Below are positions 1 to 64,000 of a stretch of DNA of 64,000 nucleotides, one piece after another (the first letter of the stretch is position 1; each line of letters begins with the position of its first letter). The position numbers and the translations under genes were made by a program. This stretch comes from Candidatus Obscuribacterales bacterium (GTDB lineage Bacteria > Cyanobacteriota > Vampirovibrionia > Obscuribacterales > Obscuribacteraceae). The notes beneath the pieces are model-generated. The model did no database searches and was not told the origin of the DNA. It saw nothing but the letters and a program-made list of their open reading frames with translations. The stretch covers positions 1 to 64,000 of the forward strand of contig JAGVKB010000081.1 of assembly GCA_020050835.1 (NCBI GenBank), given 5' to 3'.

Positions 1-1
1 C

Positions 2-3000
2 ACCATCTCCGTCGACTCCGGCTCCTCCGGCAACGCCGGCTCTTTGACTATCACTTCCAACCTTGCCAATCTCTCCGGCAATATCAATCTCTCCGGACAG
101 TTATCAGCTCAGTCTTCCAACGGTATCGGCGGCTCCATCGACCTCGACGCCACCAACTTCATCTCCGCCCTCGATATCTCCATCAATGCTAAGCTGGGCG
201 GCGGCTCCATCAACCTCTTCTCCGACTTCTCCACCATCACTGTCCGCGACATCACCGCCAACTCAATCTCCGGCAACGGCGGCACCGTCACTCTCACCTC
301 GGCCTCCGACTTGAACATCAATTCAATATCAGGAACTTCAGTATCCGCCCGCGGAGCGAATGTATTTCTTACTTCCGATGAGTCATCAGTAACACTCGTA
401 GGCTACACCGCCAACGGCAATCAGAGCGCGCTCGATCTCTCGGCAACCACCGGCACCGGTGGAACAGCGGCGATAACTGCTTTCAGTAACATATCCGTCG
501 CCTCTGCCGGCGGCGCTAACATCGACATCTCCGGAGCCGCAGGCGGGAGCGCCTCACTGGCATCCGCCAACGGCTCCGTTACATTGATGGACGGCTCATC
601 AAATCGCGGAAACCTGCTTGGTACCGCTCATGATGCCGGCAACACCGCCGGTTCGTTTACGCTGTCATCACGCACCGGCATCATATTGGGCAATGTCGAC
701 ATCAACGGCACTGATTCGGCTAACGGCGGCACTCTCACGATTCCGGCAAGCGGATTCGCCGGGGGTCAGAGCGGCGATATCTCGATCGTAAATATCTTCG
801 CGTCCGGGTACTCAAACGTTGCTACCAGCGGAGACATAGCCGGAATTTCAAACGCCGGAACGGTTACAGTATCCACCACAGGTAATGTCAGCATAGGCAC
901 AATCCTGGCTGATGCGGTCGGACTGGGGGTCGGATCGGGTTCGCGCGGAGCATCGGTCAACTTATCGGCCAGCGGGGACATTTCATTGCTCTCGAATCTG
1001 TCACTGCGCGGTCTCAACGGAGCCAACGGCGGCTCTATCTCGGCGAACTCGACTGGTGGCAATATCTCCTTCGGGTCGAGTTTAAATCTCTCTGCTGACT
1101 CTTCAGCCTCGCAAGGGTTCGGCGGTTTCGCCAACGTCATCGCTCAGAACGGATCCATCAATCTGGCAGGTCCGGTGTCAGCAGATGGGGTCGGCAGCTA
1201 TTCATATGCTGGCATCCTCCAGTTCTCTGCTGCCACCACTATCTCAGCCTCCGGCGCCATCTCCGCTCGAGGGTTGCAAGGTACACCTGCATCCGCCGGC
1301 TTCGCCCACGGCGGACGGATCGGCTTCCTGACCACCGGCTCCTCCGGCGGCATCGCTTTCAACCCTCTCGCCACGCTCAATGTCTCCTCCGGCGGTAACT
1401 CAGCCGGCGGAGTCACGCTCTCTTCGGCCGGCTCAGCGGGCATCGTGCTTGGCACTGACATCATCGCGTCTGCCTCCGGAGCCAATCACACCGCCGGCTC
1501 AGTCTTTATCACTTCCTCCAACGGCGCCGCCTCAATCGCCGCGATCGATGCTCGCGGTCTCTCAAGCGCCTCCGGCGGCTCCGTGTTCGTGTCGTCCACT
1601 GGCAATCTCTCCGCCGGCTCGGCATCTGGCGTCCAGGGCATCAATACTTCAGGCGCCTCCGCCGGCGCGATCACCCTCCACTCCAATCTGGCAATTCTCA
1701 CCAACCCGGGCGCCTCCTTGAACCTCAACTCTTCAGCGTCGGTGGGAACAGCAGGCAATATTAACATCACGTCAGCCGGAAACAACGGATCCACTTCAAT
1801 CAACATCGGCAACATTAATGCATCCGGTGTCACTGATGCTGGCGAAGTCTTGATCGTTTCTCTCGACACTGCTTCCAATCCGGTCAACATCGGTTCGATC
1901 ACTACTACTGCCTCCGGCATCGCAGGCACAGCCGGCTCCCTTTCGGTCGCTACTTTGGGACAACTCAATATCTCCGGATTAATCGACGCTCGCAACATCG
2001 CCGCCATCGCTACTTCTCCTGCCCGCTCCGGCTCAGTCTTCCTCTCTTCCGGCTATGGCGCTCTTGCTGCCGATCTCTCCATCTCTCACTCGGGCATTAG
2101 CTTCACCAACTCTAACGGCTCTGCTAACGGTCAAGCCGTTTTGATCGCCTCTCATCTCATCTCCGGACCGTCGGTCGATCCCGCTGCCGGCATCTTCCCA
2201 AATTATGTCGCGGCCTTCTCAACCATCAATTTGCCAGCTAGCACCACTTTCGCCATCACAGTCACGCCCGGCTCAACGCCTGTCAACTACAACCCTCAAG
2301 GTTTCGATACGATCGCCTGGACTACCAATTGCTGCACGTTCGGCTCGCTTCAGATGAACACCGGCAGCAATCCTTACCTGATCGTCCCAATTCTTTCCAA
2401 GTCCTCCGCCACCTTCAACTTTGGCAGTACGGCCAACACAACTTCCGCTGACTCCTTCACCGTCATCGCTCGCGATGGTCTAACCGTGATCGGCAGTATC
2501 AACACCTCCGGCTCCTTGGCTGGCGGCAATGTCACTCTCGCTTCGCTGACAGGCAACATCTCATTTACGTCCGGACTCGGTGACGCACTTATCTACACCG
2601 CCGGCACCGGAGCTTCCGCCACTGGTGGTTCGGTCTCCTTGCTCACCCCAGCAGGCTCCGTTTCACTCGGCAACTCTAGCGCCAGCTCGGCCTTTTCCAA
2701 TATCAACACGAGCGGTACGGCCGCCGGCGGCTCGGTCTCTGCCGTTGCTCGTTCCGGTTTGAGCTTCAACCGCGCCATCAAGACCACCTCAAACGACTCT
2801 GCCGGCTCTGTCTCCCTGCTAACTGCCTCCGGCAACATCAATTTCTTTGCCACCGGTTCACAGGCTCCCTGGCGCTTCATCGATGCCACTAGCACCATCG
2901 GCTCCGGAGGCAATATCGCCATCACCATCGGTCAATCCATTCTCAACCTTTCCGGCAATGGTGACGCCGGTCTGATCGCCACCGTCGGTTGTTGCGACGA

Positions 3001-3886
3001 GCGCTCGATCAATTCCTCCTCCACCTCCGGCAACGCCGGCGATATCTCCCTCAATATCATCTCCGGTTCGGCCGGTCGCTTCGGCTCCTCCGGTACTATC
3101 AACTTCATTCAATTTATAGCGAATTCAGCAACCGGCGATGCCGGTTCCATTTCAGCAAACATAGGTGGCGCTATTAATGCCGATTGGACTTTCTCCGCGT
3201 CCGGCTCCAATGGTGGTGATATCTCGATCTATGCCGGCTCTTCAGTCTCACTGGGCGGCAATCTCTCCAGCGCGGCCTCACAGAATTCGGCGGGTGCAAT
3301 CAGCATTACATCTCATTCCGGATCGATCTCATTACCAGCTATCCAAGCTAACGGTGGTCTTTACGGTGGTGACATTCAGCTGCAAGCGCCGAACTCCACT
3401 ATCACTCTGTCCGGCAACGGCATCAACTTCTCGAATCTTTCGACCTTCGCTTCAATTCAAGCTGGAAATGTTGATCTGCGTGCCGGCTCCAATATCACCT
3501 TCTCGCGAGCAATCGACACCCACTCGACCCGTGAAGCTGGTAATGTCGAGCTAACCGTCACTGCCGGAAATATTTACTTCAATGGGACCGGCGTGCAATC
3601 ACCCTGGCGCTTTATCGATGCCACCAGCAGCTCAGGCTCCGGCGGCGACATCTCCGTCACCATCGGTCAATCCTCCTGCCCTTGTCCGGCAACGGCTCCG
3701 CCGGTCTCGTCGGCACACCTGGCTGCTGTGATGAACGTTCCTTCAACACCTCTTCCGTCTCTGGCAACGCGGGCAACATATCCATTCAGATATTGGATGG
3801 ACCAACCGGTTTCTTCGGTTCGGACGGCACCAACAACTTCATACAGCTCATTGCCAGCTCGTCGTCCGGCAATGCCGGCAATGTAG
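2..3886 (+). CDS. Giant secreted beta-helix repeat protein, N-terminal part (open at window edge, frame broken near 3,677)
   Basis: The frame is open from base 2, so the true start and any signal peptide or TPS secretion domain lie to the left of the window. The protein is a low-complexity run of Gly, Ser, Asn, Ala and Thr with short strands of the kind GGNI-x-(I/L/V)-x-(S/T), typical of filamentous-haemagglutinin-like parallel beta-helices on the cell surface. Cysteine is nearly absent except for Cys-Cys pairs (NCCTF near 2,330; GCCDERS near 2,990). Homology to its own repeats stops at about 3,676: after GDISVTIGQS the reading becomes a Pro/Ser-rich shadow that ends at 3,886, while the expected LSGNGSAGLVG continues in another frame. 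One missing base would explain this. Surface adhesin or matrix protein is inferred from composition only. Confidence 0.8.
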   Translation, partial: TISVDSGSSGNAGSLTITSNLANLSGNINLSGQLSAQSSNGIGGSIDLDATNFISALDISINAKLGGGSINLFSDFSTITVRDITANSISGNGGTVTLTSASDLNINSISGTSVSARGANVFLTSDESSVTLVGYTANGNQSALDLSATTGTGGTAAITAFSNISVASAGGANIDISGAAGGSASLASANGSVTLMDGSSNRGNLLGTAHDAGNTAGSFTLSSRTGIILGNVDINGTDSANGGTLTIPASGFAGGQSGDISIVNIFASGYSNVATSGDIAGISNAGTVTVSTTGNVSIGTILADAVGLGVGSGSRGASVNLSASGDISLLSNLSLRGLNGANGGSISANSTGGNISFGSSLNLSADSSASQGFGGFANVIAQNGSINLAGPVSADGVGSYSYAGILQFSAATTISASGAISARGLQGTPASAGFAHGGRIGFLTTGSSGGIAFNPLATLNVSSGGNSAGGVTLSSAGSAGIVLGTDIIASASGANHTAGSVFITSSNGAASIAAIDARGLSSASGGSVFVSSTGNLSAGSASGVQGINTSGASAGAITLHSNLAILTNPGASLNLNSSASVGTAGNINITSAGNNGSTSINIGNINASGVTDAGEVLIVSLDTASNPVNIGSITTTASGIAGTAGSLSVATLGQLNISGLIDARNIAAIATSPARSGSVFLSSGYGALAADLSISHSGISFTNSNGSANGQAVLIASHLISGPSVDPAAGIFPNYVAAFSTINLPASTTFAITVTPGSTPVNYNPQGFDTIAWTTNCCTFGSLQMNTGSNPYLIVPILSKSSATFNFGSTANTTSADSFTVIARDGLTVIGSINTSGSLAGGNVTLASLTGNISFTSGLGDALIYTAGTGASATGGSVSLLTPAGSVSLGNSSASSAFSNINTSGTAAGGSVSAVARSGLSFNRAIKTTSNDSAGSVSLLTASGNINFFATGSQAPWRFIDATSTIGSGGNIAITIGQSILNLSGNGDAGLIATVGCCDERSINSSSTSGNAGDISLNIISGSAGRFGSSGTINFIQFIANSATGDAGSISANIGGAINADWTFSASGSNGGDISIYAGSSVSLGGNLSSAASQNSAGAISITSHSGSISLPAIQANGGLYGGDIQLQAPNSTITLSGNGINFSNLSTFASIQAGNVDLRAGSNITFSRAIDTHSTREAGNVELTVTAGNIYFNGTGVQSPWRFIDATSSSGSGGDISVTIGQSSCPCPATAPPVSSAHLAAVMNVPSTPLPSLATRATYPFRYWMDQPVSSVRTAPTTSYSSLPARRPAMPAM

Positions 3887-4720
3887 CCATTGACGTTGGC
3901 GGCTCCATTCATACCAACTGGTCGATTTACGCGACCGGCACCAACGGCGGCAATGTCTCTATCAACACCAATCCATCCTTCTTTACCAGCGGCGATGTCT
4001 ATCTGGCCGGGCCGATCCTGACAAATGCCTCGACCGGTCGCGCCGGCTCTGTCTCCATCAATGCAATCTCAATCTCCAACGTCGCCTACATCCAGGCAAC
4101 CGGAGGTATTTTCGGAGGCGACGTCCAGCTAAACGCCTCCAATGGCTCCATCTTCGTAAACGGCAGCGGCAATCCGAAATTCATCTCAATCGACACATCA
4201 GCTGCAATCGCTGCCGGTGCTGTCACGGTAAGTGCCACCTCCGGCATTACCTTTGCCAGAGCGATTGACGCATCATCCCCGGTATCGGGCGGTAACGTTT
4301 CGCTATCAATAACGGACACCGGCAACGTCACTTTCAACGCCACTGGCGTTTCCAGTCCCTGGCGGTTTATCGATACTTCCGGCAGCACCGGTGGCGGCGG
4401 CGACATCAACGTCTTCATCAATCGCTCCTTCCTTAATTCATCTGGCAACGGCGATGCTGGCTTGGTCGGTGCTCCCGGATGTTGCGACGAGCGCTCCTTC
4501 AATGCATCATCAACTTCCGGCGATGCCGGTAATATCGCAGTCACCATTCTCAACGGTCCGTCCGGACGCTTCGGAACTTCCTCCACTGCCAATTTCATGC
4601 AGTTTATTGCTAATTCCGCGACCGGCAAAGGGGGCAACATCTCAGTCAGCGTCAAGGGCGACATTCAAGCCACCTGGTCGTTCCTGGCAAACGGAGCCGA
4701 AGCCGGCAACATCTCGCTAA
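2860..4720 (+). repeat. Three copies of a ~740-bp coding repeat in the giant gene
   Basis: Three units recur with the same landmark order: SPWRFIDxS/T at about 2,870, 3,600 and 4,355, then GCCDERSxN at about 2,990, 3,722 and 4,480, then a block ending in xWxF/Y followed by a Gly-Gly strand. Spacing is about 730 and 755 bp. The paired cysteines are conserved in all copies although the rest of the protein is nearly Cys-free. The frame break falls inside the second unit, between its SPWRF and CCDERS landmarks. Confidence 0.85.
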
Positions 4721-7700
4721 TCTCCGACGGCTACATTAACACCGAGGGCGGTGCCCTAATTGCCGACGGATCAAACGGCAATGCTGGCAATGTCGTCGTC
4801 TCCGCTCAAAGCAACATCTCTACCGGATACTTATCAGCCAACTCCACTAACGGTCTGGGCGGCAACTTGATCGCCTCCTCCGCTAACGGCTCAGTTAACA
4901 TCGTCAACCATACCGGTCTCGTCTCACTGGGCGCGTCGGGCACGTTTGGAGGCGGTCAAGCGCTCGTTCTTGCTAAGACAGCTATTTCAATCGCGCGAAC
5001 GATTAACGTCTCATCGTCTGCCAAACTCGGCGGCGCCGCCGTCGTGAACGCCTCGGGCACCAATGCACCGATTTACGTCGGCGACAACGGAGTCTACAAC
5101 ATCGATGCGCGAGGAGCGATCTCCGGTGGTTCGATCGCGGTGGTTGCCTCAGGAGCAGTTACCTTCCAGGATGGTAATCTCGGCCGCCCATTGTTAGCCT
5201 CCGCTACCAACCTCGACGGCACCGGCGGTTCAATCTTTATCTCGCAGTCCTCAACGTCCAACCTTAACGTCAATCTCAACGTCAATGGCGGAGCCAACGG
5301 ATCTCAAGGATACGCAGTAGTCACTGCCAACGGCACAATCAACAATTCCGCCTCGGCAAGCCCGGGGTCGAACATCGGAATGTTCCCCAATACTGCGCTT
5401 CAAGGCAACATCTTTGCGCCGGGCAACGTGTTCCTTGACCACGACTATACATTGACCGTCGGACCGGGCAATCGTCCGACTATTGTTGATGACACAACCG
5501 CACAGACATACTTATTGCCGGCTGGATCGCTCAGCGCTTTCAGCTCCTTTGCAATCCGAAACCTCACGATCGTCACAGCTTCGAGCACACTTTTGGCACC
5601 GCTCTCCGTAAGCGGCTCGGCTGAATTCAACTCAATCACCGGACACGGGACCTCACCGGTAGCTGTAATTACAGCCGGCAACCTCGACGTCATGAACGGC
5701 ATAAATAATGCCAGTCAATTAGGCAAAGCACCGGATGTAATTTTGCTCTCTAACACAAACATTTCAGTGGACGGATTGGTGTCGACAGTCGGCTTCGACT
5801 TGAATACCACGCATAGTGGCAACATAACAATGGTAGGCCGTCATGTTGACTGGACCGGCACTCTGGACAGCTCCGGAGCCGGCGCGAGCACCTTCGGCGG
5901 GCAGGTGCTGGTGGTTGGGCATGGCGCCTCCTCGATCACAGGCAACGACATCCTGGCCAATGGCAACGGTGGATTTGGCGCCGGACGCGTGACTCTTCTG
6001 GCTCCCTCGAGCTCGATTACCGTACATTCAATCACTGCCAGCGGCGGCAATGGCGCCGGCGGCATCATTCAATTGCAGGCACCGCAAATCACTCTTACCG
6101 GTGCTAACTCCAGAGGCATGAGCCTGGATGCGACATCCTTCAATTCATACGCCGGCGATATCAGCCTCTTCGGAAATACAATCACCGTTCTCAATGGTGA
6201 CATCGATGCGAGTGGAAAGACGAGCGGCGGAAGAATCAACTTGCATGTAATCAACGGCAGCCTGCAAACGAGAGACATTCTGTCTACCGGCTCGAGCTTC
6301 GTGCAAGGGCAAGCCAACAGTGGCGGCTCCGTATATATAATCGGCTCGGGAATTGGAGCCAGCATCGACGTCGAGGACATTACGGTCGAGGGACTGCAAG
6401 GCGCCTTCGCCGGCGGTATCACGATTTTCAATGCATATGGACAGATAACGGCCCAGAGCTTGAACGCTCGCTCTCTTTCCAACCATGCTGGCAACGTCGA
6501 TCTGGTCGGCCAATCGATCAGCATTACCGGCTATGTGCCTGGCGGCAATAACACCACCGCCGGGATCGACCTCTCGGCCGGCAATGGTCGTGGCGGCGGA
6601 TTGATCGCCCTGGTCTCCACCGGCGGCTTCTTCGTCGCCGGAGACGTAGAAGCTTATGGAACCGGGACCGGATTAAGCGCAGGCAATCTCGTAGTGGTCG
6701 CTCAATCCGGCATCGTATCGCTCGGCAACCTCAATGTCACTGGTTACAACGGCGCTCGCGGCGGCACCGTCTCGATGTCCAATGCAAGCGGTGCTATCCT
6801 TCTGGGCAACCCCGGCTCGGACGATCTCGGGGTGCAGGGAGTCAGCACTCAAGGCACTAGCGATGGCGGCAACATCATCATTACGGCCGGGACATACCTG
6901 GCAGCACGACCGGGCGCTTCTCTTGATTTCACGACTGCGAGCTCGGATGGAGACGGTGGCAGCCTGACCCTTGTGAGCGGTGAAAACGATCATTCTTTAT
7001 CTGCCCCTCTTTCCATGGCAATGGGCTCGATCAACACCGGCGGTGTGCGAGGCGGAGACGTTTTGATCGCCAACCTGGACAGTGGCAACAGATTCGGCGG
7101 AGTCAGCGGAGCGGTAGAGATTGGCTCGATCAACACCGAAGCCACGGGCCAGAACGCACATTCCGGCTCGGTCGGCATCTCCGCAACCGGAACTGTCCTG
7201 GTACAGGGCTCGATCTCCACCCGTAACACAAGCGGTGCCCCCGGTCCGAAAGCTCATGGAGGCGGCGTCTTCATCTCCGCCACTGATACGATTGAAATCA
7301 CCGGCGGACTGCCTGACGTGGACGGAACGATTGCAGGCGGAATCGTACTCTACGGCGGGGAAGATATCATCCTCAACGGTGCCACGCAGCCGATTGAAGA
7401 TCATCCGGCGGCCAACGTCGGGATCTTCTCCCATGTTGCCGTGCCGCTCGACACGATCGTATCCGGAAACACCCAGATAACGATCACGCCCTCATTCGTA
7501 TCTAGCAATCTACCGGCTGGCGGTTTCATAGATCTGCAACTAGTAGGCTCCAGCCTTACCGTCAACACCGGCAGCGATAGCTATCTGCTAGCCCCGATTA
7601 CTGCCACCTCCGGCGGCATCACCGTCCAGTCGGTAACCGGACAGATTGGCGGCAACAGCGGTTCGGCTGTCGCGCTAGTCTCCCGAGCGGCAATAGACGT

Positions 7701-10700
7701 GACGACCAATGTGACGACTGCCAGCGCAGCTAACGGAGACGGCGGATTGCTCATACTCTACTCGCAAATCGGCGATGTCAACGTTCATGGTTTTGTAAGC
7801 ACCGCAGGCGATAGCTTGAATCCGGACACTGACGGCGGCAATGTCTCCTTGCTGGCTGCTCAAGCACAAGTGTTCGTCAGTGGCGCCGCGAGCAACATAT
7901 CCATCAATACAGTCGGTGGCAATCATGCCGGCAACGTGCAAATAGTCGGCGGCAGCGGCATCACGATTAACAATGAAATCTTTGCGGGCTTGACTGCCAG
8001 CGGTGGCGACGTCATTCTGGTCAATCCGCTCGGCAGTATCACGATTCAAAATGCCAACTCTGGAACCTCGATTGAAGTCGGCAGCACCGACGACAAGGGC
8101 GGATTCGTAGCACTAATTCTCGGTCAAGGAAGAGGAGCCGGTATATCGCTAGCCGGAGGAGTAAGCGCGTTCAGCACCTCGAGTCAAGCGACAACCGGTG
8201 GCACCTTCATCGCTCGGCTGCAGCAGGGCAGCATTAACTCCCCTTCCGGTTTGACCATTAACGTATCCTGCGGCGGTTGCCCATCCGGGTCTCGCGGCGG
8301 CGACGTATTCATCAGCGCCGGCGGCGCTGGCACTCTCAATTTAAACTGGAACATCAACGCCAGCGGTCCCAGCGGCGGATCGATCACTGTCCAGAGCGGC
8401 GGTGCTCTGCAATTGGACAGCAACAACGGATTCGGCTTCAACGCCAATGCTACCGATACGATCGATGGCGTAGCCGGCAGCCTGACGTTGATCTCCAACA
8501 CAGCCCAAGCGTTCGAGGTGGTGGGCAGCGGCACTCCGACATCGGGGTCTACCAACTACGTCCGGGGTCCGCTCCGGGTGGAAGGTGGCCACGGTGGCAC
8601 GCTTACGATCGTCAATCGTGGCGGTCCGGTGAGCATCCCGAACTTCGGCAACGCAATCGACCTCGATGTCTTGAATGCAGCCGAGGGCAATGGTGCTCAT
8701 CTCACTTTGCAAGGCACCGAACTGAGAGTCAACGGCGCGCTCGGAACCGGCAATGTAATTGATGTGAGCGGGCTCGGAGACGGTGCCGGCGGCAGCATCA
8801 CGATCGTTACTACCCATCCGATCGAACCGCTAGTATTCGGAACCACCGCCGGAACCAACTTCATTAATGCGTCGCTGCGCGCTCGCAGCGGCGACGGGTT
8901 AACAGTGGACGCCGGTGACGGTGGCAATATCTTCATCAACGCCGCCGGTGGCGTTCAGGTCGACGCCAGCAGCCTGGATGTAGCTGGAGCTCGCAATGGC
9001 GGCTCAATCACTATCATCACCAACACCGCCAGTACACTGACCGTGGACGATTCAGCCACCGTCAATGGGGTAGTGGGAGTATTGACCGCACGCGGTGGCA
9101 CCTTTCTTGACACCGGTAATGGTGGCGCCATAACGTTGCAAAATTTTGGTGGCGGAATTTCTATCGGCGATGGCCACCTCGACGTGTCTGTGCAGGCTGC
9201 CAACGGCAACGGCGGAAGGATAACGCTATTGGGCAGCAACGTCATGGTCTTCGGCGATCTGGAAGCGAACGGTTCGCAACAAGCCGGCGGTACCGGTAAT
9301 GGCGGCGAGATTCACGTCACCGCCTTCTTCAGCCCGTTTATCGTCAATGGCAGCCAGTCCGGCAACTCCTTCATCGAGGGCAGTCTGAACGCCAATGCCG
9401 GAGCCGATTCAGGCGACGGCGGACTGGTCGAATTGACAGCCGATCGCGAGCTCACAGTAGATGCCGCTCAAATCTCAGTGCTGGCTACCGGTGATGGCAA
9501 AGGTGGACAGATAATCCTTAGCGGTGATTCCGTAACGATTGAATCAGGCGATCTGCTCGCTCGGGGCTCAGGCGAAGGTGACGGCGGACTGGTACGCATC
9601 ACCAGCAACAATGACGTGACCAACTCAGCCCTCATCTCCACGGCAGCCGGCAGCGACGGCTCACCGCAGGGCGGTCGAATTGAGATCAACCTCGGCAGCG
9701 GAGTCTTCGAGAACACGGATACCGGAATACTTGAATCAAACGGCACAAACAACAATTCAGCGACCGGCGGCTCGGTCGTCATCACCGCGCTCAACAACAA
9801 CCCGTTGGCAATTACCAATGCCGGAACGATTCGAGCAACCGGCGCAGCCGGAGCCGGACAGATACTGTTTGATACGACCGGCTCGAGCTTGACCGTCAAC
9901 GACTCAAGCAGCCTGGTCGGAACGCTAGAGACAACCGGAACGATCAGCTGGACGTCAATCGACGCCAGCATTTCAATCTTCTCTGACACCATCGGCGGAA
10001 CAGTGACCGGGCAAGGTCCGGATATCACAGTAATAGCCGGCAGTGGAGATCTGACTACGTCCGCACTGGATGCAACCAACGGCAATCTCATCCTGCAAGC
10101 CAACGACGGAGACTTGACGGTCGGAGGTGCAGGCGCGACAGCAACAAACGGAGACATCACTTTGCTCAGCGGAGTGGATCACCAGATCAATATCTCAAAT
10201 GCCCAGGGCAACACGGTCAATATCGACACAACTACGCTCAATGCGACCGGAGCCGGCACCGTGACTGCCCTGTCCGGCGACATCTTGATCAATCAAAACG
10301 CGCCGGGAAACTTTAATATGAATGGCGGCGTTGTGACCGCAAACTCCGGAAATGGCAACGTCAGAATCAACACCACAACTACCATCACCGGCACCGTAGA
10401 CGTCAACGTGCAATCAATCTCCGGATTAGTGTCAGCTAACGGAGCAGATATAACTATCACAACCGACTCCGACGATCTTCACACTAATGAAGTCACCGCT
10501 GCCGATGGACAATTAACGCTGGCAGCAAATGGCGCTAATCTGATCGTCGATGGTAATGCCACAGCAATCGGAGGGGACGTAACGCTTTCGTCAGCAAACG
10601 GAGCCTCAAATTCAATCACAGTCAATGACGTCTCCGGCGAATCGGTATTGATCAATACTGCGACTCTCAATGCCGTCGGCGCCACACCAACTGTCGAGGC

Positions 10701-13700
10701 TACAGACGGCGACATCAACTTCAATCAGGCTACCCCCGGCTCATTCGCGATGACCGGTGGAGATCTGGTAGTGAGCAGCGGTCAAAACGTAGTATTCAAC
10801 GGCGGTAACGGCATTGTCAACGCCAATGTCAACTCGATCTCCGACAATGGCCCGAGCAGCCCGACCGTGAATGCCACCGGCAGCGACATCACTGTCACCG
10901 TAGCCACAGGCAACCTCACTGCAAGCGCCGTCACGGCCAGCAGCGGGCAGCTTACACTGCAGGCGACCGCTGGCGACCTCTTTGTCGGTGGCAATGCTAC
11001 TGCCACCGGTGGAGACTTGACTCTCATCTCAGGAGCAGGGGTTGACGATTCAATCACAGTTCAGAACGGCAGCGGCGATTCGGTTTTCATTCAAACCAGA
11101 ACATTGAACACGACCGGCACCACGCCAACCATAACCGCCAACACCGGCGACATCAACTTCAATCAAGCTACTCCCGGCGACTTCACAATGGCAGGCGGCA
11201 ATCTGGTTGTCTCCCTCGGCAACAATGTCAACTTCAACGGCGACGCCGGCGTCATCGATGCTCAGGTCACCTCCATCTCCGACAATGGCGCCAGCAGCCC
11301 GACCGTCACTGCCACCGGCAGCGACATCACCATCACGACCAGCAGCGGCAATCTGACCGCCAATTCCGTAGAAGCTACCAGCGGGCAATTGACTCTTGCT
11401 GCACTGGCCGGAAATCTCCTGGTTGCAGGCGATGCCACCGCCACCGGAGGAGATCTCAACCTGCGCTCAGCAAATGGTGCGGCCAACTCCATCACTATTC
11501 ACGACGGGTCGGGAGACTCGGTGTTCATTCAGACGAGAACGTTAATCCCAACCGGCATCACTCCTACCATCACGGCCAATGACGGCGATATCAACTTCAA
11601 TCAAGCCGTGCCGGGATCGTTTACGATCAACGGCGGCAATCTGGTCGTCGGCAACGGTCAAAACGTCGTCTTCAATGGCGGCAACGGCATTATCAATGCC
11701 ACTGTCAACTCGATCTCCGACAACGGCCCGACCAGCCCGACCGTAAGCGCCACCGGCAGCGCAATTACAGTCACAACCGCAACCGGCAATCTGACCACCA
11801 ACTCGATCTCCTCTTCGAGCGGACTACTTACACTGGCAGCAAACGCCGGCAATCTATTGATTGCAGGCGATGCCACCGCTACTGGCGGCAATTTGACTTT
11901 GAGATCAGGCAGCGGCGCCGCCAACACTATAACCGTCCATAACGGCACCGGCAATTCGGTGTTCATCCAGACGCAAACACTCAACCCGATCGGTCTCTCG
12001 CCGACTATCCGCGCCAACACTGGTGACATCAACTTCAATCAAGCCACACCGGGACAGTTCGCCATGACCGGCGGCGCCCTGGTAGTCGGCAGCGGGCGTA
12101 ACGTAGTCTTCAACGGCGGCGCCGGCATTATTGATGTGCACGTCACATCGATCTCCGACAATGGTACGAGCAGCCCGACTGTCAACGCTACCGGAGACAG
12201 CATCGACATCTCGGTTTCAACCGGCAACCTCACTGCAAACACTGTCAGTGCCAACAATGGTTCCCTGACTTTAGAAGCCACAAGCGGCAATCTCTTCGTC
12301 GGCGGCGATGCTTCAGCCATCGATGGCGATCTCACTCTCAATTCGGCAACTGGTGCCACAGATTCCGTGACCGTCCACAACGCCTCCGGCGATTCTGTGT
12401 TCATCAATACCCGCACCTTGAACGCAACCGGAAGCGACCCTACTATCACCGCCAATGTCGGAGACATCAATTTCAATGACGCCGCTGCCGGCTCATTCTC
12501 CATGACCGGCGGCAACCTGGTGGCGGTCGGGCAGAATGTTGTATTCAACGGCGGCGCAGGCACTGTCAACGCTGCTGCCAACTCGATCAACGCCACCGTC
12601 GTCGGCGGTGCAGAGACGATGACAGTCTCTGTCGCCAGCGGCGATCTCACCGCCGGTGGAACAGCCGGGATTATGACAACCGGCGGGCCGACAGGAATCG
12701 ACCTTACTGCCACCGGCGGCAACCTCAGACTTACCGGTGCGGTGCAGGCAGACGGTGGAGCGCTTAACTTGAGAAGCGGACCTTCAAGCTCATTGATAAT
12801 CGCGGTCGCAGGCGAAGGCTCCGGCACAGAAGTAACCGCTAATTCATCGACAGTCAGCAATAACGGAACGCTGACGGCAACCGATGGCGATCTAACGCTT
12901 TTAAGCCTGAACGGTGCCCTGCTCAGTGTATCGGGCGCAGGGACCTTGGAAACAACCGGCGTCGGAGACATTCTGTTCAACGGCACTACACCAGGGACGG
13001 CTGCCGCGATTCAAATGACGGGCGGTACGATTGATGCCAACGGCGGAGCGAACAATGTCAATTTCAATGGTGGCAACGGTGCAGTCACCGCTCAAAGCAT
13101 CGCGTCGATCCTCGGCACCGTCCTGGCTAACGGCAGTTCGGTCTTGATTCAGACTATAGGCGGGGAGCTAACGGCCGGAGACATGGATGCGACAAATGGC
13201 GGGCTAACGCTGACCGCCAACGGAACCGGACTTAACGTAATTGATACAGCTAATCTGGGCGCGACTCAGAGTATCAGCTTGAACTCTACCGGCGCAAATG
13301 GCATTACAGTCGGCTCAGCCGGAGGCACCGGAGTCAACATCGACGCCGGGACGACCATTTTCTTGACAGCAAACACTGGCGGCGCGGTTGCAGCCGACAT
13401 CGTGCTAAACGAGCAAGCCCATCTCACAACTACTACTGGCAACATCGAGTTGACCAGCGGCCGAGATACATCAGTCGGCATACTTGCCTCTTTGTCCTCC
13501 GGAGCGGACGTACTTGCTACTACTGGTGGTGCGTTTAACATGACGACCGGATCGAGCGCCATCGCCGTCGCGGACGTCTTAGTCAATGCCACTACCGGCA
13601 TCAATATCAATGGCTCCGGCGCCTCGCCGGCGACCTTGATCTCCGGTGTACCGAATGATCCAGATGCCAGGGACTCCAATGCCGTTCTCAATCCGAACGA

Positions 13701-15882
13701 CCAAGGCTCCCAGTATCAAGTAGTGAACTCAGGAGAGATCCAGTTAAATTCCAGCGGCACCGCTGCCACCGATGACATAGTTTTGAACAATGCACATCTG
13801 ACCAGCTATGGTGCCAACATCAATGTCGTAGGCGGACACGACATTACCTCGCTGAGCGGCGGTGCCGATCTCGCAGCAGTCGGCGGAAATATCGTCCTTA
13901 GCGCGGGGCGTGACCTGAACATGCCAGCCGGCGGCACTGTCAAAGCAGTTGCCACTTACAGAGTGGGCTCAACCATGATCCCGATTGACAACAATCAAGT
14001 CGGTGATTATCAAGGCGGCACTATTTTCTTGTTTGCCGGCACTCAATCGCCCGGATTCGATCCACCTGATCTGAGCGAGCAAGCTCTTTACCTGCTCCAA
14101 CTAACACGTCTGGCCGAGTCCGAGCCGTTGACATCCGGGCTGGGCATCTTTCACGCTCCTGGAGCTTCAGTCAGTGCGACTGCACCTAACGGCGGCGCGA
14201 TTCAATTCATCGCGAAGGAAGGCGGTAGCATCAACGTTGCCGGCAGCAACATTTTACACGCCGACGGTGGCATGATCATCATCGACCCACCCGGCAATAT
14301 CACACTCAACGGCATCAATTTCGTCGCCTTTGCCCCGGGCATTTTTGCCGGCGGTGGTGGCGGCAGCGTACCGCCTGGAACCTGCTGTGGCGGCGGCGGC
14401 GGTGATTTCCCGTTGCTAGTATTGCTGCCGGTGGACGACGGCATCGACGGCGTACGTACTTTGAGCCTCGGAGAACGCGTACCGACCGATGTTGTCAAAC
14501 CGCTCGAGCAATATATGACGACGTCCGCCGGCGAGAAACAAGAATGTTCGCCACCGGCCAACTTAAATACGATGGGCAAGCAAGCACCAGGAGCGGTGGT
14601 TAAATGGGCTATCTCCACTAACCTCTGCCAACCAATCTACTTCGAACGTGACGACGGTCTGGTAGTTTTCGGCACACCAGGCACGACCTTCGTCCCAGAA
14701 GGCGAGAAGACAGTCCTCTTGAGAGAAGGTACCGTATTGGCGATCGCCGGTAAGAGCGGGCTGGTCGTCAAATCAGCCTCCGGTGCGACGGCAGTGATTC
14801 CGCCCGGCAGCCCGGTGGCAGTCGAACAAGTTTCGTCGGGAACTGTAAAATTCAACAGCTTACAAGGTTGCGAGGTAAAGATAACGCTCGGTGATGGTCA
14901 GGGCACCAAAACATTCTCCGCAGCTCCGGGCGAAGAGATTATCATCGGAGACGGCGCCCTACCGACGCCGGCACCGGGCACCAACGAACAAACGCCGCCG
15001 GCGCCCAGCAAGACACCAAATGTCACCAAGGCGATGCCGACCGGACAGACCATGCTGCAGAAGCTAGGTACCTGCAATCTATCGTGCTTCCCGCTTAAGC
15101 TGCGCAAGAAGATCGAAAAATTCCTGCGAGAAGCTGAAGAAGCCAGCCTTGGCAATGGAAACAAGACTCCACTCTCTTACAAGCCAACGGAAAACCAACC
15201 GGTAGCCTTTGCGCAGGAAGCGGCGCCACGCACTATCCAGATTGATCTGACACCGGTCGATTATCTGCTTACCGCCGGTTCCGCCAAACCACCGGTCACC
15301 GGGCTGCAAACCATGAACACAGGCAACGCAACAATTAAGGCCACTGTCCTGGGAGCAAGAGTAGTGGTAAACAAGAATGGCACGATCGTACTCAACGATG
15401 GCGAAATTCTGGTCTCTTCGCACCAGAAGACAACCGTCAATATAGGCGATCATCTGATCGATATCGAACCAAACACGCTTGTTTTGCTCAGCCGCGACAA
15501 AGACCTTGTTAAGGTAGGCACCTTATGGGCCAAGAAGCTAAACGCCGTTAGAGCCCAGATGAAGGACAAGTTTGTCAGTATTGTCGAGGGCCAAGAGGTC
15601 GCGATCGGGTCGAGTTCAGAAGCTATGTTGCAGCAAATGAAAGGCGACAAAGTCGCTCGCCGGAATGTTCGCGGCTACGATCTTCCCGGTGGTCACCACA
15701 TCGCTTGTTCTGAGTTCGCATTTGTTTCGCTGATTCAAAACTCCGAGCTCCTATCCAAGTTAACCAAGAGCCAAGATAGCGATGATCGGGTAATCGCTGA
15801 CCGTGTGTTTAAGATGGCGGCATGCATCTCTTACGTCACACGCAATCGTGGAGCTTACGCGGTGCTTAGCCTCAATCAGTAG
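3682..15882 (+). CDS. Giant secreted beta-helix repeat protein, main part, with C-terminal FecR-like domains
   Basis: This continues the same gene in a shifted frame. The apparent TTG start near 3,685 lies inside a repeat unit and is not a real start. About 3,500 residues are beta-helix repeats (see the two repeat entries). They are followed by a Gly/Cys-rich linker (VPPGTCCGGGGG, near 14,370-14,410), and then a non-repetitive C-terminus of about 480 residues. That tail contains two stretches that look like FecR domains: one around GEKTVLLREGTVLAI (near 14,700) and one around LGARVVVNKNGTIVLNDGEI (near 15,350). A Lys-rich connector lies between them, with the PLKLRKKIEKFL stretch. FecR-like domains occur in envelope proteins, sometimes with peptidoglycan-binding modules, so the tail may hold the helix at the cell. 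With the upstream part the intact product would exceed 5,200 residues. Two small secreted proteins follow on the same strand. Confidence 0.8.
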   Translation: MSGNGSAGLVGTPGCCDERSFNTSSVSGNAGNISIQILDGPTGFFGSDGTNNFIQLIASSSSGNAGNVAIDVGGSIHTNWSIYATGTNGGNVSINTNPSFFTSGDVYLAGPILTNASTGRAGSVSINAISISNVAYIQATGGIFGGDVQLNASNGSIFVNGSGNPKFISIDTSAAIAAGAVTVSATSGITFARAIDASSPVSGGNVSLSITDTGNVTFNATGVSSPWRFIDTSGSTGGGGDINVFINRSFLNSSGNGDAGLVGAPGCCDERSFNASSTSGDAGNIAVTILNGPSGRFGTSSTANFMQFIANSATGKGGNISVSVKGDIQATWSFLANGAEAGNISLISDGYINTEGGALIADGSNGNAGNVVVSAQSNISTGYLSANSTNGLGGNLIASSANGSVNIVNHTGLVSLGASGTFGGGQALVLAKTAISIARTINVSSSAKLGGAAVVNASGTNAPIYVGDNGVYNIDARGAISGGSIAVVASGAVTFQDGNLGRPLLASATNLDGTGGSIFISQSSTSNLNVNLNVNGGANGSQGYAVVTANGTINNSASASPGSNIGMFPNTALQGNIFAPGNVFLDHDYTLTVGPGNRPTIVDDTTAQTYLLPAGSLSAFSSFAIRNLTIVTASSTLLAPLSVSGSAEFNSITGHGTSPVAVITAGNLDVMNGINNASQLGKAPDVILLSNTNISVDGLVSTVGFDLNTTHSGNITMVGRHVDWTGTLDSSGAGASTFGGQVLVVGHGASSITGNDILANGNGGFGAGRVTLLAPSSSITVHSITASGGNGAGGIIQLQAPQITLTGANSRGMSLDATSFNSYAGDISLFGNTITVLNGDIDASGKTSGGRINLHVINGSLQTRDILSTGSSFVQGQANSGGSVYIIGSGIGASIDVEDITVEGLQGAFAGGITIFNAYGQITAQSLNARSLSNHAGNVDLVGQSISITGYVPGGNNTTAGIDLSAGNGRGGGLIALVSTGGFFVAGDVEAYGTGTGLSAGNLVVVAQSGIVSLGNLNVTGYNGARGGTVSMSNASGAILLGNPGSDDLGVQGVSTQGTSDGGNIIITAGTYLAARPGASLDFTTASSDGDGGSLTLVSGENDHSLSAPLSMAMGSINTGGVRGGDVLIANLDSGNRFGGVSGAVEIGSINTEATGQNAHSGSVGISATGTVLVQGSISTRNTSGAPGPKAHGGGVFISATDTIEITGGLPDVDGTIAGGIVLYGGEDIILNGATQPIEDHPAANVGIFSHVAVPLDTIVSGNTQITITPSFVSSNLPAGGFIDLQLVGSSLTVNTGSDSYLLAPITATSGGITVQSVTGQIGGNSGSAVALVSRAAIDVTTNVTTASAANGDGGLLILYSQIGDVNVHGFVSTAGDSLNPDTDGGNVSLLAAQAQVFVSGAASNISINTVGGNHAGNVQIVGGSGITINNEIFAGLTASGGDVILVNPLGSITIQNANSGTSIEVGSTDDKGGFVALILGQGRGAGISLAGGVSAFSTSSQATTGGTFIARLQQGSINSPSGLTINVSCGGCPSGSRGGDVFISAGGAGTLNLNWNINASGPSGGSITVQSGGALQLDSNNGFGFNANATDTIDGVAGSLTLISNTAQAFEVVGSGTPTSGSTNYVRGPLRVEGGHGGTLTIVNRGGPVSIPNFGNAIDLDVLNAAEGNGAHLTLQGTELRVNGALGTGNVIDVSGLGDGAGGSITIVTTHPIEPLVFGTTAGTNFINASLRARSGDGLTVDAGDGGNIFINAAGGVQVDASSLDVAGARNGGSITIITNTASTLTVDDSATVNGVVGVLTARGGTFLDTGNGGAITLQNFGGGISIGDGHLDVSVQAANGNGGRITLLGSNVMVFGDLEANGSQQAGGTGNGGEIHVTAFFSPFIVNGSQSGNSFIEGSLNANAGADSGDGGLVELTADRELTVDAAQISVLATGDGKGGQIILSGDSVTIESGDLLARGSGEGDGGLVRITSNNDVTNSALISTAAGSDGSPQGGRIEINLGSGVFENTDTGILESNGTNNNSATGGSVVITALNNNPLAITNAGTIRATGAAGAGQILFDTTGSSLTVNDSSSLVGTLETTGTISWTSIDASISIFSDTIGGTVTGQGPDITVIAGSGDLTTSALDATNGNLILQANDGDLTVGGAGATATNGDITLLSGVDHQINISNAQGNTVNIDTTTLNATGAGTVTALSGDILINQNAPGNFNMNGGVVTANSGNGNVRINTTTTITGTVDVNVQSISGLVSANGADITITTDSDDLHTNEVTAADGQLTLAANGANLIVDGNATAIGGDVTLSSANGASNSITVNDVSGESVLINTATLNAVGATPTVEATDGDINFNQATPGSFAMTGGDLVVSSGQNVVFNGGNGIVNANVNSISDNGPSSPTVNATGSDITVTVATGNLTASAVTASSGQLTLQATAGDLFVGGNATATGGDLTLISGAGVDDSITVQNGSGDSVFIQTRTLNTTGTTPTITANTGDINFNQATPGDFTMAGGNLVVSLGNNVNFNGDAGVIDAQVTSISDNGASSPTVTATGSDITITTSSGNLTANSVEATSGQLTLAALAGNLLVAGDATATGGDLNLRSANGAANSITIHDGSGDSVFIQTRTLIPTGITPTITANDGDINFNQAVPGSFTINGGNLVVGNGQNVVFNGGNGIINATVNSISDNGPTSPTVSATGSAITVTTATGNLTTNSISSSSGLLTLAANAGNLLIAGDATATGGNLTLRSGSGAANTITVHNGTGNSVFIQTQTLNPIGLSPTIRANTGDINFNQATPGQFAMTGGALVVGSGRNVVFNGGAGIIDVHVTSISDNGTSSPTVNATGDSIDISVSTGNLTANTVSANNGSLTLEATSGNLFVGGDASAIDGDLTLNSATGATDSVTVHNASGDSVFINTRTLNATGSDPTITANVGDINFNDAAAGSFSMTGGNLVAVGQNVVFNGGAGTVNAAANSINATVVGGAETMTVSVASGDLTAGGTAGIMTTGGPTGIDLTATGGNLRLTGAVQADGGALNLRSGPSSSLIIAVAGEGSGTEVTANSSTVSNNGTLTATDGDLTLLSLNGALLSVSGAGTLETTGVGDILFNGTTPGTAAAIQMTGGTIDANGGANNVNFNGGNGAVTAQSIASILGTVLANGSSVLIQTIGGELTAGDMDATNGGLTLTANGTGLNVIDTANLGATQSISLNSTGANGITVGSAGGTGVNIDAGTTIFLTANTGGAVAADIVLNEQAHLTTTTGNIELTSGRDTSVGILASLSSGADVLATTGGAFNMTTGSSAIAVADVLVNATTGININGSGASPATLISGVPNDPDARDSNAVLNPNDQGSQYQVVNSGEIQLNSSGTAATDDIVLNNAHLTSYGANINVVGGHDITSLSGGADLAAVGGNIVLSAGRDLNMPAGGTVKAVATYRVGSTMIPIDNNQVGDYQGGTIFLFAGTQSPGFDPPDLSEQALYLLQLTRLAESEPLTSGLGIFHAPGASVSATAPNGGAIQFIAKEGGSINVAGSNILHADGGMIIIDPPGNITLNGINFVAFAPGIFAGGGGGSVPPGTCCGGGGGDFPLLVLLPVDDGIDGVRTLSLGERVPTDVVKPLEQYMTTSAGEKQECSPPANLNTMGKQAPGAVVKWAISTNLCQPIYFERDDGLVVFGTPGTTFVPEGEKTVLLREGTVLAIAGKSGLVVKSASGATAVIPPGSPVAVEQVSSGTVKFNSLQGCEVKITLGDGQGTKTFSAAPGEEIIIGDGALPTPAPGTNEQTPPAPSKTPNVTKAMPTGQTMLQKLGTCNLSCFPLKLRKKIEKFLREAEEASLGNGNKTPLSYKPTENQPVAFAQEAAPRTIQIDLTPVDYLLTAGSAKPPVTGLQTMNTGNATIKATVLGARVVVNKNGTIVLNDGEILVSSHQKTTVNIGDHLIDIEPNTLVLLSRDKDLVKVGTLWAKKLNAVRAQMKDKFVSIVEGQEVAIGSSSEAMLQQMKGDKVARRNVRGYDLPGGHHIACSEFAFVSLIQNSELLSKLTKSQDSDDRVIADRVFKMAACISYVTRNRGAYAVLSLNQ
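10700..12590 (+). repeat. Tandem ~438-bp coding repeats (about five copies) in the giant gene
   Basis: The motif GDINFNQAxPG begins at about 10,715, 11,145, 11,585, 12,025 and (as GDINFNDAAAG) 12,460, a period of roughly 435-440 bp or about 146 residues. Each unit also carries VVFNGGxGxxxxxVxSISDNG, then a GDLTLxSG strand, then GDSVFIQTRTLN. A sixth, more diverged copy (GDILINQNAPG) precedes at about 10,277. DNA identity between copies is visibly high, so recombination could change copy number. Confidence 0.85.
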
Positions 15883-15954
15883 AACACTTTCGCCGGGACA
15901 TAACTGGGACATTGATGCAGTAGAATTTCACCAACCCGGTGGAGTTCAGGTCGC

Positions 15955-16545
15955 ATGCAAAATCCAATTCAAATTATCGGTCTAATAGTCGCTTGCTCTC
16001 TGCTCGGCTCAGCGGCTTCATCTGCCAACATCTCCTCGAAGCCTTATCAGGCCTCCTACCAGGAGACATCAAGCGTCGGAGGTAAAGCTGTACGAACTTA
16101 CGCCACGGACGGCAAAGGTCATGGTCGCTCTGAGATAACTAGAGATTCCGGGCGAAAGGATGTATCACTGCTTGATTTGCCGAATCACCGGATTACTATC
16201 TTGCGAGGCGACTCCAAGACCGCAATCTCAATGCCGCTGCGTGACAATGATGTCGGCATGCTGGCTCAATTCGGCTCAGAGATGCGAGCAGGTGGAAAAC
16301 CGCTTGGAAGCAAGGTAATTGACGGTCATCCTTGCCACGGCAGGCATTACGATCTGGGCGAAACATCAGAAGATTTATGGACAGGCGACGATATCGGAGT
16401 GCGCGTATTTAGCAAAGTGCAAAGCAAATTCGGAACGACCGAATCACATCTGCGCTCATTTTCTACCCAAGCACCCGATCCCAAAGTGTTCGCCATACCG
16501 GCGGATTACAACCAGGTGCCAATGAGTGGTGGACAGGGACTTTAG
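15955..16545 (+). CDS. Small secreted protein, possibly DUF4412-like
   Basis: This is a 196-residue protein that starts 72 bases after the giant gene. The N-terminus (MQNPIQIIGLIVACSLLGSA) is a Sec signal peptide with likely cleavage after SSA. The mature part has regularly spaced strands and a sequence of the type ISxLDLPNHRITIL followed by GHPCHGRHYDLG and a tail FAIPADYNQVP. This pattern (a residue-by-residue report of a metal or peptide, then a closing PxxY) resembles DUF4412-type periplasmic proteins of unknown function. No catalytic motif is visible. The start follows a weak GGTGGAG site. Its position suggests co-transcription with the giant gene and with the next small secreted protein. 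Confidence 0.65.
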   Translation: MQNPIQIIGLIVACSLLGSAASSANISSKPYQASYQETSSVGGKAVRTYATDGKGHGRSEITRDSGRKDVSLLDLPNHRITILRGDSKTAISMPLRDNDVGMLAQFGSEMRAGGKPLGSKVIDGHPCHGRHYDLGETSEDLWTGDDIGVRVFSKVQSKFGTTESHLRSFSTQAPDPKVFAIPADYNQVPMSGGQGL

Positions 16546-16567
16546 AACTTCGAGAAAGGCGGCAGAA

Positions 16568-17191
16568 ATGAAACGATTCCTCTCAATCTTATTAATAGCC
16601 AGCATCGCTACTCTTTCTCCGGCTTCCGGGCAGCCGCTTCAAGGCGGAGTAGAACAAGTAGAGATCTTGCCGGTTTTGAATCTTCAATTGCTGCAACCGA
16701 AAACTGATGAGCGCGGTCTTTCATTCAAGCAAAATTGCACGTGTTTTGAGCCGGCGCACTTGGCTTCGGCTAGTAACGATGGGCGATTGCGGCTTGTTGA
16801 GGGGGATAAGTGGTTGCTCGATTTCGGAAGTAAGTCCCAAGAAATCGAGCAGGCGGTGAAAACAATCAAGCATTTTGGTTTTACCGAACTTTGTACGCTC
16901 GGCAAAGGAAGCAATGGCTCTCCTCAAATGCAATATTTCCTGGTCAACGGCGCAGCCCCCTCAGGGTCGGGATTAACCGGCGAAGACGCAATCAGCTTTG
17001 ACCTGACCAAAGTCAAAGCCGAGCAGATAAAGGGAACGTGGAAAATTACCGAAGGTGACCACTGGATGCTGGATTTCGGAACAGACGAAGAGGCGGCAAA
17101 GCATGCGGAAGAAGTGATTCATCATTATGGATTTACAAATGAGTGCTTCGTCGGACGTCCAAACGCTCCGATGATGTATTTCCGGAAATAA
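16568..17191 (+). CDS. Secreted hypothetical protein with an internal duplication
   Basis: The ATG at 16,568 is chosen because it is followed by a clean signal peptide (MKRFLSILLIASIATLSPASG) and preceded by GAAAGGCGG; the longer frame from 16,526 overlaps the previous gene and lacks a signal. The mature protein, about 190 residues, contains two copies of a unit: LVEGDKWLLDFGSKxxE...IKHFGFTELC and ITEGDHWMLDFGTDEEA...IHHYGFTNECFVGRP. Each unit ends in a cysteine, so a disulfide between or within units is possible. The unit recalls a short repeat found in secreted proteins that end in a Phe-x-Lys-stop tail, but I cannot name a family. Likely part of the same secreted cluster as its upstream neighbour. 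Confidence 0.65.
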   Translation: MKRFLSILLIASIATLSPASGQPLQGGVEQVEILPVLNLQLLQPKTDERGLSFKQNCTCFEPAHLASASNDGRLRLVEGDKWLLDFGSKSQEIEQAVKTIKHFGFTELCTLGKGSNGSPQMQYFLVNGAAPSGSGLTGEDAISFDLTKVKAEQIKGTWKITEGDHWMLDFGTDEEAAKHAEEVIHHYGFTNECFVGRPNAPMMYFRK

Positions 17192-17296
17192 GGCACATCA
17201 AAGTTAAGATAATAGGGTCAATTCGATTCTCCGACGGCATCGGGCTTACCGGTATAAGGCAATCCGACGCTTGACAAGGAATCACTGATAGCTCTC

Positions 17297-17371
17297 CATC
17301 CCGCCTCAACACATACCGGCCCAACGATGCCGGACAGTAGCCAAGCGCCGGTATGTGCTGAGGCGGGGATG
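17297..17371. repeat. Long imperfect inverted repeat (about 24-bp arms)
   Basis: The left arm at 17,297-17,320 reads CATCCCGCCTCAACACATAC plus CGGC, and the right arm at 17,347-17,371 is its complement with one extra base and one substitution. The loop is 26 bases. No T-run follows on either strand, so this is not a standard terminator. It sits in the 330-base gap between the secreted-protein genes and the marR-type gene, and could be a REP/MITE-like element or a processed stem. The rest of the gap shows only a short AATTA-N10-TAATT inverted repeat near 17,463-17,482, a weak candidate for the regulator's own operator. Confidence 0.6.
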
Positions 17372-17520
17372 CATTTGGAGTGGCCCGGCGCAGGTCCACT
17401 CTGCAGGCACTAAATGAACCTAGGTAGTCTCTGGGAACATCTTTCGGAATCGTTAGTCTATCGAATTATTAGAGCAGCTAATTTAAGTTGCGAGCGTACT
17501 GTTCAGGCGAGGGGTTACTC

Positions 17521-17991
17521 GTGACAACATCGAACAAATCAGCCGAAGTGACAGCCGACCAGGTAGCCGCCAAAGTAATCGAAACAGCTCCCTTGATCAT
17601 GTACTTCCTTAAAAATAGCGCTCGCAGGGACAAAGAAACTAACGCCTCTATCGCTCGCTTGAGAGCGATGGCTGTTCTTCAGACCTGCCCGAACTCTTCG
17701 CTATCTAAGGTCTCCGAAGCGCTCGGCATAACGAACGCGACAGCTTCATCACTAATAGACGGATTGGTTCACGGAGGTCTGGTCGAGCGAAAGGGAAATC
17801 CTTTGACACGCCGGCAGATACTCTTGAAACTAACCGAGGCAGGCGAACGTCAACTTCTCACAACCAGGCAAACACGCATGTCTGAAGTGGCAGCCTTACT
17901 TTCAGATCTTCCCACGGAGCAATTGGAGACGATTCAGGCAGGCTTGTCGATTCTAAAAGAGAGCTTCAAGTTGACCGGAGTTACAAAGTAA
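17521..17991 (+). CDS. MarR-family transcriptional regulator
   Basis: The GTG at 17,521 has a good site (GCGAGGGG) 7-8 bases upstream and is preferred over an earlier in-frame start. The product is 156 residues, the usual MarR length. It has an N-terminal dimerisation helix region, then a winged helix-turn-helix: LSKVSEALGITNATASSLIDGL is the recognition region, followed by GGLVERKG-x-PLTRRQILLKLTEAG, which is the beta-wing with the conserved D/N-x-R-R-x-x-x-L-x-LT-x-x-G pattern. It is a cytoplasmic DNA-binding dimer that probably senses a small ligand. The RND efflux operon starts about 90 bases downstream on the same strand, so control of that operon is the natural inference. Confidence 0.88.
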   Translation: MTTSNKSAEVTADQVAAKVIETAPLIMYFLKNSARRDKETNASIARLRAMAVLQTCPNSSLSKVSEALGITNATASSLIDGLVHGGLVERKGNPLTRRQILLKLTEAGERQLLTTRQTRMSEVAALLSDLPTEQLETIQAGLSILKESFKLTGVTK

Positions 17992-18078
17992 ATACGAGAC
18001 CATTACTAACTCAAGGTTCAAAGCAGGGTGCAATTCAAAATGAGAGACGGCGCAAATAGTGTACAGGACGGAGAATCG

Positions 18079-19446
18079 ATGAATGTTTCAGGATCTTCCT
18101 GGCAGAAGAAACCTTCTCCCTCAAAGCTTAAGTCGCTGATCGTCATAGGCGTTAAGATTGCCGTACTGGTAGCGCTGGTATTACTGATCGCCAATAGTGC
18201 CACCAGTTACCTCGCCGGCAGCAAACGCTCCGGAGCCGAAAAGAAGGCGGACAGAGCAGTTCCGGTCAACGTAGCAACTGCGCAGTTAAGTGAAGTTCCA
18301 ATTGAGATTCGCAGCATCGGCAATGTCACTCCATACTCCGTAGTCAACATCACGCCGCAGGTCAGCGGGCAATTGAGCAAGGTGCATTTTACCCAAGGGC
18401 AGCTCGTCAGAAAGGGAGAGCTGCTCTTCGAGATCGATCCCCGTCCATACCGGGCATCACTCGATCAAGCCGAAGGAAATGTCGCTCGGGACAGAGCTCA
18501 GATCAAAGCCGCTCAAGCGAATTTAGCGAAAGATGAAGCACAGATCGGTCAATTGGAAGCCAATTTGAACCGGGACAACGCTCAGCTCAGTTATGCTTCG
18601 CGCCAGAAGGCTCGCTATCAAGAGCTGGTGCAACAGGGAGCCGTCTCCCACGAACAGAGCGATCAGATGAATACGAGTGAAACACAAGCGCTGGCAACAT
18701 TGCAGGCCGATCGCATGGCAATTGAAAACGCTAAAGCTGTAGTCCGCTCCGACGCCGCTCAGATTGAGACAGCTCTCGGAACTTTACGAGCCAACGAGGG
18801 AGCCGCTGAGAACGCTCGCATTCAGCTAAGCTGGACCAAGATTCGCTCACCGATTGACGGACGCACCAGCAGTTTGAATGTCTACGAGGGCAACGTCGTG
18901 ACCGCAAACTCTACCGCTCCGATTGTAACGATCGCTCAGGTCAAGCCGATCTATGTGACAGTGACAGTGCCCGAGCAATATCTCAACGACGTCAGGCGTG
19001 CACATCAAGCAGGCTCACTAAAACTGGTGGCACTAATCGGCGGTTCAAAAACCGATTCTGTTAACGGAGCTATTTCATTCATGGAAAACACCGTCAACAC
19101 TACTACCGGAACAATCATGCTGCGAGCGAGCTTCGGAAATGTCGATGAGCATCTCTATCCAGGTCAGTTCGTGGACGTAGTTCTCCGGATGCCGCCAGCT
19201 GGTTCAAGCGTAGTGGTTCCATCGAGAGCTGTCCAGGCTACTCAGCAAGGAAGGTCCGTGTACGTCGTAAAGAACGGCAAGGCAGAGCTGACACCGGTCA
19301 AAGTAGGACAGACTTTCGCCGAGAGCTCATCTATCATCAGTGGTCTGTCTGCCGGCGATGTAGTAGTTATAGACGGACAATTGCAATTAACACCGGGAGC
19401 TAAAGTACGAGTTCAGCCAACGAGAGCTGACGAACCCGGTAGCTAG
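18079..19446 (+). CDS. RND efflux periplasmic adaptor (MdtA/AcrA-like membrane fusion protein)
   Basis: The ATG at 18,079 has GGAG five bases upstream; an earlier ATG at 18,040 and GTG at 18,028 are possible. After a short basic N-terminus comes an uncleaved inner-membrane helix (about residues 18-38), then the biotinyl-lipoyl half-motif (VSGQLSKVHFTQGQLVRKGELLFEIDPRPYRA), a long alpha-hairpin rich in Ala, Gln and Asp/Glu, the second lipoyl half (IRSPIDGRTSSLNVYEGNVV) and the beta-barrel plus membrane-proximal domain with GQFVDVVLRMP and VVPSRAVQATQQG. The role is to bridge an RND permease to an outer-membrane channel. Two permease genes follow at once (2-base gap), as in the mdtABC operon. 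No TolC-type gene is in the window. Confidence 0.93.
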   Translation: MNVSGSSWQKKPSPSKLKSLIVIGVKIAVLVALVLLIANSATSYLAGSKRSGAEKKADRAVPVNVATAQLSEVPIEIRSIGNVTPYSVVNITPQVSGQLSKVHFTQGQLVRKGELLFEIDPRPYRASLDQAEGNVARDRAQIKAAQANLAKDEAQIGQLEANLNRDNAQLSYASRQKARYQELVQQGAVSHEQSDQMNTSETQALATLQADRMAIENAKAVVRSDAAQIETALGTLRANEGAAENARIQLSWTKIRSPIDGRTSSLNVYEGNVVTANSTAPIVTIAQVKPIYVTVTVPEQYLNDVRRAHQAGSLKLVALIGGSKTDSVNGAISFMENTVNTTTGTIMLRASFGNVDEHLYPGQFVDVVLRMPPAGSSVVVPSRAVQATQQGRSVYVVKNGKAELTPVKVGQTFAESSSIISGLSAGDVVVIDGQLQLTPGAKVRVQPTRADEPGS

Positions 19447-19448
19447 AC

Positions 19449-22400
19449 ATGAATCTGTCCAAGATTTTCATCTTAAGACCGGTCATGACGACGCTGGTCA
19501 TGGCCGCCATTGTAGTCTTCGGGTTGATCTCTTATTCGACATTACCAGTCAACGATCTGCCGGCCGTCGACTTTCCAACTGTAACCGTCAGCGCCAGCCT
19601 GCCTGGTGCCAACGCCGATACGGTCGCTTCAGCAGTTGCCACCCCGCTGGAAAGACAGTTTTCTGCAATCGCCGGACTGGATAATATGAACTCCACTAGC
19701 TCGCAAGGCCAGTGCCAGATTACTTTGCAATTTGACTTGACCCGCAATATTGACGGTGCGGCGCAGGATGTTCAGTCGGCGATCATCGCAGCCAGACCGC
19801 TTTTGCCGACGAGCATGCCGACTCCGCCGACAGTCCGGAAAGTCAATCCATCCGATTCACCAATCTTGTTCATCGCCTTGAGTTCGCCCACGCTTCCTTT
19901 ATACACAGTGGACGAGTATGCCGAGAATGTAATCGCTTCTCGCATCTCGATGATTAGCGGCGTTGCTCAAGTACAGGTTTTCGGCTCTCAAATCTATGCC
20001 CCACACGTGCAAGTCGATCCGCGTAAGCTTGCAGCATACGGCATCGGCATCGACCAGGTGGCAGCGGCTATCAAGTCCGCAAACGTCAATCTTCCGACCG
20101 GAACATTGCATGGGCCCGACACCGCTTACAACGTCATGGCCAACGGCCAGCTGTTCAACGCGGAAGCGTTCCGCCCGTTGATTGTCAGCTACAAAAACGG
20201 CTCGCCAGTTCGCCTGGGCGAGATCGGCAAGGTGATTGACAGCGTGCAGACGGATAAGGTAGCCAGCTGGTACAACAACACGCGTGCCGTCATCCTGGCG
20301 GTGCAGCGCCAGCCCAATACAAACACCATTCAAATCGTAGATGACATTCGCAAGCTGATGCCAACCTTCCGGGCAATTATGCCCGGCTCCGTAGATTTGA
20401 ATCTCATGTATGACCGCTCGCAAAGCATTCGTAGATCTGTTGATGAAGTGAAGCGGACTTTACTGCTGACAGTGGTGCTGGTAATTCTCGTCATCTTCCT
20501 CTTCCTCGGAAACATCTCTACTACCATCATTGCCAGTCTTGCAGTACCAATCTCCCTGATCGGTACGTTTGCCGCGATGAAGTTGTTCGGGTTCACACTC
20601 AATAACGTATCGTTGATGGCTTTGACTCTTTGCGTCGGTTTTGTGATTGACGACGCGATCATCGTTCTCGAAAACATCGTGCGCCACATTGAACAAGGCG
20701 AACCACCACTGTTGGCAGCTATTCTCGGCTCGCGCGAAACCGGCTTCACGATTCTATCCATGACCCTGTCCCTGATAGCCGTCTTCATCCCAATTCTATT
20801 TATGGGTGGCATAGTCGGCAGGCTCTTCTTCGAGTTCGGAGCAACCATTACCGTCGCCATTTTGATCTCCGGCTTCGTTTCGCTTTCCTTGACACCGATG
20901 CTCTGCAGCCGATTTCTGCACCGTCAAAAGGACAAATCGAACACCGGACTGCAAGCCGGTTCAGAACGAATCTTCGCGAAGCTGTTGAGTATGTATGAGC
21001 ACACACTTCACATTGCTCTGCGGCATCGGGCAGCAGTGCTCGGACTCTTTGTGTTGATGGTGGCGGCTACCGGCTATCTGCTTTACATAGTTCCAAAAGG
21101 TTTCATGCCGAGCGAAGATACCGGCATGATAATGGGCTCAACCCAGGCAGCTGAGGGCATCTCTTTCGAAGAGATGGTGCGTCACCAGAAACAGGTAGCC
21201 GCCATTGTCGCCAAAGACCAAAATCTTTCCGGGTTCATGTCCGGTGTGGGCTCCGGCGGTCCAAACGCCGGCGGTGTCAACCAGGGCCGCCTGTTTCTTG
21301 TTCTAAAGCCTCAAACAGAACGCAAACAGAAGGTCGACCAGATCATTCAAGAGATCAGGCGCAAGACCGGCAATATACCTGGCATACGCTTGTTTTTACA
21401 GAATCAGACCAGCATCCGAATCGGCGGTAATCAATCGAAGGCTCAGTATCAAATTTCGCTGTCGAGCCCCAACACCGCAGACCTTTTCAGCTCAGTCACG
21501 GCTGTCGAAAAGCAGTTGAAGCTGATCCCGGGAATGCAGGATGTTAACAACGATCTGCAAGTAAAAAATCTGCAGCTCAATGTCAGAATCGACCGTGACA
21601 AATGCTCGCGCTTGGGCGTATCAATGCAGCAAGTCCAGGACGCTCTCAATAGCGCCTATTCAGCTCGTCAGGTATCAGTCATCTATACGCCGACCAATCA
21701 GTATTGGGTGATACTTGAGGTTCTTCCCGAGTATTACAGAGACCCCAGCATGCTGCATTGGTTTCACGTGCGGTCCAGCTCTGGACAGCTGATTCCATTG
21801 TTTACCCTCGCGCAAGTGGAACAAGGCGCTGGTCCACTTCAGATTACCCATCTCGGACAGTTTCCGTCCGTGACGATCTCTTTCAATTTGAAACCAGGAG
21901 TCGCCTTGAGTGAGGTTGTTCCGCAAGTCAAGAAAATCGCCGAAGACAGTTTGCCGGAAAGCGTCTCATATAAATTCCAGGGGACCGCGCAAGCCTTTGA
22001 AAGCTCGCAATCCAATCTCGGGGTTTTGCTTGTCATCTCCATCTTGGTGATTTACATCGTGCTTGGAATTCTCTACGAAAGCTTTATCCACCCATTGACC
22101 ATACTTTCCGGACTGCCTTCAGCCGGTCTCGGTGCGCTTTTGATCTTGCTCCTCTTTCACTTGGATTTGAACATTTACAGCTTTCTTGGATTGATACTGC
22201 TAATCGGTATCGTCAAGAAAAACGCAATCATGATGGTCGACTACGCAATCGAACGAGAGAGAGCGGAAAAGCTAAGCAGCGAAGAAGCAATCGTCTCGGC
22301 TTGCCTGGTCAGGTTTCGTCCGATTATGATGACCACACTAGCTGCCATTCTCGGCAGTCTTCCGATTGCGATTGGCGTTGGCGAAGGCTCCGAAACACGC

Positions 22401-22553
22401 CAACCGCTCGGTCTTACTATCGTTGGCGGACTTTTGGTATCACAAGTCGTGACTCTCTACATCACACCGGTGTTTTACATTTACTTGGACAGATTTCAGA
22501 AATGGGCGCTGTCCAGACGAGTACTACCGGCTGTCCAGGAGGAAGCCGCATGA
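19449..22553 (+). CDS. RND multidrug efflux permease, first subunit (MdtB/MdtC-like, HAE-1)
   Basis: This is a 1,034-residue inner-membrane proton-driven exporter, the usual size for HAE-1 family pumps. It opens with a first membrane helix after FILRPVMTTLVM, then the porter-domain signature LPGANADTVASAVATPLERQF. The proton-relay aspartates are present in TM4 (CVGFVIDDAIIVLENIVRH), and the TM10 lysine in GIVKKNAIMMVDYAIERE. The second half repeats the fold. It begins 2 bases after the adaptor stop and overlaps the next permease by ATGA, so the three are translationally coupled. Two different permeases behind one adaptor suggests a heteromeric pump as in MdtBC. Substrate cannot be read from sequence. 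Confidence 0.95.
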   Translation: MNLSKIFILRPVMTTLVMAAIVVFGLISYSTLPVNDLPAVDFPTVTVSASLPGANADTVASAVATPLERQFSAIAGLDNMNSTSSQGQCQITLQFDLTRNIDGAAQDVQSAIIAARPLLPTSMPTPPTVRKVNPSDSPILFIALSSPTLPLYTVDEYAENVIASRISMISGVAQVQVFGSQIYAPHVQVDPRKLAAYGIGIDQVAAAIKSANVNLPTGTLHGPDTAYNVMANGQLFNAEAFRPLIVSYKNGSPVRLGEIGKVIDSVQTDKVASWYNNTRAVILAVQRQPNTNTIQIVDDIRKLMPTFRAIMPGSVDLNLMYDRSQSIRRSVDEVKRTLLLTVVLVILVIFLFLGNISTTIIASLAVPISLIGTFAAMKLFGFTLNNVSLMALTLCVGFVIDDAIIVLENIVRHIEQGEPPLLAAILGSRETGFTILSMTLSLIAVFIPILFMGGIVGRLFFEFGATITVAILISGFVSLSLTPMLCSRFLHRQKDKSNTGLQAGSERIFAKLLSMYEHTLHIALRHRAAVLGLFVLMVAATGYLLYIVPKGFMPSEDTGMIMGSTQAAEGISFEEMVRHQKQVAAIVAKDQNLSGFMSGVGSGGPNAGGVNQGRLFLVLKPQTERKQKVDQIIQEIRRKTGNIPGIRLFLQNQTSIRIGGNQSKAQYQISLSSPNTADLFSSVTAVEKQLKLIPGMQDVNNDLQVKNLQLNVRIDRDKCSRLGVSMQQVQDALNSAYSARQVSVIYTPTNQYWVILEVLPEYYRDPSMLHWFHVRSSSGQLIPLFTLAQVEQGAGPLQITHLGQFPSVTISFNLKPGVALSEVVPQVKKIAEDSLPESVSYKFQGTAQAFESSQSNLGVLLVISILVIYIVLGILYESFIHPLTILSGLPSAGLGALLILLLFHLDLNIYSFLGLILLIGIVKKNAIMMVDYAIERERAEKLSSEEAIVSACLVRFRPIMMTTLAAILGSLPIAIGVGEGSETRQPLGLTIVGGLLVSQVVTLYITPVFYIYLDRFQKWALSRRVLPAVQEEAA

Positions 22554-25500
22554 ACTTCAGCGAGCTCTTCATAAAACGGCCGGTTATGACGACGTTGGTA
22601 ATGTTCGCCGTTCTGCTCTTCGGCTTGATTGGATACAGAGCGTTGCCGGTCAGCAGCCTGCCCAATGTCGACTTTCCGACGCTGCAAGTGACAAGCAATC
22701 TTCCCGGAGCGAGCGCCGAAACAATGTCCTCGGCAGTCTCAATGCCGCTGGAAAAGCAGTTTGCCACAATCGCCGGGCTGCTGCAGATGTCCTCCACCAG
22801 CACACTGGGACAATCTCAGATTACGTTGCAGTTCGACCCAGCTCGCAATATCGACGGCGCCGCACTCGACGTGCAAGCCGCCATCACGGCGGCGGCCAAG
22901 CAATTACCGCCGCAGATGACGATTCCACCTACTTTCTCCAAGGTCAACCCGGCCAGCCAACCGGTTATCTACCTGGCTGTTAGCTCGGAGACGCTGCCGC
23001 TTCACCAGGTCGACTACTATGCCGAAACGTTACTTGCTCAGCGTATTTCGCGCGTAAGCGGAGTAGCACAAGTACAGATAAACGGCTCCCAGCAATATGC
23101 CGTACGCGTTCAAGTCAATCCGCAAAAGTTGGCTAGCTATGGGCTGGGCATCGATGATGTGATGTCGGCGGTATCCAATGCAAATCAAAATCAACCGACC
23201 GGTACACTATGGGGGAAGCATCAGGCTTTTACGATCCAATCCAATGGGCAACTCCTGGATGCAGCGTCATACCGCCCAATCATCATTTCCTATCAAAACA
23301 ACGCTGCGATTCGCTTAAGCGACGTAGCCGAAGTGAAAGACAGTGTTCAAAACGACAAAAGCGGCGGTTGGTACAACAGTAAGCCGGCGGTCATTCTTGC
23401 TGTCCAGAAACAACCGGGCGCCAATACGATTCAGGTAGTGGACAACATTAAGAAGCTGCTGCCCACTTTCCAAGCGCTCGTTCCAAGTTCGGTGCGCCTG
23501 GAAATTCTATACGACCAATCACAGTCCGTTCGTGATTCGGTCAACGACGTTCAGTTCACCTTGGTTTTGACAGTCATTCTGGTTGTTCTTGTAATCTTTC
23601 TCTTTCTTGGCAATCTCTCCGCCACCGTCATTCCCAGCCTGGCGCTGCCGATCTCCATCATCGGCACCTTTGCCGCGATGAAGCTGCTTGGGTTCAGCCT
23701 CGACAATCTTTCTTTAATGGCGTTGTCTCTAGCTGTCGGCTTCGTAGTCGACGACGCGATCGTGATGCTGGAGAACATCGTCCGTCACATGGAGATGGGA
23801 GAACCGCCACTGACAGCATCTTTGAATGGAGCAAAGGAGATCGGTTTCACCATCTTGTCGATGACACTGTCCTTGGTAGCCGTATTTATTCCGGTTCTGC
23901 TCCTACCCGGTATTGTCGGACGTCTGTTCAACGAGTTTGCCGTCACAATCTCGATTGCAATCCTGATCTCCGGCTTCATCTCCGTTAGTCTGACTCCGAT
24001 GCTCTGCAGCCGCTTTCTTCGTCCGGGCAAGGAGCGATCTCCCGGTGCGATCGAAAAGGTAACCAACGCCGTTTATCAGTCCGGGCTCAATCTCTACGAA
24101 AGGTCTCTGCACCTGGCTTTGAGAAACAAACCGATGGTCCTGGCCGTGTTTGTGCTGATGTGCATAGCGACTGCCTATCTTTTCGTGCAGATGCCGAAAG
24201 GATTCATGCCTGAGGAGGATACCGGTCAGATTCTAGCCATGACGGAGGCAGCGCAAGGTACGTCATACGACGCCATGGTTCGCTTTCATAAGAGCTTGAC
24301 TGAAGTCATAAGTACGGACCCAAACGTTCAGGCTTTGATGTCTAGCATCGGCGTCGGTAATGGCAGCCCGAATATCGCTCTCAACCAGGGGAGAATCCTG
24401 ATCGTTCTCAAGCCGAGAAATGAACGCGCGCTTTCGGTCGACCAAGTAATCGGCAGACTCAACGATAAGCTGAGCACCGTTGCCGGTATCAACGTCTTCT
24501 TGCAAAATCCGCCCACCATCACCATCGGCGGCCAGGTGACCAAGAGCCTCTATCAATACACGCTGTCGAGCCCGAACAGACCGGACCTCTACCGTTCCGC
24601 ACAAAACTTGATAGACAGGATGAAGCAACTTCCTACTTTGACTGATGTCACAAGCGATATGCAAATCAGCAACCCAGAGGTGCATCTCACTGTCGATCGC
24701 GATAAATGTTCGCAGCTCGGAATCACCATGTTACAAGTAGAAGAAGCTCTAGATACAGCCTATTCCGCCCGGCAGATCTCGACGATGTATACCGCCACCA
24801 ATCAGTACTGGGTGATCATCGAAGTGGCACCGCAGTTCTATCGAGATCCGTCCGTTCTGAGGCAGCTCTATGTTCGCTCCTCTGCCGCCAAACTGATTCC
24901 GCTCGACACAATCGCAAAAATCGAAACCGGTGTCGGACCATCTCTAGTTAACCACTTGGGACAGTTTTCCTCCGTTACGCTCTCATTCAACTTGAAGCCG
25001 GGTGCATCTTTGGGTGACGCGATCGTTCAACTCAAAGATGTCTCGAAAGAGGTAGTACCGAAATCCGTAACCACGAATTTCCAGGGGACGGCGCAGTCCT
25101 TCCAGGATTCATTCCAGAATCTCCGGGCTCTGCTTTTAATAGCCGTCCTGGTAATTTACATCGTGCTGGGGATTTTGTATGAAAGCTTCATTCACCCTCT
25201 CACCATCTTATCTGGTCTACCATCAGCCGGATTAGGGGCACTCCTTATCCTGAAAGTCACCAACCACAATCTCGATATCTATGGATTCCTGGGACTAATC
25301 ATGTTGATTGGCATCGTCAAGAAAAATGCGATCATGATGATCGACTTTGCGCTGGACGCCGAGCGCGAGCGAGACCTGCCGGCCGAAAAGGCGATTTTCA
25401 CCGCTAGCATAACCAGATTTCGGCCGATCATGATGACTACAGTAGCGGCCCTGATGGGTGCACTCCCAATCGCCGTAGGAATTGGCGCCGGAGCGGAGTC

Positions 25501-25663
25501 TCGCCAGCCGCTCGGATTGACGGTGGTAGGCGGGCTCATGGTATCGCAGTTGGTGACTCTCTACTTCACGCCGGTTTTCTATATCTATCTAGCCCAGCTG
25601 CAATCGAAATTCACGAGAAGAAAGAGCGATCCGAAAACCCCGGCACGCGACACCGTAGCATAA
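22550..25663 (+). CDS. RND multidrug efflux permease, second subunit (MdtB/MdtC-like, HAE-1)
   Basis: The start is the ATG at 22,550, which overlaps the previous stop as ATGA and has AGGAGG seven bases upstream; the much longer open frame from 22,301 is antistart read-through. The product is 1,037 residues. It shares the architecture of its neighbour: FIKRPVMTTLVM first helix, LPGASAETMSSAVSMPLEKQF porter motif, VGFVVDDAIVMLENIVRH proton-relay Asp pair and GIVKKNAIMMIDFALDAE. The two permeases are clearly paralogous but well diverged along their length, fitting a duplicated, specialised pair. The gene ends 4 bases from the convergent clpA stop, leaving no room for a separate terminator. Confidence 0.95.
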   Translation: MNFSELFIKRPVMTTLVMFAVLLFGLIGYRALPVSSLPNVDFPTLQVTSNLPGASAETMSSAVSMPLEKQFATIAGLLQMSSTSTLGQSQITLQFDPARNIDGAALDVQAAITAAAKQLPPQMTIPPTFSKVNPASQPVIYLAVSSETLPLHQVDYYAETLLAQRISRVSGVAQVQINGSQQYAVRVQVNPQKLASYGLGIDDVMSAVSNANQNQPTGTLWGKHQAFTIQSNGQLLDAASYRPIIISYQNNAAIRLSDVAEVKDSVQNDKSGGWYNSKPAVILAVQKQPGANTIQVVDNIKKLLPTFQALVPSSVRLEILYDQSQSVRDSVNDVQFTLVLTVILVVLVIFLFLGNLSATVIPSLALPISIIGTFAAMKLLGFSLDNLSLMALSLAVGFVVDDAIVMLENIVRHMEMGEPPLTASLNGAKEIGFTILSMTLSLVAVFIPVLLLPGIVGRLFNEFAVTISIAILISGFISVSLTPMLCSRFLRPGKERSPGAIEKVTNAVYQSGLNLYERSLHLALRNKPMVLAVFVLMCIATAYLFVQMPKGFMPEEDTGQILAMTEAAQGTSYDAMVRFHKSLTEVISTDPNVQALMSSIGVGNGSPNIALNQGRILIVLKPRNERALSVDQVIGRLNDKLSTVAGINVFLQNPPTITIGGQVTKSLYQYTLSSPNRPDLYRSAQNLIDRMKQLPTLTDVTSDMQISNPEVHLTVDRDKCSQLGITMLQVEEALDTAYSARQISTMYTATNQYWVIIEVAPQFYRDPSVLRQLYVRSSAAKLIPLDTIAKIETGVGPSLVNHLGQFSSVTLSFNLKPGASLGDAIVQLKDVSKEVVPKSVTTNFQGTAQSFQDSFQNLRALLLIAVLVIYIVLGILYESFIHPLTILSGLPSAGLGALLILKVTNHNLDIYGFLGLIMLIGIVKKNAIMMIDFALDAERERDLPAEKAIFTASITRFRPIMMTTVAALMGALPIAVGIGAGAESRQPLGLTVVGGLMVSQLVTLYFTPVFYIYLAQLQSKFTRRKSDPKTPARDTVA

Positions 25664-25667
25664 TCGG

Positions 25668-27971
25668 TCAGGCGCTCGCACATTCGACGAGAAGCTCGCC
25701 GTCCTTTTCATCGACCACGGCCCTGCCGCCCTTCTCCAACTTCCCAAACAACAACTCTTCAGCCAGCTTCTCCTTAATCTTCTGCTGAACCAGCCTGGCC
25801 ATCGGGCGAGCTCCGTAGAGCCGATCGAACCCTTTCAAGGAAAGCCATTTGCGGGCAGCTTCGGTCAACTCGAGCGTTACTCGCTTCTCTTCCAATTGCT
25901 CGCGCAGCTCGCCGATGAACTTGTCCACTACGCGGCTGATGTCATCGAGCGTAAGCTGGTTGAACACAATCCAGGCATCAAGGCGGTTACGAAACTCAGG
26001 GCTAAATGTGCGTTCGATCGCAGTGCGCGCTCTGACGCCGTCCGCCTTACTTGTCGAGCGAGAATTCGATTCGAGTCCGGGCAGTGCCGATATTTTGAAT
26101 CCAACCTCCTCGCCGGTCATTTCGCGCGCACCGGCATTGGTGGTCATGATCACTATCACATTGCGAAAGTCGGCTTTCTTCCCGTTGTTGTCGGTCAGCG
26201 TCGCGTGATCCATAACCTGCAAAAGGATATTGAACAGATCCTCGTGAGCCTTTTCGATTTCATCGAGTACCAGCACTGCATATGGTGTCTTACCGACTGC
26301 ATCGGTGAGCAGTCCGCCTTGATCGAACCCGACATATCCTGGTGGCGCGCCAATCAAACGAGAAACCGTGTGCTTCTCCATGTACTCACTCATGTCGAAG
26401 CGCAAGAAATTCACCCCCAAAACCCTGGCCAGCTGCTTGGCTAATTCGGTCTTTCCGACGCCGGTCGGTCCGGAGAACAAGAAGGATCCAATCGGCTTAG
26501 CCGGGTTGGCCAGTCCAGACCTTGAGAGCTTAATCGCTTTGACGAGCTGCTCGATTGCATGATCTTGCCCGTAGATAACGCCCTTCAGCTCGCGCTCCAA
26601 ACTCTGCAGACGCTCCTTGTCTGAGCCGGAAACGGATTTGGGCGGCACCTTTGCCATACGCGCCACGACTTCTTCGATATCTTCGTGACCGATCTCCTTG
26701 GACGGGCGTTCTTCCGCTGACATCAGCTTGACCATCGCACCGACCTCATCGATCACATCGATCGCCTTATCCGGCAGGAATCTATCATTAATATACTTCG
26801 CCGCCAGCTCAGCCGAAGCACGCACGGCAGCATCCGTATAAGTCACACCATGATGCTGCTCGTAGTAGGACTTTAATCCCTGCAGAATTCGCACTGTATC
26901 CTCAATGCTTGGTTCGCCAATTTCAATCTTTTGAAATCGGCGCGCCAGCGCTTTGTCTCGCTCGAATGCTGCTTTATACTCCGGGTATGTGGTCGAGCCG
27001 ATGCAGCGCAATTCACCGTTGGCAAGCGCCGGTTTGAGGATATTAGAGGCATCCATCGAACCACCGCTCACCGCGCCAGCTCCTACGATCGTATGAATTT
27101 CATCGATGAACAGGATAACTCCAGGCTTCTTTTTGAGAGCCTTGATCACCGACTTGAGTCGCTGCTCGAACTCTCCCCGGTACTTTGTACCGGCAATTAA
27201 AGCACCCATGTCGAGTGCATACACCTCAGCTTCCTTGATCGCATTCGGCACCTCGCCCCGCTGAATCTTGAGAGCGAGCCCTTCGGCAATCGCCGTCTTG
27301 CCGACTCCGGGATCGCCCACATAAATCGGATTGTTCTTTCGTCTACGACACAATACTTGAATCGTTCGCTGCACTTCGGACTCCCGGCCGATCAACGGAT
27401 CAATCTTGTTTTCCTTGGCCTGCTCGATCAAATTGACCGTGAAAGCCGATAAGGGATCCTTAGCGGCTCGGCCTGCATCTGCGTCAGCACCTCTTGACCC
27501 GGCGATTTCGCCTTCATCTCCGTCGTCATCATCCTCGGAAATCTTCGAGATGCCGTGCGAAATGAAATTCAAAATATCCATGCGAGTGATTCCCTGCTTC
27601 TCCAGGAGATATACCGCATGAGAATTGCGCTCCTGATACATCGCGGCAAGAATATTGCCACCATCAATGGTAGCTTGACCGGACGCTTGCGCCTGCAACG
27701 CCGCACGCTGCAATACCCGCTCAAAAGATGCTGTCTGCTCGGGCATTCCATCGTAAGATGCCGGCACACGCTCGATTTTTTCATCAAAAAACTTAAGCAA
27801 GTCCTTCTTCAATTCATCAATGCTACCGCCGCAATTCAAAATTACTTTGGCCCCGGTTTGCTCGTGCAGCAAAGCAAACAGCAGATGCTCAAGCGTCAGG
27901 AATTCATGACGCCGTTTCATCGCCTCCTCGACGGCTGAATTTAACGTTCGCTGCAACTCTTTCGAAATCAT
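25668..27971 (-). CDS. clpA: ATP-dependent Clp protease ATP-binding subunit ClpA
   Basis: This is a 767-residue AAA+ unfoldase that feeds proteins to the ClpP peptidase. The ATG at 27,971 starts [17 protein letters not shown], the expected first helix of the Clp-N repeat domain; a longer frame back to 28,037 would overlap clpS. Two AAA+ modules are present, with Walker A motifs GDPGVGKT (D1) and GPTGVGKT (D2), Walker B motifs VILFIDEIH and [11 protein letters not shown], and the D2 sensor region [10 protein letters not shown]. The ClpP-docking hydrophobic tripeptide is VGF, in EEVGFKIS, at the place of IGL in E. coli ClpA. An acidic linker ([10 protein letters not shown]) separates the N domain from D1. 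It lies 28 bases downstream of clpS, so the two form an operon. No clpP is in the window. Confidence 0.96.
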
Positions 27972-27999
27972 GCGGGGAGCTCTCTGGACAGTTGATTGA

Positions 28000-28326
28000 T
28001 TAGTCTTGCTCGATCGAGCACAGAAGTGGAAACTCATTCGCCTGCGCCAACTGAGTTACTTTGTTTACCTTCGCCTCAGCTATTTCATAAGTGTACACGC
28101 CTGCTACACCTATACCCTGTTGATGCACATCTAACATTATTCTGACTGCTTCCGTCTCTGGCTTATGGAATACACTTTTGAGGACGAAAACAACGAACTC
28201 CATCGTCGTGTAATCGTCGTTGTGGAGCAGCACCTTGAACAATGGCGGCTTCTTGACCTTCTGCTTGCGCTCGGTCAGGAGACCATCTTCATGTTCGCCA
28301 TCATTGTCTTGCTCCCAGTCCGGCAT
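28000..28326 (-). CDS. clpS: ClpS, N-degron adaptor for ClpA
   Basis: About 108 residues. It delivers proteins with bulky hydrophobic N-terminal residues to ClpAP. The conserved core is present: FKVLLHNDDYTTMEFVVFVL, where the NDD-Y-T-T-M-E-F stretch forms the N-degron pocket, then HKPETEAVRIMLDVHQQGIGVAGVYTYEIAEAK. The N-terminal extension is charged and Asp/Glu rich (EQDNDGEHEDG), as usual for the flexible ClpS tail. The ATG at 28,326 is preferred over a GTG at 28,338 because the GGGAGGGTGG site lies directly against the GTG but at workable distance from the ATG. It is followed 28 bases later by clpA. Confidence 0.95.
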   Translation of the reverse strand: MPDWEQDNDGEHEDGLLTERKQKVKKPPLFKVLLHNDDYTTMEFVVFVLKSVFHKPETEAVRIMLDVHQQGIGVAGVYTYEIAEAKVNKVTQLAQANEFPLLCSIEQD

Positions 28327-28530
28327 CAAAAGGTCCACCCTCCCTGCAACAAAATGATGCTATCACATGCCCGTTCCAATCTCTAAGCAGGATTCCTCGC
28401 CGAGCAGTGCTTCACAACGCTGGTGCACCTGATCGCTCCAACTAAATCGCTTCGAGAGTCAGGCGTGGCTCCGCTGGCTTCCCTGTCAGCCAGCCCAACC
28501 GAACCAATTGAGGCTGGTAGGAGCGCCGTC

Positions 28531-29082
28531 CTAGATTCGGACCGGTCGAACCATCAAGGTGAAGTCCCTTCCGTCGAATTTAAATTCGTCCACACTTTCC
28601 AAGCCGACTTTCTTGTGGGCTTGAATCGATCTCGGATTGCTCAAAGAGACTAACGTCACAGTCAGTTCATACTCCTGGGGCAACAACTGAAAGATCTGAT
28701 CGTACAATCCAACAAAAATACCCTTTCCACGTTGCTCTCTGGCCACGCAGACCGGACCGGCTACATACGATTGCCATTGATCCAGTGTTCTGCCCCGATA
28801 GGTTATAAGCGGATAGCGTGCAATCATCGCGGCGGGCAGCCCAAAAGCTCTGTTGTACTCCACCGTACCAGCGCACAAGAAGCCCAACAGTTCCGCCCCC
28901 TCCAGGCAGACCGCAATGCCAAGGTCTTCATTCATTCTGCCAAACTGTTGTGCTGTAAAGGAGCCGGACAAAAAGCCGTCCGCTTTATCCGAATCCACCA
29001 GCACACTGACGAGGTTCTTGTCCTGGAGCTCTACTATCTTGTCCAGGTCGTATTCACTTGCCCGTCGATACACAATAGTCAT
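28531..29082 (-). CDS. GNAT-family N-acetyltransferase
   Basis: This is a 183-residue GCN5-related acetyltransferase. The acetyl-CoA pyrophosphate-binding motif A is visible as VAREQRGKGIFVGLYD (R-x-x-G-x-G/A type), preceded by a beta strand that carries a V/A-G-P-V-C sequence. The later motif NPRSIQAHKKVGLESV is the typical B-motif helix plus strand. The N-terminus (YRRASEYDLDKIVELQ) is a normal GNAT first strand and helix. Substrate is unknown. It lies upstream of and in the same direction as clpS-clpA, but about 190 bases separate them. A hairpin around 28,467-28,490 (CTGGCT / AGCCAG) lies between them and has no T-run. Confidence 0.85.
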   Translation of the reverse strand: MTIVYRRASEYDLDKIVELQDKNLVSVLVDSDKADGFLSGSFTAQQFGRMNEDLGIAVCLEGAELLGFLCAGTVEYNRAFGLPAAMIARYPLITYRGRTLDQWQSYVAGPVCVAREQRGKGIFVGLYDQIFQLLPQEYELTVTLVSLSNPRSIQAHKKVGLESVDEFKFDGRDFTLMVRPVRI

Positions 29083-29378
29083 ATCAATTGACTCCCCGGC
29101 AGGTTGAAAGCCAGCCTGTCCATTATTCCCGATTTTTCAATCAGTCCGCACTCGTATCAGCGTGAAGCCGACACGGTTGCTGTCTTTGAACCGTGCCGAG
29201 CCACCGGTACGGCAGCTGCGCGATCGGCAGTTTGCTTATGATTCCAAGTACCGCCGGATTTATCCGGGTAAACCCTGAAAATGGTCCATGCAAAAAGCTG
29301 AATCTGAACAATCAGACAGCTACAATAAGCAACCTTGGGGTGGCACAAGTAGATCTGTGATTACATTCGGAGTATTTG

Positions 29379-29819
29379 ATGATTAGCGAGAAGATAGTGA
29401 TTAAAGCTCAGCCGGAACTCATCTTCGAGGCGATTAGAAAGCTTCGCGATAGAAAAGAGGACGGCCGCAGCTTGAAGTCATATGACGGCACGACAGCCGT
29501 TGTAGAAGAGCATCTCACCAATGTCCCGCTTTATGGAACCGTCGACTGCGTGTGGCAGGAAACAGAAGATCCGTTCCAGAAAATCGACTTTAAAATGGTG
29601 AGTTCAACCAAATTCAAAGAATCGTATGGAGCCTGGCTTTTAACTCCATCATCCGACGGCTCGACCACCACACTCGAACTCAAAGTACACATGGACGCTG
29701 GTCTGTCTATTCCATTTGCAGCGGAATTGACCAAATCTTCCACTTCAAAGGACTCAAAAAATCGGCTCGCACTAGTAAAGCAGGTCGCCGAAGAGATGTC
29801 CGCCAAGCAAAAAACATAA
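29379..29819 (+). CDS. SRPBCC-like (START/polyketide-cyclase fold) protein
   Basis: About 146 residues. The start at ATG 29,379 follows GGAG by six bases. The N-terminus (ISEKIVIKAQPELIFEAIRKL) matches the first strand and helix of the SRPBCC helix-grip fold, where the motif I-x-A-x-P-x-x-x-F-x-x-I/L is common. Strands of alternating polarity follow, ending with a long C-terminal helix (SKNRLALVKQVAEEMSAK). Proteins of this fold bind hydrophobic ligands or act as small-molecule cyclases. No active-site residues stand out, so ligand and role are unknown. It stands alone between a minus-strand acetyltransferase and the ABC operon. Confidence 0.6.
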   Translation: MISEKIVIKAQPELIFEAIRKLRDRKEDGRSLKSYDGTTAVVEEHLTNVPLYGTVDCVWQETEDPFQKIDFKMVSSTKFKESYGAWLLTPSSDGSTTTLELKVHMDAGLSIPFAAELTKSSTSKDSKNRLALVKQVAEEMSAKQKT

Positions 29820-29939
29820 CCGGTAAGTGTTTCCAGCCGGCAGACTAGAAACAAGCCGCGCAGTAGTCTATGAGGTTACGAGGAAAGCGTCACGGGTATA
29901 AGGAGTCTGCGTCAGAGTAACTGCTCCGGTCGTTAAGCA

Positions 29940-30893
29940 ATGCAAGAACCGCAAGCCTGTATCGAAGTGAAGGACCTGGTCAAGACATATAAGCGCGGTG
30001 AGTTGCGAGCGCTCGATGGCGTAAATCTCTCGATTGAGAACGGTCAAGTGTTCGGATTGATCGGTCCGAACGGAGCCGGCAAGAGTACTTTGATTGGCTG
30101 CTTGCTAGGACTGTTGCGTCCGGACAGCGGCACAATCACAATCTTGAACAAGCCGGCCGACTTTCTGTCAGTGCGCCAGATCACTGGATACGTCCCGGAA
30201 CGTCCGGATTTTGAGGGGTGGATGACAGGACGGCTCTTTCTCGAGTATCACCACATGCTTTCCAGGCGTGACAAGACAAGCATGCACGAAGAGATTGAAG
30301 CCTGTTTGCAAGAAGTGGAGTTGGACCCATCCGCCTGGAACCGCAAGCTGGGAACTTACTCTCGCGGCATGTTGCAAAGGTTGAGCCTTGCCCAATGCCT
30401 GATCGGCAAGCCGAAGCTATTACTACTAGATGAACCGACACTCGGTCTTGATCCGACCGGCGTCGCCGTCGTTCGCAAGATGGTGGCTAACTTTCGAAAA
30501 TCCGGCATTACTGCCATCATCAACTCACATCAACTCGATGAAGTAGAGCGCGAATGCGATCAAGTCGCCTTCATGAGGCAAGGCAAGATCGAACAGATTG
30601 AGAATCTCAGAAGCAGCCCGATCGGAGCCTATGTTCTCTTCGTGCGTTGGACTGATGATGAAAGCAACGGTCACTCCTCAGAAAACGTCGCTCAACTGGC
30701 ACAATCAATTGGAGTCTCACTTAAGGAAGGAAATCGTTGCTGGGCACGATTCTCCGTCAACGGCGGTCAGGAAGCAGCACGCTTGATCAAGGAGATGGTA
30801 TCAGCCGGATATCCGGTCGAAGAAGCAGTAACGGAGCGTACTCGGCTGGAGAAACTGTTCGAGCGGAAGACAAACGGGGAGCAGTCCGAATGA
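29940..30893 (+). CDS. ABC transporter ATP-binding protein
   Basis: This is a 317-residue ATPase subunit of an ABC-2-type exporter. It shows Walker A (GPNGAGKST, about residues 41-49), the Q-loop region, the ABC signature as YSRGMLQRLSLAQ, Walker B (LLLLDEPTLGLDP) and the switch His in NSHQLDEVE. A C-terminal extension of about 90 residues after the nucleotide-binding fold is typical of the ABC-2/drug-export group. The ATP-binding gene overlaps the permease gene by ATGA, and a thioredoxin-like gene follows, so the three form one operon. Substrate is not evident. Confidence 0.94.
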   Translation: MQEPQACIEVKDLVKTYKRGELRALDGVNLSIENGQVFGLIGPNGAGKSTLIGCLLGLLRPDSGTITILNKPADFLSVRQITGYVPERPDFEGWMTGRLFLEYHHMLSRRDKTSMHEEIEACLQEVELDPSAWNRKLGTYSRGMLQRLSLAQCLIGKPKLLLLDEPTLGLDPTGVAVVRKMVANFRKSGITAIINSHQLDEVERECDQVAFMRQGKIEQIENLRSSPIGAYVLFVRWTDDESNGHSSENVAQLAQSIGVSLKEGNRCWARFSVNGGQEAARLIKEMVSAGYPVEEAVTERTRLEKLFERKTNGEQSE

Positions 30894-31687
30894 ATCTGGC
30901 TATTTTGAAGTTCACCACGATGTCTTGTTTCTTGGACCAGATCAAGGTCGCATATGTAATTCTCCTTGGATTTGTGGTGCCGGTCGGCATGAAATGGGTC
31001 AGCCTTTATCATGGGGTCGCCGAATCGCAAACATTCGAGATGCTTACGGGCACAGTCGGTGTTTCTTTCGTTCTGACCGGTCTTTGCCTGGGTGTGGCAG
31101 GCAACAGCGCAGTCGCTGGCGGCAAGGGCGGTGAATGCCTCTCATTGCTCTTCACACGACCGCTGACTCGAGCGGAATACGTAATCACCAAGTGGGTAGC
31201 GATTGCCCTTACATGTGGTGCGATCACAGCGGCGCAGAACTTCATGGTGGCTGTACTTGGAAGTTGCTTCGGCGAAGAGTGGACTCTATCGCTAGTGCTC
31301 GGCCAGATGCTGGAAAGGTTTCTCGATGCCGGTATCCTGTCTGCGGCCTTCATGCTCACCATCTTTGCGCGCAATTGGCTGTTTCAATCGACGGCGATAG
31401 TGCTTTTCTATGTCTGGCTGGTCGGTCAAACATTGCCACCGGTCAGCATCGCCGGACCCAACATGTCCGGCACCGATAAAGTCTCCTTAGGCGCAACGGA
31501 TCTATTGCTCAAGACTTCTCAGTTGGTCGGCGATTTCATCCTGCCGACCGTTCACGTTTACGACGCGGCGAATGCAGCTGTATTTCCTTGGGGTGCGCTA
31601 TTTGCCTATGTTTCCACGCTACTACTCTATCTGGTCGGCGCCATCGCCATAACGAACAAACGAGACTTTTTCTATGGAACGAACTGA
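30890..31687 (+). CDS. ABC-2-type transporter permease
   Basis: The start is the ATG at 30,890 overlapping the ATPase stop, with GGGGAGC upstream; the longer open frame from 30,737 runs through the ATPase gene and is spurious. The product is about 265 residues with roughly six hydrophobic segments, the first at IKVAYVILLGFVVPVG and the last at YVSTLLLYLVGAIAI before a short charged C-terminus. A conserved-looking loop (SLLFTRPLTRAEYVITKW) matches the usual cytoplasmic coupling segment of ABC-2 permeases, where the permease meets the ATPase. It forms the membrane channel for the ATPase encoded just upstream. The 3' end overlaps the thioredoxin-like gene by 14 bases. Confidence 0.85.
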   Translation: MNLAILKFTTMSCFLDQIKVAYVILLGFVVPVGMKWVSLYHGVAESQTFEMLTGTVGVSFVLTGLCLGVAGNSAVAGGKGGECLSLLFTRPLTRAEYVITKWVAIALTCGAITAAQNFMVAVLGSCFGEEWTLSLVLGQMLERFLDAGILSAAFMLTIFARNWLFQSTAIVLFYVWLVGQTLPPVSIAGPNMSGTDKVSLGATDLLLKTSQLVGDFILPTVHVYDAANAAVFPWGALFAYVSTLLLYLVGAIAITNKRDFFYGTN

Positions 31688-32168
31688 CGACATCTCAACG
31701 GCCACCATGCCGCGCAACTTGGTGATCCTAACCGCCGTCATGCTTTTGGTTCGCATCATCTTGGTGCCGTTCGAGTTGAGCGCCGCAAAGGCTCCGACTG
31801 CGAGCATTCCCTGGATAGAAGTAGCCAAGTACGCTCCCGCCCAAAACCCTGACAAGAAACTACTTTTGCTTGAATTCGGAGCTGACTGGTGCGAGCCCTG
31901 TAAAAGGATGGAACGCTCTATATTGAGCAACAAAGAGATAGCATCAATGATCAGCACCAGATTCATTCCAATCCAAGTTAGAGACAGGCTAAAAGAAGAT
32001 GGAAAGAATACACAGCAGATAGCCGATCTCGAAAAGAAGTTTCACGTGTTTGCCTTCCCGACTATCGTCGTGACAACAGCGGATGGTGAGGCGGTAGCGA
32101 CCCTGGTGGGCAGCGCCTCCGCGCTATCGACGGTTCACTTTCTGTCCAGAGCGGCAAGACCTCGATAG
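31674..32168 (+). CDS. Membrane-anchored thioredoxin-fold protein
   Basis: 164 residues. An N-terminal membrane helix (NLVILTAVMLLVRIILVPF) places the rest in the periplasm. The domain is a thioredoxin fold with active site FGADWCEPCKRME (CxxC, Cys at about residues 77 and 80) and a cis-proline in FAFPTIVV. The sequence resembles the DsbD C-terminal domain and thiol:disulfide carriers that keep cysteines reduced. It overlaps the ABC permease gene by 14 bases, so it is translated with the transporter. A role in redox handling of whatever the transporter exports or assembles is possible but not shown. Confidence 0.85.
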   Translation: MERTDDISTATMPRNLVILTAVMLLVRIILVPFELSAAKAPTASIPWIEVAKYAPAQNPDKKLLLLEFGADWCEPCKRMERSILSNKEIASMISTRFIPIQVRDRLKEDGKNTQQIADLEKKFHVFAFPTIVVTTADGEAVATLVGSASALSTVHFLSRAARPR

Positions 32169-32244
32169 AAAGTTAGCGGTTTGATGAAAGTTTTCCCGCC
32201 TGCGGGGAAGAATGATTCTAACAGGCGGCTTGGAGCACACTGAG

Positions 32245-32568
32245 ATGGAATTGATCCTTCTGGCATTAGTCCTGGCAATCTTTCTGTCGGTTTCGCCGGT
32301 CAGAACCAAGACCAGCAGCGTCACCGGAAGGCCGGCTGCAATTTGGCGTCACGTCGATCTCGATGAGATCAGACACTCTCGGCCATTTACATCAATCGAT
32401 CCGAACGCGCTGCAAAAGCTGACGGTCGACGAGGCAGAGCGAGCACACATACCGCGCTCGATACCGACGATCGAACAGGACAATGTCGAAACCGTCACTT
32501 ACAAGAACGTCAAAATGACAGCAATAGCCCGCGGTGAATTGCTCTTGCTCCGGATAGACGAGCAGTAA
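32245..32568 (+). CDS. Small membrane-anchored hypothetical protein
   Basis: About 107 residues from the ATG at 32,245, which is followed at once by a hydrophobic anchor (MELILLALVLAIFLSVSPV); an earlier ATG at 32,212 adds eleven polar residues. The remainder is polar, with no cysteine and no recognised motif. A small hairpin (TTCCCGC / GCGGGGAA, near 32,193-32,210) lies between it and the thioredoxin gene. It ends 8 bases from the convergent 315-residue gene. I do not recognise a family. Confidence 0.55.
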   Translation: MELILLALVLAIFLSVSPVRTKTSSVTGRPAAIWRHVDLDEIRHSRPFTSIDPNALQKLTVDEAERAHIPRSIPTIEQDNVETVTYKNVKMTAIARGELLLLRIDEQ

Positions 32569-32575
32569 AGGCGCC

Positions 32576-33523
32576 TCAGCGGACCGCCCCCTTGCCGAGA
32601 AACTCTGTCAGACTGAGATTGCGATTACCGTCGGCAAGAGCAAGCAGCAACACAGGAATCGGCACCAGAATCAATATGGTTTCGCTCTGGAATCTAGGCA
32701 TAGCTTCACTTAGCAAGAACGCCCGCCGGCTCCCTTGATAGTGCGCTGCGGCCCAGAAAGCTCTCGGGTCCTTGCGCATTGGAATCACAGATAAAGGCAC
32801 AACATTGGCTTCTGATAGCGAAAAATTCAAACAGCCGAGCGCGATATCAGAATCTCGGGTAACAGTCTTATAGAGGTCGAGCACCGTCTCGACAATCGTT
32901 AGCGCTTCAATTCGATCGACCGACACAGCCTTGGACTTATACTTGTGCGCGATCAGTGATTTGAGAACACGAGCCATAATCAGATCTGCGAGATAAATTC
33001 GCAGATAAGGATCGGTCGCTCCTTCGACTGTTCGGTGCAGGCAATTAATCAGCATCTCCAGCTTTGCATCCGGCAGCTGAGCAAGCTCGCAGTAATAGTG
33101 AATGAGAGCCTTAACTTCGGTATCCGCATCCAGACTCTTGAAGACGCGTTGATTCTCTGCCAGCGCTCCACCTACAAGCCACTTTCGCTCCAGGTCTACA
33201 TCGATAAACTGGCTGTTGACACGGATCTCCTTCAGACCTTTGGGATGATAATAGTGTCGTCTGGAATCAACTCCACCTTCAAATCGGAAGTAAAAACCAT
33301 CTCCGTCCAACTCTTGTACCAGCCTGACTCCAGGCGGCAAAGCGCCAACGCTGAGCGCCTTGACTGCGAAAACGGCAAGTAGCTTGGACTCGAACTCGGG
33401 GTCGTTGTACTTCAGCTCAAGCAGCTCCGCAACAGCGGCTGCCGGTGCGAAACTAGTGACGCCTTCTTGACCGGACAAATTACCGGCAGGCAAATGTTGG
33501 AAATTGATGGCCGGAGTATCCAT
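32576..33523 (-). CDS. Hypothetical protein, 315 residues
   Basis: No family recognised. The protein begins MDTPAINFQHLPAGN, has no signal peptide, and consists of alternating predicted helices with one short strongly hydrophobic segment near the C-terminus (ETILILVPIPVLLLALADG). A middle part of strands and turns (DGDGFYFRFEGGVDSRRHYYHP) is followed by helical blocks that contain EMLINCLHRTVEGATDP. The base composition matches its neighbours. It is convergent with the small membrane protein and 130 bases from the downstream end of the cytochrome gene, so it is likely a single-gene unit. Confidence 0.6.
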   Translation of the reverse strand: MDTPAINFQHLPAGNLSGQEGVTSFAPAAAVAELLELKYNDPEFESKLLAVFAVKALSVGALPPGVRLVQELDGDGFYFRFEGGVDSRRHYYHPKGLKEIRVNSQFIDVDLERKWLVGGALAENQRVFKSLDADTEVKALIHYYCELAQLPDAKLEMLINCLHRTVEGATDPYLRIYLADLIMARVLKSLIAHKYKSKAVSVDRIEALTIVETVLDLYKTVTRDSDIALGCLNFSLSEANVVPLSVIPMRKDPRAFWAAAHYQGSRRAFLLSEAMPRFQSETILILVPIPVLLLALADGNRNLSLTEFLGKGAVR

Positions 33524-33654
33524 GTCCGTCTATCTTGCCCTCAAGGGAGCCGTACGTCGGTCGACTGATTGGCGGCGGCGTAAATCACACTTAGCCTTAC
33601 TATCCCGATTAGGATATCAAACGTCAATGCGGAAACCACCATGACCGACCAGCT

Positions 33655-34419
33655 TTAACCTTTCTTGCCGGCAGAAAGCTCAGCCAGATACTTCACGATT
33701 GACTCGATCTCTTTGGCGGTCAGCGGACCGCCTGCATCCTCGAGGAATCCAGGCATGGACAGGTGCTTCTTGCTGCCGTAGGAAGTAACTTGCTTGACAT
33801 GCGCGGCAACAGCTGGCGTGTTGTAGTCTCTTGGCGCAAGCGCCGGACCGACTGCACCCTGAGCCCTATCGCCATGACACATTGCGCAGTCGGCTTTGAA
33901 GAGGTCCTCCCCTTCGAGCCCCAAACCCATCTTCCAGTGACAAACGGCACATTTACCTTGAAAGAGTTTGAGACGATCGGCAGCAGTGAGATCTTTGTGT
34001 AGATTCGCCACCGTAGCAGTAATGAAAACAGACGATTTCGCAGCAGCCGGATCGTTGGAGTAGACTTCAATCTCCTTGGTCACCGTTCCTTGCTTAATCG
34101 ACGTGTCCAGGACCACGACCAGGTCTTCGGCTCGTCCCGGCTGGATTTTGCTCACCTTCATAGTAGGCACCGTACAACCGCATGAGGTGAGCACTTTCTC
34201 GATGACCAAAGTGGTGTCGCCCAGATTGCGGATCTTGAAAGTATGGCTAATCTTGACTCCTTCCTTCACTTTACCGAAGTCGAAGCGAGGATTATCAAAG
34301 GCGATGTGTGGACCGGCTGAGACTTTCGGCGGTTTCGAAAGCACAGCGCAAGTCGAGCCAACACAACAGAGAACTGCCGACAAAAGGATTGCTAAAAGTT
34401 GAATGCGCGAGGTAAGCAT
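33655..34419 (-). CDS. Secreted DUF1573-cytochrome c fusion with two CxxCH motifs
   Basis: About 254 residues; ATG 34,419 is chosen because it starts a signal peptide (MLTSRIQLLAILLSAVLCCVGSTCA). The first domain is DUF1573-like, an immunoglobulin-type fold, with FGKVKEGVKISHTFKIRNLGD and the hallmark SCGCT. The second is a c-type cytochrome with heme-binding CAMCH and likely axial Met in MPGF, followed by the usual C-terminal helix (ESIVKYLAEL). A further CAVCH lies only 24 residues before CAMCH, in the repeated frame LFxxxCAxCH, so a second heme may bind. It is exported to the periplasm, where it probably takes part in electron transfer. The partner is not in the window. Confidence 0.85.
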   Translation of the reverse strand: MLTSRIQLLAILLSAVLCCVGSTCAVLSKPPKVSAGPHIAFDNPRFDFGKVKEGVKISHTFKIRNLGDTTLVIEKVLTSCGCTVPTMKVSKIQPGRAEDLVVVLDTSIKQGTVTKEIEVYSNDPAAAKSSVFITATVANLHKDLTAADRLKLFQGKCAVCHWKMGLGLEGEDLFKADCAMCHGDRAQGAVGPALAPRDYNTPAVAAHVKQVTSYGSKKHLSMPGFLEDAGGPLTAKEIESIVKYLAELSAGKKG

Positions 34420-34530
34420 CGTTGGGTGCCATTTTCTCACACATACATGAGATTCGACCTGCACCCAGCCGCCTTCGCTTCTGCTTTGACGACGTGGTTC
34501 GCTCTCGCCGAGCGCCTTCGGTCTATGCAG

Positions 34531-34947
34531 TTAATCGGCAATGAGCGCGCCAATTTCTTGAATTGCACTGTTCTCTCTCGACAACTCCGCCCGCAGCCGA
34601 TCGATCTCGTGGCGAACTAGCTCTATGTCCCGTGAGTCTTGCCGGTTGGCGATCATGTCTCCTTTGCCGCCGCTATATTCGTAGTCTTCCTTTAAAAAAC
34701 CCTCTTCACGCCACAACCAACTCAAACGCGAGGCAATCTCATTGCGGCGCATTGAGTGGGTGTGATAACACCTTTCGAGCGCGGCAGTCGAGAGAGTAGT
34801 CTGACTTTCATTGGCAGCGACAATTGGAGCTTCAGCAAAAGCGCAAACTCCAGCGGACAGATAAAGGCAAAGTCCAAGCAAGCCGGCCAAAGCTGCCATC
34901 GCTTGAAGGCTTGGAGTAACAAAAGTATTTGAGCGCCTGATTATCAT
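34531..34947 (-). CDS. Secreted hypothetical protein with C-terminal coiled coil
   Basis: 138 residues. The N-terminus has a signal-like hydrophobic stretch (LAGLLGLCLYLSAGVCAFA) with a cleavage site after AFA. The mature part is helical and charged, and its end (IELVRHEIDRLRAELSRENSAIQEIG) has heptad spacing of hydrophobics, consistent with a short coiled coil. No family is recognised. The gene starts at 34,947, close upstream of a 420-base gap. Confidence 0.55.
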   Translation of the reverse strand: MIIRRSNTFVTPSLQAMAALAGLLGLCLYLSAGVCAFAEAPIVAANESQTTLSTAALERCYHTHSMRRNEIASRLSWLWREEGFLKEDYEYSGGKGDMIANRQDSRDIELVRHEIDRLRAELSRENSAIQEIGALIAD

Positions 34948-35164
34948 CAGCTGAAATTGAAAGGACTTGCCCTACTTGTTGCGGGCTATATTAACCATGA
35001 AATTTCGGCAGGTATAGTGGGGATTCTACGTAGACAGGGACATAGCCGATCGCAGGTAGCCAACCCGCAACAAGCGAATCAGGCTACTTGACGACAAGAA
35101 TTGCCCGCTAGTTAATGCTGAATCGGCGCCAGTATGGTTCCATTAGGTGGGAAATTCCAGCAGC

Positions 35165-35345
35165 CGGGTCGAAATCTTCGGCGTTGGTTCTGCGTGTCGG
35201 GCTTCCTCCAACTGGCTGTTTATCCAGACACGGGTTCGACTCCCAACAAGTTTGTCTCCAGGGTCCTGCCTTCGGGCAACCAGCACAGGGCCCTGCGGGT
35301 TTAGACCCCCGCCTGGTGCGGTGGACCCTGGAGGCGGACTATTAA
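35165..35345 (+). other. Non-coding segment with nested stem potential upstream of the slipin gene
   Basis: The 424-base gap 34,948-35,371 has no convincing gene. Within it, 35,254-35,266 (GTCTCCAGGGTCC) pairs with 35,323-35,335 over 13 bp with one G-U. Inside are TGCC-TTCG-GGCA (35,268-35,279), ACCAG / CTGGT, and GCGGG / CCCGC stems. To its left, GTGTC / GACAC and CTGG / CCAG pair around 35,193-35,230, followed by a T-loop-like GGGTTCGACTCCC. It is not a standard tRNA, because the acceptor strands do not match. It may be a small RNA or a 5' leader of the downstream gene. Strand and class are uncertain. Confidence 0.4.
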
Positions 35346-35371
35346 GATAGACGTCTCTGGAGCAAGCATGT

Positions 35372-36154
35372 ATGTACGAACCACTATCTGTGCTGATTTT
35401 GACTGTCAGCGGCCTGCTCATTTACAAATCGGTCGTGCGAAAGACAACGGTTTACGAGTACCAGAAGGGCTTACTTTATACCGACGGCAAATTCAAGCGA
35501 TTGCTCGAACCAGGCAACCATCATTACCTCAAGTCGCGTTCTACCGTTTCAATCGTGGACATGCGCTCTTGCCATTTCACGCTTCCCGGCCAGGAGGTGT
35601 TGACGTCCGATAATGTCAGCCTCAAGCTCAGCATCTCAATCCAGTACCGCCTGGGAGATCCCGAAAAGGCTTCTCACAAGGTTCAAAATTACTATCAATC
35701 GCTTTATGCGGTCGTACAGCTGGCGCTTCGCAACGCCGTCAGCCGAGCGAAGGTCGATGAGCTACTGGAAAAGCGCCTGGGCATAGGCAAAGACCTTCTG
35801 GAAGAGTCCCAAAAACTTGCCGTCGAGTTTGGATTGATAATCGAAGCAATTGACGTCAAGGACGTGATGTTTCCGGGGGAATTGAAAAAAATCTTTGCCG
35901 AGGTGGTGCGCGCCCAGAAGGAGGGTCAAGCTGCACTCGAACGAGCCCGCGGAGAGCAAGCCGCTCTGCGCAGCCTTGCCAACGCGGCCAAACTGCTGGA
36001 GGACAATCCGGCACTTATGAATTTGAGAATCCTGCAATCCCTATCTAATTCGAACTCCGGCACCAGTCCAACCGTAGTACTGGGAGTTCCACAAGGATTA
36101 GTTCCGCTTTCAGGCAAGGGAAACAAGGGCAACACAGCCGCCGATAGCAATTGA
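35372..36154 (+). CDS. Slipin/stomatin-like SPFH (Band 7) membrane protein
   Basis: 260 residues. An N-terminal membrane segment (LSVLILTVSGLLIYKSVV) is followed by the SPFH/Band 7 domain: VYEYQKGLLYTDGKFKRLLEPG, then VDMRSCHFTLPGQEVLTSDNVSLKLSISIQYRL, and the helical tail that ends in ERARGEQAALRSLANAAKLL, which carries the slipin-type AxxxRGEQAALRSLANAA region. Such proteins form oligomeric scaffolds in membranes and often work with NfeD-type proteins, none of which is adjacent here. The ATG at 35,372 follows GGAG by about nine bases. The low-complexity C-terminus (GKGNKGNTAADSN) is probably disordered. Confidence 0.87.
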   Translation: MYEPLSVLILTVSGLLIYKSVVRKTTVYEYQKGLLYTDGKFKRLLEPGNHHYLKSRSTVSIVDMRSCHFTLPGQEVLTSDNVSLKLSISIQYRLGDPEKASHKVQNYYQSLYAVVQLALRNAVSRAKVDELLEKRLGIGKDLLEESQKLAVEFGLIIEAIDVKDVMFPGELKKIFAEVVRAQKEGQAALERARGEQAALRSLANAAKLLEDNPALMNLRILQSLSNSNSGTSPTVVLGVPQGLVPLSGKGNKGNTAADSN

Positions 36155-36230
36155 GATCAGAAACCAAGCATGGCGCTACGGTCGCCTTCAGCGCGGCCAC
36201 GTAAGATTAGGCTCCCGACGTTTATGGCAT

Positions 36231-38123
36231 ATGATTAGGGTTGGAAGCGAATCTGGCGTAGGCGCAGATAAAGTGCATTCAGACGACCTAGCAAAATCTC
36301 TTCAAAAGAAGTCCTGCAAGAGCTGCAGCCAAGAATTTACTGGAACAGCAGTCGTCTGTCCGCACGACGGAACTCTTTTGACACCGGTAGTCTCCGACCA
36401 TTTGATCGGAACCGTTCTGTCAGACCGCTATAAAGTTCTGTCGGTCGCGGGCAAAGGAGGCATGGGAACCGTCTACAAGGGCACACACATGCTGATGGAC
36501 CGCACCGTGGCGATCAAGATGCTGCACGCCCACCTCATCTCCGACGCTCACGCCCTGCAACGATTTCAGCAAGAAGCCAAGGCATCCTGCGCGCTTACCC
36601 ATCCGAACATCATTTCGGTTTTCGATTTCGGGATAGCCCCGGAAGGACAGCCATACCTGGTGATGGAGTACTTGAAAGGTCACAGCCTGGCGGAAATTCT
36701 CGAAAGAGAGAAAACATTGCGCCCGGCACGCGCTCTGCACATCTTCATTCAAACTTGCGACGCGCTCACGCACGCGCATGCTAATGGCGTCGTACACCGC
36801 GACTTGAAGCCGAGCAATATCGTGCTTACCTTCTCCGGCGAAGACAAGAACTTTGTAAAAATAGTCGACTTTGGCATCGCCAAACTACTCCCGTCAGCCG
36901 GGCGAGAGTCGATGCAACTGACCCAGACCGGCGAGGTTTTTGGCAGCCCGCTGTACATGAGCCCGGAACAATGCATGGCCCAAAAACTGGACAACAGAGC
37001 AGACATTTATTCGCTTGGTTGCGTCATCTACGAAACGCTTACCGGCGTTCCGCCGCTGGTTGGAAAGCATAGCGTCGACACGATCCAGAAACATGTAAAT
37101 GAAATGCCTCGCCCGCTGCGCTACGCTAATCCAGACATCTCAGTGCCAGACGGTATGGAGCCGGTTTTGTTTAAGGCTCTGGCAAAGGATCCAAACCAAC
37201 GTTATCAGTCCATGCAAGAGCTAAAGGAGGATCTGGAGAAGGTACGCAGCGGATCTCAGCCCGGCATGGTAGCACCAGCGAACAGACCTGACTCAAAAAG
37301 GCTACCTTCCCAGGAAGCTCCCCGAGAAGAAATACCTGCTGATTCTAGCAAATCTTCCTCGCCGCCAAGACCGCAGGCAACAAGCGGTTTCAATCAGAAA
37401 TTGACCGCATTTAGAGTGATCGCCTTTTTGATTGCAGCGATTCTCTGCGGCGCTGCCTGGGCAACTTACAACGCTTATTGGTATCCGAGCTTCATCGACC
37501 CGTCTTTGCTCTGGCCCTGGTACAACCAAGCACAAGAGACTAGAGTTCAAGCCGGCCAGCTGGACGTTGCCGAAAGATTTGCGATCATGGCTGTGCGGGC
37601 CGCAAATCAGCAGGAAGAGCCGAAACTGCGCATGGCTCGAAGCTTGAATGAGCTGGGAGAGATTTACGTCATGCAGCATCGTTACTCGGATGCCGAGCTG
37701 TCGCTCGAGAAAGCGCTGGCCATCAGAGACCGCGCCGACAGCCTCGACAATCCCGATGCCGTGACGATCATGCTTAATCTCGCCCGCTTGTACAACGTGG
37801 AAGGAAAGCTCTCATTTGCCGAAATGCAATACGAGAAATTAATCACGCATGAAAAACTGATGTTCGGCGAGCAGCATCCGGAAGTAGCAAAAATTCATGC
37901 AGAGCTGGCGGCAGTCTACAACGCCGACGACAAAGCAGCTGAGGCAGAAAAGCAATATCGGCGCGCGCTGACGATTCTCCAGACAGACGAGCGCCGAAAT
38001 CGAGCACTCATCCCCCCCATTCTTCACAACTACGCCAAACTCTTGATCAGCTTAAAGCGCAAGCCGGAGGCGGACAAAATGGAAGGACAAGCATCAATCC
38101 TTCGGCAAACCACAGCCAAGTAG
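36231..38123 (+). CDS. Transmembrane Ser/Thr protein kinase with N-terminal zinc ribbon and C-terminal TPRs
   Basis: 630 residues. Residues about 25-50 hold a small zinc-ribbon-like module (CKSC then VVCPHDG). The kinase domain follows, about 65-330: glycine loop GKGGMGTVYKG, ATP-binding Lys in VAIKML, catalytic loop VHRDLKPSNIVL, DFGIAK and the SPEQ motif of the activation segment. A Pro/Ser-rich linker leads to one membrane helix (FRVIAFLIAAILCGAAWATYN), so the C-terminal part faces the periplasm. That part has at least three TPR units, with the characteristic 7-residue-spaced pattern around LNELGEIYVMQHRYSDAELSLEKAL. Phosphorylation targets are unknown. The zinc-ribbon-kinase-TM-TPR order suits a receptor-type sensor. 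Confidence 0.93.
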   Translation: MIRVGSESGVGADKVHSDDLAKSLQKKSCKSCSQEFTGTAVVCPHDGTLLTPVVSDHLIGTVLSDRYKVLSVAGKGGMGTVYKGTHMLMDRTVAIKMLHAHLISDAHALQRFQQEAKASCALTHPNIISVFDFGIAPEGQPYLVMEYLKGHSLAEILEREKTLRPARALHIFIQTCDALTHAHANGVVHRDLKPSNIVLTFSGEDKNFVKIVDFGIAKLLPSAGRESMQLTQTGEVFGSPLYMSPEQCMAQKLDNRADIYSLGCVIYETLTGVPPLVGKHSVDTIQKHVNEMPRPLRYANPDISVPDGMEPVLFKALAKDPNQRYQSMQELKEDLEKVRSGSQPGMVAPANRPDSKRLPSQEAPREEIPADSSKSSSPPRPQATSGFNQKLTAFRVIAFLIAAILCGAAWATYNAYWYPSFIDPSLLWPWYNQAQETRVQAGQLDVAERFAIMAVRAANQQEEPKLRMARSLNELGEIYVMQHRYSDAELSLEKALAIRDRADSLDNPDAVTIMLNLARLYNVEGKLSFAEMQYEKLITHEKLMFGEQHPEVAKIHAELAAVYNADDKAAEAEKQYRRALTILQTDERRNRALIPPILHNYAKLLISLKRKPEADKMEGQASILRQTTAK

Positions 38124-38470
38124 CTGAAGCACTATATTGAGTGCTCTGTGCCGGCCGCTCCCGAGACCTTCGGCAAACTCCTCCAAGTCTTGAATGGAGA
38201 CAGAGGCACCAGCAGTAATACCAGCATCGGTCGCGGGAAGCTCGGTAAATTCTTCAATGTGCGAAACATCGATAACAAAGCGATCTTTTCATCCCGATAG
38301 ATACCGGCTGCTGTATTACCAAAGACCAATTCGACCGGCGCGTAATCGACCTGCTCGACTGAGAACGTCCCGAACTGTCTGAAGAGTGTTCGAGCCAATC
38401 CAGCCAGCTGCATCGGAGGTAGTTTCCTTAACCTTGCGTCGCGAAAGCGAATCCCTTTCGGCTCTGCCAA
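38094..38470 (-). pseudogene. Decayed fragment of a xanthine-dehydrogenase/CoxM-type FAD-binding domain
   Basis: Reading the minus strand from 38,470, the frame contains APVELVFGNTAAGIYRDEK, and after a one-base shift continues as DRFVIDVSHIEEFTELPATD then AGITAGASVSIQDLEEFAEG. This fits the first part of the FAD_binding_5 domain (molybdopterin dehydrogenase/XDH), which has K/ELVxGNTxxGI, then VIDVSxIPEL, then GIxxGAxxxIxxLE. The break lies in the run GATGAAAAGATCGC; five As instead of four restore the frame. Beyond DLEEF homology is lost and the antisense reading runs into the kinase gene. A probable remnant, or an indel error; there is no intact partner gene nearby. Confidence 0.5.
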
Positions 38471-38836
38471 CTCGCGTTAGCAAATTCTATTCCAGTCGTC
38501 TACTGGTTGCCGGCCAACCTGACCGGTTTGCTCCGGATTTCCGCAGCGCTTGAGACGATCTCGCCGACGAAAAACTCAGCCGGCAGCCTCAAGCTACCCT
38601 TGTCATCAGCCGGAGTTCATTCGCAAACCTCCGACCGCACCGGCGAAATCACTCGGTTCTTTACAAGCCATCGGTCGCCTGCAATCGAAGCGGGCATCGA
38701 CAAGCGAATCAGCCTTCTAAACTTTCGGTCACAACAAAGCGGAGTAAGCCAGCCCACTTGATCACTGTTAGCTGCCTTTAGAGTAAAATAGCCGCTCTAG
38801 AACGTAAGCAAAGATCACGAAAAGAGGTAGAAACCA
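38471..38836. other. Gap before glnS: possible further remnant
   Basis: 366 bases with no intact gene. On the minus strand, 38,610-38,500 reads GSLRLPAEFFVGEIVSSAAEI. This weakly resembles the LPLxEFFxG region of the second half of the same FAD-domain family, but it lies 5' of the first-half fragment, so the order would be rearranged. It is interrupted by stops. The last 70 bases carry a TAAAAT that may serve as a -10 element for glnS. Confidence 0.3.
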
Positions 38837-40555
38837 GTGAGCTCGTCCGCACCGGCACCGGCAAGGGCCAATGACTTCATCAGGGATATCATCAACAGCG
38901 ACCTGGAAGCAGATCGCCACAATAAGGTGATTACGCGTTTTCCACCTGAGCCGAACGGGTTTCTGCACATCGGCCACGCCAAGTCCATCTGCTTAAACTT
39001 TGGATTGGCCTTGGAGTATCGGGATAAATTGCCGGATAGCGGTACGCGTTGTCACTTGAGATTTGACGATACGGACCCGGTCAAGGAAGACACGCTCTTC
39101 GAAGACGGCATTCAGGAAGACGTTCGCTGGCTTGGTTTCAACTGGGATGGACTTTATCACGCAAGCGACTACTTCGATAAAATGTATGACTATGCTGAGC
39201 ACCTGATTAAAACAGGCAAAGCATACGTTTGCAGCCTGAGCGACGCGGAGATCAAGTCTCATCGAGGGACAGTTACCGCGGCTGGTACGAACAGCCCTTA
39301 CCGCGAGCGCAGCGTTGATGAAAGTCTGGATCTGTTTAAGCGTATGCGCAACGGAGAGTTTAGCGATGGCGAGCATGTGTTGCGCGCCAAGATTGACATG
39401 GCAAATGCCAACATGAAGATGCGCGATCCGCTGCTCTATCGCATTCGCAAGACAGCTCACCACATGACGGGAGACACCTGGTGCATCTATCCGATGTACG
39501 ATTACGCCCATCCGATTTCGGACGCAATCGAAGGCATCACGCATAGCATCTGCACTCTCGAGTTCGAGAACAACCGCGAATTGTACGACTGGGTAATCGA
39601 CAATTTAATCGACTACGCACAGTTTCCCAGCCGCCCTCATCAATACGAATTCGCCCGACTCAACTTAAACTACACGGTAATGAGCAAGCGCCGATTGCTG
39701 GAGCTGGTCGAAGGGAAGCACGTCAGCGGGTGGGACGACCCGAGACTACCGACCATTGCTGGCCTTAGAAGGCGCGGCTATACACCGGAAAGCATCCGCG
39801 CATTTTGCGCCAGTGTTGGAGTCGCGAAAGCCAACAGCACCGTCGATATGGCACAGCTGGAGTTTTGCATCCGCGATGATCTCAATCAGAAGGCACCGCG
39901 GGTACTGGCAGTTTTGAAACCATTGAGAGTAGTAATTGAGAATTATCCGGAAGCCGATGTTGAGGAACTCGACGCCTCTTACTGGCCGCATGATGTGCCC
40001 AAGGAGGGTTCGCGCAAAGTGCCGTTTTGCCGCGAGCTCTACATCGAGCAGGACGATTTCATGCTCGATGCACCCAAGGACTATTACCGGCTCGCTCCCG
40101 GCAAAGAAGTCCGGTTGCGTTACAGCTACTGCATTACCTGCACAGACGTGGTCAAAGATGCAACTGGGAATGTCACGGAAATTCGCTGTACATACGATCC
40201 CGAGACCATGGGCAAGAATCCGGAAGGACGAAAGGTGAAGGGAACGATTCACTGGGTAAGCGCTCGTCATGCCGTAGATGCAGAAGTCAGATTGTATGAT
40301 CGTCTTCTTTCGGAAGAAGCACCGCCGGCGGGCAAGGATAGCGAGTTCATCAATGCCATCAACCCGAGCGCGCTTACGGTCCTGAGCGGCTGCAAGCTGG
40401 AAAGAAGCTTAGCCGAGGCAAAGCCGGGAGAGCGCTTTCAATTTGAGCGTCAAGGTTATTTCATAGCCGATGTGAAGGACAGCAGACCGGCGGCACCGGT
40501 ATTCAATCGCATTGTGACGCTGAAAGATTCCTGGGCCCGCGCGCAGAAAAAATAG
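38837..40555 (+). CDS. glnS: Glutaminyl-tRNA synthetase
   Basis: 572 residues. It charges tRNA-Gln with glutamine. Class I signatures are clear: the HIGH motif in [20 protein letters not shown] (about residues 38-57) and the KMSKS-type loop VMSKRRL. GlnRS-specific context follows, such as [31 protein letters not shown] and the anticodon-binding beta-barrels at the C-terminus (ending with [13 protein letters not shown]). The start is the GTG at 38,837, preceded by AGAGGT. Bacteria that have GlnRS usually do not depend on the transamidation route for Gln-tRNA; nothing here shows which other genes are present in the genome. Confidence 0.97.
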
Positions 40556-40604
40556 CGCTGGAGGCTCCGTACGTTAGAGATAAAGAGAATAAAGAAGAGC
40601 AGCT

Positions 40605-41276
40605 CTACGGCTCAAGCCTGTAGCCTACGCCGTAGATTGTTTTGATCAATGGGTTATCGCGATCGTCATCGATCGTTTGTCTGAGTCTGGCTAAAGACTG
40701 GCGCAAAGTTTCCACTCCGGCAGAAGAATCGGAGTGCCAAACATGCTTAAGCAGATTGTCAGCGCTGAAAATCTGATTGGGATGCCGCATCAAGAACTCC
40801 AGGAGTGTAAACTCCTTGGGAAACAGCTTCAGCTCGGCACCATTTTTCAACAGCCGGTGCTGCCCGGCATTGAGTTCCAGATCGCGCACTTTCAGTATGC
40901 TTTCCTGCATTTGAGCCGGACGCCGCAGAATGGCGCGCAAGCGCAGTATCAGCTCCTTCATTTCAAACGGCTTTGTTAAATAGTCATCACCACCGGCCGT
41001 AAATCCAATTTCCTTGTCGGCCAGATCTGCCATTCCTGTCAAAAACATTACCGGCGTGTTACCACCAGCCGCTCGAAATGCCTTCAAGACTTCCAATCCG
41101 CTCAGCCCAGGCAGATCCCAGTCCAGGATAACCGCATCGTACTTGGACATGAGCAGGCATTCCCGCCCATCAAGACCGGAATGAGCGACCTCAACCAAAT
41201 GCTTCTCCGATTCAAGCGCATCGTGAATCAGAACAGTCAGGTCTTGGTCGTCTTCAATGAGAAGTATTTTGGCCAT
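40605..41276 (-). CDS. OmpR/PhoB-family response regulator (orphan)
   Basis: 223 residues. The receiver domain has the acidic pair in LLIEDDQD, the phospho-accepting Asp at residue 52 (VILDWDLPGLSG), the Thr in MFLTGMAD and the Lys in DDYLTKPFEM. A winged-helix effector domain follows from about residue 130, with FPKEFTLLEFLMRHPNQIFSADNLLKHVW and the terminal IKTIYGVGYRLEP, which is diagnostic of the OmpR class. No histidine kinase lies beside it, so its partner is encoded elsewhere. It is convergent with glnS, about 50 bases apart. Confidence 0.93.
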   Translation of the reverse strand: MAKILLIEDDQDLTVLIHDALESEKHLVEVAHSGLDGRECLLMSKYDAVILDWDLPGLSGLEVLKAFRAAGGNTPVMFLTGMADLADKEIGFTAGGDDYLTKPFEMKELILRLRAILRRPAQMQESILKVRDLELNAGQHRLLKNGAELKLFPKEFTLLEFLMRHPNQIFSADNLLKHVWHSDSSAGVETLRQSLARLRQTIDDDRDNPLIKTIYGVGYRLEP

Positions 41277-41359
41277 TCCGGATCTGGTCCCGTTTTACTC
41301 AAGCGAAGGTCGACGGCCGAAGTCACTCTTATTTTACATTCTGCCCCGCCAATGGTCGC

Positions 41360-43255
41360 CTAAGTGCTTACCATCCGGTATGCCCAGGAGCCACCGTACT
41401 TCGCTGCCTTAGACAAGCGCTGCACATGGTCGCTGGCCTCCATCCCATTTCCGAGATAGACCAAAACGTGCCCGTATCTATGACCTCTCGACCGTCCCCT
41501 TACAACGATATCTCCTGGCTGAAGATGATTGATGTCAACGCGCTGAAATCTCCTGTCGCGATCGAAGAATTCCTTGGTGTCGGCGGCATGTCCTTCGATT
41601 CCGTCGACGCCAAAGCGCCGCAGTGTGCGTTTCACACCCCTTGCGCACCAGCCGATTGAGTCCATTTGCCTGGCTGTTCTTACCGCCTCTGCTGCAAGTC
41701 TCTGCCCCAGCTCGGATCTGTCGCAACTATATTCGAGCGGCGAATCGGGCGTCGACATCTGTCTCGATTGCGCCAAGCCATATAGCCGCTGCGCCGAACG
41801 GGCATATGACTGATTGCGGGGATCATTTATGTCTGCCGCACTTAGTTGCTCCGGACTTCGTCCGAGCCGATAAGAGAGCGCGATCGCTCCCATGTCGCCG
41901 CGACACTGCCGCGCAAAATCACTAACTATGTCTGTCATCACAGCCTCTTGCAGCTCCTTGGGAAGGAATCTCCGCATGTCCAGGCGCGAGATTGGCTGCT
42001 GCCCGGTCCTGAGATTGTCGACAAATCCGAGGAATTCTCCTGCGAAGTTGGGATTCTGAAACTGGTCTGCAAACCGCGGAGAAACCTTTCCCTCGTTCGC
42101 CAAAGTTTGAATCTTCTGCCAATCCGGCGGCAAGCCGATGTTCTTGCTCAACCAACCGTTGAGATGATCGGCTGTCAGTCCATATCGACCAACCTCCAAT
42201 CCGCCGGACAATCCTGGCCGGAGCGTATCGTAAGGAGATCGCCTGTCCGGATTGAACAATGCCGACATCGCCTCCTTCGCGGCCATGACGGACTTGCTCT
42301 CGTCACGCTGTTGCGGCACCGTCCGCCGGGAGAAGTAATCGTCTACTTCGCGCCGAGACAGACGGCCATGTCCTGCTCCATCAAATCGATTCATGCGATG
42401 AATCTGATCTTCAGTCTCAGAATGGAACCGATCATTTCGCGAGAACTTTCTTCCTGAGCCAGATCTGCCATCTCCATCCGATAAGCCCTGCTGATCGTCG
42501 AGCCTGATACCGTTATCGCAAGCTGCACCGAAGTGACGCCTGATTCTGTCCCCGAGGTAACCCAGGAGCTGATTCAAGCTGTGCTGCTGCCTGGGAGTGG
42601 CGAAGAGCTGACCAGCTTCGCGGTCGATTTTGATGCGAATCTCTTTGCTCTGATTCAATTCCGGATCATTCAATACCTTGATGCGCCCAAACTTTCCGAT
42701 CTCGAAGTTGGCATCATTGTGCTCGCGCGAAGTTGAACGGCTAGCATCTCCGAACATAACGCTCACCGACGGAGGTCTTTCAGCTCGTCGATGGAGGGAT
42801 TCCAGAGGCTCCATAAAGAGTCCGTCGGAAAGACAATGGTCGGCGGAGCGTTGCGAGCCGTATCTCCGCATCCGGCCTTCGCCAATCAAGTCAGCAACAG
42901 ACTTTCTTGAGTCAAGCTCGCCCGGACCGTGATGGTGCGATCGTCCATCCGGCTGGTGTTGACCATGATCGATTGAAAAAGGTGGTAGAAACCTTCTGAA
43001 GTTGGACTCCGGAAGTGACCGCTCGCCACCGGCTGATTGCAGAGCGCCGCGTAAAGTCTGCTTGAGCCAGCTAGCTTCATTTTGAAGTAACCCACAAGCA
43101 TCGCTCTGAGACTGATGCTGTTGTCGATATTGCTCGAAACCGAGCGGAGGAACAAAATATCGCCCGTTATCTCTCATTCCACCCTCACTTGCCGTTTTTC
43201 TTGCAGGATCGACCATAGAATAGACGTCAGGCATCGCCGGGATCAGGCATGACAT
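41360..43255 (-). CDS. Large protein with C-terminal NlpC/P60- or CHAP-like cysteine hydrolase domain
   Basis: 631 residues with no signal peptide visible from this start (ATG 43,255). The first 300 residues are polar and probably disordered (His-, Gln-, Arg-, Asp-rich), with no recognised domain. The C-terminal part shows a papain-like arrangement: catalytic-type Cys at about residue 537 in DSIGWCARGVKRTL, then QPGDIVVRGRSRGHRYGHVLVYLGNGMEASDH with a His at about 596 in YGHV. This Cys...GDI...GHV pattern is that of NlpC/P60 and CHAP peptidoglycan hydrolases or amidases. Substrate and export route are unknown. It may act on peptidoglycan, or as an effector. Confidence 0.7.
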   Translation of the reverse strand: MSCLIPAMPDVYSMVDPARKTASEGGMRDNGRYFVPPLGFEQYRQQHQSQSDACGLLQNEASWLKQTLRGALQSAGGERSLPESNFRRFLPPFSIDHGQHQPDGRSHHHGPGELDSRKSVADLIGEGRMRRYGSQRSADHCLSDGLFMEPLESLHRRAERPPSVSVMFGDASRSTSREHNDANFEIGKFGRIKVLNDPELNQSKEIRIKIDREAGQLFATPRQQHSLNQLLGYLGDRIRRHFGAACDNGIRLDDQQGLSDGDGRSGSGRKFSRNDRFHSETEDQIHRMNRFDGAGHGRLSRREVDDYFSRRTVPQQRDESKSVMAAKEAMSALFNPDRRSPYDTLRPGLSGGLEVGRYGLTADHLNGWLSKNIGLPPDWQKIQTLANEGKVSPRFADQFQNPNFAGEFLGFVDNLRTGQQPISRLDMRRFLPKELQEAVMTDIVSDFARQCRGDMGAIALSYRLGRSPEQLSAADINDPRNQSYARSAQRLYGLAQSRQMSTPDSPLEYSCDRSELGQRLAAEAVRTARQMDSIGWCARGVKRTLRRFGVDGIEGHAADTKEFFDRDRRFQRVDINHLQPGDIVVRGRSRGHRYGHVLVYLGNGMEASDHVQRLSKAAKYGGSWAYRMVST

Positions 43256-43324
43256 AACCGCTAGAGCCGCATTTGAGTAAAGATTCTTTCTTGACTATAT
43301 TAGGTCCCAAAAATAACAACCGCA

Positions 43325-43347
43325 TAAAAAACGGAATGAAACTCCGT
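43325..43347 (-). terminator. Rho-independent terminator
   Basis: On the minus strand, ACGGA-GTTTCAT-TCCGT is followed by six Ts (plus-strand A-run 43,325-43,331). It lies downstream of the TPR gene whose stop is at 43,468, with the long hairpin at 43,353-43,415 in between. It probably ends transcription before the 631-residue gene, which is on the same strand. Confidence 0.6.
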
Positions 43348-43352
43348 CTCCG

Positions 43353-43415
43353 AGGGAGCTTCCGAGTCCGCTTGTTCTCCAGCCGGATGAGAACAGGCGG
43401 GCGCGGAAGCTCCCT
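43353..43415. repeat. Long stem-loop (27-bp imperfect arms)
   Basis: Arms 43,353-43,379 and 43,389-43,415 pair along their full length, with perfect ends AGGGAGCTTCCG / CGGAAGCTCCCT and TGTTCTC / GAGAACA, and a few mismatches or wobbles in the middle. The loop is CAGCCGGAT. It sits just ahead of a terminator on the minus strand. It may protect the mRNA 3' end or represent a repetitive extragenic palindrome. Confidence 0.7.
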
Positions 43416-43467
43416 GCTTGCAAATCTATCGGATCCCTCTAGAACTTCACCGCTGTCGATTCAACAC

Positions 43468-44022
43468 TCAGTGGCTCTCCTTTCCACGAGCTGCCAAAAC
43501 TTCTGCTAACCGCCTTTCCTGGGGTTTAATGTACTCACTGGAGGCACCATACATTCGAGTCATCGCCGAAAGAGCCTTTCTGGCTGTCTGCTCCGAGTCA
43601 GCCAACCTTCCTTGGTCTTGCTCGAGCTTGCTTACAATCATCATTATTTGCGGCACGGCGGGATCGCGAGAGCCCCAGACACTCTGCCTGATCTCCATAC
43701 TTTGCCTGTAAAGCTTCTCAGCCTGAACTTTGTCTCCCTTTCTCTGAGCTGCCATTGCCTTTTGATAAAGATCATTGGCCTGGTTTCCATAGACAGTACT
43801 GGCATCCGACTGCTCGTCAGACGACAGAGAATCAATCTTTGCCGAGGGAGCAGAATAAACGCGGGCTACGCTTTTAGCAAAAGACCTGGTCAGCGGGCTG
43901 CCCATTGAAGACATGGAATAAACACTGCCAGCCTCTACCATCCCCTGCGCTGATACAAGTGATTGATTGACTCCAAGCACTGCCAGTAAAGAAAACACTA
44001 TTGCCAATGATTGATTTTTCAT
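43468..44022 (-). CDS. Secreted TPR-like protein
   Basis: About 184 residues from ATG 44,022, chosen because a signal peptide follows (MKNQSLAIVFSLLAVLGVNQSLVSA); the frame extends to 44,055 but those residues are polar. The mature part has two TPR-like helical pairs, around NQANDLYQKAMAAQRKGDKVQAEKLYRQSMEI and VSKLEQDQGRLADSEQTARKALSAM, where the W/L-x2-L/G-x3-Y pattern and alanines at the helix crossings are visible. It is probably periplasmic, mediating protein contacts. The gene is followed by a long hairpin and a terminator. Confidence 0.7.
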   Translation of the reverse strand: MKNQSLAIVFSLLAVLGVNQSLVSAQGMVEAGSVYSMSSMGSPLTRSFAKSVARVYSAPSAKIDSLSSDEQSDASTVYGNQANDLYQKAMAAQRKGDKVQAEKLYRQSMEIRQSVWGSRDPAVPQIMMIVSKLEQDQGRLADSEQTARKALSAMTRMYGASSEYIKPQERRLAEVLAARGKESH

Positions 44023-44169
44023 AGCCCGGTCACGCTGAACGCTGAAGAGAAACACAATCCGTCCGATCTAGGTTTGCCCAACCGATATCGTCAATCACGC
44101 TTCAGCGCCCAGTCTTGGAAAGAATTTAGATCTCCTCCCAAAGGTTAACTGGAGGCAATCTAAGTTCGA

Positions 44170-44715
44170 TTAAGTAAAAAGCTTGGCCAGGTCTTTGTTC
44201 TTCTTGATCTCGTCACTTAGATTGAGCACCTGGTTGACGCGCAATCCATAGGCTTCTCGCTTGTGATCGGCAATCCACAACTGACGTGCCAAACGGCGTA
44301 TTTGTCCCCCGGTTGGGTCATTGTTGCCGGCCAGACTCAACAGGCGCTCTGCACAGTGCGCATAAGATTCACCTTTGTGCACTGTCAAGGCATCTTTCAA
44401 ATTCTCTCCTAACCGCACTTGCTCGACACTTGCCATAACTCGAGGCTGCTCAGGCTTTACGGAAACTTGCTGGGCCGCCTGCTGCGCTTGATTTGACCGC
44501 TCCGCTGATGTCACCGGGACATGCGGCCCTTCCTGCTTCGCTTGAGTTGACCGCTCCGCTGGTGTCGCCGGGACATGCGGCCCTTCCTGCTTCGCTTGAG
44601 TTGACCGCTCCGCTGATGTCGCCGGGACATGCGGCCCTTCCTGCTTCGCTTGAGCGGACCGTTCGGACGATTCCGTTGCTAGGCGATTGCCGGACTTCGA
44701 TTGCAGCTCGTGCAC
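44170..44715 (-). CDS. Hypothetical protein with 18-residue tandem repeats
   Basis: 181 residues from a GTG at 44,715. Reading further upstream in the same frame remains open and protein-like (for example ENEQHGSIVPSKVGDQFVAP) to a stop near 44,837, so the true start is uncertain. Four copies of an 18-residue unit of the type AERSTQAKQEGPHVPATP occur early, the last one diverged. The rest is an unrepeated helical domain ending in LSDEIKKNKDLAKLFT. No family is recognised. It directly follows the EF-hand gene on the same strand, with the two frames overlapping, and a 9-A run lies at the junction (see findings). Confidence 0.55.
   Translation of the reverse strand: MHELQSKSGNRLATESSERSAQAKQEGPHVPATSAERSTQAKQEGPHVPATPAERSTQAKQEGPHVPVTSAERSNQAQQAAQQVSVKPEQPRVMASVEQVRLGENLKDALTVHKGESYAHCAERLLSLAGNNDPTGGQIRRLARQLWIADHKREAYGLRVNQVLNLSDEIKKNKDLAKLFT
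44493..44660 (-). repeat. 54-bp coding direct repeats, three near-identical copies
   Basis: Three consecutive 54-bp units differ by only a few bases; on the plus strand each contains GACATGCGGCCCTTCCTGCT. They encode the 18-residue repeats of the gene. The number of units is likely to vary between strains through slipped-strand change. Confidence 0.85.
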
Positions 44716-44813
44716 TATCTGCCTAATCGGTTTAGGCGCAACGAACTGATCGCCAACCTTGGATGGAACAATTGAACCATGCTGTTCATTCTCAGGGTGT
44801 TGACCGGACTCAT

Positions 44814-45887
44814 TTACTGTTCTGGACTTTTTTTTTCAACTTGGGCTGGCTCAGCCATTAGCGTGGACAGATCCAAGCCGCTGTCCTTGCACTTCTGATT
44901 GAGAAGATCTTTTGACACATCCTCTGTGCCCAAAGCTTTTAGTGTTGCTCTATCCTTATCTGATAGTCCGGAAGCGGCAGGAAGCTGTTGATCCAGTTCT
45001 GACAACTTCTTAACCGTCTCGGCGGGAATATTGCCATCATTATCTTTCAGCCGCTCATATAGGCTTTGACCATTCGCATTCTTTTGAAACAGGTTTTGCA
45101 AAGCAGCCTTGTTTCTTTCGGACTCCGCCGGCACCAACTTATCGAAATCGATCGCATTATCCTGGCACAACTTCTTCAAATCTTCCTTCTTCATGTCATC
45201 GGCAAAGTAGTTGACCTTTTGGTTGACTGACTTGTTAGCATTCAATAGTTCTAGACTTGCGCGATCCTGATCGCTCAATCCAAGTACTTTTGCGTTTTGC
45301 TTGTCCAGCTCTTGCAATTTGCCGATAGCGTTCGGCGGAATATTTCCGTCGGCATCTTTAAGCTTGTCGTACAGACTCACGCCACTTTCGTTCTTCTTGA
45401 ATAGGTTGGTCAACGCGGCCTCTCTCTGCTCCCGTTCTGCCGCGGATTTAATGCCTGCCTCCAAATCTTGAGCAGTAATTCCACTTTCTGTCGACCACTC
45501 AGTATTATGCTTACTGATACCATCAAAGTTGGACGCAACCTGCTCAACAAATTTCTGCTGAAGATCATTAACGTCTCGTTGTCCCTTAAAAGCATTGAGT
45601 TCACGAACTTTCAGATTGCCATCACCGCTCACATCAATGCGATCGAAATCGCGCTTTGCTTCAAACAACGACACTCGCGGCAACATTTTATCTTCTTCCA
45701 GCTTCTTCGTTATAGCGCCAACAAGCTTCTGAGTCTCGTCTGCGGAATGAGTCAATCGGAATTTGTCTACTTCCGCTAGCGCATTACCATACGATGGGTT
45801 GTCATCCTTTCTTACCGCGGATTCAATGCTAGTTGCAATTTCAGTCGCAGTTTGTGCCGTGTCATTCATCGCTACCTTCTCGCTCAT
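44814..45887 (-). CDS. EF-hand protein with two internal repeats
   Basis: 357 residues. One canonical calcium-binding EF-hand loop is visible: DVSGDGNLKVREL, flanked by helices (about residues 85-100). The rest contains two related helical blocks: ALTNLFKKNESGVSLYDKLKDADGNIPPNA and ALQNLFQKNANGQSLYERLKDNDGNIPAET, each followed by GLSDxDRAxLxxL. These also end in a D-x-D-G-N-I loop and may be additional, weak calcium or dockerin-like sites. No signal peptide is apparent. The gene ends VEKKSPEQ, just past a 9-A run, and the repeat-protein gene follows without a gap in an overlapping frame. Confidence 0.75.
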   Translation of the reverse strand: MSEKVAMNDTAQTATEIATSIESAVRKDDNPSYGNALAEVDKFRLTHSADETQKLVGAITKKLEEDKMLPRVSLFEAKRDFDRIDVSGDGNLKVRELNAFKGQRDVNDLQQKFVEQVASNFDGISKHNTEWSTESGITAQDLEAGIKSAAEREQREAALTNLFKKNESGVSLYDKLKDADGNIPPNAIGKLQELDKQNAKVLGLSDQDRASLELLNANKSVNQKVNYFADDMKKEDLKKLCQDNAIDFDKLVPAESERNKAALQNLFQKNANGQSLYERLKDNDGNIPAETVKKLSELDQQLPAASGLSDKDRATLKALGTEDVSKDLLNQKCKDSGLDLSTLMAEPAQVEKKSPEQ

Positions 45888-46540
45888 TTCTTATTTGCTC
45901 CGATTCCTATCTCTCAATACCTGTTCGCCGTTGTTCCTATTTCAATTGAGTTCGCTCCGATTTAGGATTAGGCTGTTCGCAACTGGAGGCAGTATCGTCA
46001 GGGCATAGTGACAATCGGGTGACATACGTTCCGGCACATCCAGATAACAAGAAGGGGCGCCAGGCGCCCCTTCTATTAGTAAATCCAGCCAAGTCCCGAG
46101 GTGAGAAGCCACAAAACCGGCCGGAATTGAACGCTGCACGATCGTCGACTATCACGCAGTTGCCTCCACCAACTTTCTCAAGGTTGGTATCCGCTTCCCC
46201 TTTTACTGACTACCCTCGGTTTAAGAGCACGCTTCCCGTATATTGCGTCTAGGCATCGGGGCTGATCTTCCTACTCTCACCAGTGGCACGACAATGCTCA
46301 CACAGCAAAAATCGCAGTCGCCAGAGAATACTAGTATCCCAAAGGATGAGCCAGCCAGTCAATTGCATGGTGCCTATGTGACACCAAACTTCGTAAGACT
46401 TCGCAATACTTGACTGCCACTACGGGCGGAGTGACCTCCAGTGCTTGCAGACTGTTCATTGTCAAGTCGAATTATCGTTCGAAAGTGTCAAAGCTACTTC
46501 AACCCAGCCACTCTAACACCTGCAAGGATCCCGAGTTCAA
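45888..46540. other. 650-base gap with a strong hairpin and no clear gene
   Basis: No open frame in either strand looks coding. The main feature is the GC-rich hairpin at 46,050-46,074 (separate entry). Around 46,140-46,215 on the minus strand a segment loosely resembles a tRNA D-arm and T-loop but cannot be folded as one. The stretch could hold a minus-strand small RNA ending at the hairpin. Confidence 0.4.
46050..46074. terminator. GC-rich hairpin, possible bidirectional terminator
   Basis: AGAAGGGGCGCC and its exact complement GGCGCCCCTTCT are separated by one base, so the stem is effectively 10 bp with a five-base loop. The minus-strand 3' side continues TTCTTGTTAT, moderately T-rich. 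It lies between the EF-hand gene and the 463-residue gene. Confidence 0.5.
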
Positions 46541-47932
46541 CTACTTTTCTCGCTCTCCAGGTTTCTGCACTTGCTGAAGCAGATCATCCAGGTCGTATTG
46601 ATAACGATCCAGCGGTCGTTCGTACAATTCACCAAGTTTCTTTCCGGGCATCAAGAAACCACGCAAGGATTGCTCCGGCTCATTGCTTCCCAGGGCCCGC
46701 AATCCAAGTCTGGTATAGAGCGGCGCTGAAAGCCCAAAGGTTTGACCGATCGGATAAAGAGAAAACTCTCGACCGGCAACTTGCATTGATGAAGTTCCAA
46801 AGCGACTGGTAAACGGCAGTGCGGTCCGTCCCAAACCGAGCGCGCTTGCCCCCAGAAGGGAGTCTGATCCGGCGCCCAAAACTGTGTCGAAGAGCGCGTC
46901 TCTGCCGCTGTAGGTCCAGCTGGTCTTTTCATCGATCTTGCCGATGTCGGAGTAGTTGTGAGTACCACGATAGATAAGAGAAGCAGTGCCAATTCCAGCC
47001 GCGTTGGCTTTCCAGGCATTGAATCCTGACTTCACAGCTCCGGTTTCAGCTGACCGGACCAGGCGCTCGGTCAATTTTTGATGAACCTTCGAGCCCGATG
47101 CGAAAGCCAGATAGTCAACACTCCCCCACATCATGTCCGAGCTAAAGTTGGCCTGCTCGCCGGTTGCAGAACGAAGACCATAGCGCGTCACGCCACTGGT
47201 CAAGAGCCCGAACGCCAGCCGGCGCATCAACATACGCTGAGGGAACAGAGCGCTCACGCACAATCCCGCGCCGCCCGCAGCGCTGTCAATCAGTAACTCC
47301 TTGCCCTGTTTTTTAATCCAGTCCGAGACTGTCTCCAAGTGACCTTTCGAAAAGTCCACTATGAACTCATTCATCTTCTTATAGCCAAAAGTTTTTTCGA
47401 GCTCAGGGTCGATCTTCACCGCCTGATCGAGATAACGCCTGGCTGCATGCGGCTCTCGTTCGATCAGGCAGAGTTGAGCCGCCTGCAGTCGCATATCAAC
47501 TGCCAGGTTAAGTACACCTTGAATCTCCTTCTTTTCCTGATTGAGCTTCTGCGATTCCACCAGCCCGTCGGCCGTATTAGGCTGTTTCTTGAGCTGAGCA
47601 TCGACGTCCTTCAAGATTTCGCGCCAGGGACCCATGTTTGCTTTATCAGCCTCAGCGATAGCCTTATTAATCGCCTCCTTAGCATCTTGCATTCGCCCCT
47701 GCTTCTCGGCTTGAATAGAAGTCAACAGATGCTGTTGGGCCTCTCTTAAGTGTTGAACAGACTGAACGAAAACATCCGGTCCGGCCTGCTCATTTTCGCG
47801 GGCACCATCACCATCTTTTCCCCGCTCGACTCCGGGCGGTCCATCACCTACAAAGGCCACCAGCAGATGTTGATTATCTGCCTTCTTCTCCTGCTCGTCA
47901 CCAGGATTTTTCAGTGGTCTGACATCGCTCAT
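46541..47932 (-). CDS. Hypothetical protein with TPR-like N-terminal and hydrophobic middle region
   Basis: 463 residues; the ATG at 47,932 has GGGGAG about ten bases upstream. After a charged N-terminus, residues about 50-170 are TPR-like helices (HLREAQQHLLTSIQAEKQGRMQDAKEAINKAIAEA and ARRYLDQAVKIDPELEKTFGY). The middle part contains Gly/Ala-rich semi-hydrophobic stretches (IDSAAGGAGLCVSALF; FDTVLGAGSDSLLGASALGLG), resembling pore-forming or membrane-inserting segments in other large bacterial proteins. The C-terminus is charged. No family is recognised. It is divergent from the small HExxH gene, with an operator-like palindrome between them. Confidence 0.65.
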   Translation of the reverse strand: MSDVRPLKNPGDEQEKKADNQHLLVAFVGDGPPGVERGKDGDGARENEQAGPDVFVQSVQHLREAQQHLLTSIQAEKQGRMQDAKEAINKAIAEADKANMGPWREILKDVDAQLKKQPNTADGLVESQKLNQEKKEIQGVLNLAVDMRLQAAQLCLIEREPHAARRYLDQAVKIDPELEKTFGYKKMNEFIVDFSKGHLETVSDWIKKQGKELLIDSAAGGAGLCVSALFPQRMLMRRLAFGLLTSGVTRYGLRSATGEQANFSSDMMWGSVDYLAFASGSKVHQKLTERLVRSAETGAVKSGFNAWKANAAGIGTASLIYRGTHNYSDIGKIDEKTSWTYSGRDALFDTVLGAGSDSLLGASALGLGRTALPFTSRFGTSSMQVAGREFSLYPIGQTFGLSAPLYTRLGLRALGSNEPEQSLRGFLMPGKKLGELYERPLDRYQYDLDDLLQQVQKPGEREK

Positions 47933-48001
47933 AGCCGAACTTCTCCCCGCGTTCTATGAATCGCCCAAAGTCCAGCCTGTAAATGGTGTGTATACGGTCG
48001 A

Positions 48002-48023
48002 ACGATTTTATAGACAAAATCGT
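48002..48023. promoter_or_regulatory. Palindrome in divergent intergenic gap (candidate operator)
   Basis: ACGATTTT-ATAGAC-AAAATCGT is a perfect 8-bp inverted repeat with a 6-base spacer. It lies in the 440-base gap 47,933-48,371 between the divergent 463-residue gene and the HExxH gene. The rest of the gap shows no other structure. Confidence 0.4.
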
Positions 48024-48371
48024 GCCGTTTAATCTTGAAATCAATCTGCGCTTGCCCTTAAATTCGGCCGGCTAGGGCGGTCTATAGAGTGGACTTACTT
48101 ATCTAATCAGCAGAGCGACTGAGATCTCCCAAACATTCATCCATCATGTCCGGATTGACAAGGCAAGGTTCGAAAATCCACTTTAAGAGATCGATAAAGA
48201 GATTTGCACCAAATGTGGTGCAGCGCCCGGGCTTGTCAACAAGAGTGGTACCTAACGGCTAGCGACAAACCTTCTTATTCATCGGACATACCCTCTCAGA
48301 ATTGCAAGCCTGGACACTGCTCGGCCATTGCGAATCAATGTGGTTCAATAGGTCCCAGGAAGAACGGACTC

Positions 48372-48992
48372 ATGCCGTTAGCTGCACACAAGCACATTTT
48401 GGCCATGATTACTGACAAAGTCCCAAGAAAGGCTGCCCACAAGAAGGAGTATCTCCAGAGCGATGAGCTTAGAATTCTCCAGCTTCCACCGGCCGAACCT
48501 TTGCGTGCTCATGCCAGGGCTCTGGAGGAGGCGCTCTCAAAGGACAGCCGCACTGACGTCAAGCTAGCGTCCAATGCCATTGCCGCAACGCTGGCCAAGG
48601 CCTTTGATGTAAAGGTTCCCGCTGTGCGGATTCTCGGGGCAAGGCCGCTTGAGGTAACAGAGACTTCGGCTGACGAGCTCTTTGGGGACTATGACCTGGA
48701 AACAGCGCTAATCCGGCTCTGGATGCGGACAGCTTTGAAGAAGAAACCGACGTCCTATGGGACATTCCTCAGTACGCTTTGCCACGAGTTCTGCCATCAC
48801 TTAGATGTAGTAAAACTCGGCTTACCAAACACATTTCACACTCGGGGCTTTTATGAACGCGCCGGGCTGCTTTACCATCATGTTCGAAATACCCCGGTCC
48901 GCCAACTCGTCTGGACTGAGCAGTCGGACGGTACCTTTCGCATCAACTGGCCAGAAACAATGCGAGGGCGCCCCCTTCAACCGCTCGCCTGA
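48372..48992 (+). CDS. Small HExxH metalloprotease-like protein
   Basis: About 206 residues from the ATG at 48,372 (AGGAAG upstream); the longer frame from 48,204 begins with polar sequence unlikely to be translated. A zinc-peptidase motif is present: FLSTLCHEFCHHLDVVKLGLPNTFHTRGFYERAG, where HEFCH fits HExxH and a His or Glu further on (HTRGFYER) could be the third ligand. This arrangement recalls SprT-like, DUF-type or minigluzincin metalloproteases. No signal peptide is seen, so it is probably cytoplasmic. The flanking gap 48,993-49,321 contains no gene. Confidence 0.65.
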   Translation: MPLAAHKHILAMITDKVPRKAAHKKEYLQSDELRILQLPPAEPLRAHARALEEALSKDSRTDVKLASNAIAATLAKAFDVKVPAVRILGARPLEVTETSADELFGDYDLETALIRLWMRTALKKKPTSYGTFLSTLCHEFCHHLDVVKLGLPNTFHTRGFYERAGLLYHHVRNTPVRQLVWTEQSDGTFRINWPETMRGRPLQPLA

Positions 48993-49321
48993 GCCAGATC
49001 CGGGAGCAGGGCAGCAGCCGCCTAAACATTCCCTATGCTGATTACCCCCCAGTCAGTTGCCTGATTCAACGATTATCACAGCCTCAGGCCAGCCACCTGA
49101 CAAGAAGGTCCAATTACAGCCACTCGCTTGACTTCCAGGTTTTTTCTACAAAAAGTAGATCTCTATTCCACAAACGTTCAAAGGCTTTTCTACATCTAGT
49201 GATTACACTTCACTCTGTTCGCAGCTGATTAGGGTTCGTGCCGGGAAGAATGTGGAATTGCGCAGTGACTTTACCAAGCGACACCCCTATGCTGGCAATC
49301 AGGCATGGAGAGGGCTAGATA
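48993..49321. other. Gap with no gene
   Basis: 329 bases. The only notable element is a short inverted repeat TTCTAC-AAAAA-GTAGA around 49,140-49,165. Nothing else is seen. Confidence 0.5.
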
Positions 49322-49696
49322 ATGACTACAGATAACTTGAAGTTTCACTCAGCAAAAGAGATTAAGGAAGACATCGACAAAGGCGACCACGAGACTGCCG
49401 GAGCAAAACTCTTTGAGGATTACAAAGCAAGCGCCTCCAGCTTCAAGTCGGTTGCCGAAGACTTAAAGAAGATGACCGGCTCCGACAAGAATTGGAACAA
49501 TGACGTCGAGATAACTACAGACAAGGGTGGTGACATCAAGGAGATACATGTGAAGACCGTTCCGTTTACCGGAAACGCTTTTGCTCCCAAAGTATTTGAC
49601 AAGGATGACGAACAGAACGCCAACCCGGCAAGCAACCTCGAAGCCTGGCATAGAATGGCTGTTTACAAAAACCACATCGATGGAGAAAAGCACTAA
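49322..49696 (+). CDS. Small hypothetical protein, 124 residues
   Basis: The ATG at 49,322 is preceded by GGAGAGG, a good site. The protein is acidic and helical (AKEIKEDIDKGDHETAGAKLFEDYKASASSF), followed by strands (NNDVEITTDKGGDIKEIHVKTVPF) and an acidic loop (DKDDEQNANPASNLE). No signal peptide, cysteine or catalytic motif is seen. I do not recognise the family. It is convergent with the ferredoxin-MBL gene, 130 bases apart. Confidence 0.6.
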   Translation: MTTDNLKFHSAKEIKEDIDKGDHETAGAKLFEDYKASASSFKSVAEDLKKMTGSDKNWNNDVEITTDKGGDIKEIHVKTVPFTGNAFAPKVFDKDDEQNANPASNLEAWHRMAVYKNHIDGEKH

Positions 49697-49828
49697 ACTA
49701 ATCAGTGCATTTCCAGACCAAGCGAGGAAGGCAATCTTGTCTTCCTCGCACTATTTTGGAGATGTTTCGATTGCTCCAGCTAATGGCTTTGTGGGTTGTG
49801 TGCATCACCAGCGAAACCAGGTTCTGCC

Positions 49829-50851
49829 TTAGGCGCCAGAACTTTGCTGCATACGCTTCTGCAATTCCGCAGCATGCTCTTCCATCTGCCTGGCATTTGA
49901 TTGCTGTCCCGCCTCAGCGAATCCTTCGGCTATTCTTTCAAACATCTTTATGCGCGCCGGTGTAGCAGGGTCGGGCTCCTGCTCTTCCTGGCATCTTGCA
50001 ATTGCTGCCTCCAGACACAGCTTCATTTCGGAGGCGCCTGTACTGAATCTGCGTCCATGCGCCGGAAGTACTAATTGGAAGCAGTATCGCTTAAGCTTGA
50101 CGAGCGAATTCGTCAGCTCCTGCCAGGACCACCAGCAATAAAATGGCTCCCAAACTTCGAGCCCTTCGTTGAAGCGCTGTCTGGATGTAAAAACGTCACC
50201 GGAGAACAGATAATAGTTCTTGAACAGGAGCATGCAATGCCCTTCGGTATGGCCAGGTTGGGGAATCACGATGAAGTCTTGATCGAAGGCTCGTTCGTCT
50301 GTTCCATCTATTACGATCTCAGCTTCTGGCTGAGACTCCAATTCAGCTCGATGAATCAGCCGCTTAGCGCCAAACTTCGAAGCATATTGGTGAGCTTCGG
50401 CTACATCATCCCGATGCGTCAAGAAAATGTATTTGATACCACCACGCTCCTCTATCCATTTCACCAATCTCGGTGTGAACTTCGGACTATCAATCATCCA
50501 ATTGCCATGATCGCTCACGATGAAATAGCTCTTCCCCCCGGCCGAAGCGGGAGAATTAAATCCAAGGTAAAAGACACCATCGCCCAGATGTTCGGGAAAC
50601 GAATCGACGGCCGCTCTCAAATCATGCTTCTCGTGACCGCCAATCGAGCCCTCAGGACAACAGACCAGCGCATCCAAAGTCTCTTTCAACTCGTTTGTGC
50701 CCTCCGGCTGTTTGACGACTGCGTAATAAATCCCGACCTTGGCAAAAATTTCCGGTGCGAGATCTCGGCAGTTGCCGCAACTGATGCAGCTCGTGTCGAC
50801 AAAGAAATCGCCTGGTGCATTTCCCGGCACAATTTTCGACTTATCCGCCAT
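49829..50851 (-). CDS. Ferredoxin-metallo-beta-lactamase fold fusion protein
   Basis: 340 residues. The N-terminal domain (about 1-75) is a ferredoxin with a single four-cysteine cluster site: CISCGNC and then CCPEGSI, so probably one [4Fe-4S] or [3Fe-4S] cluster. The second domain is a metallo-beta-lactamase fold. Its first motif reads LTHRDDVAEAH instead of HxHxDH, then PGHTEGH, SGDVF and LPAHGRRF provide the other ligand positions. This variant motif and fusion are known in a plant/cyanobacterial-type hydrolase group. A helical tail follows. It is likely a cytoplasmic redox-linked hydrolase of unknown substrate. Confidence 0.88.
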   Translation of the reverse strand: MADKSKIVPGNAPGDFFVDTSCISCGNCRDLAPEIFAKVGIYYAVVKQPEGTNELKETLDALVCCPEGSIGGHEKHDLRAAVDSFPEHLGDGVFYLGFNSPASAGGKSYFIVSDHGNWMIDSPKFTPRLVKWIEERGGIKYIFLTHRDDVAEAHQYASKFGAKRLIHRAELESQPEAEIVIDGTDERAFDQDFIVIPQPGHTEGHCMLLFKNYYLFSGDVFTSRQRFNEGLEVWEPFYCWWSWQELTNSLVKLKRYCFQLVLPAHGRRFSTGASEMKLCLEAAIARCQEEQEPDPATPARIKMFERIAEGFAEAGQQSNARQMEEHAAELQKRMQQSSGA

Positions 50852-50983
50852 ACCCTGCCTCGTACCCTGCCTAGCTCCTGACTTCCAAAGTCATTATGAC
50901 ATTGCCAGATTCAGCCTATAGGCGGCAGTCTACTTCCACTGAATTGTTTTGAACGCTTCGCGAGCCTGCTTTAGAAAGACGGC

Positions 50984-51127
50984 TTAGTCCAGCTTCGGAG
51001 CCTGGTAATAGAGCTCTTGAACGGCTGTTCCGGTGCCGTCGGAGTCGATGCAGATTGCATAGGTGTTGATCTTGTATTGGTCTGCATCATAGAAGCCAGT
51101 GTCCTTTTGGTTATAAATCAAGTCCAT
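50984..51127 (-). CDS. Short open frame (47 residues), possible gene remnant
   Basis: The reading starts MDLIYNQKDTGFYDADQYKI and ends TAVQELYYQAPKLD with a TAA stop. Composition and phase look like real coding sequence, with a central ICIDSDGTGTA. A stop lies in frame just upstream of the ATG and there is no ribosome site, so this may be the 3' end of a decayed gene and not a working small protein. It occupies part of the gap between the ferredoxin-MBL gene and the rhomboid gene. Confidence 0.4.
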   Translation of the reverse strand: MDLIYNQKDTGFYDADQYKINTYAICIDSDGTGTAVQELYYQAPKLD

Positions 51128-51219
51128 ATTTGGACAATTAGTAGTTTACGTTAGAGCAATTGGAGGGAAAATGTAAAACAGTTGCCCCGATCGGAACGGA
51201 TCTGCCACGTAGAACAGTA

Positions 51220-53262
51220 ATGCTTCCACTCTACGACCATAATCACAGCAGAACCGTCCCATTTGTAACGTGGCTGCTCGTACTGCTTAATGTGCTGGCG
51301 TTTTTCTTCGAACTCAGTTTAATGGTCAAAGGAGAGGCCAATCTTGATTCATTTATAAATCAGTACGGTACTGTCCCCTCCAGGCTCCTGGGTGAGCACT
51401 CTGCCGAGCAGATCCTGACACTTTTCAGCTCAATGTTTCTCCACGGCGGTTGGTCGCACATCCTGGGTAACATGTGGTTTTTGCTCCTATTCGGCGACAA
51501 CGTCGAAGATCGCCTTGGACATTTGAAGTATCTCTTCTTCTATCTGCTCTGCGGTATTGGAGCAGATCTCTCTCAAATCATTTTCAATCCTCATTCAAGC
51601 GTTCCAAGTATCGGAGCCAGTGGTTGCATCGCAGGAATTCTCGGTGCTTATGTCGTGATGTTCCCCACTGCCAAAGTTGTGACTTTCAATCCTCTGATGG
51701 ACTTAGGCGTAAGTGGGCTTGCGTTAACGCTATTCCGTAGGTTCCTGATTAGAGTGCCGGCATTTATCTTTCTGGGAACCTGGTTTGCCTTCCAATGGCT
51801 GGCCGGTTCGCTTGCTTTCAACAGTTACAGCGGTGAAGCTGCTCATGGCGGAGTAGCTTGGTGGGCCCATATCGGAGGTTTCATAACCGGGCTCATGGTC
51901 ATCGTTCTACCTCCTGGCCCGGCGATTATCGAAGAACATCCCGATTCGAGCGATCCTCGCGAACAGCTCGACATTCCCAGAAGCTGGAACGTCAGAGACG
52001 ATCAGTTGCCGGATAAGAGTCAGGAGCAGGGAGACTACGTTACACCTGACTGGTTCTGGAAAGTGATGGTTACGATTGCGGTTATCTGGACAAGCGTTCT
52101 CCTCTACCAGATCTCGCAATACAAGCGCCATATCGGCGATTGGAAGAGTCCACCGGTGGTCGAAAGCGTTGCCACCTTCAACGGCTTCAACAACCGCTTC
52201 ATGCGCTCTGAAGACCTTCTCAATGCCTGCAAATCCCCGAGCGTAAAACTCAATCGCCTTAGTTCACTCTGGTTTCTTAACGATTCTTCTGCGACTAGAA
52301 AGACTATACCGGCGAGGGCAACGAAAGAGGTCAAGCCGGTCAGGCTAGCAAAGGCACCAAATCACCCCAAGCAATCGAAGGCAAAGAAGAAGGTCGCAAC
52401 GATCCGCCCTATGCCACTGCCGATTTATGCGGCGCAACTGGATTTAGCGGATCCTTCAAGACCAGCCACCTACTTGCTAAATCCCAAATCCAAAGAACCG
52501 CTCAGTTTGTTCGGCTCCGCCGGAGGCAGGAAGCAAGAAAAGGTCTTGGATGCTGCGTTAGTGGATGAACAGCTTTATGTATTCGTAGTAAGCAGTCCAG
52601 CGAAAGCGTCGCAGGAAGATTTTGACCAGCAAATAGATCTAATCAAAGTTGAGAATCCGGCAGAAAGTCCAGAGAAATGGAGGACTACCCGCAAGACCAT
52701 TAGAACTATTGGAATCGTCGATACGTTTGGTGAGTCATGCGTTTACATGGACAACTATTTGTATGTATTCGGCACCAACTCTGGAAGTGCCCACACCGGT
52801 TTTGGCAAGCAAGTGTTTGTAGCGCGGATAGACAAGAAAAATCTCTCTGCTATGAATCTTTCGGCTCTCACTTATCTAACGACATTAGATGGAAGCCCGT
52901 TGTGGAGTAAGAACAAGAACTATGCCAAACCAACCTTTCTCTGCGACGCAGTGACCAGCCTGAACGTCCGACGGGCTGAGGGCTGCGCCGGCGTGTTTGC
53001 ATTCTACACTTCAGCCAATGACCAGCATATCTACGTTCGACACGGAATCCTGCCGGAGGGTCCCTGGAGCGGAGAAGTACGGCTGCCTAATATTTTGCTA
53101 GGGCAAAGCGGCGCAACCATCTCGGTTCATCCAGAATTTGCCGACAAAGCCGGTCAAACTGTGATCACTTTCAATCGCCAACTACCGACATCCGGGAAGC
53201 ACAAGTCTCCTGCCGCTCCGCTCACAGCCGGCATGTTATCAATAAGACTTTCCGCGAGATAG
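51220..53262 (+). CDS. Rhomboid-family intramembrane serine protease fused to a C-terminal beta-propeller-like domain
   Basis: The ATG at 51,220 begins MLPLYDHNHSRTVPFVTW, the usual start of bacterial rhomboids; the TTG start 60 bases earlier is unlikely. Residues about 1-240 carry the rhomboid core: HGGWSHILGNMWFLLLFGDNVEDRLG, then the serine in IGASGCIAGILGAY and the His in VAWWAHIGGFITG (Ser-His dyad). The later part, about 320-680, is polar and includes LYVFGTNSGSAHTGFGKQ, a DQHIYVRHGILPEGPWSGEV stretch and a VHPEF...VITFNRQLP ending. This resembles DUF4185-type five-bladed propellers that bind carbohydrate or act as glycosidases. An extra TM anchors the link (WKVMVTIAVIWTSVLLYQI). Confidence 0.85.
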   Translation: MLPLYDHNHSRTVPFVTWLLVLLNVLAFFFELSLMVKGEANLDSFINQYGTVPSRLLGEHSAEQILTLFSSMFLHGGWSHILGNMWFLLLFGDNVEDRLGHLKYLFFYLLCGIGADLSQIIFNPHSSVPSIGASGCIAGILGAYVVMFPTAKVVTFNPLMDLGVSGLALTLFRRFLIRVPAFIFLGTWFAFQWLAGSLAFNSYSGEAAHGGVAWWAHIGGFITGLMVIVLPPGPAIIEEHPDSSDPREQLDIPRSWNVRDDQLPDKSQEQGDYVTPDWFWKVMVTIAVIWTSVLLYQISQYKRHIGDWKSPPVVESVATFNGFNNRFMRSEDLLNACKSPSVKLNRLSSLWFLNDSSATRKTIPARATKEVKPVRLAKAPNHPKQSKAKKKVATIRPMPLPIYAAQLDLADPSRPATYLLNPKSKEPLSLFGSAGGRKQEKVLDAALVDEQLYVFVVSSPAKASQEDFDQQIDLIKVENPAESPEKWRTTRKTIRTIGIVDTFGESCVYMDNYLYVFGTNSGSAHTGFGKQVFVARIDKKNLSAMNLSALTYLTTLDGSPLWSKNKNYAKPTFLCDAVTSLNVRRAEGCAGVFAFYTSANDQHIYVRHGILPEGPWSGEVRLPNILLGQSGATISVHPEFADKAGQTVITFNRQLPTSGKHKSPAAPLTAGMLSIRLSAR

Positions 53263-53356
53263 AATCTGAATGTTGCTTTGGCGATCGTCGCATGCAAGAA
53301 TCAAATCGTTGATCAAAATCGACAAAGAACCTGGCGTCTGGAAAGAACAATTTCGA

Positions 53357-55855
53357 ATGTACAATCCAAGGATAAGTTTGCTGACACTATTCCTGGTTTG
53401 CTCACTTGTATTGTCAAGCTCAAGTCAACTGTTTGCTTATCCTTTAGAACCGAGCTCGGATGCTGCTTCTTTGCAGGCTGCTGAGATTCTCGGCGTCGAG
53501 CGAGAGGTCAATCGGCTGTTGATCTTACGCAACCAGAAAGATGCGTTAGATCTTCATGCGGATGAGCTTCTATCGCTGCGTGGATCAATCATGCGCAGCA
53601 TTCTACTGGGCTGCCTGGCAGTACGTGAAGCCTGCAACCTCATTGATGCAGAACTAGCTTACACCTACGAAATCAGCGAGCGCGAGCAGGAGAGAACCAA
53701 CAATGCCAACCGCATGTTCAACCTCTTCAACTTCTTGCAAGGCGGCATCCTCTATGCGATTGAGGGCCGTTCGAAAATTCACAAACAAGACACTCAGTCA
53801 TTTGTGCTTACAACTGTTCAAGCAGGATTGTCAGCTGGTTTGCCGGCACTCAATATCCAGTACAACAAGTACAGCAAGATACGCAATCTCGCAAAGTCCG
53901 AGTTTCGTCCGAAGGTTCCAGCCGGAGGGCCAGTTGATGGCAATAACATGCCGGAGCTTGTAAGCCGATACCTGGCATCAACCGAGCCGGGACAGTCAAG
54001 GACCCGCAAAGACGAAATGTATTCTCTGTGGAAGAGAAGATTCGGCGTTGACCCAGCCATTCCGTCCAGCCTCTGCAATCTAAACGACGGCAAAGCAAAA
54101 AGCATTTCAGCCGTAAAAAAGCGCATTCAACTTCTCTGGTCACTTCACACATATGTCGAACGTTTTGATAGTGATCTTCTTTCATTGCTGGCATTGGTAC
54201 GATCACCGGCTCAGCTAGGCGACAGACGAGCACCGGATCTATTGAGCGGTCTGGGTCTCAGTAGCGGTGCAATTGAAGCAGCGCAGCTGCTGGGAATCGA
54301 ACCAGAGCTTGCAGAGTTGATCAAGCTAAATGGAAGTAATTCGGATCGACTGACGAGACTAAAAGTCGAAACAGTTGTTTTAGAGCGAGTGCTCTCCGGA
54401 TGCCTTGAGCTCCGAGTTGCAGTTGATAACATCAATGAAGATTTGAACTATTCCTTCGATGTCATTTTGGCTCAACTGCTTTCTGATAGAGCCAAGCAGT
54501 TACAGCGAACAACAGAAGCTAACTTCATCACAAAGGGCACGCTGGGCGCGACTGGTGGACTGCTCGATCTAAAGGGATATGGCAAAGCAGGCAATGAAAC
54601 TTTCATCGTTTCATACGGCTTAGGATCGGCTCTGACTTCTCTGGCACTCTGGCAAAGTCGCGGAGGCAAGAGGAAGATCGATACTGCTCCAAACTCCCTC
54701 GCCGATTTTTTCGACCTGCGCAATAGCGATCAAAATTCGTTCACTCCACTCATTGCAAGCTTTCTGAACTCTCCGGCACCAGGACGGTCCGATCGTGTAA
54801 CCAGAAAGGAAGAACTACGTGATATATGGAAACGCGAACACATATCAACCGTCAATCTCGACAGTAATACCAATATGACTAAGTTGGCAGGCTGCCCACC
54901 TGCAAAGTTCGACACAATTGCTATCGTGTCGAGCCGAATCAGTTTGCTCCAGTCCCTGCGGGTTCGGCTCACATCTTTCGACAGCGAACTGTTCGACATC
55001 CTGCGCTCCACGGAGCGTTCGGAGCCAACTGTCGCGAATCCAAGGGCTACAACTATGCCGCTGCCTCAAAATACGAACGGCTCTGCTTCCGCGACTGGGG
55101 AGATCTTGGACGCCCAGTCACAACTGCAGCAATTAATACAGTTGAAGACGACGGCAGCGCCTTTCGACTTATCAGTGGCGGAGCAACAGCTAGCCATTAC
55201 CAGAAAGGTACTGTCAGCATTTCTCGAAGTACGCATGACAGCTGCCAATGTCGAAACCGAAATCGCTTCAGAGACGCAAGTGTTAGGCCGTATGACCAGA
55301 GCGCGCGACATGGCAATTACGCTAACAAATAATGCAAACTTCTATCAAGTATATGTGCTCGGAATCTTACTTTATGGACCCCTGGGACTATCGTCAGTAC
55401 CAAGATATAACTTGTATGCAGACAGGTTAAAGGTGATCGCCGGATTGGTAGGAACCGGCCTAGCCTCCGCCTCATTTCTGGAGTATCGAGGCGGTTTAAG
55501 ACCGACGAAAGTAGCTCCTAATATGCTCGGTGCTTGTTTTGGACTGCAAAGTAAAGCAACAAGCCAATTTTGTCCACACGTATTGAAGTTTCTCAACTCG
55601 CCTGTCTCCGGCCAAGCCAGCAACGCAACCCGCAGAGAGGTGCTGCTTTCATACTGGCGCAGCACCAAGCATGCTAATTTAGACCTAAGCAAGCGCTCCG
55701 TGATCGAGAAAGTTGCAGCCACCGGATCTTCGCACCACTGGTGGAATGAATCGATCAAGCTGATCAGAAGCAGAGTCGATCTGCTTTACGACTTGCGAGC
55801 AGTTATTGATGAAATGGATTCTGGACTCTCCGAACTATTGAGAGCATCAAGTTGA
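53357..55855 (+). CDS. Secreted protein with a threefold internal repeat
   Basis: About 832 residues from ATG 53,357, chosen for the signal peptide that follows (ISLLTLFLVCSLVLSSSSQLFA); the frame is open to 53,270. Three homologous segments of about 260-280 residues follow each other. Each has a first block such as QAAEILGVEREVNRLLILRNQ, then a long helix ending in LGCLAVREACNLIDAELAYTYE (second copy LSGCLELRVAVDNINEDLNYSF; third LSAFLEVRMTAANVETEIASET), then a Gly-rich segment, then FLNSPAPGRS-type sequence, then KRRxxxLWSLR and VERFDSDLLSLL. No family is known to me. It starts 95 bases after the rhomboid gene. Confidence 0.7.
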   Translation: MYNPRISLLTLFLVCSLVLSSSSQLFAYPLEPSSDAASLQAAEILGVEREVNRLLILRNQKDALDLHADELLSLRGSIMRSILLGCLAVREACNLIDAELAYTYEISEREQERTNNANRMFNLFNFLQGGILYAIEGRSKIHKQDTQSFVLTTVQAGLSAGLPALNIQYNKYSKIRNLAKSEFRPKVPAGGPVDGNNMPELVSRYLASTEPGQSRTRKDEMYSLWKRRFGVDPAIPSSLCNLNDGKAKSISAVKKRIQLLWSLHTYVERFDSDLLSLLALVRSPAQLGDRRAPDLLSGLGLSSGAIEAAQLLGIEPELAELIKLNGSNSDRLTRLKVETVVLERVLSGCLELRVAVDNINEDLNYSFDVILAQLLSDRAKQLQRTTEANFITKGTLGATGGLLDLKGYGKAGNETFIVSYGLGSALTSLALWQSRGGKRKIDTAPNSLADFFDLRNSDQNSFTPLIASFLNSPAPGRSDRVTRKEELRDIWKREHISTVNLDSNTNMTKLAGCPPAKFDTIAIVSSRISLLQSLRVRLTSFDSELFDILRSTERSEPTVANPRATTMPLPQNTNGSASATGEILDAQSQLQQLIQLKTTAAPFDLSVAEQQLAITRKVLSAFLEVRMTAANVETEIASETQVLGRMTRARDMAITLTNNANFYQVYVLGILLYGPLGLSSVPRYNLYADRLKVIAGLVGTGLASASFLEYRGGLRPTKVAPNMLGACFGLQSKATSQFCPHVLKFLNSPVSGQASNATRREVLLSYWRSTKHANLDLSKRSVIEKVAATGSSHHWWNESIKLIRSRVDLLYDLRAVIDEMDSGLSELLRASS

Positions 55856-55930
55856 CCATTCTTTAAATCGTCCCGATCGATAGGTCTGAATGCTATTAGT
55901 GAGACATTCCGCCCAGCAGGAAACGTCCAG

Positions 55931-56554
55931 TTATCGGCCTGAAGCTCCAGGAAACTCACCGGCACTGGGATCAAACAATCCTCCACCGGGAAGTCCGCCC
56001 GGCATCGCTGACATCGGATCAAACGGAAGACCGCCCGGTATCGGCAATCCAAGACCGTTGCGTAGAATGTGATCGCCAGAGACACTAGGCGGCTCAGCCT
56101 TTGAGCTAAACTCATCTCCACCCCAGGCAGACGGAAGAACACTTTCATGCCCGGTAGTCAGACCAAAGTTGCTGGCGGAAGTGCTTATCCCCATATCGAT
56201 CCTGTTAATTGGATTGAAGTCTTGAATCGGGGGAGGTCCACTTGTTCCTTCATCACCATAAATCTGATCTGCAAGACCGCCAGCTTCCTGAACAAAGCTA
56301 TCCAAGCGGGTTGGTGGCAGGCCGACCGGCAGCATCATGCCAAAAGCTCGAGCCAGCTGCCCGCTTCCTGTGCGTGGCAGTTGAACATTCTGCCGTCCGG
56401 TCGGTTGATTCCAACCGGTGCTGCCCCCGGTGCGACCGCTCATCCTGGCCTGCGCTCCAGTTGCTCCAGCGGTGTTCTGGCTGCCAGAGAAAGCGTGAAC
56501 AGGCAGAGTCAGTGACGATAAAAGAGCAATTGCGGCGGTTAATCTTTTGAGCAT
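55931..56554 (-). CDS. Secreted Gly/Pro/Ser-rich hypothetical protein
   Basis: 207 residues. It has a good signal peptide (MLKRLTAAIALLSSLTLPVHA) with cleavage before FSGS. The mature sequence is low-complexity: Gly-, Ser-, Pro- and Asn-rich, with no cysteine, ending LPGGGLFDPSAGEFPGASGR. A short charged-aromatic block in the middle (LDSFVQEAGGLADQIYGDEG) may be the only structured part. It is probably an extracellular or periplasmic protein. No family is recognised. It is convergent with the threefold-repeat gene, 75 bases away. Confidence 0.6.
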   Translation of the reverse strand: MLKRLTAAIALLSSLTLPVHAFSGSQNTAGATGAQARMSGRTGGSTGWNQPTGRQNVQLPRTGSGQLARAFGMMLPVGLPPTRLDSFVQEAGGLADQIYGDEGTSGPPPIQDFNPINRIDMGISTSASNFGLTTGHESVLPSAWGGDEFSSKAEPPSVSGDHILRNGLGLPIPGGLPFDPMSAMPGGLPGGGLFDPSAGEFPGASGR

Positions 56555-56815
56555 TTCGTTGTTCTCGCTTCAGGGCTCGCTTAGATAGTAGAAAGCAACA
56601 AACGACCGCACCAGCCCGAGACCGGTGCTCCCGATTGAAATGGGGTGCTTTGCCTTTCCAAGCTACCTGACGGTGACTCGGGAAAAATTAGGGGTTATTG
56701 CTAGAATCCGGCTTCAGATCTACAGCCCGTGCGCAAGAGTGTTCCAAGCAATGCAAGGAGAAAAAGTTAGAGCATTGCAGTTCGAATGAGAATTCGCGTC
56801 GAAGTGACAGTAACC

Positions 56816-57397
56816 CTATTTGGCGACTGGATCTCGCGGCAGCGGCAGCGGTTGCGGTTGCGGTTCCAATTGAAGCTGCATAGCTTGCAAATCAGCTTTG
56901 TTGGGCTTGGCACATGTGCCAAGGATGTAATCTGCCAATGGGAAAACAACGTTAAAATTCTTATCCGGGTAGCGGTGATGCAACCAGTGGTAGCGTGCCA
57001 GAAACTTGTAGACCGGCCATTTACTAAACCCTCTTTGCTCAGGCTTGTGCATCTCCAGGTGAATCTTGTTCCATATCCAGTGATGGAGGCAGACAACCAT
57101 TACAAAAATGAGCGCTCCTTGCCAGGAAACTAGCGCGATAGCAGCAGCAAACGGAATCGCTTTGATCGGCGCCTTACGTACGGTTAAACGAATTTCTTGG
57201 TCTTCACCGTCAGGGACTGGCTCATCACTAAATATTTTGGAGTAATGCTTGTGGTGAAAGATTGCATGGGCTTCAAAAGCTTTTTTAAAAGCTCCGGTTC
57301 TCCGGTGCATTAGTCTGCTGTGTACTTGATGCTCGATAAAGGACATCAAAACGCAGGAGAATCCGAACCAGCCGACAATTTGCAAAATGATCATCAC
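56816..57397 (-). CDS. Membrane fatty-acid-hydroxylase-like protein (sterol desaturase superfamily)
   Basis: 193 residues with hydrophobic segments at the N-terminus (IILQIVGWFGFSCVLMSF) and in the middle (GALIFVMVVCLHHWIWN). Histidine clusters of the di-iron membrane-oxygenase type are present: EHQVHSRLMHRR, FHHKHY, and RYHWLHHRYPDKNFNVVFPLADYILGT. The LHHR and HxxxxN-FNV-PLADxILGT stretch is characteristic of the fatty acid hydroxylase superfamily, whose members use two irons for oxygen-dependent hydroxylation or desaturation of lipids. The C-terminus is a short Pro/Gln repeat (LEPQPQPLPLPR). Its true substrate is not evident. Confidence 0.85.
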   Translation of the reverse strand: MMIILQIVGWFGFSCVLMSFIEHQVHSRLMHRRTGAFKKAFEAHAIFHHKHYSKIFSDEPVPDGEDQEIRLTVRKAPIKAIPFAAAIALVSWQGALIFVMVVCLHHWIWNKIHLEMHKPEQRGFSKWPVYKFLARYHWLHHRYPDKNFNVVFPLADYILGTCAKPNKADLQAMQLQLEPQPQPLPLPRDPVAK

Positions 57398-57965
57398 GTC
57401 TCTCCGGTCCCCGATACTGCTGTACGGTCAGGATTAGCGCGGCTACGGATGGTTCATGCTAAATGCTACTTGACTCCGCAAGTGCCAAGCATAACCCACA
57501 ATCAGCCAATATCACCTAAAGTCTTGCACTGCCAGTCAATTAAATGCTGCAAAAGGGCGCTAAAACGGCGAATTGGGAAAGAACAAGCGAACAGATATTA
57601 AGTTAAGACTCGACTTCCTTGGATAAAACTCATCCAGAGGGGACAGCATTCCAATGTAAAAACGCGCCCCTTTGACAACCGCCCTGTCGATACTACTCCT
57701 ACGCAACGCCTTTCAAAACCTAGCAAAGTCAGCTGAGATTTCCAGAAAAATTGTCCGCCAGGCTGAGATTACTCCACAAATACTTCATATCCGCTCGACT
57801 ACATCAGCTGGGCAAGTTCGCGGCGTTGACCAGAATGTGTTTTTTGCCCCTGTTTGCTGTCGGAGGCTGCGTTTATTTTCTCGGAGTCACAGTCGAAAGG
57901 GAGTTTGATGAGACAAGCAGCTCCCAATTCCAACGTAAAAGGGGAGTGAATGAGCGAACATATCC
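57398..57965. other. Gap upstream of the antitoxin gene
   Basis: 568 bases. Several unsupported open frames cross it. One plus-strand frame (about 57,835-57,960) reads CFLPLFAVGGCVYFLGVTVE, membrane-like, but has no ribosome site and runs antisense into the toxin-antitoxin genes. Nothing firm is seen. Confidence 0.4.
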
Positions 57966-58196
57966 TCAGGCTGGCTTTTCCTGCTTTAACCGCTCCAGGA
58001 GCCACATACGAGTCAATGCGCTAACGGAAAGCCCTTTAGACTGGGCTACCGCTCGCAGCTGTCCCATTTGTTCTGGCTCAACCCGACATTGTATGACCGC
58101 GTCTTTTGTAAGCCGTTCGCCAGCTTCGCGACGGATCTTCTCTACTCGCTGGCTAAGGCGCTCTTTTCTCTCTTCTGGCGTTTCTTTAGTGCGCAT
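57966..58196 (-). CDS. BrnA-like antitoxin with C-terminal ribbon-helix-helix
   Basis: About 76 residues; two adjacent ATGs at 58,199 and 58,196 follow AAGGAG by 4-7 bases. The N-terminus is basic and helical (RTKETPEERKERLSQRVEKIRRE), the likely toxin-binding part, and the C-terminus resembles a RHH DNA-binding domain: VIQCRVEPEQMGQLRAVAQSKGLSVSALTRMWLLERLKQE. It overlaps the upstream toxin-like gene by about 14 bases, the order expected for BrnT-BrnA systems. It is expected to neutralise the toxin and repress the shared promoter. Confidence 0.7.
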   Translation of the reverse strand: MRTKETPEERKERLSQRVEKIRREAGERLTKDAVIQCRVEPEQMGQLRAVAQSKGLSVSALTRMWLLERLKQEKPA

Positions 58197-58446
58197 CATT
58201 AAACTCCTTGAGGTAGCGCTCTCCAGCATCCATGGCGTGAAAGACGAGTTCGTCCGCCCCGATTAGCTCAACCCCCACTTCCAGGGCACGACCGGCTTTG
58301 GTGAGCCCCACAAACATTAGTCTGTCGTTACCATCACGGCTAACGCCCAAGTCAAGCCAGATGGTGCGCTGGTCGTTCAACACCTGATCAACTTCACTGA
58401 TGGTTATGCCATGCCTGGCGAGGTTATCACTGTTGTAGGTGACCAT
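58186..58446 (-). CDS. BrnT-like toxin (type II toxin-antitoxin)
   Basis: 86 residues; ATG 58,446 follows AGGGGA. The pattern NLARHGITISEVDQVLNDQRT, then DGNDRLMFVGLTKAGRALEVGVEL and FHAMDAGERYLKEF resembles BrnT RNases: the N-HG-I opening helix, a strand-strand core and a terminal A-x-x-x-E-R-x-Y-x-x-E helix. Similarity is partial, so identity is not certain. BrnT is a ribonuclease toxin that inhibits translation. It is the first gene of the pair, with the promoter and palindrome immediately upstream. Confidence 0.65.
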   Translation of the reverse strand: MVTYNSDNLARHGITISEVDQVLNDQRTIWLDLGVSRDGNDRLMFVGLTKAGRALEVGVELIGADELVFHAMDAGERYLKEFNDAH

Positions 58447-58460
58447 TAGCGTCCCCTTTG

Positions 58461-58498
58461 TTGTATTTCATTATAATACAAATGAATACAGCCGCCAA
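58461..58498 (-). promoter_or_regulatory. Promoter with overlapping palindromic operator for the BrnT/BrnA-like pair
   Basis: On the minus strand, -35 TTGGCG (58,498-58,493), 17-base spacer and -10 TATAAT (58,475-58,470) form a near-consensus promoter. TTGTATT-TCATTAT-AATACAA (58,461-58,481) is a perfect 7-bp inverted repeat that covers the -10, a good position for the RHH antitoxin to repress. It ends about 15 bases before the toxin ATG. Confidence 0.65.
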
Positions 58499-58534
58499 TT
58501 ATTACAACGCCATTTTTGAATGTTGCACACATAG

Positions 58535-58753
58535 GTCACGCTTTACCTACCTCTGATTACAGGCAATGCGCAATCGACATCGACCAGATGTTGTTTCAAC
58601 TCACACGCGCCGAGATTCGGTGCTCTTCGCAGCAACGACTTTCTAAGCAATCCGGCACCGAATAATGATGGCAATCAAAACACTTCGGATTCCACGGCAC
58701 AGCGGCTCGTTCCGAAAGTCGATGTCAGAAATGGCGGTCCGGCTGGATTTTGA
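58535..58753 (+). pseudogene. Possible remnant of an open frame (73 codons, no start)
   Basis: An open frame bounded by TAG at 58,532 and TGA at 58,751 reads RFGALRSNDFLSNPAPNNDG and ends VPKVDVRNGGPAGF. The Asn/Pro/Ser-rich sequence looks coding and resembles the C-terminal tails of secreted proteins here, but there is no start codon or ribosome site. It is followed by a hairpin at 58,768, fitting a truncated gene with its own terminator. Confidence 0.3.
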
Positions 58754-58767
58754 TCGCCATACCCAGG

Positions 58768-58797
58768 GAAGCCTGCGGCAACTTAGCCGCAGGCTTC
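58768..58797. terminator. Perfect 12-bp hairpin (terminator-like)
   Basis: GAAGCCTGCGGC and its exact complement enclose the loop AACTTA. The plus-strand 3' side continues CATTAGCTG with no T-run; the minus side continues CCTGGG. Probably a terminator for one or both strands. Confidence 0.6.
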
Positions 58798-58901
58798 ATT
58801 AGCTGCAACTGCTGGCCCATCACAAGGAGTGGACGGTACTACCTACTTTGTGCTCATTCCGCATAATCGGGCACACTCAAAACAAGACAGTGCGACCAAT
58901 C

Positions 58902-59744
58902 TCATTTCTGGTAACTAATCTGAATCTCTGTCCATTCATAAAAATGACTAAGACCAACATAAATCCACTTACCGCGTTTGTCTCGCAGAGTTAGAGTCGA
59001 GTTATGCGAGTCCTCCGAGCACCAGTCTGAGGGCACAGAAAATCCCTTGCTTCGTGCATAATCTACGTAGTATTTAAAGACTTTGTACACCGAGTCCGCC
59101 GTAAGCAATCCGAGATGCTGACTATCGCTATCCGAATATGACTCGGAGGCCTTACTGCCTGGATAGGATGGCAGCGGAAAGAACTTCGGCACCGGATCGT
59201 CGTGTCGCTTATACAAGGGCACACCGGCGTCCGGTGGCACGGGAAAACCCTGGGGACTTTCTTGCGGAACTTGAATGCTGCTCGGATGATGGCTTTGGGG
59301 GCTGCTTTGGGGTTGATGAGAAGTGTTCGGTCCTAAAGCTCTCGCTGATCCAAATCCATTAATGACAGGGCCATGAGCAGTGCTGTGAGATTGATAGCTG
59401 TTAGATACCGGAGAAGTTGATGGAGACACCGGTTGATTGGCTGTAGAGCTCTGCGGTGCAAAACTTGTCTCTGGCGGTGTGCCGGACGAAGGCTGACCAC
59501 TTTCAGTCGGGCTAGCTGCGGTGTTATTGGTCGATGCTGAACTGCCGGTGCCACTGGCATAGCCTGAACTTCCGGCTTGAGATGGATCTGGACCCAAACG
59601 TTTGTTAATCTCATTGCGTATATAGGACTTGCCTTGCGTAGTGGCTCGCTTAATCAAGTCGCCAAGATCTCCTGCGCAAGCCGGCAAAGTCATAGTTCCA
59701 ACTGCTAACAAGACACACAGAAGACCGGTATGGTACTTAAACAT
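58902..59744 (-). CDS. Secreted Ser/Pro/Gln-rich protein with a small C-terminal domain
   Basis: 280 residues. The signal peptide is MFKYHTGLLCVLLAVGTMTLPACA, cleaved near AG. About 150 residues of low-complexity Ser/Thr/Pro/Gln follow (for example SSGYASGTGSSASTNNTAAS), probably disordered or glycosylation-prone. The C-terminal 90 residues have a defined composition: LPSYPGSKASESYSD, then SVYKVFKYYVDYARSKGF and TLTLRDKRGKWIYVGLSHFYEW, with one cysteine (DWCSED). This may be a small ligand-binding domain. No family is recognised. Confidence 0.6.
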   Translation of the reverse strand: MFKYHTGLLCVLLAVGTMTLPACAGDLGDLIKRATTQGKSYIRNEINKRLGPDPSQAGSSGYASGTGSSASTNNTAASPTESGQPSSGTPPETSFAPQSSTANQPVSPSTSPVSNSYQSHSTAHGPVINGFGSARALGPNTSHQPQSSPQSHHPSSIQVPQESPQGFPVPPDAGVPLYKRHDDPVPKFFPLPSYPGSKASESYSDSDSQHLGLLTADSVYKVFKYYVDYARSKGFSVPSDWCSEDSHNSTLTLRDKRGKWIYVGLSHFYEWTEIQISYQK

Positions 59745-60016
59745 CTCTCTATCCCCTGCGCGCCCGAGTTTAATCTACCCATTTGCTCATCGGTTTTTAC
59801 AGGCACTAGCAAATAGATGGCCCAAACTGCGCAAATCTTGCCACCTCACACCCGGCTTCTTATCAAACGAAGTAAATGGTCTCTTTGACCAGCAATGCAG
59901 TCTGCATCACGCATGATTGCTAATCAGCTCCAACGATTTCCGCAAATACCGGTGCTTGGCGCACATGTGCTGCTTCGATGCCATGCAGACTCCTACGTCG
60001 TTGTAGCTCTGAATGA

Positions 60017-61666
60017 TTACTTGCTTTGCTGAATCTCTTCATCTCCAACTATGGACTGGCTATTCACTGCTGTGACTACTTCCCCTCCAATGCGGCTGTT
60101 GTCGATGAAGAAGCTTACTTTCCCTCGTCTTGAGCCAGTTGGAAATTCTAGAGTGGAAGACCCAGCAAGCGACTTGAAGGCCTCCAAAGTTGCAGCGTCG
60201 AAATCGCTATTGCTGACTCTGGCTACTTTCACTTCCAGTTGCCGATTTGACCAAATCGTAATCGAGATCGTATTTGTGCCTCCAGGATTACCATGTTTCT
60301 CTAAAGCCTGTACAAGTAGAGGCTTGGATTGTTCGTTGATTCCCGCATACCACTGGTCCCAGGATATGACATTTACCGAACTTCCTTTGCGCCGTACCAG
60401 ATGTGCATTGGTATCCAATTGAGCAGACCCAACCGGCACCATTGAGGTTCCACTGTTCTGACCTTCTCTCCTCGCTAGCTCTGCATCTTTCGCTGGTTTC
60501 GGAACAACTAATTCCAGTCCGATCTGCGGCTTTGCGAGTGCGATCTCGGTCTCACTCGGCTTCACTCTAGACGTTTCTACATCTGTCTTGCGTTCCGGAA
60601 CAATCAGATCTACCCCTAACTGAGGCTTGGCGACTCGAGATATATCTGTGCAAACCTTCTCCGTTTCTACAATCAGATCTACTCCGGTCTGAGGCTTAGC
60701 AACTAATATTTCCGTTCCCGTACTGCGCTTACCGCGCGCAAGTTCTGTATCTACCCGAGGATCCGGTTGCCTCAGTGGAACTTCGATAGGCGGCTTCGCA
60801 GCTAGAACTTCTGGTACTAAAGCTCGTCTTGTCGGCGACTGGTCAGCATTTAGTGGTGTTTTGCGAAGGATTGCTTGAGACTCCATTTGTGGTCTCGAAG
60901 GAGATATTCCGGTGTCCGCTACGCGCTTTCGCCGCAATATCTGTCCCTCGCCACGTGGCTTTGTGAGGCTTAAGTCTATTCCTGCGTCCTGTTTACGAAT
61001 CGGCACATCTGATATGTCTATGCCGTGTTCTCTTACAGATTCTGCATTCAACGGTGGGCGCGCCGGGCTAGAACCTGCCTCGATAGACGGTTTACCCAAT
61101 CCCATTTCAACTCCTAAGTTCTCTTTCCGGCGGTGGACCTCTGCCTCTGCAGCTCGTCCAATTTCAGGTGAGCTTCGAGGTTTCAGCGGCACCAATACCA
61201 AATCCGGCTTTGCTTTGCCGCCGGCTAGCTCTACGTGCCCACTCACTTGTCGCCGCGATATCTCAGCAGTAAGGACCTGCATTGAACGCCGTACTTCAGC
61301 TTCCTTTCCGGCCCGTCCAAACAGAGGATTTAACAAGATCAGGTCTAACTGATATTGGCCCTTTCCCCTGCGCTGCTTTGAGTACAGAGGACTGCCGCGC
61401 TGCTCGACTCCCGCACGAAGGTAACTACTGTTGGTATTCGAACTTAAGCTAGTGTTTCCATGAAATATTGAGGCCGGCTCTTGTTCTGACAATTCTACGT
61501 CGTGTTTTGCTTGTAGCTCGAAGAATGACCCTGAAGAAGAACTTTCTGAATCAGCCGTGTAATGGAACTTGCAATCATCGCGTCCGGCGCTTGAAGTCTC
61601 ATCTGCGATAGCAATTGCTGTGGCAGAACACATCACGAATGCGATAAGTAAAATTCTCCAAGGCAC
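60017..61666 (-). CDS. Secreted repeat protein with TonB-like C-terminal domain
   Basis: 549 residues with signal peptide MPWRILLIAFVMCSATAIAIA. A long middle region of degenerate repeats follows (for example VAKPQTGVDLIV and VAKPQLGVDLIV; also PxxDxxLxKP patterns), rich in Lys, Arg, Pro, Glu and Ala. The last 120 residues, from WDQWYAGINEQSKPLLVQAL through ISITIWSNRQLEVKVARVSNSDFDAATLEAFKSL, resemble the TonB C-terminal fold (helix, then strands, then helix, then strand). In other proteins, such a domain occurs in a periplasmic linker. The gene may be a periplasm-spanning protein, but there is no N-terminal anchor once the signal is removed. Confidence 0.65.
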   Translation of the reverse strand: MPWRILLIAFVMCSATAIAIADETSSAGRDDCKFHYTADSESSSSGSFFELQAKHDVELSEQEPASIFHGNTSLSSNTNSSYLRAGVEQRGSPLYSKQRRGKGQYQLDLILLNPLFGRAGKEAEVRRSMQVLTAEISRRQVSGHVELAGGKAKPDLVLVPLKPRSSPEIGRAAEAEVHRRKENLGVEMGLGKPSIEAGSSPARPPLNAESVREHGIDISDVPIRKQDAGIDLSLTKPRGEGQILRRKRVADTGISPSRPQMESQAILRKTPLNADQSPTRRALVPEVLAAKPPIEVPLRQPDPRVDTELARGKRSTGTEILVAKPQTGVDLIVETEKVCTDISRVAKPQLGVDLIVPERKTDVETSRVKPSETEIALAKPQIGLELVVPKPAKDAELARREGQNSGTSMVPVGSAQLDTNAHLVRRKGSSVNVISWDQWYAGINEQSKPLLVQALEKHGNPGGTNTISITIWSNRQLEVKVARVSNSDFDAATLEAFKSLAGSSTLEFPTGSRRGKVSFFIDNSRIGGEVVTAVNSQSIVGDEEIQQSK

Positions 61667-61698
61667 TGTTCAGTCCCGCGTTCATTGCCAGTGTGAAT

Positions 61699-62319
61699 CT
61701 ACCGAACCCTCCAATCATATGTTTTGGAATAAAGATGCTCCGGCATTTGGGCCGTGGCACGACCTTCGATTACTTCTTGGTGCTTATCCAGATTTAGCAC
61801 TTTGCCAGGAATGCGAAACTCCCAGAGCTTAAATCCGTCCTTATCCAGAAACTCTACTGTCAGTCCCTGAGCTGCTGCCGCATCAAATATTCCCTCAATT
61901 CCGTTCTTGTGCCAGAACGGACTATTCCTTGGTTTCCCAAGGGAAATTTGGTATTTCACCGTATCGTATTCAAAGCTAGTGGTCAGCTCAGCGACCGCGC
62001 GAATTCCTCCTTGCACCATCCTGCCTTTCCATTTAATAACCGGATATTTATTGGATATCCAGTTTTCGCCTGGTTTCCCTGCTTGTTCCATGCTCGTTTC
62101 GCCGGTTGAACCGGTACTTGTGTGCCAGTGAACAGCGCCATTGGAATCGATTCGGAAAGTTTTCTGCGGGGCTCCTGCTGGGTCCTCTCCGAGAAAAACA
62201 TATTGGCCAGCCGGGAGACTACATGCACTGTCTCCTCCGGCCAAAGCATTGTTTGTGTAGCCAGCAAAGACACACCAGCAACAAATAGAGAAAGCAAAGG
62301 CCAAATTCATCTTGCTCAT
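61699..62319 (-). CDS. Secreted hypothetical protein, 206 residues
   Basis: The signal peptide is MNLAFAFSICCWCVFAGYTNNALA, with start ATG 62,319 or the Met four residues later. The mature part is rich in strands, with Trp/Phe-containing turns (KYPVIKWKGRMVQGGIRAVAEL and PFWHKNGIEGIFDAAAAQG), and ends in a basic tail (TYDWRVR). It resembles no family I know. It lies 33 bases upstream of the TonB-like gene on the same strand, so both may be co-transcribed. Confidence 0.6.
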   Translation of the reverse strand: MSKMNLAFAFSICCWCVFAGYTNNALAGGDSACSLPAGQYVFLGEDPAGAPQKTFRIDSNGAVHWHTSTGSTGETSMEQAGKPGENWISNKYPVIKWKGRMVQGGIRAVAELTTSFEYDTVKYQISLGKPRNSPFWHKNGIEGIFDAAAAQGLTVEFLDKDGFKLWEFRIPGKVLNLDKHQEVIEGRATAQMPEHLYSKTYDWRVR

Positions 62320-62682
62320 CGAAACCTTTCAAGTACAAAAGGTGTAGCCAACTAAACTGTCTCCTACCAACCTCAGACCATGATCGAAACCTACCAAGCG
62401 CTCCCACCCCCGTCAAGGGACGTATTGCTCTACCTGAAAGACCGATAATTAATCACTTTAGCTTCAAATTGAGCAGCCGAAAGTGGTGCTACGCAAAATA
62501 GCGCTGAAAGAGGAATTGCAAAGGTAAGCCGTTTGGTAAGTAGCATGTATGACTCACGGTTAATCGCAAGCGATGCCAAGTCAACAGCTAAGCACTGCTT
62601 CAATTTCAATCATAGAAGCCAAGGATGCAAAATAGATGCAGTGAGCTTCAAGGGTTCCTTGTTCCTTGAAGGGAGCCAGCGT
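62320..62682. other. Gap with a hairpin near its right end
   Basis: 363 bases with no supported gene. CTTCAAGG (62,646-62,653) and CCTTGAAG (62,664-62,671) form a perfect 8-bp stem just before the ribosome site of the small open frame at 62,683. Nothing else is seen. Confidence 0.4.
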
Positions 62683-62829
62683 ATGAAACTGATTGCATTG
62701 TTTCTAATGCTGCGGTTCCGTTCAATGGGTTGGTTGTGGTTCAAACACTCCTCGTCCTACATCCTCAGCGCAGAACAGAAAGTCGCCTTGCGACATTGCC
62801 TTGTGGTAAAGGTGCCCCATCTGATGTGA
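62683..62829 (+). CDS. Very short open frame with a good ribosome site
   Basis: 48 codons from ATG 62,683 with GGGAG upstream and a hairpin before it. The start MKLIALFLML looks like a signal sequence; after that, the parallel frame (AAVPFNGLVVVQTLL) looks more protein-like than the ATG frame. It may be a frameshifted remnant of a small secreted protein, or chance. Confidence 0.25.
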   Translation: MKLIALFLMLRFRSMGWLWFKHSSSYILSAEQKVALRHCLVVKVPHLM

Positions 62830-62837
62830 TTCGTTGT

Positions 62838-63428
62838 CTATGTCCGCGTTTTGTTGGATTTCTTGATTTTCTCTTTCTCAGCCTCATTAGGACAATCAAG
62901 CGCGAACGACTGAGACGCGTGCGGTTCCGCCACCGAAGGACATGCCACCGCAGCTGCTGGATAGCCAATGCCGAATGTTGATTCCACTGGCTGAGGCGCA
63001 GCAGCCCGCTCTTGTGGCATGCCCGGATAGGGAACAGCGACCTGGGATAGAAGCTTATATTCAGCCTCCTCGGTGGGCATGTATTGTTTGCAGTTCTCAT
63101 AGAAATGCATCAGGAAATCCAATACGTCTCCCTGGGACACTTCAAACTCGGCAGCTAGCCCAGCCAAAGCATCTCTGGTCTCCGCACGACACTGCAAATG
63201 AACATTCACACCTCCTCTCGCTGGGCGACCCTTTTTGTAACCGGCAACCCGATCTTGGCCTATATCATCAAAAGCATCGTCGAGCATACTGCGAAACATT
63301 GTCCAGGCACCCCTTGCGCTTTCATCCGTACCGATAATGCGCGGGAACAGAGAAGACTTCACTACGAAGCATTCGTCTTCGTCACTCCAGCTACAAACCG
63401 CGGTTTTAACAATCGACTTCCATTTCAT
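62838..63428 (-). CDS. HicB-like antitoxin with extended Pro/Ala-rich tail
   Basis: 196 residues. The first 60 fit the HicB antitoxin fold: IVKTAVCSWSDEDECFVVKS, then DESARGAWTMFRSMLDDAF. The next part, RPARGGVNVHLQCRAETRDALAGLAAEFEVSQGDVLDFL, may be a DNA-binding unit. The last 60 residues are long and unusual for HicB: Pro/Ala-rich with four cysteines scattered, ending in a Lys-rich tail. It overlaps the HicA-like gene by 4 bases (ATGA), as expected of a toxin-antitoxin pair. Confidence 0.6.
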   Translation of the reverse strand: MKWKSIVKTAVCSWSDEDECFVVKSSLFPRIIGTDESARGAWTMFRSMLDDAFDDIGQDRVAGYKKGRPARGGVNVHLQCRAETRDALAGLAAEFEVSQGDVLDFLMHFYENCKQYMPTEEAEYKLLSQVAVPYPGMPQERAAAPQPVESTFGIGYPAAAVACPSVAEPHASQSFALDCPNEAEKEKIKKSNKTRT

Positions 63429-63757
63429 TTCTTGTCACCGCCCTTCTCTTGAATTTCCTCTACGTCTTGGATCTCACCCGCTTCTCCTTTTTCTTCCTCA
63501 GCTGTCCCTTCTTCTTGAATTTCTTCGTAAGCCTTCCAGAGCTCCTTTACATAGCAGGGCTTTACGAACGACTTGGTACCTTTCTGATGATAGACCCCGA
63601 AACTCCCCACCAACTCTCCACTTTCGGTTCGTATTTGATACTCATTCTTGCGTGTTTGGTTGCTCTTAAATCCCATCTCTTTTAGTAGTCCCAAGAAGTC
63701 ATGCTCATCCATTCCACTAAGCTTATTAGGCTTCTGGGGCTTACGTTTCTTAGCCAT
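63425..63757 (-). CDS. HicA-like toxin, diverged
   Basis: About 110 residues from ATG 63,757 (a TTG at 63,769 is also possible). The sequence LSGMDEHDFLGLLKEMGFKSNQTRKNEYQI, then GSFGVYHQKGTKSFVKPCYVKELWKAYEE fits the dsRBD-like HicA fold: helix, strand-turn-strand, helix. The usual GSHHxY active-site histidines are replaced here by NEYQ, so RNase activity is doubtful. The C-terminus is an acidic extension (EEEGTAEEEKGEAGEIQD). It lies upstream of and overlaps the HicB-like gene. Confidence 0.55.
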   Translation of the reverse strand: MAKKRKPQKPNKLSGMDEHDFLGLLKEMGFKSNQTRKNEYQIRTESGELVGSFGVYHQKGTKSFVKPCYVKELWKAYEEIQEEGTAEEEKGEAGEIQDVEEIQEKGGDKK

Positions 63758-63777
63758 TTTTTCGCGCAAATCTCATT

Positions 63778-63817
63778 TTCTGTACAGAATATACTATTAC
63801 TTGCACAGAAAAGTCAA
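63778..63817 (-). promoter_or_regulatory. Promoter and palindromic operator of the HicA/HicB-like pair
   Basis: On the minus strand, -35 TTGACT (63,817-63,812), 18-base spacer, -10 TATATT (63,793-63,788). A perfect palindrome TTCTGTACAGAA (63,778-63,789) overlaps the -10, and a half-site TTCTGTGCA lies between -35 and -10. This fits repression by the antitoxin. The remaining bases to 64,000 show no gene. Confidence 0.65.
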
Positions 63818-64000
63818 GACCGTGGCCCGAGCTATGTTTTGGGGATATCTCCAGGTTAGCCACACCTAGCCAAATCGCCGTTTTAGCTGATCGCAAAAAT
63901 TGGGCTGAATCTGAATAGCCCGCCGCCCGCTATTAGAGAAAGAGCCGCAAACCCTAAAAGGCACAAGCCAAACTAGCTCAAACCGATGCATCTACAGAGA

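Follow-up and report, generated by a model that had tools for sequence, protein, structure and literature searches.

The window, that is the whole 64,000-nucleotide stretch of DNA analysed here, encodes a protein in which a rhomboid protease core is joined to a five-bladed propeller whose fold is that of a glycoside hydrolase and which, inside this protease, has apparently become a pseudoenzyme. We propose, at a probability of about one half, that the protein is a YqgP-like rhomboid in which an extracytoplasmic, formerly glycosidic propeller acts as a recognition or regulatory domain, and that it serves membrane-protein turnover. The starting points of this proposal, namely the fusion, the fold, the residue losses, the conservation and the gene order with FtsH, were all computed. 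Substrate choice by bacterial rhomboids and the roles of their extra domains are largely open questions, and the rhomboid described here has a candidate recognition domain that can be named and assayed.

One frame for a rhomboid and a propeller

From the ATG at 51220 to the stop codon at 53262 the window sequence contains one continuous open frame of 680 codons, and this ATG is the likely start because relatives align from residue 1 or 2. The initial annotation had described a rhomboid core with a Ser-His dyad, joined through an extra transmembrane (TM) helix to a large domain. Both residues of the dyad were found together with a match to the Pfam Rhomboid family, a hydrophobic segment lies where the extra helix was placed, and the domain borders agree with AlphaFold2, Foldseek and Pfam. 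The features of the gene are as follows.

51220..53262, + strand: rhomboid-propeller fusion gene, 680 aa, in a single frame; same architecture at loci L048 and L050
51220..51909, + strand: rhomboid core with six TM helices, residues 1-230 (Pfam PF01694, E=2.4e-33)
51457..51471, + strand: HxxxN motif with His80 and Asn84, in TM2 (sequence)
51619..51621, + strand: catalytic Ser134, in GASG (sequence)
51868..51870, + strand: catalytic His217, in AHIGG of TM6 (sequence)
51910..52050, + strand: polar linker, predicted to be cytoplasmic, residues 231-277 (from hydropathy and standard rhomboid topology)
52051..52107, + strand: seventh TM helix, residues 278-296 (hydropathy; a helix in the AlphaFold2 model)
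52156..53259, + strand: GH183-type (DUF4185) five-bladed propeller, residues 313-680 (AlphaFold2, Foldseek, Pfam, profile against the PDB)
52228..52230, + strand: Cys337 at the position of the GH183 nucleophile Asp (alignments)
52282..52284, + strand: Asp355 at the acid/base position, kept (alignments)
52291..52407, + strand: Lys/Arg-rich insert of low confidence, residues 358-396 (pLDDT <50)
52957..52959, + strand: Ser580 at the position of the third active-site acid, Glu243 of EndoMA1 (alignments)

A search for the same fusion in relatives found it in two further genomes, G021 and G073, which belong to a second genus. The single 680-aa frame and this conservation rule out a frameshift or two separate genes, the latter having been raised at the outset for the C-terminal part. 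Nor is the fusion an assembly artefact, because the second genus has it too and dN/dS is about 0.07 over both halves. It is also very improbable that translation from an internal start, Met283, makes the propeller as a protein of its own anchored in the membrane, with the fusion being in part a translational overlap. Met283 does lie at the start of TM7 in the window with a weak ribosome-binding-like GGAAAG ahead of it, and stand-alone propellers have N-terminal hydrophobic signals, but the frame runs on through the 47-residue linker, the G021 fusion has GTG and TTG codons there and no ATG, and the architecture is conserved in two genera.

The Pfam Rhomboid family (PF01694, S54) covers residues 63-229 with 115.8 bits against a cut-off of 22.6, and the rhomboid half is 47-53% identical to the best rhomboids of relatives within the family, most of which stand alone. 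All of the rhomboid active-site residues are present, including the His and Asn of the HxxxN motif, whose role is established rhomboid biochemistry. Judged by these residues, the protein looks like a catalytically competent intramembrane protease of the 6+1 TM type. The core also has a weak profile likeness to Rhombosortase (TIGR03902; 24.7 and 33.5 bits), although with 24.7 bits, far under the cut-off of 84, this assignment was rejected.

In rhomboids the active site opens towards the outer face of the cytoplasmic membrane. After six TM helices the chain would be back inside, and TM7 would carry it out again, so that the propeller would be extracytoplasmic and on the same side as the rhomboid active site, and the side of the membrane is suggested as well by relatives of the propeller, which are secreted. 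However, positive charges just after TM7 in both fusions slightly disfavour an outside propeller under the positive-inside rule.

The propeller fold and its active-site positions

The C-terminal domain is a five-bladed propeller of the DUF4185/GH183 type and is homologous to EndoMA1. This agrees with the initial annotation, which had seen a DUF4185-like five-bladed propeller and had called for structure prediction and a profile search of this part; both gave the propeller and no other fold. Pfam DUF4185 matches residues 485-622 (E=3.9e-9) with 36.6 bits against the curated cut-off of 39.5, and with neighbours in frame the score is 39.6 bits, just over that cut-off. AlphaFold2, given an alignment of 48 rows made up of the window and related-locus sequences, modelled residues 271-680 with a pLDDT of 80.7 and a pTM of 0.81, the poorly predicted part being the insert at approximately 358-396, which is not seen in other aligned family members. 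In a Foldseek search of the PDB the endo-D-arabinanase EndoMA1 (8hhv, GH183) ranks first with E=8.7e-13 and BACOVA_04882 (4hbs) second, and a profile of the propeller family finds the same two entries (4hbs, E=3.8e-25; 8hhv, E=8.5e-23). When the C-terminal part was searched against the PDB by plain sequence there was no match, so that only the profile and fold searches connect the two.

DUF4185 is now GH183, a family of retaining endo-D-arabinanases (PMC10115798, PMC10509167), and its active site has been described in the same two papers. In EndoMA1 it consists of the nucleophile Asp33, the acid/base Asp51 and Glu243, any single loss of which nearly abolishes activity (PMC10509167). Glu243 aligns directly to the Glu of the family motif SEMSV, whereas the mapping of Asp33 and Asp51 relies on the 18 residues that separate them, a distance shared exactly by the family motif GxD...FGD and by 4hbs, and on alignment to 4hbs in place of one made directly to full-length 8hhv. 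In all 26 full-length stand-alone members of the family the pattern D-(D/E)-E is retained, the second acid being Glu in one. By alignment, the three acid positions are instead occupied by Cys337, Asp355 and Ser580 in the window propeller and by Asn, His and Glu in the fused propellers of G021 and G073. The nucleophile and one further acid are thus gone in all three fused copies, which represent two lineages, and none of them has the nucleophile Asp, acid/base Asp and third Glu of a GH183 enzyme.

By their residues the fused propellers look like pseudo-glycosidases. When the fusions of G021 and G073 are compared, dN/dS comes to 0.063 in the rhomboid half and 0.076 in the propeller half, from which it follows that the altered propeller is still under purifying selection. 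Loss of acids together with purifying selection is the pattern that would be expected of a pseudoenzyme with a binding role. The very long branch on which the window propeller lies counts against the proposed reading. As the acids are lost only in fused copies, the role appears to have changed after or with the fusion, a correlation that rests on two cases, the two fusion lineages. A still-active glycosidase or lyase of changed specificity, for which the rhomboid would serve as a membrane anchor, so that the protein would be an anchored enzyme and not a receptor, seems to us unlikely: the fold of the family is a glycosidase fold by Foldseek, and Trp351 and His637, which are invariant in the family, are retained in the window copy alongside the acid/base Asp355, but the nucleophile is Cys or Asn and a second acid is lost in each copy, and in EndoMA1 one such loss is nearly sufficient to abolish activity.

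Occurrence, descent and the link to FtsH3

The window belongs to a 7 Mb assembly (G000) whose close relatives are mostly Candidatus Obscuribacterales, which are non-photosynthetic Cyanobacteriota. The propeller occurs in 30 of 53 genomes of the order and is fused to a rhomboid in three, those of the window, G021 and G073, in each of which the fused copy is the sole one; a single copy is the rule (29 of the 30 propeller-bearing family genomes, with two fragments in G061). The fusion proteins of the second genus are 608 and 609 aa long, and that of G021 scores 109 bits for Rhomboid and 47.9 bits for DUF4185. No other rhomboid-propeller fusion was found in 386 genomes sampled across the phylum, in which two long propeller frames have other, non-rhomboid N-termini, and there was none among the 80 loci of a genome-collection scan that used active-site motifs and is biased towards intact copies. 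No viral relatives were found. Trees and AU tests do not discriminate between one and two fusion events (p 0.24 for the rhomboid, 0.18 for the propeller), and the fusion loci of the window and of the second genus have no neighbour genes in common. Stand-alone propellers were not seen to adjoin a rhomboid gene, with the one exception of G019, where a rhomboid gene lies about 4 kb from the propeller. In distant relatives (Marinimicrobia and Flavobacteriaceae MAGs; loci L139 and L149) two to four DUF4185-type propellers stand in tandem.

The fusion is present in just 2 of about 25 genera of the order, the other propellers found being separate genes or joined to other domains, which would suit a chance gene fusion whose halves work independently, with the propeller being only a folding partner or anchor. 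We consider this rather doubtful, as the fusion has been kept in two genera with low dN/dS in both halves in G021 and G073, and as acid loss confined to fused copies points to a changed role.

In genomic terms the propeller is linked most strongly to FtsH, another membrane protease, and this goes beyond what the initial annotation could see. Stand-alone propellers have an N-terminal hydrophobic segment that by hydropathy and inspection is mostly signal-peptide-like, and in 16 of 27 genomes, from 7 genera, the gene lies directly behind, and on the same strand as, a gene that we call FtsH3; the other 11 were not found next to it. FtsH3 has approximately 1150 codons, and its product carries two hydrophobic segments at the N-terminus together with three AAA domains in tandem and an M41 peptidase domain. 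Two examples are:

L076:2333-5839: FtsH3
G000:C30:22949-26305: FtsH3 of the window genome

FtsH3 is present in 47 of 50 family genomes, including G000 and G021, in neither of which a propeller follows it, and at E<=1e-200 it was not found in 194 other sampled genomes of the phylum. From its domain content and distribution it appears to be an unusual, family-specific triple-AAA membrane protease of the FtsH type. Because of the gene order and the rhomboid fusions together, the propeller is associated with a membrane protease along two routes, through an operon with FtsH3 or through fusion to a rhomboid; the gene-order link concerns stand-alone propellers with intact acids and not the fusions themselves. 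The probable ancestor of the fused propeller is the secreted one whose gene directly follows FtsH3 in relatives.

Possible role of the fused propeller and known systems compared

The topology, the binding role, the FtsH pathway and the activity of the protein are what we infer. In the proposed mechanism the propeller would lie at the membrane face to which the rhomboid active site opens. There it would bind a partner, whether glycan, glycosylated protein or (perhaps unfolded) protein substrate, and bring this partner to the rhomboid. The rhomboid would then cleave the partner so selected, possibly with FtsH3 as the finisher, and the module would contribute to the turnover of membrane proteins as YqgP and FtsH do. 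The separate relatives of the fused propeller, with their apparently intact catalytic residues, offer a natural control set, and the family has its genomic link to an FtsH-type protease in addition.

YqgP of Bacillus subtilis is a rhomboid with a cytosolic N-terminal domain and an extracellular C-terminal TPR domain that works with FtsH, acting as an adaptor that hands substrate over to it (PMC7231995). The window protein resembles it in having a C-terminal domain, in our case inferred to be extracytoplasmic, on a six-TM rhomboid core, and the pairing of a membrane protease with an FtsH-type protease is a further likeness, although here the FtsH link consists only of the gene order of the separate propeller. 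The two differ in that the C-terminal domain is made of TPRs in YqgP and is a GH183-type propeller in the window protein, and in that the metal-sensing (Mn/Zn-binding) cytosolic N-terminal domain of YqgP is absent from the window protein, which has only about 15 residues ahead of TM1. At a G008 locus (L057:4149-6044) a rhomboid of the type found in the window continues into a seventh TM helix that is followed by a TPR C-domain, which is the layout of YqgP. Given this rhomboid and the layout and role of YqgP, it is plausible that the fusion and FtsH3 act in one shared pathway. The same two cases make the view, expressed in the initial annotation, that rhomboids usually act alone too strong.

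Soluble extensions of rhomboids are known, such as the ubiquitin-binding motif of RHBDL4, the EF-hands of Drosophila rhomboid-4 and the N-domain of GlpG, which likewise add a soluble domain to the six-helix core for regulation or substrate choice (PMC12615303). None of these added domains is glycosidase-derived, unlike that of the window protein. A term search of the text of the same review found no mention of a propeller, and in the open-access literature searched we found no precedent for a rhomboid with an extramembrane domain of this type.

With the GH183/DUF4185 endo-D-arabinanases (EndoMA1, 8hhv; DgGH4185; Rv3707c; PMC10509167, PMC10115798) the window propeller shares the fold and the family motifs, but it is fused to a rhomboid, has lost the nucleophile and one more acid, and has no CBM domain. 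Recognition of a carbohydrate or glycoprotein by the fused propeller, as put forward in the initial annotation, is possible. A narrower form of this idea is that the propeller is a glycan sensor proper which binds an envelope polysaccharide and gates the rhomboid. That the family acts on glycans (PMC10115798) speaks for it, as does one locus, that of G021, at which the fusion lies in a same-strand gene run behind sugar-modifying genes. On the other hand, no such genes adjoin the window copy, and the family's sugar contacts may not have been retained. D-arabinan is not known from these bacteria, and arabinan is an unlikely natural ligand of the window propeller. We regard the glycan sensor as possible, if well short of probable.

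We also offer, as a tentative conjecture, a history in which a secreted glycosidase encoded beside the triple-AAA FtsH was recruited to membrane-protein surveillance, at first as an intact operon partner; later, in two or more genera, it would have been joined to a rhomboid and have lost its catalytic function, and the pseudo-glycosidase would now read glycan marks or the folding state of envelope proteins and pass these proteins to the rhomboid and FtsH. If the propeller does bind a glycan or glycoprotein, glycan recognition would be connected to intramembrane proteolysis, and glycan-guided intramembrane proteolysis, if true, would be a new principle in bacteria.

The surroundings of the fusions differ in content. 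Ahead of the G021 fusion (L056:1-4315) lie genes for a DegT sugar aminotransferase, a hexapeptide acyltransferase, an 841-aa membrane protein and a short DUF4388-like protein; the 841-aa protein has no Pfam match and resembles TMTC/GT-C glycosyltransferases by eye. The gene directly behind the window fusion, at 53357-55852 (+), encodes a secreted protein of three repeats. It matches nothing in Pfam or NCBIfam above cut-off, and its family is multi-copy and occurs in 50/50 genomes of the family. At 49829-50851 (-) a single protein combines a 4Fe-4S ferredoxin domain (Fer4_13, 53.5 bits) with a weak metallo-beta-lactamase match. Two overlapping small genes at 57966-58446 (-) are likely a toxin-antitoxin pair, the toxin being BrnT-like at 24.6 bits, under the cut-off of 34.5, and its partner ribbon-helix-helix-like with a weak NikA-like match.
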